Assembly: GCF_022458985.1 (NCBI RefSeq)
Contig: NC_061771.1
Coordinates: 11,224,501 to 11,288,500, forward strand
Origin: Mugil cephalus
Lineage: Eukaryota > Chordata > Actinopteri > Mugiliformes > Mugilidae
DNA: 64,000 nt
Direction of reading: 5' to 3'
This document shows, piece by piece, positions 1-64,000 of the stretch; positions within the stretch are counted from its first letter, which is position 1; each line of letters opens with the position of its first letter. Under the pieces are notes generated by a model that saw only the letters and a list, made by a program, of their open reading frames with translations, ran no database searches and was not told the origin of the DNA. A program made the translations under genes and the position numbers.

Positions 1-1389
1 CAGACTTGACTATGAAATGACCGTACCCGACTGAATTGGTAATCTGATGTAGACCTGGTTGTATTTGTGCTGGTTGTACTTGCAATACGTGACTATGTGG
101 TGAGGTTGATACACTTTAACGTCCATAAAGCAACATGAGATCAGGATGTATAGCACAGCACTAAGGGCTGCACTGCCCTGTATGGCTACATGGGGGCGAT
201 AAGACACAGATGCAACTCACAATAAGGAAAGAGATTCAAGTAGAGCACAGTTTATCTTTGAATACACTCATTTGCTGCACATGCTATTGGAGATGATCCA
301 GTAGGTGGCATCATTGTCCAGTTAGCATTTGCGCTTATTTTGTTGACAAGTCTCTCCCAGAAATGAATCAAGGTAAGTTGTGTTTTAGTTTGTTTTAATC
401 TTTGTTTGATTTTGTATATTTATTTTGTTCTACCTCGACATCACTGCAAATGAGGGAAACCTTGATGATCTTCAAGACTTAAATAAAATATAATAATAAT
501 AAATTAGTAATCAGTATACTGGTAGTCCACAGATTGAATGAATTACAGGTGGAGTAAGTCACTAAAACAGAGATTGTGAAACAGTCACATGTTTACTGAC
601 TGTAGTAACAAAGGAACCTCTGTTGGCTGTAATTATTCCCATTTTCCCTGCTGGCTCCCCATCACAAATGCATTCAACAGTCCAGTCAAAAAATCTAAAG
701 TTCAGCTACAGTTCATGCAACAATTTGGAAGTCTGAGCAAATAACTCGTACGGACATCTTCCAAAGTCTGTTTAGGCCAAAGTTTAGGCCAAAGTTTAGG
801 CCTGTTTGCTCTTTGTCCACTTGCCACTGTCCTACCCAGTAACATTCTGTTTACTCATCAAACAGACAAGTAGCCCCGAGAAATAACAGCAGATGGAAGA
901 CATTGATTTGGACATTGGCACCAGTTGAATCAGAAAACAAACTCAAACAAATATATGATAACTTGTTAATAACCGATGAATGTTTATGTGATTTAGTGTA
1001 AATTGTCATTTTCTGAGCTGCCTATGCCTAAACAGTGATCAGGACAAAGAGTGACCCACTGAGCCTCTAACTAGCTGACAAGCTGGACAAATAGAGCATC
1101 ATTATGAGCATGTCCATGTCCTAATTCAGTCGAACTGAATGCGTGCTCAGGACTCAACATTTGTCAAAACGACAGGATCAGTATCTGAGAGAGTAAAGGT
1201 CATGTCAGAAAGTTTATGTCAGTAAAGTCAAGTCAAGGGTTTTTGGGTTCACATAGCCTTGGGGTTGGTCATTTTCATTTATACTTTGTGTATTTTGTCA
1301 AAAAAAACTCCAACATCCCAACCGCTAGATGAAAAGGGGCACAGCTTGGGGATTAATTCTCTGCATGAAGGGACACTGTGAATCTATGA
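1..1389. other. left-edge intergenic sequence
   Basis: AT-rich sequence with stops in all frames and no splice-bounded coding segment that I can support. It holds one short tandem repeat (771-802). Nothing else recognisable. Confidence 0.6.
771..802. repeat. 12-bp tandem repeat, 2.7 copies
   Basis: The unit TTTAGGCCAAAG occurs twice in full, followed by TTTAGGCC. Confidence 0.8.
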
Positions 1390-2870
1390 GCTTGACTTAA
1401 GACCGAGACATAGATAGACTTTAATGATCCTCAAAGGAAATAACTTGGTCATGTGGTTGCTTTGTTGCGCGTAAAAAACTCTCTTGAGACCCACAACTAA
1501 AATGACAGATAAAACAAATATGACATAACATAAAACAAGATTAAAATAAAGTATAAGTAAAATCAAGTAACATATAGAAAAATAAAAATAGTTCAAGCAT
1601 AGTAATAGTTTACAGAATGAACAAATGTGCAAGAAATAGAGACAGAAGAATATATTATTATATGATGAAGGTGCGTCCATTAACATTGATAACATGTTAT
1701 CTGATACAAATGGGTGAGTTCTGTAGCGTTCACTATGGAAGCAGAGCTGAGTCAGTCTGCTGGAGAATGAGCTCCTCCGACCCTCTAATGTTTGGTGTAG
1801 ACCGATGGGATGAATTGTCCATAATGGAGAGCAGTTTATCCAGTGTCCTTCTGTCCTGTCTCACTCAGACAAATGTCCAGTCTTTGTTGATCCTACTGGT
1901 GACTTTTTTGCTGGTGCTACTTCCCCAACAAACCACACCATAGTTCAGGGCACTCACTACAACAGACTGATAGAAAGACTCTACTAAGTCATGCACACAT
2001 TCAAGGCTCAGGCCCTTCTTGTACACAGTATCACTCAGTGTGTTTACATGCAGTGCTTAATTGAGCTATGCTCAAAAATTTGACCTTCTGACCACAGTCC
2101 TTGGTCAGTTTACATGCAGCGGAAGAAAATCGAATAACTGACGAGAACATGTCCACTTCACATACCTCTAGTGTGACTACAACGTTTTCCCAGAAGCCTA
2201 CATGTCTCACTTCCTATTCCCCTAGTATAGTACTTCCAAGCATTTCTACAGAAACCCCTTCCATTATCCCCACACTAAGTGACAATACGTGTCTTTTCAG
2301 CGGGTTAATACCACGTTAATGCGGCCCCCTTTCCAGTTGACCTATTATGTTATATAATAAACGAGAGTCGTTCATGTGGCAGACCGGCATTTCAAACAAT
2401 AACCACGGGGATAATCATACATTTTTCAATCTCGTACGTAATGTTGGTGCTACTTCTGGTGCAGATAAGATGCGCACTATCCCTCAGACGGTTCTTCCAG
2501 CGGCTCCATTTACCTTCTTCTTCTGCAACCATCTTTCTTGGAGAGTGGTGATGGGCTCCACTGGTGTCCTCTTCCTCCTGAAGTCAATGACCAGCTCCTT
2601 GGTTTGATCTTGTCCACGTTCAGGAGTAGGTGGTTTGCCTGGGACCACGCCACAAAGTCCATCTCTGATACACCCTACCACTGCAGGGTCATCAGAGAAC
2701 TTCTGCAGGTGGCAGGACCCACAACTGTACTGGAAATCAGAGGTGTAAAGAGTGAACAGAAACGGAGACAGGACAGTCCCCTGCGGCGCCCCCACATTGC
2801 TGACCCCACAGTAACAGACAAGGAGCTCTGTCAGCTGCACAGCTTTTTGTGTTAAGTAGACATTCAACGC
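1390..2870 (-). mobile_element. Rex1/L2-type LINE relic, split by another insertion
   Basis: Read on the minus strand, 2867-2484 translates to reverse-transcriptase motifs (GAPQGTVLSPFLFTLYTSDF, then FSDDPAVVGC, then TKELVIDFRR). The region around 2030-1930 continues with ESFYQSVVVSALNYGVVCWG, the later part of such ORFs. The 3' end near 1400 is the usual ...TTTAATGATCCTC... LINE tail with a TAGATAGA-like end. The first FSDD replaces the usual F/YADD. Stops and frame breaks show it is dead. Bases from about 2041 to 2430 do not fit and look like a separate insertion. Confidence 0.75.
2041..2430. mobile_element. unclassified repeat inserted in the LINE relic
   Basis: This block interrupts the reverse-transcriptase frame between the two LINE parts. 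It has two copies of a GTTTACATGCAG-type motif (near 2042 and 2109) that is common at the ends of teleost DNA elements. Boundaries are approximate and the family is not assigned. Confidence 0.35.
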
Positions 2871-3595
2871 CCAGACTTTGTTTATATTATTTTCATTTAT
2901 TTAGCACAGCCGTTTCATCCCAGCATTTTGAGTCACTTCTGTTAGAAATAAAGGCCCATTGATATAGTACTTAACCCAGAATTTCAGCAATTTCCTCTCA
3001 AATGTTCTCTTGTCCTCATATTATCAGACATGTTCTATCACTGAGACAAGGAGAGCATTTTCCCCATAAATGTGTGTTTATTCTCTTGTTTACCATTCCG
3101 AATGTAGACCGTGCATTTTAAGGCAGTACATTCCTTGTCTGTCCTTTTTGGGTTAGTACTTTTTCAACAATGTAGTGGAATTGAATAAATACATTTCACT
3201 GGATGTTTTCATTCATATACAGTGTACGTATGGATGGTTTTATTTGATATAAAATAAGCAATAACATCGGAGTTAAAACAGAAAGGAGAGATGCTGTACA
3301 TGACAAAGGTTTCATGAGGAGGTTGGTTGTCTGTCCTTCCAAATACAGTGATACAGCAATTAAACTAAAACCACCTGTTGTGAAGGATGTTTTATGTCGT
3401 AACGCATTAAGTGTGTCACAAAAAGCCCACCGCATGTTCCAACCAGAAACCCCACTAACATTATCAGGATACAATCATCCCGTCTCATTTCATACATTTG
3501 TATTACGTCTGTACATCATGTATTATACCAGTGTCTAAGAGTCAATGCTTCTGCCATTCATCCCGTTCTTTGTATCTTTTACAATCGCCCTGGTG
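2871..3595. other. intergenic sequence
   Basis: Nothing recognisable apart from AT-rich unique-looking sequence. It may include distal 3'UTR of the minus-strand MS4A gene. Confidence 0.4.
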
Positions 3596-3601
3596 TTTAT
3601 T
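3596..3601 (-). terminator. possible polyadenylation signal of the minus-strand MS4A gene
   Basis: AATAAA on the minus strand, about 210 bases downstream of the stop codon at 3812. Other AATAAA-like hexamers lie further on, so the choice is not certain. Confidence 0.4.
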
Positions 3602-3811
3602 GTTTCCAGGTTTTAATCATTTGACCGAAATCTTACACTCGAGCCATGAATGACTTATTCATGAAACACTGGTGTCATTAAGTGAATACGATAGCTCTAC
3701 AGATACAATTACACAGACAACTTGAAGACTTTCTGCCATCAGGGCACACAGCTCATCAGTCATCTTAATGGCACGACCTGATCCTCGAGTGATGTTTGGT
3801 CCAGTGATTGA

Positions 3812-6800
3812 TCAGTTCAGGTCAGGGGCTGCAAGCGTGGAGGAGGAGGTTGTAACATCTTGAGCCAGAGACTGTAAAAAAAAAAAGAGTAAGTGAGCTC
3901 TTTGGACATTCTGTTATTTGAAAATGTGCTTGTCTGAGGATGAACTAATGTCCAGGGATTAGCCCTAATGTCTAGTCATTATGGTGCCCTGTAGGCAGTC
4001 TCTGACTAGAACACCTCTATCACTTATGGTCAGCTGTTTTCTGTTAACAAGAAGCTCAAATCTACAGGATTTATTTATTTTTTTTTATTTGGCTTATGAC
4101 TATGTTGCATCGTGTTTACTTCATCACCATAGAAACGGCAACAAGACAGTGACATAAATCCTTTGGCATGTTTCATGAATGAACTGAGCCTGGTCATTGT
4201 GTTGCTATCTGAAAGCAAGGCATCGCTAGGCTACGGCAATGCACGCATGTTAATAATGTCTCTCATCGACTTGGACGGCTTTTGACTTTTCCAATTTAAA
4301 AGTCAAATCTTAGGGGAAAATCCCTTGATACTACACATTTGCTGTGCTGACGGATCAGCTGTTATAATCCTTGTGAGAACGGCGAGCATGCGTAATGCCG
4401 AGGCAGCCACCGCAGTCGAAGAACAAGAGCTGGGTTCTTACGGCATATTGTCCAAATGTGCGTTTCTGCCTGAGGAGAAGGTAGCAGAGGACGGCAGAGA
4501 TGGTTGTCTGAGCCAAAGTGAAGATAAGGAGGGCCCGCTTCACTCCGTTGCTGAACTTCTGTTGTAAAAGGCAGATGACACACACAAAAATCATATACGT
4601 GTCATTATTAAGACACATAAATCTCATTTTTGGGCTCAGACTAACTGTCAGTATAAATGACACGATACTGATGTCCCATGGCCTGCCTCTGCCCCTAAGT
4701 TTCTTCTGTGGAGTGGAGTCAGGTTGTCGTCAACAGCAGCCTCAAATACTAGGCATACTCCACCAAACAGGTAGTGCCTGCTAGACACAGTTGTATTTTG
4801 CCAAACAAGACTTTGACTTTAAAAAGCTAATATTTTCCTGCATTTTATGTACGGATCCTGTTTTCCAGGCTCATCTCAGGCCCCCTCCTGCTACGCTGCT
4901 CGCCCCCGGTTCACGTTTACATTTAGGCTGGAATTCATTCCGCATCTCTGGATGTTCTCAAGCCTGGAAAACACGTCACACGCAGCTCTGTTCCTACACC
5001 TGTAAAACCCTGTGGTATTCATTTCACTTAAGAGCTAGATAAAGCTAACCTTCCATAGACGGGAAGTCGGGGCCAAGTCTCTGCCAAGGCTGCTACAAGT
5101 CTGTAATCTGATTTGTGGTTTGTATGGAAGTGATCTTCAGAGAGAGGCTCTGCTTTTTACAGATAAGATACATTTTAACTGATATCCGTAGGGAAAATTC
5201 AAAGCGAGAAAACTGAATTACACCGATGAGGTTTGATTATGACCAGGGATTTGTGAGGTCAAGTATCTGTGGGTTGATCCACAGAGGCCCCTCCCCACAA
5301 CCCATAAGACCCAAAGGCCTCCACTACAGGACAGAAGGCCCATGTCCATTCTCTGATGAGTCACAAACGTTTTCGAGACACAAGGGAGGCCTACACAATA
5401 TTAGGCAGCCGGTCATACTGTTATACCTATCAAACGCGAAGGATATGATAAAAATGTCTACAACTGGTGTATTAATTTATTGAACTATATCAACACGTAT
5501 AAGCGTCACGTACATAATAATCTATATACAATATATTTTTTACTGTATATCCCAGTCAGTTAAGGCTAGAGGTACCTGGTGATGTTCCTTTGTGCAATCT
5601 AAAGGTCATGAGTAAGAACCTCCTTAAATTCTATGAGTTTTGTATCTGGATGAGTCTGTGACTTAATGCGCTGCCGATGTGTGCATTTGCTGTGTAGTAG
5701 TTTTGAAGTATAAATATAGCGGGACTGACTCCACCGTGATGTAATTCATACATTGTACATATGATAATCAGCTTATGTCTGGCCGGTCATCGCATCATCA
5801 TCAGTTATCTCTCCGAGTGCGAGCACTCCAGAGAGATACGACACAACAAGAGATACAGAAAACAGCATCAAATAAACAGAGGACTAGCAAAGAAAGGCAC
5901 ACAAAGATATCGTGGTGACATGAAATGAATCCAACACCAACCATGGCAAAATGTTGGTCGCTACACGTACGGCCACCGACACACTCCCCTTCGGGATTCT
6001 TGCCAATGTCGACAGCGTAGATGATCACAGCTACCAGTGAGAGCAAGATGGACACCAAGCTCACTATCACGCACACCTGCAACTGAAAAGACACATTTGA
6101 TCTTTCTAAGCGTCAGAGGGGAACGAGAAGTTGTAGCAACAGTATTGTGACCTGCAGAGTTTTTGTTTTGTATATTTGGTTGTATCTTATCTTATTTTCT
6201 CAGGTACTTGTCCTTCATGGAAACTTTGGAAACGAAGATCCTGTGTGTGTTTTAATATACAACAGACCTCAGATGCTAAAGCTACAACGCCATATGTGAG
6301 ACTAAAGGGAATAGTGTGCAGCAGCTAATTAATATGCAGGCTCATTACAAACAGGACAGAGCGGATGTCTACGCATTGAGAAGACTTACCATCTTTAAGG
6401 TGCACTGTTTGTCCAGGAGGATTGCGACCAAACCGGCTGTGATGAACTAGGTGCACACGACCGAGGGAATAGAAAGGCGGATACGTGAAGATCCTTCTGA
6501 CCAAGTGACAAATGCCTTTTAACCGAGCCACTTACCATGAGGCCACTCCACCAAGGAACTCCCAGGGTGACTACCTGAGTCAGCTCAGTGACGTGGAGAG
6601 GAATGGAGTAGGACATGACCATCAGCCCAAGCATCACCTGACTCACCTGGCACAAACACACAGGCACAAACTCCATTGCTCCACAAACTTTTATAGAAGG
6701 AACGAGCAGAAACGGATGAAGACATGTGTTTTTTGAACGGCAGGTTATGCTTTTGAGTCCTGACAGAGGGTTCCCTGGACAGGAAAAATCTGCATTTATG

Positions 6801-7400
6801 AACTGAGCAGCTGAGATGTTGATGAAAGTAATACAAACGTGAAAAATACTCCCTCCAGTTACATTTAAAAGGATGGTCAGTGGTTGATTAACTCTTTTGA
6901 CACTTCTGGCTTAACCCTTTGTAGGCCACTCACTGAAATACGTGGAAATCCTAAATTTCAACCCTTGATTGTTATTGTAGGTCATAAGAAGACTTGTGAC
7001 ATTTTTCAAAATATTTCATTTTCACATAGAAAATCAAAATTAATGAATTTTCTCTATATATCCTTAAGTAGCAGACAAATTCAAACATGTATTTAGACCA
7101 TTACAATATAAGTGCTGGTTCAGGGACTTGTCATTATCACTTTAGACAATATGAGGACACCTCTTCGTGGTACCTAATAAAGCAGAGTCCCTGATTTGAC
7201 CTGAGAATGTTTCCTTGATCTTCTCTAATTGGCTGGTTGAAAACCACACGCCAAATACGGTGCATTAGACTCACCCCAAGACATTTGGGCTCCCCTCTCT
7301 TAACAGCAGCGCACAGTTCCTGCTGTCTGTCAGACAGTTTAACCGTGTTCACATCTGGCAGCACCTGCACTGTCAGATCCCTGGAGACTGACACGGCCAT
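3812..7400 (-). CDS. MS4A-family (CD20-like) four-transmembrane protein
   Basis: Six coding exons on the minus strand: 7400-7275, 6646-6536, 6446-6390, 6082-5942, 4558-4442, 3871-3812. All introns are phase 0, giving 203 residues. Residues 1-42 are a cytoplasmic N-terminus ending PKCLG. TM1 and TM2 lie at about 43-98, TM3 at about 99-123 (VCVIVSLVSILLSLVAVIIY) and TM4 at about 152-175 (LLIFTLAQTTISAVLCYLLL). The TM3-TM4 loop carries C132 and C138. The 57-nt exon across the end of TM2 (starts FITAGLVAILLDKQ) is the typical MS4A exon layout. Family members are plasma-membrane proteins that modulate receptor signalling or Ca entry; the specific role here is unknown. The start is the ATG two codons' reach after a CTGCAG acceptor-like site, so the 5'UTR is probably in an upstream exon. 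The donor after exon 4 (ATG|GTTGGT) is weak. TMEM176 is the alternative family name. Confidence 0.85.
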
Positions 7401-7689
7401 CACCTGCAGAGGACGGCAGAGCTCACTACATGCACTGCCTTCACGCTGGATACCACAAGAATATCACACAAACTCTAAAACGCTAAAGAGGAGAGTTTTT
7501 CTTTTTTTTTTTTTTTATTTGATGAGCCAGTTTCACACAACGTGCTTGTGCGCTACAACAAATACAAAAGCTTGCATGTACATACATGGTCCGCAGCTGA
7601 GGCGCTGAAGCGGATTGGTGTAGTGTGGAGCCTCCTGACAGTTCACACTCTCCATTGAATGCTACCACATTGTTGTATTCTGCCATTTA

Positions 7690-8385
7690 GCATTAGACTA
7701 AATGATCTTTTTCAGAAACGCGTCTCCGCTTTACGTTTTATCGCTCCGAGATTTGTGTGACCCAATGCCGCGGATTGTCACTCTGCAAAAGTCGGACCAA
7801 ATTCGCTTGAGTGTAACTTTAAGAGCGAGTGGGTGATAATTCATTATACAAACGCAATTGAGAGCAACGACCGAGTCTGACCGTAAAGAACCGGATTGCG
7901 CAACGCTGCCACTGGCTTATTTATTTTTGGTCAAACAAATAACAATACAAAAACTGTCCGGCTTGACTGTCTAACCAAATCATTCAGTCGTTACGCGCAG
8001 CCTAAACGACCTCCACTGTCTCTTCCAGACGCCGTACGCCCAATGTGTTGCGTGGTTATCAGGAAAGAAAAGATGAATTAACCCTACCTTTTCTCCGTAA
8101 TTTGTCGTTCTTTACTAGACTTGCCTAATGTCGACCACTGCTGTTACTTAGTGCGCCTCCCTTTTTTTTTTTTTTTTGCAGGCGGTGTGTGAGTGAATTT
8201 CAGCAGAGCTCCTCCTTCACTTCCTCTTCCAGCTTTCGCGCATTCCAAATACCGCTTTAATGTCGAGATATTTCGCCATGAGAAGTTCATGCTAAGGACA
8301 AACCAGACAAATCTGTTCTCTCGGCGTTACGCACAAACGTTGTCGGTATCATCGAGAGGTCTCACAGACTTTTAGCCAAGGTAAG
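7690..8385. promoter_or_regulatory. CpG-containing region between the two MS4A-like genes
   Basis: CpG density is locally high here (for example the clusters near 7720-7800, 7980-8050 and 8235-8360) compared with surrounding sequence. It lies upstream of the minus-strand MS4A gene. It also carries a good plus-strand donor, AAG|GTAAGTC at 8379-8385, that could end a noncoding first exon for the plus-strand gene at 16474. A candidate minus-strand donor (AAG|GTAGGG) lies at 8089-8084. It may be a bidirectional promoter. Pyrimidine runs at 8161-8177 lie inside it. All this is inference. Confidence 0.35.
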
Positions 8386-8904
8386 TCACCTTGCTGCTGC
8401 TTTCTAACATTTCTGTAGATGGGTTTTAGATGTCGAACATCTTGAGCATGAACATTTTTCCGTTTTGGGACAATGGGCTTGAACGGGATTATAAAATGTC
8501 CAAGTTCCCTAAATGTACATCATCAGTGGAGCAAAAAGAGGGTATGCACTATATGCGGCGCATAAGGCGCTGCACCAACTACTAACTGTTAAGTAGTGGG
8601 TGACACTACATGTAACTTGACTTAGATGTTGGTTTTGATAGTAGACCATCTGTTGTGCTGTTTTGTTGATTTTTTTTTTCAGTATGAGACCTCCTTCTCT
8701 GTCTGTCTCTCGGTCTCTCTCTGTTTTTTTTTCTTGCAATATGAAACCATGTCTAACAGTCCCAGTTGAAGCTGCAAATACTATTTTGCATTTAATGACT
8801 TGCTTCAAAGTAAAAACATGAAAACATGGACAGTGTAATACTTACTTTAAAATAAACTTTTAAGTAGACTTAATGACAAGATCATTTCGGGGCCCAACCA
8901 CTGG

Positions 8905-10300
8905 TCATACAGCCACATACAGTGCTGCTTAAAAATATTTGTGACCCTCTGCAATCTTCTAATTTTCTGCATAAAAATCACTCAAAACATCACAAAATCC
9001 TGAAAAAGAAAACCCAATCAAATACATGGAACAGAAGCATTATGCACAGTGTTGGGCACGTTACTTTTAAAAAGTAATTAGTTATAATTACTGGTTACTT
9101 CTCCCAAAAAGTAACTGAGTTAGTAACTGAATTACTCCACTATAAAAGTAACTAGTTACCAGGTAAAAGTAACTATTGCGTAACTCTTCCTTTTTTTTTT
9201 TTTTTTTAAGTTTAAATATGTTTAATAATTTGAATATTTATTGCACCTCAGATCCCAACAGGTAGACATATACATATAGGCAAAAGTCCCGAGTCGGACC
9301 TCTACCTGTGAGAGCTGCGTGTCTGTTTTTTCCTCCCTCATACGTCATCGCGTACATTGCAGATAAAGTTAACAATTGTTGATGACCTGAAGAATTCAAA
9401 AGGCTGCTGAATGTAACAGGCAGATATGAGTCAGAGAGAAAAAACCCGGGTCGACCCGGTCCAACCAGTGACGGCTCGCAATTTTTCCTCCACATTCACC
9501 ATTGCTGCTGCTTCCCTTCGCTAATTGGGTGTGGGTGTGATTTGTGTATAAACTGAACACTGTCTGTGATTGGTTAACGTGAAAGCCTACTCCACCTTAG
9601 CCAATCATCATCACCTGTGCGGTTGTTTCGCCCCTCCCTCCTCTCGTGGCTGAGAACCAAGTAACGCGCCCCATATAATTTTCAGTAACGGAAACGGCGT
9701 TATAAAGATGGAAATAGTAATTAGTTAGATTACTCCGTTACTGAAAAACGTAACACCGTTTATTTTAATCTCCCATCACTGATTATGCATGTGTATCTGT
9801 GGGTAGCTTAAGTAAGTGCACCTCTCGGAGTCATTACAATTCATTACAAGGACAAATTAGAGTCCATCTGTTCTGAAGCGTTTCTAGTCAATGTAGCGAG
9901 ACTCATGGGTGAATGAGCTTTCTGAGGAGTTGCTGTCTATTGTCTGGCTGGACAATGTTACAAAACCACTTCTGAAGAGTTTGGAATCCTCAAATCCACA
10001 GTCGGACAGATTGTGAACAAACGGAGGAGATTTAAGACAACTGTTACACGCCACAGGAATCCAGCCAAGACCAAGATCAATCCAAAAGCAAGTGACTAAG
10101 CAAATAAAGGCTTCTCTCTCGGTGGGTGATGTTAATGTTCTTGAATTCACCACGAGGGGAACACTGAACGGCCATGGTGTAAAAGACTGAGAAACATTTC
10201 TGCTTGTCTGCAGTTTTCCAAACCAAATGTGGTCGCGCCTGAATACTGCTGGGATGATGGGATGGTGACATGTTGACAGATGACACCAAAGTCCTATCAT
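8905..10300. mobile_element. decayed DNA-transposon-like repeat that hosts a hAT insertion
   Basis: Sequence on both sides of the hAT element at 9047-9781 (8905-9046 and 9782-10300) reads as one interrupted repeat. It starts near ACAGTGCTGCTTAAAAATAT and continues with a degenerate coding-like stretch (near 9985 ATCCACAGTCGGACAGATTG, like the helix-turn-helix part of Tc1-type transposases). No intact frame remains. The family is a guess; ends are not defined. Confidence 0.4.
9047..9781. mobile_element. non-autonomous hAT element with intact 8-bp target duplication
   Basis: The left end is CAGTGTTGGGCACGTTAC and the right end is ...TCTCCCATCACTG, its imperfect inverse. The 8-bp direct repeat ATTATGCA flanks both sides (9039-9046 and 9782-9789). 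The inside carries the palindromic GTAACTAGTTAC-type repeats common to a teleost hAT family. Length is 735 bp and there is no transposase. Confidence 0.88.
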
Positions 10301-11198
10301 TTGGCTTAAGTGTGGCCTGTTTTACTGCATGGCCTGTCATCATTGATGGATAAATTAATTCTGAATTATACCAGTGATGTCTGAAAGAAAATGTCAGGAC
10401 ATCTGTCAGTGAGTTGAGCCTTATGAGAAACTGGGTCCAGCAGCAAACTGAGAAAAACTAAATTTATGTTCCAGCTCCACATAAAAGGGATGGTCATTCT
10501 CTGACACTGCCTGGACACCATCCAGTTTCATTCCCAAAGCAGAGCTGGCCTTGGTCATTTGAAGTTGTTGGGACATCACTGGGAGGCCTTAAGTAAGTAA
10601 TCTATGAGGGATGTCTTGAAAAAAATAAAATAAAACATACACCTTTATTACCCTCAGGAAGAGGTCAAAAATATGCCTCAACATTTATTCCATCTGCTCT
10701 GCACAGATTGAAAGAGATAAGTGGGGGTGGTGCTGTCCTCAAGTGAACCGGGGAGACACGCAATGGCGGCTATATATGGGTGCTGTGTTCTTGCAGAGAA
10801 GGGGTTTTTGAGGAAGTAGTATGCCTTCTTGGTGAGGACAACACTTCAGTCTTCAGAAGTTAATGCACACTGAGTGAAGCCCTCGGTGTTCCCAGCTTCT
10901 AGTTAGTGTGTTTTACCCTATTACATTACGCCAGGACCTTCTCAGACTGCTGAAACGTTTGATGGCGATCCCTCTAAACAATCTTATGTGAAGGAATGCT
11001 TTATGAAAACATTCTCAGCACAGCCACGCAGAAACCCCCACTTATCCCCTGTGGCGTTATGTGTCACGTACCTGTTGGAATCAAGCTTAAACATGATTAA
11101 AATCCATCAAACTATGGGAAATGAAAGCAGTTGGATGGTTCTCCATGTCAACAGGGATGTTCTTAGAACTGTTACCACACTCTTCTAGTTTGATTAAA
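10301..11198. other. intergenic sequence
   Basis: No gene seen. Some parts look repeat-derived (10440-10600, 10780-10880) but cannot be assigned to a family. Confidence 0.35.
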
Positions 11199-11345
11199 GC
11201 TGGTGCTGTTAAACGATTCAAAATTTTAATCAGATTAATCACAGGGTTTCTGTGGATTAATTCCGATTAATCGCGGATACATTTCATTTATTTTTAATCC
11301 ACATTAATCACGTTTAATTTATAAGCAAACAGGCTCAAGAAAGAA
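11199..11345. mobile_element. hAT-like repeat fragment with GATTAATC units
   Basis: Starts GGTGCTGTTAAACGATTC and contains repeated GATTAATC/ATTAATCACG motifs. This signature is typical of a common fish hAT-type repeat. Only one end is clear. Confidence 0.5.
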
Positions 11346-12450
11346 GGGAATGTATAAACAACATTAGAGCCTCGGGCGTTGCCATGTAGCCCCAATTACC
11401 GTGTTTATTAACTCCTTCAGCAAAACAACTTTTTTTCTCTTTTTTTAAAATATTTATCCACGTTAATGTGGCCTCATTCCTCCTATCCCAGCAGCTACTA
11501 AGATAAACTGACTTGTTGACATTGTCCGAGAGGAGAGCTGATTGCTCCTTGTTTACGGTGTTGCTGCGACTGAGAACAGTCTCTCACACAGAACAGTGGT
11601 TACATGTGTTTGCAGATATTTGTAAGGCAGCATTGCCAGCTCATCTTTGTCGTGGTTTGTCTTTAGATGAAGTTAGATGAAGCAGAATCCCTGACTAACG
11701 TATGTTTGGGGTTAATGTGGCATTTTAAGGTAGAAGTGCTTTGGTGAGAAGAAAACTCCTTCCTGCAGAGTGTATATGATACTTTATGTCTGTCAGCTGT
11801 TCCGTCTTGTTACTCCTCCTCTTAACCGTTACTCCTATTGTTACCATGAATACAACCTGCTACAATTTATTATAGCAATGCCAGAAAAGAAGAAACTTGG
11901 AGGAGGTCAGATCAGATACATTACAGAAGCATCTTTGTCAGTATTGTAGAACAGTCATTTCTTGTATCTATGTCAAGTATATATCACCACTGCTTCAGCC
12001 TTTTAGAGCAGCAGCAGGTTCTGCACGAGCAAAGTTTTGATTGCGTCTTTTGTCCTGTAGTCATTCAACTAAATGTTGCTCCTAGTTTTCACACACATCC
12101 CCAACGATAAATCAGAATTAAGTTCTTTAACTGAGACCTGCCTGGTCTCACAAGATCTTCCAAAATAAATAAAATGCCACTGCTTAAATTACACTGAATG
12201 TGGGTGTTTTTGTTTAACCTGGACATATTGGATTAGCTTTGTTTCTTTCCACGTGATATCCAAACCATGTTAAAACGTCCTGGTCCGTGTTGTTGTCTGT
12301 TAGTAAAAAAAAAACAAAAACAAAACAAAAAAAAACGTAAATCTTTCATGCGTCCACACCATGTCCATTACATTTCTAACACCGACAATGTAGGAGACAA
12401 GATTACTGTTTAATGTAATGACTGTGGTGTCTTTAGTGTGGATTGTAATG
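11346..12450. other. intergenic sequence
   Basis: AT-rich. Short A-rich run at 12304-12337. No coding exon or clear element found. Confidence 0.4.
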
Positions 12451-12452
12451 TG

Positions 12453-12675
12453 ACACCTTTGGGTTGGAGCATGTTTGCCTGGATCTGGACATGAGGCCTG
12501 CTCTTTCTTGGACTAATATTTTAGCTGCGTCTGGTTTTTTCATTTGGAACCATTGTTGCACTGGTTGTTTGTCTGAGTGTTGGCCCCGCGATAGATCGAT
12601 GACAGCTGGGATAGGCCTGAGAAATCCCCACCACCCTAGTGAGGATAAGCAATGGTAGAAGATGAGATGAGATGA
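12453..12675 (+). mobile_element. 3' fragment of an L2-type LINE or derived SINE
   Basis: Contains CCGCGATAGATCGATGACAG and GCTGGGATAGGCCTGAG, then GTGAGGATAAGCAATGGTAG. This is the diagnostic tail of a very common teleost L2-related repeat. It ends in a (GATGA)n-like run at about 12659-12676. Confidence 0.65.
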
Positions 12676-12685
12676 AGAAAATGTG

Positions 12686-13041
12686 TTGAGGGGAGGGGTC
12701 TCTGTGGACCAGGCTTGTTCAAGTGCATCCCACAGATACTTGATCAGTTTGGGATCTAGGGAATTTGGAAGCCAGGTCAACACTTTGTGCTGTTCCTCGT
12801 GTTTTTGCGTTTTGTTTTGTTCTTAAACTGTTCTCTGTGTCAGGCTGCATCCTGCTGGGGATGGCTGCTGCCATCAAGGAGTGTCATCTTTATGGGGTGG
12901 GGGTGTCTGGTCTGATCTAGGTGGGTGGTACATGTCTAAGTAACAAAGGTTTCCCAGCAGAACATTGTATTTTTACCAGATGATCATTGTTATTTAAGTC
13001 TCCTGCCAGTGGTCATAATGTTGTGGCTGACTGGTGTAAAT
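12686..13041. mobile_element. truncated copy 1 of a MITE-like element
   Basis: Clearly homologous to 26280-26613. Shared blocks include CCACAGATACYTGATCAGTT, GCCAGGTCAACACTTTGTGC and GCCATCAAGGAGTGTC. The right end has AGTGGTCATAATGTTGTGGC. The left terminal repeat is missing, cut off at the L2 fragment. Confidence 0.75.
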
Positions 13042-16000
13042 CAGTAACACATCTACCCATTCACCAACTTAAGCATAGAGATATTTTGACACTACTGCCA
13101 AGCAATGGGAGCAATCTCAGTGTCTTTTCAAGGTCTTTTCAGGTCTCACATCTGTATTGTGGACTGGCTCAAGTCAAATCACCAGGAGCACAGGAGTTTG
13201 TGAAAGTGCACTAATGTGATTTCATGATAAACACATGATGTTTATCTCTGGGGTGCTGTCAAGAACAGAAAACCACTGGTAAACGGAATCAGTGGGCTCT
13301 ATTTTAGAAAGGCCTTTTTGAAAGGCACACTACACTAGTCACAAAGTCCAAACAAACCCTCTATAGACCTGTGAGGCATAGACCAGGACATGGGTATAAA
13401 ACCATCCTTAAAGCCTGTACTTGTTCCTTACGCTAAAATGACTAACAGGACTAGTGACTGTCACAGATGGAGAAGTCCCAGGTCGAGTTTGCCAAACTGC
13501 ATTTCAGAAGCTGACATAACAAAAAAAAAAGTCTTTTTGCAGAACTCCAATTGTGTGCAATGCCCAAAGTGCGTTGCCCAAAAAGGCGGTTACTCCTACT
13601 AAAGGCCCTTCTACATAGCACCACATCTAAGAGTCTAAACGCTTTAGTACATTAGAATTTCAGTTTTCCTCAGTGTCTTATTGACTTATAGAAACATTTC
13701 CTCTCCCAGTAGCCATTTTTATTTTTCAGCTAATAAAACTTCCCACAGGAGTGGTACCTCTGCTAGCTAAACCTGTTACATGAGCTACAGCAAGTACAGA
13801 ATGGACTGACAATAGTGATGTTGCATTCACTTTTATACAGTAGATCCTGTCCTGGAATGGAGACAACCTTATTAGAGAGCAAGGCTGTCAGCCTCATTGG
13901 AATATCACTAGTCATAACAAAGGAGCTGTGGGTTGGATGTCTCCATGTCCAGTGTGTGGGAACATCCTCCTACTATTTCAGGAAGAGGATATGAGAAAAT
14001 TATCTTGCGCAAAAGTTTAACTTTTGCATTTATTTATCTTTTTAATCCGTAGGCATCCATCCTACCCCTGTGTTGCTGCGGCAGTACCTACAAGTCTTTT
14101 CCTGTCTTTTTTGACACCTTATCTAAGGGATAAGGTGTCAAAAAAAAAATATGTAGGTACAGACTGAGGCCAGTTGGTAACCTCAACCTCTTTAAGTCAG
14201 CATTTAATCTGAGTCTTCTGAAATCTACTGGTAGCTGTTTGAGATGAGGTCCAAAAAAGAATCTTCACAAATAGTCAAAGAAGTCACAGGCGAAGGTCCA
14301 AGTTTGATGCGAGCAGAGTTTATACTTAAAAAAGATACAAACTCGACTCTGTTTCAGGACGCCACGCGGATACAGGTACCATCCCTATCTAGTTGCGAGT
14401 CATCTTTTGTAGTTTTTCAGTGCACACTAATTTAGAGGCTGGAACTGTCCCTTTGATAAAATAAAAAAAAACAAACACTTATTACTTGGTACCCTGAAAA
14501 TAACTGTACCTTATTTGGCAGGTGCAGGTGTCTTTTTAGTTACAACTGTCTTTTAACACCTCCTTCCCGGCTTAAAACTGTCCCAGGCTGCGCTTGATCT
14601 TTGCTTTGTTTTATTAAAGTGTAACACAGGTGCATGTAATGGCTTAAAGAAAGAAAGAAACCTATCCAAGCCTTGTGAAGTGTGATTTTTGTTTCCCAAC
14701 AAAGCCTGTCCTTAGTTAACAGTGCATATCAAACCCCCACACAGTGGTGCAAATATCTCAGCCGGCAGAGGTCGAACTCGGGCGTTAAGAAAAATAAGCG
14801 ACCTTGGTTGTAGACTGCTGAAGGACAAAATGTTCCCCTTATGTCTGTGGGGGCCCTGTCAGTGTATTTGTTCATCAACCTGCCCACCACTGCCTCCAAC
14901 CCTTTCCTCACTCTCACTGCCTTCCTCCTCTCACCACATCTGCTTCTCTTCCTGCAGCGCTCATGTCTTTCCTAAGAGGATTCTGACATGTGGTTTTGAT
15001 GAATTGCACACACTCTCTCTCTCGGTTCCCTTCTGTCTTTCACTGCCTCATTTTGTTCTCCATTCTTCATTTCCTGCACCCCTACCCAAACACGCACAGC
15101 AGAAATACACATGGATACACTTGGACAATTGCGAGTACGCTGCTTAGTCATTATTTCATCAGCTTCCCGCTCTCTTTACCAGCTAGTGGTTGGTCTCGTA
15201 GTCATGTCGTCCGGATCCCTTGTTCTTTGGGTCTAAGTTTCGCAGCCAAAACATTGGTGGAACAGAAGTATTACAATTGTTTATTTATATATTCAAGAAA
15301 ATGAATCCATATCTGCGAGTTACCAAAGTAATCAAACCGGTGTCTCGGTGTCTGGTGTGACCCCTTGTGCAACAGTAACAGGCATTCCTCAGTACAGAAC
15401 TTCTCACATTATCTTGGGCCGTTCCAAAACATTCATTTTGTTCTTCTTTAATCATAATTTGTAGAGCGGCTGGTGTTGTTGGGCTTGTCGTCTTGTTACA
15501 CATCCCAGTTTCTCTTTTCAGCTTTAGCTCATGTACAGTTGCCATCAATGATGGCCTTGATGCAGGAGAACAGGCTCAAACAAGGACACCACCACCCCCA
15601 TGTTTCACGGACGGTTTGAGGTTCTGACGTTGGAGTGCAGTGTTGTTTAGCCTCCAGACACAACAAGACAAACTGTTCTACTTTTGCTTTCTGACTTGAT
15701 GCTGATCAGACTGCAGACTGGAAGGAGTGTTGTTGTTAGAAAACAGAAAGTGACATTAGCCAACGTTAGAGAGGCCTTTAGTTTCTTAGAGGTTGCCCTG
15801 GATTCCTTTGTGACCTCGCAGACTATTAAGCTAATGCCTTTGTTGATCAATCACTCCTGTGGAGAGCAACAGTCTTAAATCTCCTCCATTTCTTCACAGT
15901 CGGCCTCTGTGGATTTGTTGATTCCAAACTCCTCACAGATGGTTTTGTAACTTTTTTTCAGCCTGATGAGCAACAACAGCTCATTTTCTGAGGTCCTCGG

Positions 16001-16469
16001 AAAGCTCCGTGCCATAAAACACTTCCGCTAACATGTGGATCAGATCAAGATCAGCCAGTGAAAAATCCTTAATTATTTCTTTCTTTTTTTTCTTTTATCA
16101 GAATGAGGCACTGAACATCTCATTACATTTATTACAAAATTACAATCCTAGAGGGGCACTTTTTATCTGCTTGTTTTTAGAGCTCCTATTTGGTTATTGC
16201 CAGCTTGTAATGAAGATGATTGGTCTGGTGCTGACCATTTATAGTTTTTACCCAACCCCAAAATATACAACATATAATAATAATTATTATAAAACTGGTC
16301 ACATTTTAAAAGCCCTGTCTTCTGTATACTTTTCAGTCTTTGTCTGGGCATGTTGACTTTGTTATTGCGTGTAAAAAAACAAACAAAAAACAACAACTTT
16401 GAGCTGCAACATCTGTGTGAAATGGGCTCAAATAAAAACCATAGTTATTTTTAGTTTTCTCTTTTGCAG
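13042..16469. other. 3.4-kb region before the plus-strand MS4A-like gene
   Basis: No coding exon supported. If this gene has a noncoding first exon further upstream, this is its first intron. It contains a perfect hairpin at 14107-14145, and 14890-15130 is pyrimidine-rich. Possible degraded transposase-like sequence lies at 15560-16020 (on the minus strand GCGGAAGTGTTTTATGGCAC and later TGTGAAGAAATGGAGGAGAT). I cannot classify it. Confidence 0.4.
14107..14145. repeat. perfect 17-bp inverted repeat with 5-base loop
   Basis: TTTTTTGACACCTTATC (14107-14123), loop TAAGG, then its exact complement. It stands alone in intergenic DNA. It could be a fold-back left by a transposon or a replication snap-back. 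Confidence 0.85.
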
Positions 16470-16473
16470 AAAC

Positions 16474-18906
16474 ATGGCTTCTGTGGAGACGCAGCCTTCA
16501 GCTGAATTCAGGCTACACCGCCTCGCTCCATGGTTTGACCCAGAGAGTGCCGCGGTGAGATCAAGAAGACAACGCTCAGCCTAAAACCTGTAGTTAAACT
16601 TCATAAAATTCAAAGTCAGTTGTCATTCTGTGCGTCTCTGTGCCCGTGCAGGTGACGACCATCCTGTTGGGACTGTTCCAGGTGCTGCTCGCTGCCTCGG
16701 TTGCTCAAACAGACGAAGTTCTACCGAAACTCTTCGTGCTGCCACTGGTTTCGGGACTTCTGGTATGAACCTCATGATTCTGACTCTGATTACGAGTCTG
16801 TTTCATAAACTCGTACCTTCTAATGCAGGGCTGTCAAACATAAGGGCCGGGGGCCAAAAACTGGACGAATTTGCAAAAAACTACACTGACAATACAGGCT
16901 GAAAATTTTTGATAAAATAGGAAATTGCACTTGCACCTTGCCCTTCTTAAGAAATTCACAGTTGTTCATTACATGTAGCTGCACTTTTTTGCACTAAAAC
17001 AAAGGGAAACATTTGGAGCTGTTGTTATTTACCAGGTAATAAGCTATTGTGTTACTGGTCCGCCCCGCTTGAGATCCAATTGGGCTGTATGTGGACATGA
17101 GTTTGACACCCCTGTTCTGATGCATAGGTCTTGAACCGGGGTTCTGCGACCCCTAGGGGTTCCACGGAGGTACTGCAGGGAGGTCGCAAAATCTTTTTAA
17201 ATTTTCCCCCACAGATTTAATCTTCTTTACATTAACATGAATGCAAACTATTTTAGTATAGGAGCAGATGGAGGCAGAAGACGTTACCAGCATCCTACTG
17301 TTGCACAGGTTTTAAATAAATTAAAAAAATATATATTAGAACTCGTATATTATCTGAATAGCTTAATACTGAATGCAAAGTGAAAATAATCATGTATACT
17401 TATAAATAGCACTGGGCTATAGAACTCATACATAATAGTAGGTTCCTACGTAATCTCTCCATCAGTTTGGACAGTTTAGACCCCTGTTCAATGAATCCTC
17501 ATCATATTATGATCCTCATCATAACACGAACTAACACGACAAAACACAGTATAATAGTTAATCATCCGCGTCACTAAGCACAACCAACAACAGCATTTTG
17601 CTTTTAGAGCTCCCCAGTTTAGCACATGATACGAGATGGAGCTAACAATGAAAATAAAGCTGTTACAACTTATATAAGTGACAACCACATCTTTTACTAC
17701 CTGATTACAAACTGATTGAAAGACAGCATGAACTGAGGCAAGATTTGAATATGATTTGAATAGTTTGAACCAGCAGCCAAATGAATTGAGCTGACATCGC
17801 CGCCCTTCATGAGGTTGATCTTCAGGTTTATCCCTCCATACTGGTTTGCATATGTGTACTTGCCTAAGGACAAACGTTTCTTTTGATTTGGGGGAAGGGA
17901 AACATTAAATTATAACCACTAAAAAAAATCAATAAGAAATCTTCAATCTTCTGCTAACATCTTGGTGTATTTAACACAGATATTATTCATGCTTTTCATC
18001 TCTTTTCGTCCCTCTGCTGTTTGTGTCTCTTGCAGATTGTGGCAGGAGGTTCCCTCACTGTGGCCAATGAGAGGAACCCAAGCAGATTACTGGTGGGTTA
18101 CTAAAACAACACATTTTCCTGCTATCATTATTTCCTGGCAGGATGTTTCCATACTGAAAATTGCATTCATTGTGAGTCTGCTACAGGAAAAGGAGTCAAG
18201 CCATGGCCCGGTTATTGAGTTATCATGTAACATCATTATAGATCTCAACTCATCAATCACACGACTGTTCCCAGCTCATAAATAGCTAATTCCAGCTTCC
18301 ATCTGCACTTCACATTTAACCTTTGCTTCTAAAATGTAAAAACAAAGCATTAATGAAACATAAACACAAATATGTTGTGAACCAGCTGATGTCAGTCAAT
18401 CTAAGGCATGAGTGAACAGATGATTGTATCCGACCGCCCTCCACAGCTCCGAGGTTGCGCCTGCAGTAACGGGGTCGGCCTGCTGGGGGCGTTGCTCGCC
18501 TTCTGTCTTTACTGCTACACCCTGAGCCTTCAAGACACGGAAGAAGAATGCCCATCCATTCCACATGAGTACTACTACCAATCATTTTACAGCTGTCCAC
18601 CAACAGACCTGGCGGTTAGTGTGGCCAACGCTGGCATCTGTCTTTGATTCATTTTCTCAGTCTAGACTTTTTTCTTTGTTGTCTTTGGTTTTTGTTTCTT
18701 TACCTCATATAGAGCCTCGATCGGTATTATATGGAATGGATAGTCAGTCTCTGCAATGTGTGTAATTGTTCGTTGTGCTTTTTTCTTGACTCCCGTAGAA
18801 ATTAACCTCGAGTGTGACACTGCTGTTGCTGCTCTATGACACCGGAGCCGCCATCATGCACTGTCTTCTGTCGGTCTCTGCCTTCAAAACGCTTAAAACT
18901 GACTAA
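16474..18906 (+). CDS. divergent MS4A/TMEM176-like four-transmembrane protein
   Basis: Five coding exons: 16474-16554, 16652-16762, 18036-18092, 18447-18614, 18799-18906. All introns are phase 0, giving 174 residues. Residues 1-27 form a short polar N-terminus. TM1 is about 28-46 (VTTILLGLFQVLLAASVAQ), TM2 about 55-72 (LPLVSGLLIVAGGSLTVA), TM3 about 90-112 and TM4 about 143-166 (SVTLLLLLYDTGAAIMHC). The 111-nt and 57-nt exons have exactly the lengths of exons 2 and 3 in the minus-strand MS4A gene to the left, although the sequences differ widely. That is strong evidence of common descent. The TM3-TM4 loop is long, acidic and tyrosine-rich (DTEEECPSIPHEYYYQ) with two cysteines. The C-terminus after TM4 is only about 8 residues. 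The ATG follows an acceptor (TTTTGCAG) by four bases, so a noncoding first exon is likely upstream. Function unknown. Confidence 0.78.
16826..17114. mobile_element. short hAT element in intron of the MS4A-like gene
   Basis: Left end CAGGGCTGTCAAACATAAGG. Right end ...GAGTTTGACACCCCTG. Flanking 8-bp copies TTCTAATG and TTCTGATG differ at one base. Two related copies exist, at about 22040-22210 and, inverted, at 55255-55617. Confidence 0.8.
17120..17690. mobile_element. probable hAT-type repeat fragment
   Basis: Begins with TCTTGAACCGGGGTTCTGCG and GACCCCTAGGGGTTCCACGG, a pattern seen at the ends of another common fish hAT family. The far end is not resolved. It lies in the same intron as the preceding element. 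Confidence 0.4.
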
Positions 18907-19090
18907 GGTGCATGCACGCGTGGGTGCATGCAAACACACAGAGCCATGGGGCGAGGGGAATTCATGCATCTGTAATCTCTGCCTTTATTCAGGAAAAAGG
19001 CAATGGATAAAGGCGGCTGAAAAGTCTGTGGATGATGCTTAAATGTTAAAAATGTGTTGTGTGTACACATCTGTAAAGAGACAATACATA

Positions 19091-19096
19091 AATAAA
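19091..19096 (+). terminator. polyadenylation signal of the plus-strand MS4A-like gene
   Basis: AATAAA about 185 bases after the TAA at 18904-18906, the first canonical hexamer downstream of the last exon. Confidence 0.6.
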
Positions 19097-19099
19097 ACT

Positions 19100-20745
19100 T
19101 AACTCAACTAAATTACTTTAGTTCCTCATGGAGATGGGCCCCAAAATGCTGAAGTGATATGTTCCACAGTTCATTATTTCACAAACATACAGTCAGCAGC
19201 GTGACAGCACGTTTGGGAAAATGGGTAGTAGACCGGATCACAGAAGGATCTGTACCAGTCAGTTAGTGAGTCCTTCCTCCTCAAAAGCGGTTGTGGTTGA
19301 AATCACAACTAACCATATAAGGAGTGGTGATAGACAGAATTAAGAAACACTTCAAATTAAAGGCCACTGAGACCCCTGGTGTGAATGATGAGGTTGACTC
19401 GATGTGTTTTAACTTGTACATAGAAAATCCTTCCTTGTACAGCAACCTACATTTATCTATATTAGGTATCGTTCACATTCACACAATCACTTTTGCCTTC
19501 TTAGAATCACATCTGGCAAAACAATATCTATTTAAAATGCATGAATGTCAGAATAAGAATTACTTTTTTGACCCCAGCCCCTATTTCCTTACTTACAGCA
19601 GCTCCTACTCAAGCGTTCAGAACAAAGAGCAATAAGGCAATAAGAATATATAAGAAGAAGTAGGTAATTAGAATGAGAATACACATCAATGTAAAATATA
19701 TTTATACACACACACATATATATATGTACAAGTATAAGTTCCGAGTTGTTGCTCTATAGTGGGATTGAATGTGGGGTATTACACAACGGGAAAATGATTG
19801 CACATGGTGGGTCCAGAGTCCAATAAATATATAAGGGAATCTGTACAAGAATATGCAGTGAACATGAGTTACTACACAGAATTAGTATAAATATGGGTTA
19901 TTGCACAGAAGGAAGATAAGGAACAAAATATGAAAAAGCTGGAAAAGGGCAGGAACGAACGCAACAGGCAGCAAGCACCAATGAATGAATGAAGGAACGT
20001 CTGTGGAGATTAGACATTGCTATGATTCTTCTTCTTATTATTAATATTATTACACATGATACAGTCAGAGCGGTCAAGTCAAACGTCCTGGCCTTAACCC
20101 AGTAGAGATCTTGTGAAGACAGTGTGTGAGGATACCCACCAACATCTCAGGATTGAAGTGGTTCTGTACTGAGGAAATGTCTAAAATACCTGCAGCCGAC
20201 TGATCAGAAGTTATGTTTAGTTGCTGTTACTGCTGCACTGGGGGGTCGCAACAGATAACAAAAGGGTTCACTTACTGTTGCACCACACATATATGAACAA
20301 ATGAAACAAAATTTCCGCTTCATTTGTTTTATTGGGTTCTCTCTGTCTACAGCCTGGACTTGTTTTTTTTTTTTTTACCCTTTCATGCAAAGTGGTCACT
20401 ACAGTGGACAGTCAACGCTTGTGCATCACTCCATACACTGCCACTGTTGGTGGAAGTGGAAGTTTTTAAATATTTTTTTTTACTCACAATCGAGATGGCG
20501 ACAGAGAGCCAGAAATGCCAAGTACCTCGGGGATTTGTGTTAATACTTCAATAGCAGGGTACCACTGGAGGTAAATAAATACTGTATGCTGACATCAAGT
20601 AACATCTAAGAATTAATGTAATGAAACACACAGGGGGAAAAAACCTTGACTAAGGTTCTCATAATTTATGCATGAAGGGGTTAATGGAAACATGGAATGG
20701 AGTAGGAAATTCTGAGGGGTTAAAATAATTTTAGGCACCACTGTG
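19100..20745. other. intergenic sequence between the MS4A-like gene and tmem109
   Basis: About 19540-19990 resembles the untranslated end of a LINE (repeated TATTGCACA and GAATATATAAGAAG motifs, then an AC/AT microsatellite at about 19706-19725). The rest shows no recognisable gene or element. Confidence 0.4.
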
Positions 20746-21016
20746 AATGACCAAAACAGAGAAAAGCCGTCATGGAAAGTTGACATGCGCACTCGGCCCA
20801 GTAGGTGGCACTTTCGTCTTTCCATTCACAAAAGCCTCCTCACTCTCGGTCTTAGCAGAAGAAACTTTGTTGCGTGTTCTTCTTCCGCGGCTGCTCACAT
20901 GTAGCTCCGAGGAGTTTTTTTCCCTCCTCCACTATAAGCTCATATGTTTGTACTGTTACTTTGTCCGTAAGTTTCTTTCGCTCGAGAGGTCTTCGCCACC
21001 AACTTTCGCTCTCATC

Positions 21017-23431
21017 ATGTGCTCTCATTCAAACGGAAGGGCTCCGCTAGTTCTGCTGTGTCTCCTCGGCGTCTTCGTGCTCCGCGTGTCAGGGGAGAAG
21101 GTCCTCCCGGATGGCTCTCCGGGACTGATGCACGAGCTCCGGGCCGCGCTGGCTCACCTGACCGGGGAGGGAAGGACCTACTTGAGCCAGCTGGCGGGGG
21201 AGCAGACGGTGCTGTCGGTGCAGAAGGTGAGATATCCAAGTAATTTAGTCAAGTAGCCGCGTTATTCTTTGCTTTCTTTGAAAGGTTTTTGTAGTTGTTT
21301 GACAAGGGGACAGAAGTCTCGAGGCCACGTCGTACACTTAAAAGACTTTAAGAAGGGTAGAGTAGAGTGTTCCAAACCGGAAGTGTTGACTCGCTTTTAC
21401 AAAAACTACCCGTGACCTATGACCCCTGCGTGTCATAACGTGCAACATGGGATAAATCATGGGCTAAAGAGTAAAGGCTCATAAATGTACGTGGTGTAAA
21501 GTGCCCCCCTTGTTAACATAAACCTCATGTATCTTAATTCATTACTATAACTTGCGATGTTGTTCACTGTGCCGCTTGTCTTCTTCTTTGACCCACAGGC
21601 TTTCTCTCAGGTTCTGGGAGTTTTAGCAGAAAGTCTGGCCGCTGGTGTGAACACACTACTCCAGTATATCTCCCACTTCCTGCAGGCTGCTGGGATCCAA
21701 GGTGAGGCTGTTCCCACCATTGTCCCAGTAAAGCATAAAACCAGACGCTCCTATGAATACATCAGGTCAGGTCTGCTCACACTGTGATGCCAGTGATGTT
21801 GCCCCCCCCTCTCACATGTACAGCGAGTCGCCCGTTCTAACGTCAGGAGTGCCCCCCCCCTCCCTTTTGCCACTTCATCAGTGTGATGAATTTGTGCAAA
21901 AATTAAGACATTAAGTGACAAATTTTCCAATAAAAGCAACTGCTATTCCTAGAGTTCACACCGTTTTTGTGGACATAACATAACACTGAGATCTAGAACT
22001 AAACAGAATTGGCACTTTTTATCTTCAGTAATGTCCGGTTGTTCATTACGTGTTTTGAGTTTCATAACATACTTGTACTTCTTTGCACTCAAACAAAGGG
22101 AAACATTTGGAGCTGTTGTTAATTATGGGTAACGCTGTTGTGTTACTGGTCCGGCCCCCTTGAGATCAAACTGGGCTGCATGTGGCCACTGAACTAAAAT
22201 GAGTTTGCAGGATAACAACCCAAATGTGAAATTCCCAAGTACTAAGTGTCGTACTATGGTGGACGCTCATCTTCTACGTGAAAATGGCGGGTAACTGCTG
22301 CTTGTCTAGCTAGTGCGCTACTGTCACGTGATGAAAGTCAAGTCACCGACTAGTCGCTAATTACGCCACTTATAAAAAGCCAGTAGTAGAGGTAATGAAA
22401 TCCACATTCTTGACCTGAATACAAATGGTGAGAAGAGACGGCTCATGTGCTACATGTTGTGTGCTGAAGATATGTACAGCCTGTATAAAAACAGGGAACC
22501 CACTCAGCACCATCAGTAGCAGTTAAGAGTACTTCACAAGCATGTCCCAAAGGTGGAATAGTGAAGCCGGATAAAAAAACAAAACAAAAAAAACAACACA
22601 GTATTTCTCCGACACCTTCTTTCTGTGTGTTGCAGCTAAAGGTCAAATAACTTAACACCGACAAACTGTTGATTTGCAGCCTCCTGTCCCTGTTACTGCA
22701 GGACGTTTGGTGAAGTTGTTAGCTAAAGTCCTCTGAAGCTGCATCACATAAAACTACAAAGAATAGACAAAAACGATTTGGAACTTTGATGTTATTCACA
22801 CAAAATAGCTGTGATAATATGAGGAAAGTTAGTCTGAGTGAATCAATAGCAATACGTCAACAACCTGTATGTTTGTGTGAGAAATTAATTTGGAAGAAGT
22901 GAATATGAATTATGAGACGTTGATACAGACCCGTACTGTCGAACTTTTAGTCAGGTTCAGAAATAGTTTTAAAGCAAATGAATTCTGTTCTATAATATAT
23001 TTTTTCTATCATTTTGTCAAACCTCTTTTTTGTTGTTCCTCTCAGTTGGCTTCCCCATCGATGAAGTAACCTCAGAGGGGCTGATCTTTGTTGCCCAGTG
23101 GGCCCTCATGGCTTTCATCGGCTACTGGCTGATCTCCCTTGCTTTCCGGTTGGTTGCCTCCACCCTGAGGCAGGCTCTGAGGGTGCTGAAGTGGGCCGTG
23201 GCTTTGGTTGCGTTTGGACTTATCCTGAGGGACCACCAGGCGGGCACGGAGGCCATGGCGTTGCGACTGCTAATCCTCGTGTGCGTCTGCGTCGTTTTGG
23301 GAGTTGGGATGTCAGGGGGTTCCAACGCCGCTGAAAAAACCGCTCGCCTGGAGGAGCAGGTGAACATCCTAGAGCGGCGGCTGAAAGAGATGGAGAGGTG
23401 GACGCGGACAAAAGAGCGAAAGAGGGAGTAG
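21017..23431 (+). CDS. tmem109: transmembrane protein 109 (mitsugumin-23)
   Basis: Three exons: 21017-21226, 21599-21701 and 23046-23431, giving 232 residues (human about 243). Residues 1-26 are a signal peptide (LVLLCLLGVFVLRVSG). Residues 71-104 form a hydrophobic or amphipathic segment. Two clear membrane segments follow at about 116-138 (GLIFVAQWALMAFIGYWLIS) and about 150-190. The cytosolic end at about 200-225 is a charged coiled coil (LEEQVNILERRLKEMERWTR). Order and motifs match TMEM109, a voltage-insensitive cation-channel-like protein of the endoplasmic/sarcoplasmic reticulum and nuclear membranes linked to DNA-damage survival. Human TMEM109 lies at 11q12 beside the MS4A cluster, as it lies beside two MS4A-like genes here. 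The stop is a tandem TAG TAG. A strong inverted repeat begins four bases after it. AATAAA is at 23730. Confidence 0.92.
22040..22210. mobile_element. second copy of the short hAT family, in tmem109 intron 2
   Basis: Shares AAACAAAGGGAAACATTTGG, AGCTGTTGTTA and TTGTGTTACTGGTCCG with the element at 16826-17114. Ends are eroded. Confidence 0.65.
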
Positions 23432-23437
23432 TAGTCT

Positions 23438-23474
23438 GTCTAGATACAAGGATCCGTGATACTTGTATCTAGAC
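23438..23474 (+). repeat. perfect 13-bp inverted repeat in the tmem109 3'UTR
   Basis: GTCTAGATACAAG at 23438-23450 is exactly complementary to 23462-23474, with an 11-base loop between them. The pairing extends outward by a T-G wobble (23437/23475) and a C-G pair (23436/23476). In the tmem109 mRNA this would form a stable stem starting just after the double stop codon. Function is not known. Confidence 0.85.
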
Positions 23475-23729
23475 GGAGCACTCATTCCTTTAGGGTTTCT
23501 GTAAATTGGTGGAAGAATAGGTTTTTACAATTGAGACGTTTTCTATAATGTTGAGAGAGGTTTTGATTACTTACGATTTTAACTGATAAAATACAATATT
23601 TACCTCATATTTAGCTGGTTTATTTAAAAGCGTTTTTAGACCAATGAAGTCGCAAAGCCAAAGACTGGTTGAACTTCTGAAGTGAACGTGTACAGCTAGA
23701 AATGCTGTTTTTTTTTCTTTTCTAATCAC

Positions 23730-23735
23730 AATAAA
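23730..23735 (+). terminator. polyadenylation signal of tmem109
   Basis: AATAAA about 300 bases after the stop codon, followed by a T-rich stretch at 23739-23752. Confidence 0.6.
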
Positions 23736-23759
23736 TCTGTTTTTTACATTTTATAAGTA

Positions 23760-26116
23760 GCGTCTTGTGTACTGTGGTCCCATCTCAGTTACAGCCTTTC
23801 AATACGAACTAGTGCCTGTCTTTTCCCTAGACACTACATCTTGTCTGATGGTGGCCTTTTTTTTTTTTTTTTTTACATTGTGAGAAATTGAGCTTGAATT
23901 GCTCCATGAGTTCGACGTGTCATGTTTGTGTATAATATCAAAGATGGTTCTGCAAATAAATAAAGTTGCAGTCTGTCACGAAGTTCCAGTCGTTATTGCT
24001 AAGGTCCCCAAGTACACTGAACACACCCAAGAAATAATTCACATTTTGTATCGTGTGACTCTAAGAGGTAGAGGTTCTTAAAATATGAAAATAAATGTTT
24101 GTGTCACTTGTATACAACAGTAAAATTAGGTTTTTATTCATGAAATCTGAAGCATATAGACAGAATAGTTGGAGCTGCATATAGTGGAGACCTGGACAGA
24201 CTCCTGGGGATAAAGTTTTCTCCTTTTTCCCAGCTGCAGGCCATACGTGCTTTATTCTCCTTTGTGTTTGTTTTTAATTTTTTTACATGAGCCGCATGCC
24301 CTTTGGAAGGAGGCCAGTCTCGTCAATCATACACAGACATGCTCCACTGTACCTTTAGACGCAGATGGGGGCATGCTACAGTACACAATCAGATATCTGT
24401 CTCGATTAACAACACTGGCGTTAAGTTCTGATTGTTAAAGTTCCAGGATACTCTATCCTAATGTTCTCTCACTCTTTGCTCTCCTCTTGACCCCAACCAG
24501 ACCAGGCAGACATCAGTCCTCCAATCTGGTTCGGTCGGAATAAAAGTAACATTTACCTCCTCACAAGTGCTGCTCGGGGCAGTGTTGTTGCAATGATCTG
24601 TGTTTGTTCTCTGCTTACCCATTTCCTGAGCACTCAGCTCCAGTCCTGCTTCATAAAATGACAGGAAAATTCACTTTATTTAGTTTTAGTTTGGAACACA
24701 GTTGAACATACAGACACAATATGAGTGGTGATAAATGAGAGGTAGGAGACCCAACGTGAGAGTCCATTGGTGTAACCCATCAACTACGACTACAGTGAAT
24801 ACAACTGGTTACATTATTTACACTACAAGTTCCACTCCACAGTTAAGACACTGAACACCGCTACTTGTAAGGAACAAGTCTAGGACACAATGTCAAAAAC
24901 AGGTCTTGATATGTGGATCGTATTAAAATTGACCTAAAAACACAATGAGAAAGTAGAAAAGAGACCACGTTCACCTTTACTTTAACCGATGAAATGACAT
25001 CATGTTCAGAAAATGAGGGTGTTTATAGTCAGGTTCATGAAAATTTAAGTTTACACCAAAGCTTGTTTGACAGACTGTTGACAAGAGAGTAGTCCAGAGT
25101 TAGTCCGTTGCAATTTTAAACAAGAAAATGCAGCTGCCCCAACGACAAACTTAAAAGAGAAAGGCATTAGTGATGTTATTTACAGTACAAGGCCAGTAGG
25201 TCAGCGGTTTGAGGGGATCTCCATCATAGACATCGGGGCAGACAAAGCAGGGTCCAGTCAGTCTGTTTGTACATTTATATGCATTTTGATCACTTCATGC
25301 ATACAAATGTATCATCAATGATCAATAAAGCACTTGGGTTTAAACACCTTTTCAGTCTATCACAGAAGTTAATTCACCCATAAAACCAACTACAGACACC
25401 TGTTTGCTCTGTGTGGGTTCTGACTGACCGACTGATTTGATGCTGTCTGCACAGGACAGAGGCACCAAAGTGCCATATGGAGAATGAGTGACATAACGGT
25501 TTGTTTTTGTTTTACTGCCGTTAAAGCAGAAAAACACGAAGCCACTGTAAAAGGCAGTTGAAGTTACTCTTCTTGTTACAATCTTAATGTTTGACGAGAT
25601 TTTTTTTCCCCCATCAAACTCACTGTTTTAGGAAGAGGCATAGAATCCAAAAAGGAGGTAGACATTGTTTAAGACCAGCCGCTAGCCATCAAAACTAGAT
25701 CTTTGCTTGATCCTGGGCCACACCTTTATCTTTAAAACCTCCGCTGGTACTGACAAAATTGTGGTGCCAACTTGACTCCATGGGGCCTGTGCTGTATTAC
25801 AGAGCAGGAAAACATCAGGGCTGCTTATCCCAGGGACCTCAAAAACCCCAAGATCTGTATATTCCAGTTTGATTATCCAGTTACAATACCACATTGTGTA
25901 CAATTATGTAAAAAAGAGAAAAAAAGAAATTTTTGTCTGTGAAATCTCTTCAGATGTATCTTCAGGTGTTAAGGTAATTCGACTTGCTTTAGATTCCTGA
26001 GGACGGCAAAACTTGGTCCTACTCCAGGATATCCAATCAGCGTGGATATGCAAGGCACATACAGTTAATTTGCAATACAAGCAGGTATTTTGAGTTGCAC
26101 CTAAAGCAAGTCTACT
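23760..26116. other. intergenic sequence after tmem109
   Basis: No coding exon supported on either strand. Single-base runs at 23857-23873 and 25601-25610 are present. No clear transposon signature found. Confidence 0.4.
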
Positions 26117-26613
26117 ACTGACCGACCACAGCATTAAAACCACTGACAGGAGAAGTTAATAACATTGACCATCCTGTGACAATTCAGTGTTCTGCTGGGA
26201 AATGTTTGGTCCTGGCATTCATGTGTATGTTACAAGCACAGTGGAGATTTACACTTTATTCGGCATGTGGTCCTATGGGTTGAGGGCAGGGGTCTCTTTG
26301 GATCATCCCACAGATACCTGATCAGTTCTCGATCTAGTGAATTTAGAGCCCAGGTCAACACCTTGTGCTGTTTTTCATGTTTTTTAAGTTGTTTCTAAAC
26401 CGTTTTTGTGTCTGTGTCAGGCTGCTGCTTGCTGAGGATGTCTCCTGCCATCAAGGAGTGTCTGGTCTGGTCTAGATAGATGGTACATGTCTAAGTAACG
26501 TCCACGTGAATGCCAGGTAAATCTGTTTTCCAGCAAAACATTGTACTGTCCCAAGATCAGGACGATGTTATTCCCTTCTCCTGTTAGTGGTCATAATGTT
26601 ATGCCTGATCAGT
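26117..26613. mobile_element. copy 2 of the MITE-like element, with terminal inverted repeats
   Basis: The left end ACTGACCGACCACAGCATTA is matched in inverse by the right end TAATGTTATGCCTGATCAGT-type sequence. Both continue into GTGG..CTGACAGGAGAAG. The inverted repeat is about 38 bp with several mismatches. The internal part matches 12686-13041. It encodes no transposase. Confidence 0.75.
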
Positions 26614-26630
26614 CTAAAAATGTATATATA

Positions 26631-27768
26631 TACAGCATATTGCCAAAAGTATTCGCTCACCTATCCAAATAACTGAATTCAGGTGTTCCAATCACTTCCA
26701 TGGCCACCGGTGGATAAAATCAAGCACCTAGTCATGCATCTACGTGCTTCTACATTTGTGAAAGAATGTGTCGTTCTCAGGAGCTCACTGAATTCCAGCG
26801 CGGTGCACTGAACTGTCAGTGGTATTCTAACAAAGTAGAAGCGATTGGGAACGATAGCAACTCCGTCATGAAGTGTCAGGTCATGTAAAATGACAGAACG
26901 GGGTCAGTGGATGCTGAGGTGCACAGAGGTCACCAACTTTCCGCAGAGCCAATTGCTACAGACCTCCAAACGTCATGAGGCCTTCAGATTAGCGCAAGAA
27001 CAGTGTATAGAGAGCTCCATGGAACGAGTTTCCATGGGCCAGCAGCTGCATCCAAGCCATACATCACCAAGTGCAATGCAAAGCGCGGGATGCAGTGGTG
27101 GAAAGCACCACCACTGGACTCAATAGAGCAGTTGAGACGTTCAATGGAGTGACCAATCAGGCTTCTCCATCTGGCAATCTGATGGACCAATCTGGGTTTG
27201 GTGATTTCCAGGAACGGTACTTGTCTGACTGGATTGTGCCAAGTGTGAACTTGGGTGGAGGGGGGATTAAGGTGTGAGGTTGTTGTTCAGGAGCTAAGCT
27301 TGGCCCCTTAGTTCCAGTGAAAGGAACTCTGAATGCTTCAGCATACCAAGAAATTTTGGATAATTCCATGATCCGTGATCCATGTTCCATGCACTTCGTG
27401 GGAACAGTTTGGGAATGAACCCCTTCCTGTTCCAACACGACTGTTCACCAGTGCACAAAGCAAGATCCATAATGATATGGATGATCGAGGTTGGTGTGGA
27501 AGAACTTGACTGGCCTGCACAAAGTTCTGACGTCAACCAGTGAGAACACCATTGGGATGAATTAGATGAAGACTGTGAGCAGGACCTTCTAGTCCAACAC
27601 CCTCACCAATGTGCCTCTGGAAGAATGGTCAAATCCCATAATATAGCTGTTATAGCTGCAAAGGGTGGGCCCATGTAATATTAAACCGCATGGATTAAGA
27701 ATGGGAGGTCACTTAAGTTCATATGCGTGTAAAGACAGGTGAGTGAATACTTTTGCCAATACAGTGTG
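26631..27768 (+). mobile_element. near full-length but dead Tc1-like transposon
   Basis: Terminal repeats ATTGCCAAAAGTATTCGCTC (left) and GAGTGAATACTTTTGCCAAT (right) bound a 1.1-kb unit. The body is recognisable teleost Tc1-like transposase DNA (GTGTTCCAATCACTTCCATG, CAGACCTCCAAACGTCATG, GAAAGGAACTCTGAATGCTT, TGACTGGCCTGCACAAAG). Frameshifts and deletions break the frame into pieces of fewer than 80 codons. The left end lies in a (TA)n run. Confidence 0.85.
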
Positions 27769-28500
27769 TGTATCTATATCATGATGATATAGTGTGGGGA
27801 AAACATACATTTTAGGACACTGGGACCATTTTTGTTATTTCAACTGGTTACCAAAACATATTCAAGTCAGTGTCATACATATAACATAAGTAGAACATAA
27901 ATAAAGTTACATGACAGAAAATAAGTGTAGAGACTCAACTTCAATTTGAGCATATTCATGTCCAAGTTGGAGGACGGATTAAAATGTTTTTGAACCCAAA
28001 TGGTTAAAAAAAAAAAAATACATCAAATATGAAGATTATCTGAAGAATGTAACGCTATCTGTAAAGCCCAGAGGAGGCAGCATGCATGGCTTACAGTGAC
28101 ACTGAGGAAGCAATGTTTATAGATGCGGTGACAGCAGCAGTCTGATGAAATCTGAACTGTGTGAGGATATGCTGTCTGTTCAGATTCAGACAAATAAAGC
28201 AAAGTTAACTGGAAAGATTATGAAGACAGCTGCAGCAAATTGTCACAAACAAGGAAAGCCATTCTTTGCCCACTTTCTAAGGCTTTCAGACTGCAAGTAT
28301 TCATAGTATTAAAACTGACCATTCTATTCATTTGTCCTATTAAATTTAAGGCCCTGAAAATGTTTTGGCTGTGTATACAAATAGTTTGTATAGTGGTTGT
28401 AGCTCCTGCTGTATAATGTTTTGTCCCATCCCTCTAAACCACTCATCAAATCAAAGCTGGCTCTACACCACTTATTCATTATACTGTATATATATATATA
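27769..28500. other. intergenic sequence next to the Ig-like gene 3' end
   Basis: AT-rich, with a (TA)n microsatellite at 28485-28502. It may hold distal 3'UTR of the Ig-like gene. No other feature seen. Confidence 0.4.
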
Positions 28501-28507
28501 TATGTTT

Positions 28508-28513
28508 TTTATT
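28508..28513 (-). terminator. possible polyadenylation signal of the Ig-like gene
   Basis: AATAAA on the minus strand 64 bases after the stop codon at 28577-28579, next to a (TA)n run. This would give a very short 3'UTR, so a later signal may be used instead. Confidence 0.45.
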
Positions 28514-28576
28514 GCGCACGGTGGCACTGTAACATCAAAGTGAACACGGAAGAAACTTCACAAGGGTCCAACTTTC

Positions 28577-31500
28577 CTACAGGAAGCTGGAGGATTTCCC
28601 ATTGTCAATTTGGAACTGGTAAGCACCACTGGAGTCAGTGAGAGTGTTGGCGGGGTTTGAAGGGTCAGGGGCCGCAGGAGAAGATGCACCGTCACCCTGG
28701 GAATAAAAACAAACGTACATACGATGACTTTGCTTCTGTTTCTCGATTCATCAAGGGAGAGAGTGAGCCATGTAACATTGGTCAACCATTGGAACTGAAG
28801 CAGCGTATCGAACAATCGCTTCATGACTCCTAATTGCTCTTTAAGTTATGTAAGTTTGACCCCCCAGACTGTTCATAAACATGGACAACGCATCCCTACG
28901 TCCTCTCACTAGTTAAACTAACGCTACTGTGCTGGGGATACAGGTGGCACCACTATGCGAGTTTGGCACTAGAGTCTACGCAGTACAGTCCAAGATTGAA
29001 GCCAGGTGGAGCCACGCTATCAATGACGCACCTCTGCCTGACTCAGTTGTGCTTCATTTGATTGATATTGCACTCTGCTCCACCTCCACCAATTACAAAG
29101 AAATGTTCGATTATACACTATATAATAATAATAGAACATAATAACAATGTTATTTATTTATTAATTTGTTTTTTCCAATTTTTGCAGTACTGCAAGGCTA
29201 CTTCTAGGGGTGGTTGGCATGGCAACTGGTAGTCATCATGATGTCACATCCTGTTTCTATACCGCCAAATAAGTAAAACGAAGCTTATCAGGAAAATAGA
29301 CACTTGAGTATGCATCAGTATTATAAATGTATTTGACGTGTATTTAAGTGTTGTAGTTTGGCCCCGGTCCCATCCACTAACATGGAGGAGCTGGAGCTTA
29401 TGACCTATACTGCAGCCAGACACCAGGGGGAGCTCTACTTGCTTGGGCTGTTCCACATTCATCTTTAAACAGTCTATGGTTTGAGTCATGAAGGAAAAAA
29501 AATCTTTTGGACCATTCAAACAATAACATAAATGATTACATCTTGGTGTGTCTGCCAGTTCGATTCCTGGAATGTGTCCCACGCTGAACCATGAATTCAT
29601 AGAATAGTCTCTGCATTATTCTACATTTTTTACCTTCAAAAGTGTCTTGTTTTGAACGGCATACTGCTCACACGTGCCTTAAACTGCTCCCTGGGAACAA
29701 ATAAAGCTACAATGTGTACACTGTAACTGTAAAGTGCTTTGAATACCAATAGGTAGAAACCCATTTACCATCGCTTTTTCATCAGCTTTCTGGTAAAACA
29801 TTTAAAACTCAACACTTATTACTGTCAAGCTTTCAATAATGGTTCTTCAGTATATTTAGAATTAAGACTGGATGAGATGACATTTAAGCTATTGGATAGC
29901 CTGGATGAAAATATGGAGCTAAATATAGAGCTAATGTGACTGATGCAGTTATATTAACTCATCCTTTCCTTAGCTCTAAGATGTTCGTTGTTGGCATTTC
30001 CATAGCAGCTAAACAAGTTTTAAACTCTACAGTAACATTATTTGATTTCAAATGGAAAAGACTGTTTTTGTTGTTTTGGGCCAACAGGATGCCTACTCAT
30101 GTTGCTATGGTGTGCTCGTTGTAGGTACGGAAAAATCCGGTTGCTTAGATTCATTTGAGAGGCGATGCAAATTTAAACAAGAGAATCAACAAGAGACTCT
30201 ACTGACTGTACAAACTCTAAGAGACACTAGTCTGAGAAGAATCATTGTCTACACATGCTAGCGCCTTCAGCAGCGAGCTGACTCATCTCTCCGTGCTGTG
30301 TGTATACCTGTGGTGCAGCACTCAGCAGTGGTTCAGCAGGTGAGGAAGCCTTATTCTCCATCGGTGCAGACTCTTTCATCGGCTCACTTGATGCTGGTGG
30401 AGCGCTATACATCACTGGAGCATAGCCCTGCACACACACGCAAAACAAACAAACCAAACAAAAAATACAACTCACTCTTGGGAAATCTACACATTCTTAT
30501 CCTTATTCTAACAGTATCCTTAGCTACTTCACTCAAGGGGATGAAAACAAATCGATGTTGACTTTGCTTCCCTTTTTCAATTCAACAGGAGAGTGTTTGA
30601 GTACCAGTCAATACATGCCCGGCTCTCTCAGCAGAATTCAGTTTTAAGTTGTCGAAAATCTGTGTGGGGACACATATTTTGTCCCCATATATCGGCCTAG
30701 TGTCACACACAGTTTTCCGATTTTTCCTGTATAAATCTCTTAAACCACTTCAGCACTTCACAAAACTACCAAGAATTCAATCATTTTGGGGAATTTTAAC
30801 CCTTTAAATCCCAGTTTGATTACTTGAAGTCACTGTTGTTTTTTACAACAACAACAAAAAAAAAACTTGAAAAATTAGCTATTTTCCATAAAACTGATAT
30901 TGGGTGGCTGGGGTATTTTTTTTCATATCAGTCTTGGGTATGACCACGATTATCAAAAATATTGACTTGATTGGATTAGTAGTTTTTGTGTAGCATCAGA
31001 TTTAAAATTTACCACCCTCTTGTAACCTTAGCAGAGAAAAAACGTCCCATTGACTTCCATTACAACTCCATTTTTTGCTCTCTTAGTCATGAAATAAAAT
31101 AAAATCAGCCATTTCCCAATTAGATAGATGGATAGATAGATTACTTTATTCATCCCCGAAGGCAAATAAGGATATAAGACCTATGCATAAAATGTTTGTT
31201 ATTTCATTCATTTTTGTGCATGTGTCATTGAGCTTAGCAGGCGAAAAAAAATTCATAGTGTTCTGTTGAGCCACCGAAATATATATATATTTTTTTAAGT
31301 AGGGATAGACTTTGTGCCATGTTGCTAAGGTTACCTAAGGGTTAAGATAAAGCTTAGTTTAGTCTTCAGATAGATAGGTAAATAGATCATACCATTGGTG
31401 CTGTGGGTCCGGGGGGGTACTGGCCCTGTGGTGGGCCATTCCATTGTGGAGCCTGGGGAGAGGGCATCATAGCTGGGCCAGCAGGAGGGTAGGAAGGGTT

Positions 31501-34500
31501 CGGGGGTGGGTAGGCTGGATTAAAACCCTGCAGAATTAGACAATCAGTTAAGCCATGAAACATTTTTGTGTATACACACTCTCCAACAGGTTTTTAATCA
31601 AAGTAGTCAGGATGATATGAGGCAAGGTAAGTGAAGTGTGTTTGTACTTAGGAAAGCAGGCTCAATTCATGATACTCACAGAGGGGGGAGGAGGATTCCA
31701 ATCTCCTGGGCCAGTGACTGGAGGAGGATGTACTGCAGGACCCTGTACAGGACATGGCAAGTATCCAAGTACGCTCTCGTCAAATAGTTCAACAATCCTT
31801 CTGCATATATCACAAACAACCAGTAAATGCAGTGGTGCGTTGTGTAATGACCATGTGCTCTGTATTATGTAGTGAAGTGTGTTACGTTACGTGACGTACC
31901 ATGCCAGGGTTGGTACCATTATAGTACACCTGCAAACAGAGAAAATATGTTAAGTAATTTAACCAGTTCAACATCAACAAGCCATTACCAGGTTGAATTC
32001 AACACAGGCCAACTACGCCTCCACCCCGTTTATTATAATTCTACTATGAAATATGTAGTTATAGTAATATACTAATAGTATATTATTAGTATAATCTCAC
32101 AGCATTTGGTTGTCCAGGCGAGTTGTAGGGAGGACATGGTCCAACGGGACCAACTGGCCCAACTGGGCCCCCGGAGGGAGGATGGATGGTTTGTGGGGAC
32201 GCCTGCAGAGACAAAAACACACATTATGAGCTGAATGAATTATTATTGTCATCACTAATTATTCATTGATAGTCTCGGACTAAATATTTCTCTCGTCTTT
32301 CAGACCTAGTTTCATTTAGTTCCAGTTATTTTTTTAGTTCTAGTTCTTCAGTTTTAATGTTAAGTTCATTGCAAAACATGAGCTATTTAGTGAAATGACT
32401 GGAGCTCATATAGGTTTATAATTCTTCCATATTTAACATCGAAATCATTTATTAATATTTTTATTAATAAAAACCTAAAAAACAATATATCTGAATGAGG
32501 TCACAGCAACAGCTGAACAACTTGGGGGGTTTAAGTCTAATTATTGTTATCATTAGTAGGAAAGAGTGAGATTTTAAAAACATGAATGAAAATTGACACT
32601 TTAACTTCCCCAATCAAAACTGTATATTAGATTAAACACGTATGTCATAAAGATGCTGGAGCCATTTGAAAAATTCTTAATGGCACATCTTACGCTACAA
32701 ACGTGTCAATGCTTTGGCCAAAAGAGAAACCTACTGAACATTTCCGGCTAAGTAGAACAAAATCCAGACATCTACAGCTTTCACGCTACCTTATGTGTGT
32801 AACAGCTTTGTGTCTGCTGTCGACTGTACCTGCAGCGTGGCAGCGTTGGTGGCTTTCTTTTTGAAAATCTTTTTCCGGCAGCAGCAGCAAATTCCAGCTG
32901 GGATACCGAGCAGCAGGAGCAGAGCAATGAGAGGGTTTCCCTGTACTCCCTCACGGTGGTCTGCAGAAGATAAAAAAGAGGATGGGACGGGGACACGCAG
33001 GTTACAGCAGAACACGCCTTCCTCACGAGACAAAACTATTTTTTACCAGCACCGAGGCATTCGCTTACTCATTTAACTATTCTTTCCTCTCTTCAGTTTA
33101 CGGTCTGCTGGTTACCATGCTGCTGGTTGTCAAATTCCTCCTATTGTCATTACCACTGCTAGGTTACCATTTGCTCAGTCATGTTAAAGGAATGTAAATG
33201 ACACTTGGGCTCTGGGAAACAAACCACCCAGTGAAGTGACTGATGAAGTAACCAGAATATAAAGAACAAACAAATCAAGTAAGAGTATAACATTTCAGTT
33301 CAAGCGAGGACTCAGTGTGCATACAACAATCAAGGCGATGGACACTTAAAAAGGCTCGACTAATGGGCAGCACGGAGACAAAACTACTCAAGGACATATA
33401 GATAGACAGAGATATAGATAGAGATATAGAACCAACTGAAAAGCAGAGACATCTCATTTTTAAATGAAACAGAAAACAAGCTCAGAGAGAAAAAACGTAA
33501 CCCTGTTTGTATTTGGACTATGAGATACAATGGTGCCAAATAGGAACAGAGCAACTACTTAAACGTTAAAGCAGGTAGGATTCAATAATGGACTCACATG
33601 CAGTGAACGGTGCCCCCAGTATTTAAACACAACCAGAACGACTGACCTGAGCGCAGCAACATCTGAACAGACGATAACGTCCTCAGATAAAACGTGAACA
33701 CAATAAAACACACAATAGTCTGACTAGACTGAACTAACCGAACTTTATTATTTCATCCAGTCTTGTTTCTTTGTGTTGCGTCCCTTTCCCTGCTACACCA
33801 GTGACAAAAAAAAACAAAACCCACCTATCAGGTCCATCTTGGTTATCGACACCACCCGATCCCTTCGGTCTGTCAAGGTGTAACGTCCCTCATCAGTGAA
33901 GTTCACGTGCCTGATCTCAATATTCGAGCTGTGGGTCTGGACCCGGTCCCAGTAATCTGGAAGGTCCTGGGACACCCTGGCACCATCGCGCACCTTTGGG
34001 TGACAAACATGTTGGATCACCAGCGCGTTACTGCCCGGAAAACTGTGACCTTTACACCAGAGACAAGTGAAACATCTGCTAAATGCATCTCACCAGTGTA
34101 ACGTTAGCACTCTGCCCAGAGAAGGAGAGGGAAGCGTCGGCCATGTTGACTCCCTCCAGTGAGATGTAGAGACTCTCTCCGGCTAAACACGTCAAGTAGT
34201 TACGTCTGGCTTGAATAGAGAGAAGAACAAAGCAAAGGAGTGATCAAAACTAAATCTCGTTCTGTTGTAATCCTGTTAGTTTTTGTGTTTGCTGTTTACA
34301 TCTTGAAATCTTCTTCCCGCGCCTTTGTTAAACGTGCTTTACTTCCTGTGTTTGTGGTCTTTCTCCCCGTGTGCCTCTGTGTGTGTTTCCTCGTGTTCCT
34401 GTTCAAATGATCATGTTCCTGGGTTCTCGTCCGGCTTTCTATTTATTTGGATTACACGTGTTTCTGGATCTGGATTTTTGGATTTTATCTGCTTCACGTT

Positions 34501-37500
34501 ATTTAAAGTTACTGTATTTTTGTTCCAAGCATTTGGGGCCCGCCTCACAACTCGGAGCATGACAGTAACGTGCCTTTACATCAGACTGGCCATCAGCTGA
34601 AAATCTTTGGACATATTTTATTTTTTTTTCATAAACAACTACATTTTTCCACGTGTCCTTTTCTAGTCCAGATTAAATATCACAGCTCAGCAGAACAAAG
34701 TACAAACAAGTGTGTGAATGTGTGTGGGTTAGCGCTTATACTTTTCAATGACAAAACAATGAACAAACTCGTATGAAAAGAACCCCTCTCAGTTACCAGT
34801 TACGTGTTTATGGGCTGCATTTACACTACATCCAGGAATGCAGGACTTTCCAGCAGAGATGTGGACGTGTTTATTTGTGCTTTAGACCGCAAACACAAAA
34901 AACTGTCTTTCCCTCTCTTGCGTGCTTTGCCACATCTGTGCACTCTCTCTCTCTCTTGAGCGAGAGGGAAAAACAAGGGAGAGAACAGAGTCACGAATCA
35001 AATAAATAAACAGAAAGCATGTGTGGATGGTTATGCTCATGCAGTTGTTCCCAAAAGGATCGTTTCTGTTCTTGCTCTCGGTTAGAAACAAAAGTTTTAA
35101 TCATGCTGAGAGAAGTAGCTGCATGAGATGTGGACAGGCTCACATCTTTACAATCCCTCTGAAATCTGGTTCACACGGATCGGAAGCATGCGTCTGATCA
35201 GTTCATTATCTCGTCAGTATACTGTATTTGGCCCAAATCTTATCAATGAGTGACGGGCCAGCATCCTTCACAGGATGTTGATTAGGTTGATTAAACTTCA
35301 AATCAGTTTAATCAACAGCCTGTTATGTAAGAGATTTTAAGAACCAAATGTTCTTAGGAAACACGGCTGATTCGACTCCTGGTTAACTTACGTATTACTG
35401 CCACTTTCACGTTGGCTATCTCTTTGTTCCAGTAGTCTCTCTGGACGTACGTGCCCTGGTCCTCATACGTCACCTAATGGAAAAACATACAGACCAAATC
35501 AATACGCTGTATAAAAAATAAATAAACAATCACTGTGGCTCTGTAGACAGAGCAGGTTGTGGTTCGACCCCCAGGTGTATGAGCTGTATGAGTCCATGGG
35601 CAACACACTGAGCTCCAAACTGCTCTGAGTGGATAGACTGTACAGCACTGTCATACCAATGGGTTGAAAGGTGCAAATGCAAGTCAATGTACGACTTACT
35701 GAACCTGTAACCTGAAAGAAAACTGACTAATTTAGGTTTGGACAGAAGTGCAATACCTTTACGTAAAACATTAACCACCTCATTAATCTAAAGGAGCCAT
35801 TTTAGCAAATTCTGATGATAAAAAAGTAAAATAATAAAACCTTGATTACCTTGTCAATATACCAGCGCCGGTCACTGCCCGTTCCAGACACCCTGCCTTT
35901 GTTCAGCCTATTGGGGACACCAAAATGGCCACATAGAAATTGAGCTCCTGTAACAGTACTGAAAGCTATTCAAATCTTGCCATCCTGTCTACAACCAGAA
36001 CGTGGGCTGTTCCTTAGTGTCTCTGACCTGTGGAAGCCCTTTTCCCAGTACAAAAAGGTCTTTCCGGGTTCATCAGCCGGAGTGAACTCCAGCTTCTCCG
36101 TATTCTTGCCCATGTAGATCTTCAGCTGTCGGCCATGGGCCAAACGCTCATTGATGTCGTGGACAGCATAAGACTCTGAGTTAAAGGAAAAACACGAAGG
36201 ACAATGAACTGCTGATTACAGAGTCAGGGAAGCAAACTATAAACAGAGCTAAATCCAGCATAGGTCAGCTTCCTGCGATAACTGTGGAATGTAACTTGTC
36301 TTAAATAAAGATGGCTGCCGTGGCTGGGCGGCATTCCGGTACATACCAAATACCGTTATTTTTTTCCGTGATGACATGAATTTTTAATATACTGGCATAC
36401 CGCTGTATTTGATTACACAACATTCGGAACGCTGCGCCGTGAAACACTGACCAGACCATTTTCGATGTAGCACCTCTATACATGCGTCATTGCAAGGCGT
36501 GGAAAGATGGAAAGGTCCGAAAAACGTAGCGGCAGAACAAGAGGACTTGTGCCAAAACAAGAAGTTGTGTCGGTTGTTTGGGGTTTCTTTGGGAGGGGAC
36601 CAGATGTCCCCAAATTTAGCTTTGTGAATGTGAAAAAACTACAATTATTACAGTAGCTGGTCGCACTGCTTTTGACATAACAGTTTAAATATGTTTAAAT
36701 ATGTCAAAATAAATGAAAGCGCAATTGTCCCTGTTTCTTCATTTCATCTTGATAACATTTATTTATTTTTTTTATCTCTGAGCTGTAAATGTCCCATGAC
36801 TCCCACATCAGCATTCAGTGTTAACACGAGGCTGTGTTTTATTACTAGTGTGGGATCTTTCTACAATATTTCCTCATCATTGCAGTAAAATATTCATCCT
36901 TAGTAAATCTACTGCATTAATTCCTCCCTCAACCAGTAGAAAATATTGTGAACATGTGATTATGTATTTCAAAAATAGTTCCCTAATATACTGTGATACC
37001 ATCAGAATTTTGAAAAATACTGTGATATATATTTTTGGTCATACCGCCCAGCCCTAATGGCTGCTAGACTGAATAAAGTAAAGAGATGATGATGATGATG
37101 TAAAACTACATTTTAATCCGATTATAATTACACCTTGAATTATGTCAAGCAATCAGTGTCTTCTTTGAGGTTAACTTCAAGGAAATAATGTGGTTTGAGA
37201 CATTTTAGTGTTAAGGAGGTTGGTAGAAGAGAAAAATGAGGCCAAGTGATGGAAATATACTCACTTGCCAGTACATTAAGTAAATTAGGGAATACAACTC
37301 TATTCTAGAGTAACAGTCCTGCACTATATCCTAGATTCATGAAATATACGGTATTCGTAAGATATCGACCGATATATTGACCGATATTTGTGTTTTTTAC
37401 TGGTATCAGCATCGGTGCCTTCACTGATTTATTTTTATCCCGGCATCCACAGGCAGCCCTGTGCTGCTGGAGACCCTGCAGACGCTGTGAACCTGTGCAG

Positions 37501-38269
37501 CCCATACATTGACCATCCCCCACTAGCAGAGTACTTGGAGCTGGAAGCTGGAAAATGCTTGTCCTTTATCTCTTTTTACCTGTTTATTTAAATATTCTTT
37601 GAGGTCAACAAATGTTTATGTTTTTGGTTAAACTGAGTCACTGTATCATGTAAACAGAGAGAGAAAAAGCAGTATCGGCTCCAAATATTGGCTCTATTAT
37701 ATGCCCATTTTTGTCAGCGGGCTAGACTTAATAACAGGAACATTATAGACAAACAATAATACTATGAATAACGTGAAAGGGGATTTAGTGCAGGGCTGTA
37801 GTAGAAGAATGCATTCATTTTCACCGGTGTGCCTAATGTTGTAAGTTATTTATAGTTTTATCAATGAATCTTTTAGTGGTGCATTGAGCACATATGATGC
37901 TGTGCACGTCCTCCATCTCATTGTCCTTCACTGCATTGTCCTATACCTTGAACCCAACAGCTGTCCAAACATTAATCTATAACACAGCCTTCATTATTTT
38001 TGAGTAAAAATGAGAAAACTTTAAAACTAGTCTGGTGCAAATAGGTACCATGAGCACTTCACATCTTGCTGTGTGCTACCCTTTCTTGTCTATCTACTGG
38101 AGTGTTGCCAGTAGAAAATAAAAGTTCTTCCTCCAACTCTATAACTGATGATACAGATGTTAATACTGGCATCCCAAACTTCACACAGGAGTAAATGTGT
38201 CGGAGTGGTGAGATCATACTCACCTACGATGACGGCAGCCGACAGCAGGATCACAACGTTCCAAATCAT
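28577..38269 (-). CDS. type I membrane protein with cysteine-poor Ig-like ectodomain and proline-rich tail
   Basis: Thirteen minus-strand exons: 38269-38224, 36175-36028, 35907-35850, 35473-35392, 34209-34094, 33993-33825, 32960-32830, 32202-32101, 31929-31900, 31742-31680, 31527-31393, 30427-30308, 28696-28577, giving 439 residues. Residues 1-15 are a signal peptide. Two Ig-like units follow: about 17-111 (motif YEDQGTY at 87-93) and about 112-206 (motif DEGRY at 184-188). The first has no cysteine and the second only C119, so the usual Ig disulfide is absent. N-glycosylation sites are N147 and N181. A short membrane segment at about 215-232 runs into CCCC (231-234) and RKKIFKKK, a likely palmitoylation and stop-transfer site. 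Residues 251-439 are a Pro/Gly/Tyr-rich cytoplasmic tail with GPVGPVGPVGP, NPPPPSG and YPPPNPSYPP. The tail comes from six exons whose lengths are all multiples of three. Not recognised by name; an adhesion or immune-type receptor is an inference. The exon 5 acceptor (TCAAG) is the least certain junction. Confidence 0.8.
29700..29770. mobile_element. SINE-tail fragment in Ig-like gene intron
   Basis: TAAAGTGCTTTGAATACCAA followed by CCCATTTACCATC is the tail type of the teleost tRNA-derived SINE seen more fully at 35531-35700. Confidence 0.45.
31120..31180. mobile_element. LINE 3'-end fragment in Ig-like gene intron
   Basis: TAGATAGATTACTTTATTCA followed by TCCCCGAAGGCAAAT is the characteristic 3' end of fish Rex1/L2-type LINEs, here inverted and reduced to about 50 bases. 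Confidence 0.5.
35286..35316. repeat. perfect 12-bp inverted repeat in Ig-like gene intron
   Basis: GTTGATTAAACT (35286-35297) and its exact complement (35305-35316) with a 7-base spacer, 76 bases beyond the exon ending at 35392, in the minus-strand sense of the transcript. Confidence 0.8.
35531..35700 (+). mobile_element. tRNA-derived SINE in Ig-like gene intron
   Basis: A pol III A-box-like stretch (TGTGGCTCTGTAGACAGAGC) and a B-box (GGTTCGACCCCC, 35561-35572) are followed by CATGGGCAACACACTGAG and the tail ATGCAAGTCAATGTAC. This is a common teleost SINE plan. It sits in the intron between exons 3 and 4. Confidence 0.65.
36319..37056. mobile_element. hAT element with intact 8-bp target duplication, in intron 1 of the Ig-like gene
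   Basis: The ends GGCTGGGCGGCATTCC (left) and ATACCGCCCAGCCCTA (right) are inverse copies. The exact 8-bp direct repeat ATGGCTGC lies at 36311-36318 and 37057-37064. Length is 738 bp and no transposase frame is seen. Confidence 0.88.
37330..37735. mobile_element. hAT-type repeat with GATATATTGACCGATAT core
   Basis: Contains ATCGACCGATATATTGACCG and later AGTATCGGCTCCAAATATTG, a palindromic pattern of a common fish DNA repeat. Ends are approximate. Confidence 0.45.
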
Positions 38270-38769
38270 CTGCAAACAAGTCAGTGAAATTCTGTTAAAG
38301 ATTTAATCAACTATGACATCACCACAGAGCAAGCACTCCTTGTGAGTCATGCTCAGCCTGTCTCTCCTAACAACCCATTGTGGTCGCCACCACCACAACT
38401 ACAGCAGTGGTCGCGGACCGACTGGGAGCAAATGCAAGGGCATGTGTGGGGAGCTCCAAGGCTCCATGAGACAGCTCTCCACTGTGCCGCTGTGCAACGT
38501 TTCACGGGACCAGAAGTGGTGGTTGGTTTCGTTGCCTCTCCACTGCCGTTAGCAAGGATGTCGGCCTGTATGATGCACAACTGTGGTGACTGAACTACAT
38601 CAGTAACAATAGCAAATAAATATATAATGTGCTTCAAACAGACTCATTGCAAGCTCTAGATTAGAACAGTGATGCTCAAAGGAATTCAGTGTTTAATAGA
38701 AACTATAACTTCCATGAACCACTGTTCGCTGGATGATGTCTTGCCTGCATAACATCATTGGACTTGTGT

Positions 38770-39605
38770 GTACTGTCCTACTAAAATCAGTGAGGTCCTG
38801 GACAAATGGTACCTGTATTTATGTGGCCTGCACAGATACCGATACCAGCATCGAATATTTGTCCAATTCTGCGCACATGTACTACCACTTCATGCAAGTG
38901 GTCTGATACAACACCCAATACCACTTCACATCAATTCAAGCCACGCTTCTGGATAACACCACAAATATGATTAAAGGCAAGAGTCACAAGCCTGCCGCGT
39001 GTCGCAAACTCCCTCCAGCTCCCTAGTGATAAAGGCACCCTGGCACAGAAGCCGCACCAACACAGCTGATACAGCAGCATCCAGACATAAAATGCTATGT
39101 TTTAAACATTCCGCCTTAGCCTACTCCCGTCCAGATGATATTATCTGGAAGATATTTGGGTGAAACTCAACCAGCCAATAAAAATACTCCAACAGGAAGT
39201 ATCAGCCTGCTGGAAAAGCACATACTATACGTTCTCTCATGGAGCAGATGGGGGCAATATTCTCGTCCGAGCACAAGATCCCTGTCAATCTTCCTGCTCC
39301 CCTCTGAAAAAGAAGCAACATTTGCTACTGCCCTGACATCAGACTTCATTCCTGCTGCGAATGTGCTTCTAAGATTTCGACCAAAGATGGCATAATCATG
39401 TTTAAGAAAAATATACAGTTGGATATCCAGATAAGTAACATCAATTTAAAGCTATTGCCACAGAATAGACAATATCTTCTAGAAATAAACCACATTTTCA
39501 AAGTAATTTTAAGAAATGTAAAGACCTTATTAATTTACTTGTATCAGTAAGTACTCAATTATAAGTACTTGTATACTGTAAAAGCAGTATTGGTACATCC
39601 CTATT
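38770..39605. mobile_element. probable DNA-element relic
   Basis: The right end AGTATTGGTACATCCCTATT and the left part with AGATACCGATACCAGCATCG resemble the two ends of a fish hAT-type repeat. No transposase remains. Boundaries are uncertain. Confidence 0.35.
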
Positions 39606-42600
39606 CATTAGCTTATTGAAGCTAGTCAGTTTTTCTGTCTCATGTATATCAACCAATCATCCAAGGGATGCTACAAAGACATTTGATGTCTGGCTCTTGG
39701 CACCAATACACCAAACCAACATCAAAAATCACCTCATGTCACCAAAACCAGCCATGGACAAAACGTTGGTCTTGAACACACCACAAAGTCTACGACTTTG
39801 AGAGGTTAGTTTCATTGTAGTCTATTGAACTCTTCTATGGTCGAGCCAGGCTCAGATGTTCATCAACAAGTCGATGTCACTGACTTATTTTTCATGGAGA
39901 GATGGACAGATGCAGTCTAAGAAATTTACAATGTTTTCCTAACAATAAATTCTGGGTAACAAAGACTTCAAATTGCATCCTCTAGAAAAAGAAAAGGAGG
40001 ACAACTGCAGAAAAGTTAGAGATAAATAAAAAGTTCGGGCTATAGCAAGACAGACACGACTAAATTATGGGAAAACACTTAATACACTTAAATGAATCAC
40101 AGACATGTTCTCAGCTTTGAGATAAATTAAAAGTGTGCCAGGGATAAGAAGATGAATATGTAATGTAATGTATGTAATCTAGTGGTAGAACAGTGGAACT
40201 ACATTTAGAACCCATTAAGAGAGATGTAATTTAACAGACACTTTAAATAATCAGTGTGACAAGTATATAAAAAGACATAATATAAAAGACAACCTGAAAA
40301 GAAAAGATGAAGTACACCACTATTGCTTTTTTTGTATTATTGGAGGATTTTGAGAACCATGCATTTTCAAAGAGCCTTAATCTGATTTGTCCAACACACT
40401 TTCTGAAAAACATACTGATGGATTTATGCCGTGATTTAAAACTCTTGTTAGAGCGAGAGACAAACTGCACCAAAGCCGTCCCAGTGCACATCTAGTTGAG
40501 TCCACCCTGAGTTGTTTGTCCACTGGAACATTTCAGCGAGTTTAGAGAGCTGCATTTCACAGTCGACACCAAGCAGAATCATCCTGGCTGTGTCAGATGA
40601 AATCATTTCTCTGGCCTCAGTTTACATGCAGTTCCCAAACAGACATCACCAACGAGCCCAAAATAAACGAGGAATTCAGGCCATTGCTGGATTCCCAAAC
40701 ATAATTTGGAGCCACAGATTGCGCCCACATCACAATAAAACCACACAATGAGTTCAGTTACGTGATTTTATTCAATCAATTCACAACTAACGTGAGATGC
40801 AACTACGTCTCTATTAAATGTTGCGGGAGGAACGGACTTCATGATAAGCCTCAAAAACCCATTAAAACAAGATCGAAGATCATACAGAGTTTTTAATTTC
40901 ATTTTTTATTTAAATCTGTTTCGGTGACTCGCTTATTTGCAATAAAGTATTTGCAATGTTGGTCAGATGGTCCTTTATTTAATTTATGGATTTGTTGGTG
41001 TCTCAACGATTTAACCCCAACTCCCTCGGCTCCTCCACCGCTTCCGGCTCTGGAGCGGAAAGCACAGGTAGGACTGGCCCTCTTCGCCATGATTTTGGTG
41101 AGGGTAAAAAATCCCTTCACGCATTCTTAAATTATTATAATCCTAATACCAGTGGAACTACTGATGCTCTAACGACCCATTATCATCCAGAGGCTCCAGT
41201 CTCAAGGTCTGAACTGGGTTGAAACTTGTTGGGGACAGAGGTTAAGACTGTGTTGTAGACTGATGGCAGATTAAATCTCAGTCCGCCTCCTCTGTTTAGA
41301 GAAGGTTTCTCAAATCTGACATAGATGGCTTCCTTTACTCCTCTTTCAACCCATCTGTCTCCTCTGGCTAGGAGTTGGACATTGTTATCTTCAAAAAAGT
41401 GTATCCTTTAGGTGGAGTTGGGCCGATGAGTCGTTTCCTGATGAGATGGCACTCCTGTGTCGGGACATGTGTTTGTGGAGGGGTTGTTTTGTTTCCCCAG
41501 TGTAAAAAAGTCTGTATATTCTTCCCTTTTTTTACATCACAGATACACTGGAGGTTCGCAACTTAAGTTCTCCTGTTATAGTCTAATTAAGGCAATAATT
41601 GGTTTTTTTCACGTGCATGTAAACGCACTGAAGGGCAATGTGTAAAATCTAGTTTTAAAAACCTTTCTCCTTTCATCCCTGAATTTTCCTCGCTACTATT
41701 GCCTTAGGCCCTCTTCAGACCTCAAGTATAACATCCATCCCATTACATTACATTAAGTGATCAGCATAAAGTACAGGTGTGAACACATTGCACAGTCTGC
41801 AACACATCTTGTCGCATTCCTTTGGTAGCGAGAACATATAACGAGTCCTGAGTCACATTTTGACCTCCCTCGCAAAAAGGTTATCTTCTGTAAATAGAGT
41901 TCTGTCTCATTCGTTCAGGAAAAAAAACACCAACCCCTATTATAATTGACCGCTGGAAAAGGAAAAAGCCTCTTAAGCAATGTCTGTTTCATTAGTAATG
42001 AGAGGCTTTTAAAGATTATGACCTAGTAACTAACCAAACAATATATAAATCTAATGAAGGATTAACAAATGAAAGCATTTAACACGAGTAGATAGTTTGT
42101 GATTCTGTCAGTAATGTATCAGCATGCAGTTATTATTGGAGCTGAGTAGAGTTAAGTTACACATCTCCTCAATCACTGATGTCTTGGATTAACTTTATTA
42201 CAGAAGACTACGGTGCACATGGAAGCTTCCAGGGTTAGAGAACTGGCGTGTGTGTTTCTTTTCTGAATGAATGAGACCAAACTCTGCTGAGTAGGAGGTC
42301 TCCAACGTGACACATTGTGCGTTGACACCACCAAAGGAATGTGGTCACATGCGACAGATGTCAATCAGGACACCTCCGAATGTGCTCAGAGATCAGATCT
42401 CAATGCGTCCTGTTCACACCTGTACTTTACACTGGTATTTTCAGATTCCCGAGGAAAGACGTTGATATGAGATCTGAACGGGGCCTCGGGCGCTGACTGG
42501 TTGACACTGGGAAGTCGCATTTTGATGCATAATAAATAAATCAGTGCATTTAATCGCACTTATTATCGAAAATGGAAACGAAGCGTTCCATCAGTGTGCA

Positions 42601-43819
42601 TCGATGGCACCGCTGTCTGGGCTGGGTAATCCAGTGAGAAAAAATATCTAGCTCGACCATTGCCAAGCAATGTATGGTGGCCAGCCTTCATGGCAACAAT
42701 TGCCCTCCCCTCACTGCCGATATTTCGGGCATGACATGGAAGCCTCCCAGGCCGCAGCCATGGGTGGGGGAGGCGACCCCGGCAACCAGAGATGAAAACA
42801 AAGAGCGCAGGCACCGGGTTTGCTGTTTTTAGCCCTGTGTCTGGATTAAGGCAGGCTGAACGCTAAGTGCTGCTCTCATAAAAGAACGAGGTGTGGTCGC
42901 CGGCACAAAAGGAATCTGTGCCCAATTCTTTCATGCCACAACCTCACACATTCCCGCTCGGCACAGGCTGCACTGGAGGAAGAACCGGTCAGAAGAGAAT
43001 AAACTACATAAGGGCTTCAGTAAACAACACTCTCAAACTCCTGCTTCGTGTGTTTTACAAACCAGAGCAGCAGACCCCTAGAGACGGATAGCGGCAGAGT
43101 AATGTGCGCTCCTAGTGCCTGGTGCACGTTGGGCTCATGAAAAACCTTTGCACGCGTCTGCACGGCGGGAGCAAAACGCACTAAGTTTATTTCCAATTCA
43201 CGGGGACTTATTTTATAGTTGCCGAAAATCGTGCCGTCTTATAGCGGTTATTTCTCTCATGCTGATTGCCCCCTTTCCGGTCACTTGCGCTCTGATTTGT
43301 TCTGAACATACTGTACCATGCAAAACAATTTGGCAGCGTTGCAAAACTGAACATGCAAATACAAAGGTGACGGTAAGTAGTTGACCACTTACCTTATAAT
43401 GTGCACCAGTGCGCGTGTGGAACTCCTTCCACGGTGATAGCGGGATTTGACTGTCACAGACACCAGACACCAGACACTAGACCCGATGGACAGATCGCAC
43501 TCTGGATGGAGACGAGTGGGGGCGCGGCCAAGAATTGTGCAACCCTCTGGATAGGGTGGGAAATACAGTTAACATATATGTGATATATGTATATATTTGA
43601 AAAACAAGTAGGGGTAAAATAAACCGTGAGCATGCATGCAACATGCACCGATGAAAACATCAAGCATCATAAAATTATGTTTATCGTCGTCATTTTCTAC
43701 CTCCCTCTCACCTGAACTGTTCCTGGAAAGTGCAGATGATAAAAACACGCCGAGAGTTCGTGCTTGTTGTCGGACCACCGTCGCTAGATGGCGCTGGGGC
43801 AGCGTATGCTCCGGTGGCC

Positions 43820-44335
43820 CCTGGGGTGGCGATACGGAGGATTTTGGTATCGATCCGATACCAAATAAATACAGGACTAGTATCGTGTATACCGATACGT
43901 TCACTTGTAACGTCATGTTCATTGAATAACTTGATGATTATGATTATGATAAAATGCAGGCAAACAACCCTGTTTTTCTTAATTAATTACAATAATTCCC
44001 CTTTTACTACGCACAATTGTTTTAGAAAAAAAGTGATAAGTGCAAAATAAGAAAAAGGAACAATGTAACGAAACTATAAATAGAACAATGTAAACAACAC
44101 AGTCAGTTGAACAAAATGAGTAAACAAAAGCAACAGCGTAATAATAAAGCTGTGCGATGCTGCTGTGATGTTAGGATTTGTTTTGTGTTGAGCTCAGCCC
44201 ATATCGCGCGTTTTACTACAGGTGGAGATGGAGAAACACAGACTTGGAGAGAAGCTGCGCTCGATCCGATACCGATAATGGCCCTGGTATCGGTACTATC
44301 GATATTCGGATCGATACGTCCAGCCTTAGCGGCCA
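43820..44335. mobile_element. hAT-type repeat with TATCGATACC palindromes
   Basis: The left part GGTATCGATCCGATACCAAA and right part CGATATTCGGATCGATACG are near-inverse copies about 430 bp apart. This pattern is typical of non-autonomous hAT elements in teleosts. I could not confirm a target duplication. Confidence 0.5.
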
Positions 44336-44754
44336 CCATGTAGGCGCTTTAACGCGTCTCCAAACAACATAGCCGAAGGCGAAAATTCGGCAGTCACTGC
44401 TCAGCATCATGTTAAGCCACAGCCTGTGTATAAAAGAATGGCATGTATGCTATAGCCTTACTAACTGAGGATTTTATTTTGAAGGTTGGGCGTGCCCCAC
44501 GAAGGATTACATTCATTAATCATTCATTTCATCTACGGTCTGTTGATGCTATAGTCTGGCAGTTAAGTGGCCATCACACTAAACATCCGCCTGTCTTCCC
44601 AGACACCACCCTTTTCTGCATTACCATATTACTATACTGAGAGTAATATATTCTGATTCAGATTCAGACAACTTTAATATACATATGTTTTGGACAGCTT
44701 GCACACTATTATACCATATATATACATAACATAGGAACAGATAAAAGTAGAATA

Positions 44755-44776
44755 AAAAAAAAAAAAAAAAAAAAAA
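44755..44776. repeat. poly(A) run
   Basis: An uninterrupted A stretch of about 22 bases, next to a CAGATTCAGACAACTTTAAT LINE-like motif. It may be a retroposon tail. Confidence 0.7.
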
Positions 44777-44984
44777 GCAGAATGGGGCATGTAAAATGCC
44801 AAGGAACTAAATAAAATAGCCAACTAAAAAGGCCTCCAGATAAAAGATTATATGGAATGTAAGAGATGAACAGCAGAGGGAATACGATACTGATGACCAG
44901 ACAGCAACAGAGAAAATTCACTGGCAAGCACATGACCAGGAGAACAAAATGTTGGTTGTTTGCCTAAGAGTTTGTTGATCACAA

Positions 44985-45495
44985 ATTCCAGTCAAGTCCC
45001 TAAACTTCACTGCTGTGGTCTTGGAACATGTCTCTATGATGTTATGCAAGCTTTTTTTCCCCCTTTTTTTTTATCTCAAAGCGTAAGGCTGAGAAACCAG
45101 CAGGACCGACTGACAAAGAGTTCAGTTTGTGGAGAAGATGAATTCTCTGTTTCGCCCACTTTACAATATCTGCAGTGTTTACATCAAATTTGAGATTCTG
45201 GTCAAACAAGGTGCCTAGATAGTTTTATGAAGCAACCATTTACCAGTTTAAAATCAACGAGCTCCTTAGGTTTGGACACATTTAAGTAATTACTGTCTCA
45301 CCATGAGACAAAATCAACAAGAGTCTCTCCATGTCCTGATTCAGGTCCTTGAAGGAAGCACAGGAGTGCAGTATCATCAGAAAATTTGATTAAGTAGCTG
45401 CCTTCTTTCACACTCCTGCATTCATCCGTATGCAGGATGAAGAGTAAGGGGGAGAGGACACACCCCTGTGGTGAACCGGTGGACAGAGCTAAGGA
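44985..45495 (-). mobile_element. LINE reverse-transcriptase relic
   Basis: The minus strand from 45487 reads STGSPQGCVLSPLLFILHTD, then IKFSDDTALLCFLQG, then LNVSKPKELVDF. These are the palm motifs of a Rex1/L2-type reverse transcriptase. An in-frame stop after VDFVSW and the missing flanks show it is dead. Confidence 0.75.
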
Positions 45496-46506
45496 GTTTG
45501 AGACACAACTATTTACAGAAACCCTCTGCTTTCTGTTAGTTTAAAAAGTCTGATGACCATAAATCAATCTAAAATCACTCATTAGTGAGTAAAAGGTGCA
45601 GCTGCATCAAGTTAAATTCTAAGGAAAAAGTCAGTGAATAAGAACCTCGCATGAGCTTGTGACTTTTCCAAATGGTTTTAGAGGCAGTAAAGAATAAAAA
45701 GCGCACTTGACTAGAATAGCCTACCATACTGTAGTCCGTAGTCCTCTTTCAACCCCCATGACATTCCTGGAAATTTCCATAAAATATTATTCTTATTATT
45801 AATATTATTGTTATATAAAATTAATTTAATAACCAGCACACTGACTAGGACCATCCTATGCATAGTTGGTATGTTCTGTGTGGGCTTCTTTCCCATCTTT
45901 CAAAGACATAGGTGTGGCTGGGACTGGTTATTTATCTTTTTATTTTAGCCCCATGACAGCAGCCTGTTCAGGCAGGGGTTTTTAGTCCAATGTCAACACG
46001 ACCCTCTGAATAGAGGGTCACAAGAATATCTGCATGTTTTATGTGTTTCAAACACATAGTTCATGACAAAAATATCCAAAATATGCTCTGTCACCATTAT
46101 TATATTTTGTTGTTCTCTTGTGTTTCTGATCTGACAGCCACCTGCATCATTTTGTCATATGCCAAATCTGGAGACTAAACCTAAACCAAAAAAAAAAACA
46201 AAAGTGAAAAGCAGTTTGAAGACACAGCTCATGAAAACACTCGTCTTCATTGTATGTGATGTGGTGTAATGAAATCTTGGTCATGAGTCTAAGTCTGAGA
46301 CAACAAACCATTTAGTTTTATTATTATTTATTTACAAACACTAACAATGTCAGAATACAGAAGAACCTGTCATATCCCAATTTAAGTAGCTTGGTTTAAA
46401 TAAAAACACAGTAAATAATAAGATGAACATTTGTCCATTTGTATTTGCATTTGTCAGACTAATACTAAAGCCTGTAGGCTACACCCAGAGTTTTACGCTG
46501 GACGTT

Positions 46507-46525
46507 GGGGGGTGGGGGGTGGGGG
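46507..46525 (+). repeat. G-run cluster with G-quadruplex potential
   Basis: Six G, T, six G, T, five G in a row, about 380 bases upstream of the stx3 start codon, on the coding strand. It may fold as a quadruplex in promoter DNA or 5' leader RNA. Confidence 0.7.
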
Positions 46526-46906
46526 TTTTATCATCCTGGACACAGTTGTCCTAATCCGCTCTTAGAGGATAGAGGCTTAGTGGGACTTCAGGTTGTGTTG
46601 ACCACTACTTGTCTAAGAGACAACTATCCAAACACCCAGGACCATTTTCTTTCTTTCCAAGTACAGTGTTAAATTATTGTTTGGATAAACACGCCTCCGT
46701 GTCTTCCGGTGGTCTTCTGGCTCTGGCAACTTTCTTCAGGTCAGACCTCTTGGAGTAACTGAAAGAGCATTTTTTTTCCACGAGGCTAATTTGGAGGCCA
46801 TCTTAATAGCTGCGTAAGCTAGAGGAAACACAGCTCTCTGAGTCCAGGGCTTTTTACTGTCATTCATCAGCTGTTTACATTTTTTGTTGTACCAACACTT
46901 CTCAAA

Positions 46907-49900
46907 ATGAAGGACCGACTGGCACAGCTCAAGGAGGTAAGTAACGTTTATTTGAACCTGGGCCAGTTATTTGTCATATTTATCCTGTGGAAGCACCTGT
47001 TGCAAGTCCAGGCCCTACCCAGCCGGTGACATCAATCTAATGCTCCAAGGAATGTATTTGACAGGGATTCTTATGAAAGAGCACACCTATCACTACTATC
47101 AATAAAACTTACTTGTAAGAAGCTCTGTAAGCCTTGTCTTTTGATCACTACTTTCATTTTTGTATATTGTGGAGGCTGTAGTTGAACACATGTTAAAATA
47201 ATCGGAGGTGCCTCAAAGGAAGACAAGGGTGCATGTGAGGTACACATCCATGTTAACCTGCGAGAGGTGTCACATGACAGTATCACACATGTAGCTGCTG
47301 ATAAACCAAAGTGCCTGCGAAGCAGAGGGTGTGGAGATTCGTGTCTATCTTTCAAATATTATCAAACTGGACTGCTCTGGGTCATGTGTGTGTTATTACA
47401 AAAATGCGTAAGGTGGTCAAAACTCCAAATTCTTAAGTTCAGAAACGATCCTCTTTTAAAACACTGGTATGTTCTTCACAAACGTGTGTATGTGTTTAAC
47501 AGAAGAGTGAGCCGGCGGGCGATGATGTTGAGGTTCCCGTTGAGAACCAGGCTTTTATGGATGATTTCTTTGCACAGGTAATAATAACACACTATGTCTG
47601 TCTGTTGCACTGCACATTTCTAAAAAAAGAAATGTCTTTGCTTACTAACTCGTGTCTGTGTGTGTGTTTGTGTGTGTGTCTCAGATTGAAGATATCCGTT
47701 CCAGCATTGACAAGATTGATGAGAGCGTCACAGAAATCAAAAAACTCTACTCCACAATCTTATCGGCCCCCACGTCTGATCAGAGTAAATGTCTCCCACG
47801 CTCAGAAACAGACGTTTGAATTATTTGCATGTCTATTACAGTCTTTCACTTCTTTATAACTTTCCTGCTTTCACCTCCTAGAAACACAGGATGATGTTGA
47901 AGCCCTCACCAACGAGATCAAAAAGTCGGCCAACAATGCAAGAAACAAACTTAAGAGTCAGTATTTATTCTTTTTAATGGGATAAAGTGGGCATAGATAA
48001 TAAATGGGAAGTGTTTTATTTTTTGATAGTATTTAGCAAGGTTGAGTACTAGTTGGTGTAAGTGGGAAAATATCTTTGTAGGAATTGTTTCAATTCAAAT
48101 TAATGTCATTTACATATTGTTATTACAATATGTAAATTGTCTTAAGATGCTTTACAAAACCCAAAGTCTAAATTCACCAGAATAAGGACTGAAGTGATGG
48201 TGGCAAGAAAAAAAACTTCCTTCAGAAATATCTCTACTCTCTCTAATCAACCAAAGATTGAAGACTGTTGAAGAGCTGTGCTCTCAATCCTACACACTGG
48301 ACATTTAAATGCTGGCAAACATGCAACTAATGAGTTTATCATTAGACATTTCATCTCTGATGGAAGAACAGATGACACACATTTGCACACGTATTCAGGG
48401 TATTGGGCAGTTTCAGTCAAGACATTATGTTGAATGAGTAGTTTATTCCAGAGTAACCACAGACTAGTTTGTGTAGTTAACTGGACTGCTTGTGTGTATC
48501 CATCAGGTATCGAACGGCAGCTTGAGTCAAACACCGATGAGAGGGCCTCAGCTGACCTCAGGATACGCAAGTCACAGGTTAGATATTAAATTCACTCTAT
48601 TTGAACTAACCTATACAATCTGTTCTACATTCAATGTTTATGTGTTCTTTAATTTCTTGATAAGGTGGAAATTCAAGTGTTGCTGATTTACTGTCAAACT
48701 CCTCTCAACATTATCACTATCCACTGTGGCTTTGTAGGGCCACAGGAAATATATATAATGTGGACTTGACACTTTTTCATTTCACTTCTTCTTTGAATGT
48801 GTGTAAACAGCTTTTGTTGCCACTGTAGGAAGCAATGCACAATGTTATACATTATATATTGTTGGTGTATTTTATGTGGAAAACTTGTTTTTAAATGACA
48901 TTAATTAAAGCCTTTGTCATGTTCTAAATTGTGTGTCTTTCCCCACAGCACGCAATCCTGGCCAAGAAGTTTGTAGAGGTGATGACAAAGTACAATGAGG
49001 CTCAGGTTGACTTCAGAGATAAGAGCAAAGGACGAATCGCAAGACAGCTGGAGATCAGTGAGTTCCAGTTGACTGTTTTGTGAAACTTTGACATGGACTC
49101 AGGTTAAGGAGTCAGCACTGACAGTTTATCATCTTTATCAGACACGGCTTCTACTTAGTACTACTTCTAACTGATATATTACAACATGCAACAGTGCACA
49201 TTTTCACATGCCATTGTTTCATATTTTTTTATTGAATTCATATATTTTACATCAGAGCCTATTGAAAGCTCCATATAAGGGTGTATTGTACATGTGTGTT
49301 GTTTTCATTAGAAATGATGAACAACAGCCTATGAAAACTGAAAGGGTCGGGATACATCTGCAGACAGCACTCTACAGTATACTGTATATTATAAGAGAAT
49401 GGCATTAAGACACCAGTATAATAATAATACTAATAATCTGTTACCGTGTAATCACAGCGGGGAAAGCAACAACTGACGATGAACTAGAAGAGATGCTGGA
49501 AGGAGGCAACGCTGCTGTCTTCACTGCTGGGGTAAGGCCGTGAGGATGTGCACGTGACTCAACATAACACTATGAAAAATAACACAACCACAGCTCAAAC
49601 AATTAGAGAGTCAGTCGTTGGTAAATTAATGGAAATCCATTTCTATCATCAGTTAATCTGAGCTTTTCAAATGGTGGAATTTTCTACTTTTCTTTGTCAG
49701 AGTCGTAGAAACTGGACGGTCTCACATTATTATCTCACATTATATGGTCAGATCGATCAGGAACTAAAATAGCAAACCATGCACATTTAGGGTGTATGGA
49801 ACTTAATTACTCTGAAGGACTGTGTAAACAGCATTGCACAATGCACTCAACTGCTTTATAAAGGGGCCATTATAAACCATTATGAGTAATCTTGTCATTT

Positions 49901-51977
49901 TGCTGCTGTCCTCCCCCAGATTATGGACTCTAAGATCAACCAGCAGGCCCTGAATGAGATCGAGGCTCGCCACAAAGACATCATGAGGCTGGAAAGCAGC
50001 ATTAAAGAACTCCACGACATGTTTGTTGATATCGCTATGCTGGTGGAGAACCAGGTACGCGTATACAACCATGACACAGAATGACACCATCCATTCTGAA
50101 GATTTCAGGTCACTTTCTCCTTGTGAACGAAAGAAGTGCTCCTCATCACAACCTGCCAAACCTCGACTAGACTTACCTGAAGATATTGCCTCTCATCTAA
50201 TTGGCTTCTTTAGTTCTAAATGACTAGTAGTCTTGATTAGTTTAGGTGTATACTTTTTGCAGAGTCAGAAGTCTACGGGAGGACATAATAATGACTGTAC
50301 AGTTAGTTAGCTGATATGCTGCTACATACCAGAGGCCTGAGGTTGCTGATGGTCTGTTGTTGTTGAACCAGCCCCTCAAAGGTTTAAAGTCACAGTGAGG
50401 TATTTGTTCTTGGGAACTGGGACTATGCAGGATGTCTTTCAGTCCATGTCCACCTTGTTTAGCACCTGGGAGATGTCTGAAAGATGCCAACCTCCTCCTT
50501 GTTCACCCTGAGCACCCTTGGTCCCAGGCCATGTTGATCTAAACTACAAACTGCAAGCTACGATTTACAGAAGCCTTTCAATGACAAATACATGCAGCAA
50601 CCAAAAAGGTAACTAGTTGCTACTAAACTAGTAAAAGGGAGATGAGCTCTGTCCGGCTGCCCCATGCTTGAACAGGAAACAAGGGGTTTTAAAATCCATT
50701 TTTTTTAGTCCTATCGCACTCTAACAGCTGAGCTCTAAACAAGTTTATTGTTAATGAGGACGAAAATGAACAGAAACTAACCAACCAAATCAGATGTTTA
50801 GCTTTGTTTTACACCATCAGCTGTAAAACCATCATCAGTGATGCCCAGCATCTGTGTGAGCAATAAAGCAGCCCCTTCATGGTACCGTTGGGATTATTAT
50901 GTATTTGTTGGGTCCAATTCAAACCTTCTTGTTAAGGACTCAAACACATTATATTGCTGATGAGAGCTACCCACAAATAAAATGTGTTCTTCTTTATAGT
51001 ATTATAATTGTTCTTGCAGCTCTGTGTTGTAACCCTTCTTCCTCTGTAACAAGACCGTCAAAGAAAAAGAACATGAGAGTCGGAGAACTGATATATGTTT
51101 TAATGCATGGGCCTGATCTTTCAGTCTTTTTGTCTTCTTTTCTCTCACAACTTGCTGTGACCCTGATAGGGTGGCATGATTGACAGAATTGAGAGCAACA
51201 TGGACCAGTCTGTGGGCTTCGTGGAGAGGGCAGTGGCCGACACCAAGAAGGCAGCCAAATTCCAGCAGGAGGCACGCAGGGTGAGTCGGAACTAATTGAT
51301 CTCAGTTGTCGTTCATCTAAACCAAACACAGCGGTGACATCTGACTTAGGAAGAGGCTGTGACAAGTCTGTTCTTTAGCAAGTGGAATACAGCTCAAGGA
51401 AATAGAGAGTCACTGATCAACTTTTTTTGCATTTTGCTGATTTCACTGTACGTTTGGGACTTAAACTGACTTAAACTGAGCGAACGTAATGGTCTGCTTC
51501 AAAATACTCAATAAATACCAGCTCCATTGTCAGCCACAAGCCCAGACCATACAAGAAATGCCTTCTTCTTTCTATCATTTTGGAAGGTGAACATTGATTT
51601 TTGCTGCTGTTCTTACAAAGGGTTTGCTAATTACTTCCTTCACTTCTTCAATTATATTGTCAACCTTTGTTAACCTTTGTTATTTTGGCACTTTTAAAAG
51701 AGCTATGCTGTATCGCCCACATAATTCTTCATGTCTTATTACTGACCTTGCCGTGTTTAATGTTGTATCTTTAATTTAATATGCCAGAAGACAGATGCTG
51801 AAGTACAGACTGTCAAAATACTTGTCTACGACTTCAGTGTAAACTAATTTAACACCCTCATTCTTTCTGTGTCTTACCCCACCACCACCTGTTCTCCAGA
51901 AACAAATGATGATCTTCTGCTGCTTAGCGATTTTGGCCCTCATCCTTGGCTCATACGTCTACAGCTTCTTCAAATAG
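46907..51977 (+). CDS. stx3: syntaxin-3, plasma-membrane Qa-SNARE
   Basis: Ten exons: 46907-46936, 47503-47577, 47685-47784, 47882-47956, 48507-48577, 48949-49057, 49458-49531, 49920-50054, 51170-51280, 51900-51977, giving 285 residues. The N-terminus [10 protein letters not shown] is the Munc18-binding peptide type of syntaxins 1-4. Habc helices span about 28-150 ([14 protein letters not shown]-like at 122-136). The SNARE motif spans about 187-253 with the zero-layer glutamine at Q223 (AMLVENQGG). The C-terminal anchor is at 264-283 after [10 protein letters not shown], with two cysteines. [11 protein letters not shown] and [13 protein letters not shown] favour STX3 over STX1 or STX2. The protein assembles with SNAP-25/23 and VAMP for apical or ribbon-synapse exocytosis. 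Teleosts have stx3a and stx3b; I cannot tell which this is. Exons 9-10 resemble the neuronal or retinal STX3B end rather than the epithelial STX3A end, by recall. Human STX3 also neighbours the MS4A cluster. Confidence 0.93.
48085..48235. mobile_element. SINE-like repeat in stx3 intron 4
   Basis: TTTCAATTCAAATTAATGTC and TCTTAAGATGCTTTACAAAA, then GTGGCAAGAAAAAAAACTTC, match the layout of a very common teleost interspersed repeat. Confidence 0.5.
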
Positions 51978-52090
51978 AAAACCTTGACGTGGGTGCCGTC
52001 TGGCTGAGTCCACGCTGTATGGGATCAGGGGGAGCAGAACTGCCCTCATATGGTCCAGGGCTCACTTTACTGTGATTTCAAAATAATAGA

Positions 52091-52096
52091 AATAAA
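52091..52096 (+). terminator. proximal polyadenylation signal of stx3
   Basis: AATAAA 114 bases after the stx3 stop codon. A second canonical AATAAA at 53513-53518 sits in a gene-free 1.4-kb stretch and could end a longer 3'UTR isoform. Confidence 0.55.
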
Positions 52097-52119
52097 GGCT
52101 GCGCATCTTTGCATTCGTT

Positions 52120-54229
52120 ACCAGTTTTCATTATGGAACACTTTGTGGCAACCTTCTTAACCTTTTCATGGTTTTCCAGATTTAAATTCAGCTGAGTTTT
52201 TTGAATCACTGCAGTTACAATCAAATGGAACTGACCTTTCTACAACGTATCCACCCTGTTGTAATATTTGTACGTTATTAGGTGTTAATGTTTCTCTTAC
52301 CAGTGGGTACCATATAGATGATTCCAATAATCAAAGAGTATTTCAATGACACTGAGTAGTTACTCAGGGTTGGCTTTCACTATCACAATGAAACCATGAA
52401 TGAGATGCTAAATAGGCTGACATATCCACAAAACAACTGAAATGATTTATGAACACATGAGGAATTAATAGTTGTGGGTGTTAACATTTGAATGAAGTGA
52501 AACAAAAGTCTGAACAGATGTTCTCGTAGCACCCCCGCATCCTGATGCACATCAAAGTCTGTATCGTAAGTATTGAAACAGCTGTTGTTGTTGTTGTTCT
52601 CTTTCCTGTTTTTGTATATTTGTATGCGTGCTATTATGTGCAACCATACTTCTGTGCCAATACTTATGCTATCGACTGCATCTAATTACACAATTCATAT
52701 CATGATGTGGATATGCACCCCCTTTATGTCCCTAGTGGGCCTTTATTCAAATGATTTCTTAATTTAATGGTGAATGGAAGTGTTTAAAAATACGCACATA
52801 GTTTGGATGTTGAACTAATTAAAAGTGGATTGATTCTAGATGATGTGTATCCAATAATAGAAGTTCATTTTGAATGTGGTAGACTAGACCTGAAAAAAAA
52901 AAAAAAACAAAAAACACAGCCCTGTTTCATGTGATTACACAGACACTGCCTTGAGGGTGTTTCTGCTTCGGTGTGTATGTGTATGCATCCTTCCCTCCTA
53001 TTTCTTAAAGGACTACAGCTGAGTTTACAAAAATGTCATTCTTGTTTCATGTCATGGTTGGACGTCGGTTAGTTGTTGACATTGACATGCAGTGGGCAGG
53101 TGTACTTTCAGATTTTATCTTTTTACATTTTAACCTGGAACATCATGCATCAGCGAGAAAAATATCAAGTGGAGTTTTCTTATTTGGGGGAGCACCTCAC
53201 GCCGCAATAGAGTATACCTTTGGAGTTTCATCTGGCTTCCAAAGTTTAAACCACCTTGATATAATGTATGATATTTAGTGTGGATTGGCTACTTGAAATC
53301 TTAAACTTTCTGATTTTACAATAGTTCAAAAGATAAGAATAATTCTGGGTTTGGAGTGTGGGGTAAAAGGGAGGAGGGTAGGAAATAAGACAAGACTAAT
53401 GGTTAACCATGGTTCAGTCATCACTGGCCATTCAGCTCTTTTGTTATTATTAGTTGGTGTGACACTTAACTTAAAGTTGTGTGATTTCTGTGTGGCTTTT
53501 CCTGCTTATCTTAATAAACGCCTGTGATTATTTAGCAAATGTGTGGGGGAAATTTGTATCTTTTATAGTGTTTAGTAGTTTTGTCCATTTCAAAAAAATA
53601 AAATGAACTTACTACTTAAGTCTGCATTGACTTTCCTTCATTGTGTGGTGAATCGGCGATTCATCGCAGCTTCGCTTGTTCCTCTCGCTCGCCGTATTCG
53701 GGCAGTGCGTGTTTGAAGGACAGGTCCCTGCCTCCAATCACGCGGCCCATGCAACACTTTCCAGCCAACCGGCACGAGCTTGTTCAATGTGCTCTTCCAT
53801 TGATGGGGCAGCAGACACTTCCCCGTTGAAATGAAGGATACAAAGCGTGTCCCTGCGATGTGAGTCTCTTGGAGAGGAAACAGGGCACAGAAGACATCCG
53901 GTAATACTGCAGTCGTTTGTAAGTGGAGGACTCTGTGCGCCTATGGGGGTAAGCATTGTGAGACGCATCGTATTTGAGGAGATCGTGGTTATTTCAGCGT
54001 GATGACTAATTGTACTGGGAAATTGGGCGTTGCTTTGGTTCGCCCATATTCATTAGATGATTGACTCCTTCTCTTCAATATCTATGTGATTATCCACTGA
54101 CAAACACCACATATGCAATGCTTTTCGATTTGTGATGATTTTGGTGGCTTGCCAACTCCTTTATACGTATTGGTTATTCTTGTCCAATCACAGTAAACTA
54201 AAATGTCACATGAGCGGCCCTCTTGCCAG
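52120..54229. other. intergenic or long-3'UTR sequence between stx3 and kdm2a
   Basis: No coding exon supported. The first 1.4 kb may be extended stx3 3'UTR, ended by the AATAAA at 53513. An A-rich run lies at 52892-52914. From about 53640 the sequence becomes richer in CpG. Confidence 0.4.
53513..53518 (+). terminator. possible distal polyadenylation signal of stx3
   Basis: AATAAA followed within 40 bases by a TGTGTGGGGG GU-rich stretch, a typical downstream element. It would give a 3'UTR of about 1.55 kb. Transcript data are needed to tie it to stx3. Confidence 0.35.
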
Positions 54230-54912
54230 TGATTGGTTCAAATTAGGTTTGTGGGCGGGACGTAGTGATGTTTTGTGACGGGGTGGAAAATGGCGGCTGT
54301 TCGTAGACGGTATTAACTTTATACTAGGCGAGTAATAACCACAGTAACAAACAGTTTTCACGTAATTTTTTTTAGAATGATTAAAATACGACTTGAGTGC
54401 ATGTTTTTCTTTAACTTGCATATAACAGGACGCCGTCCCAAACGCTAGCATTATCTGTGCACGACTTTAGTTGATGAAGACAAGGGACCCAGTTCGAGTA
54501 TTGAGACCCTCTTTAAGGTTTTATGTCATTAATAATTGTACCGTTTCTTTTCAGTTCACCACACTGAAGTAGTAGCCTGTTTTAAAGCAGTATTCTCCAT
54601 ATTCGCCTTTTCATGCCCACTCGTCGCTTTTTAGACCAAACTTGCGTGAAGTCTGTTAGTGGAAGATGTAAACACGGACCCGTTATCGGTAGGCGCGTGT
54701 TAAGAGTTGGTCACTACTTTGTTACAACTCGCGCAAACCTCAGAGCTAGAGCTGAAAATACTGCTTCCAGCCCACTGTTCACTATCCAGTGAGGACATGC
54801 GTTACTGCGTTATTTGAAGTGAACATTTCTCGTGAGTGTTCGTATAAACTCTGCGTCGTTGAATGGTGGTTTGGTTAACTCGGTGGGACACATCTCACTC
54901 TTTGCGGCGACA
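54230..54912 (+). promoter_or_regulatory. probable kdm2a promoter and 5'UTR, CpG-containing
   Basis: The stretch before the kdm2a start codon has many more CpG dinucleotides than the flanking AT-rich DNA, including a GGCGGGACG Sp1-like box near 54255 and an AATGGCGGC motif near 54290 (YY1-like core). It runs without a break into exon 1. No TATA box stands out. Promoter activity is inferred from base composition and position only. Confidence 0.45.

Positions 54913-64000
<9,088 letters not shown>

Follow-up and report, generated by a model that had tools for sequence, protein, structure and literature searches.

Results

The window, a 64,000-nucleotide stretch of the Mugil cephalus genome (C2:11224501-11288500, in an assembly of 634.8 Mb and 24 contigs), contains on its minus strand a gene of 13 coding exons running from 38269 to 28577. 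With exon boundaries picked by eye, the exons were rebuilt from the DNA into a single open frame of 439 codons plus stop, interrupted by no internal stops and flanked by GT..AG at 12 of 12 introns. The gene is real and intact, and the rebuild recovered the intact 439-residue type I membrane protein that an earlier note on this DNA had described. Coding exon 1 (38224..38269, minus strand, as are all features below) carries a signal peptide-like start, MIWNVVILLSAAVIV, and ends in phase 1; residues 5 to 15 are the most hydrophobic 11-residue stretch. An acceptor-like tttgcag lies immediately 5' of the ATG, and the transcript may thus begin with a non-coding exon farther upstream. Ig-like domain 1 is spread over exon 2 (36028..36175, first part; phase 1 to 2), exon 3 (35850..35907, middle; phase 2 to 0), and exon 4 (35392..35473, end; phase 0 to 1), and Ig-like domain 2 over exon 5 (34094..34209, first half; phase 1 to 0) and exon 6 (33825..33993, second half; phase 0 to 1). 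Exon 7 (32830..32960) encodes the transmembrane segment, and exons 8 to 13 a proline-rich tail. An AATAAA poly(A) signal (28508..28513) starts at the 64th base past the stop, at 28513. The neighbors of this Ig-type gene are kdm2aa and tmem109.

Each of the two domains runs from phase 1 to phase 1, and phase-1 introns are the usual borders of Ig modules; both domains therefore have the borders typical of the immunoglobulin superfamily. D-x-G-x-Y motifs occur at residues 89 to 93 and 184 to 188, and when the ectodomain was shuffled 20,000 times, a pair of them at the spacing of Ig domains arose in six. When the 191-residue ectodomain was compared with Pfam, four Ig families were matched (Ig_3, E 1e-4; V-set, 3e-3; I-set, 8e-3; ig, 0.02), all below the cut-off set by the gathering scores, together with one non-Ig family, DUF6160, at 0.08. 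Among nine control sequences (eight shuffled ectodomains and one reversed), none matched an Ig family and two matched some other weak family (0.029 and 0.05). The Ig_3 match was weaker for the full protein (8.8e-4) and was retained by domain 2 alone (0.0064), while domain 1 alone matched no Pfam family at E ≤ 1. Matches to PDB sequences depended on the segment used. For the 58-residue core of domain 1, 18 of 23 were Ig proteins, all of them weak (E 0.18 or more): 11 Fc gamma receptor III, six antibody light chains, and CD48 (E 0.87). For the 93-residue domain 1, eight of 14 were Ig and six non-Ig, the top match being a designed non-Ig protein (0.0033). The whole ectodomain gave one Ig match (E 1.6) and four non-Ig matches, and domain 2 one Ig match, to CADM2 (E 0.73), and three non-Ig. 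A model of the exon-6 fragment, folded alone and without relatives, placed three strands at exon residues 27 to 32, 37 to 42, and 47 to 51, where strands E, F, and G are expected, at low confidence; because its mean pLDDT was only 59.7, the model is weak support for an Ig fold. The reading of the ectodomain in the earlier note, as two Ig-like units with D-x-G-x-Y motifs, is thus upheld, albeit weakly, by Pfam scores that are below cut-off yet unmatched in nine controls and by the phase-1 borders, and membership in the Ig superfamily is supported but weak.

Cysteines occur in the whole protein only at positions 119, 231 to 234, and 273. The B-F disulfide is common in the Ig superfamily but not obligatory, and here residues 16 to 207 contain a single cysteine, C119, encoded by exon 5. 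This confirms two earlier claims, that C119 is the only ectodomain cysteine and that a canonical Ig disulfide cannot form. Alignment of domain 1 to an antibody light chain set EDQGTYVQ (exon 4) over EDVGTYYC, which puts Q95 where the light chain has its F-strand cysteine; in domain 2, alignment to CADM2 set DEGRYTL (exon 6) over DEGQYTC, which puts L190 at the corresponding place. For the B strands, we read F46 as the probable cysteine place of domain 1, with the core tryptophan kept as W59. Domain 2 allows two readings: the pair L129 and F141 (cysteine and tryptophan places, respectively), as the CADM2 alignment has it, or the pair F141 and L150.

Hydrophobicity over 19 residues peaks at residues 216 to 234, a stretch that ends in CCCC and is followed by the basic RKKIFKKK, all within exon 7. 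The cysteine cluster (231–234) accordingly sits at the membrane as previously proposed, at its inner face. The tail comprises 205 residues, 50 of them prolines, and its exons of 102, 30, 63, 135, 120, and 120 nt are, as the earlier note had it, consecutive and all phase 0. Exons 8 (32101..32202; 34 residues, with GPVGPVGPVGP), 9 (31900..31929; 10 residues), 10 (31680..31742; 21 residues, proline-rich), 11 (31393..31527; 45 residues, with NPAYPPP, NPSYPP, and PTAP at 356 to 359), and 12 (30308..30427; 40 residues) are phase 0-0 cassettes, whereas exon 13 (28577..28696) encodes the final 39 residues and the stop. Since exon 13 holds the stop codon and the C terminus, five tail exons rather than six are simply skippable, so the proposal that any of them can be skipped stands for exons 8 to 12 and fails for exon 13. 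Exon 8 also encodes C273, a cysteine absent from the earlier note. The tail exons resemble one another in composition only, with no further mutual similarity; mutual duplication was rejected, as all 15 exon pairs fell within the shuffle range (the lowest, exons 12 and 13, at 61 of 500). A search of the six tail introns for further cassettes returned no candidates, a null result that says little because its strict splice-site rule would miss the donor of exon 11 itself.

Tail motifs were counted against 5,000 shuffles for 16 patterns, picked after the protein had been read. Within the 205 residues there were no SH3 ligands of class I (RxxPxxP) or class II (PxxPxR), no PPxY or PPLP, and no EVH1, GYF, YPxL, ITIM, or 14-3-3 motifs; bare PxxP occurred 16 times against a shuffle mean of 11.8 (P 0.085). 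The idea that the tail exons carry exchangeable SH3 or WW ligands is therefore unsupported by the sequence. YxxPhi and YxN each occurred once (P 0.71 and 0.45), and the C terminus, KSSSFL, is a class-I PDZ-type end of the form S-x-[hydrophobic] (here S-x-L; P 0.031, uncorrected). Two NPxY (P 0.010), three YPP (P 0.011), and one PTAP (P 0.17) all fell in exon 11. Clustered in a single phase 0-0 exon, these motifs could point to a receptor devoted mainly to trafficking, with endocytosis and ESCRT sorting conducted through exon 11 and switched by its skipping. We regard that account as improbable, as no tail motif is significant after correction for 16 patterns chosen post hoc. For the tail, a PDZ anchor encoded by exon 13 and a sorting role for the exon 11 cassette may be better guesses than SH3 or WW ligands, but they are no more than guesses.

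Two receptor genes of the same genome were used for comparison, both on contig C15. The gene at about 2.5975-2.600 Mb, which we take to be JAM-A-like from its best match to human JAM-A, shares with the Ig-type gene its pair of Ig-type domains, a single membrane span, and the presence of several tail exons. The distal domain is encoded by three exons in both (148, 58, and 82 nt here; 60, 117, and 147 nt in JAM-A), an arrangement called unusual in a study that describes the zebrafish JAMs as two-Ig type I receptors ending in a PDZ motif (PMC3399880). The domain-1 exons of JAM-A, however, are all in phase 1 at both ends, whereas the domain-1 introns of the Ig-type gene are in phases 2 and 0. The proximal domain of JAM-A (203 + 103 nt) is split by a phase-0 intron, as is domain 2 here, but the distance from this intron to the tyrosine of D-x-G-x-Y is 12 residues in JAM-A and 37 in the Ig-type gene; measured against this one JAM gene, the introns of the two domains differ in position and phase. 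JAM-A also keeps the Ig cysteines, lacks CCCC after the span, and has a short tail, in contrast to the cysteine-poor ectodomain, CCCC cluster, and 205-residue tail described above. The C termini share the letters S-S-F (KSSFVV in JAM-A, KSSSFL here), but the S-F-L end is one residue short relative to JAM, so that the PDZ class differs: class I here as opposed to the type II end, F-V-V, of this genome's JAM-A. The BLASTP alignment of the two proteins (E 0.048) covered just 26 residues, those surrounding the D-x-G-x-Y motif.

CXADR, of the CTX group (about 7.678-7.689 Mb; intron phases inferred by eye), likewise has two Ig-type domains, juxtamembrane cysteines (CC, LFCCFRARNKKK, compared with CCCC), and a class-I PDZ-type end (SIV, compared with SFL). 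A phase-0 intron interrupts its distal V domain close to strand C', a split that resembles the one in domain 2 of the Ig-type gene, and domain 2 may, by this analogy, descend from a CXADR-like split V domain. Unlike the Ig-type gene, CXADR has a proximal domain split in phase 1, keeps its cysteines, and encodes its distal domain in two exons rather than three; the CTX/CXADR pattern of a phase-0 distal and a phase-1 proximal split is, on comparison with this one gene, not that of the Ig-type gene. Because intron positions differ in this genome's JAM-A and CXADR genes, and both retain their cysteines, the Ig-type gene was assigned to neither family, and the earlier statement that no standard family has this layout holds as far as these two genes are concerned. 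GPA33, as described in print (PMC7830191), is a protein with one span and two Ig-like domains whose tail has four cysteines in a row; that tail is highly polar and 62 residues long, in contrast to the proline-rich tail of 205 residues found here. On that description of A33, the cysteine cluster is not new. Given that a two-Ig, one-span, four-cysteine-tail layout is published for A33 (PMC7830191) and PDZ-type ends for the JAMs (PMC3399880), calling the locus an undescribed system was an overstatement.

Copies of the gene were sought in the genome and beyond. Only exons 2 to 7 were compared by BLAST (E up to 10) with the whole 634.8 Mb genome; they gave six matches, all inside the gene itself; an exon-wise search of this kind would miss a strongly diverged copy. 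KDM2-like loci lie on C2 (in the window), C5, and C19. At E ≤ 1, the Ig-type protein and pieces of TMEM109 had no match in 40 kb of upstream sequence at the C5 and C19 loci or in the 10 kb on either side of the window, and one or both of the C5 and C19 loci may be kdm2b instead of a duplicated neighborhood. A D-x-G-x-Y frame on C5 (L015) was rejected as a copy; it sits in an AT-rich stretch full of stops. Pattern searches gave 83 matches in bacterial and archaeal genome contigs and 17 in viral contigs, none of which was confirmed. The zebrafish gene name wu:fc21g02, tried as a lead, was dropped, "fc21g02" occurring in none of the papers searched. Titles and abstract openings among the matches listed for cysteine-less fish Ig receptors, kdm2aa/tmem109, CD2/SLAM, hepaCAM, A33, and CTX named no such gene, and the term "disulfide" does not appear in the text of PMC8470474 that was consulted. 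The gene may well be annotated already as an uncharacterized protein in fish databases.

Discussion

From its sequence, the Ig-type gene would encode a divergent IgSF surface protein that works like an adhesion receptor of the JAM, CXADR, or A33 type while belonging demonstrably to none of them, a reading that we hold to be about evenly balanced between right and wrong. An adhesion or scaffold receptor is the most likely role of the predicted surface protein. Both domains would keep the Ig beta-sandwich through hydrophobic packing in place of the B-F disulfide, and the receptor would bind a partner, either in its own membrane or on a neighboring cell. Through palmitoylation of CCCC it would be brought into ordered membrane, and its C terminus would tether it to a PDZ scaffold. 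The tail cassettes would determine how long a disordered linker is and which sorting signals it carries; exon 11 has the two NPxY motifs and the PTAP.

Alternatively, the gene could encode a CD2/SLAM-type immune receptor that has diverged, with a domain 1 that lacks a disulfide and a proline-rich tail for leukocyte cytoplasmic adaptors. In the CD2/SLAM/hepaCAM group the first domain has no disulfide and the tail, as in CD2, is proline-rich, and CD48 was among the weak PDB matches (one of 23) to the domain-1 core. The second domain of that group, however, keeps its disulfides and each domain is encoded by a single exon, whereas domain 2 of the Ig-type gene has no cysteine pair, its domains extend over three and two exons, and its tail has neither an ITIM nor a basic PxxP. 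We consider such an origin improbable, to much the same degree as the trafficking account. Least probable, and to our minds very unlikely, is that the ectodomain has beta structure of another kind and its D-x-G-x-Y motifs are due to chance: the Pfam scores are subthreshold, domain 1 alone finds no family, and the PDB matches of the whole ectodomain and of domain 2 are mostly non-Ig, but four different Ig families match the real ectodomain and none the nine controls, and phase-1 introns, as usual for Ig modules, border both units.

The adhesion-type reading can be extended to a fish-restricted lineage in which both Ig domains have lost their disulfides and are still folded and functional, and in which splicing of the tail cassettes switches endocytic and ESCRT sorting by way of exon 11, the PDZ anchor of exon 13 being always present; in this full form it is rather unlikely. 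To our knowledge, it is uncommon for both Ig domains of a surface receptor to be without a disulfide. The surprising part of the gene is that both disulfides are missing together; the remainder is ordinary for the superfamily. As the evidence stands, this is one more uncharacterized IgSF-type surface protein from a very large known superfamily. With both domains devoid of a disulfide, the gene would offer a natural model of extracellular Ig folds that do without this bond. Should its tail cassettes truly be alternatively spliced, it would also show in compact form how frame-neutral exons can tune receptor sorting.

Neighboring genes and other features of the window

When searched against Pfam, the joined pieces of a TMEM109-like gene at window 20747–23428 (+) matched BRI3BP at 3.1e-37; we take this gene to be TMEM109. 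A KDM2-type gene at approximately 56383–61934 (+) encodes a CXXC zinc finger (Pfam, 5.1e-16), and is presumably KDM2A, to which its exons other than CXXC are likewise tentatively assigned. Two more KDM2-like loci are found elsewhere in the genome, on contigs C5 and C19. By eye, an open frame at 5804–6112 (−) resembles a membrane-spanning MS4A-type exon; a 62-residue piece of this frame matched zero Pfam families at E <= 1.

Frames at 2487–2900 (−) and 45301–45540 (−) contain reverse-transcriptase-like words (LSPFLF/LSPLLF, then FSDD), noted by eye, and inspection of the same kind suggests that both are likely LINE remnants. Open but broken frames at 26872–27675 (+) resemble a Tc1-type transposase remnant, and a Pfam search of the opposite-strand frame there returned zero families.

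PDZ-type ends

The last intron of the Ig-like receptor gene contains a 123-codon open stretch (29247–29615, −). In the same fish, PDZ-type ends are retained in both JAM-A (KSSFVV; 2528–2566 of L033, the stretch holding the JAM-A-like gene) and CXADR (GSIV; 1501–1785 of L034, the stretch holding CXADR).
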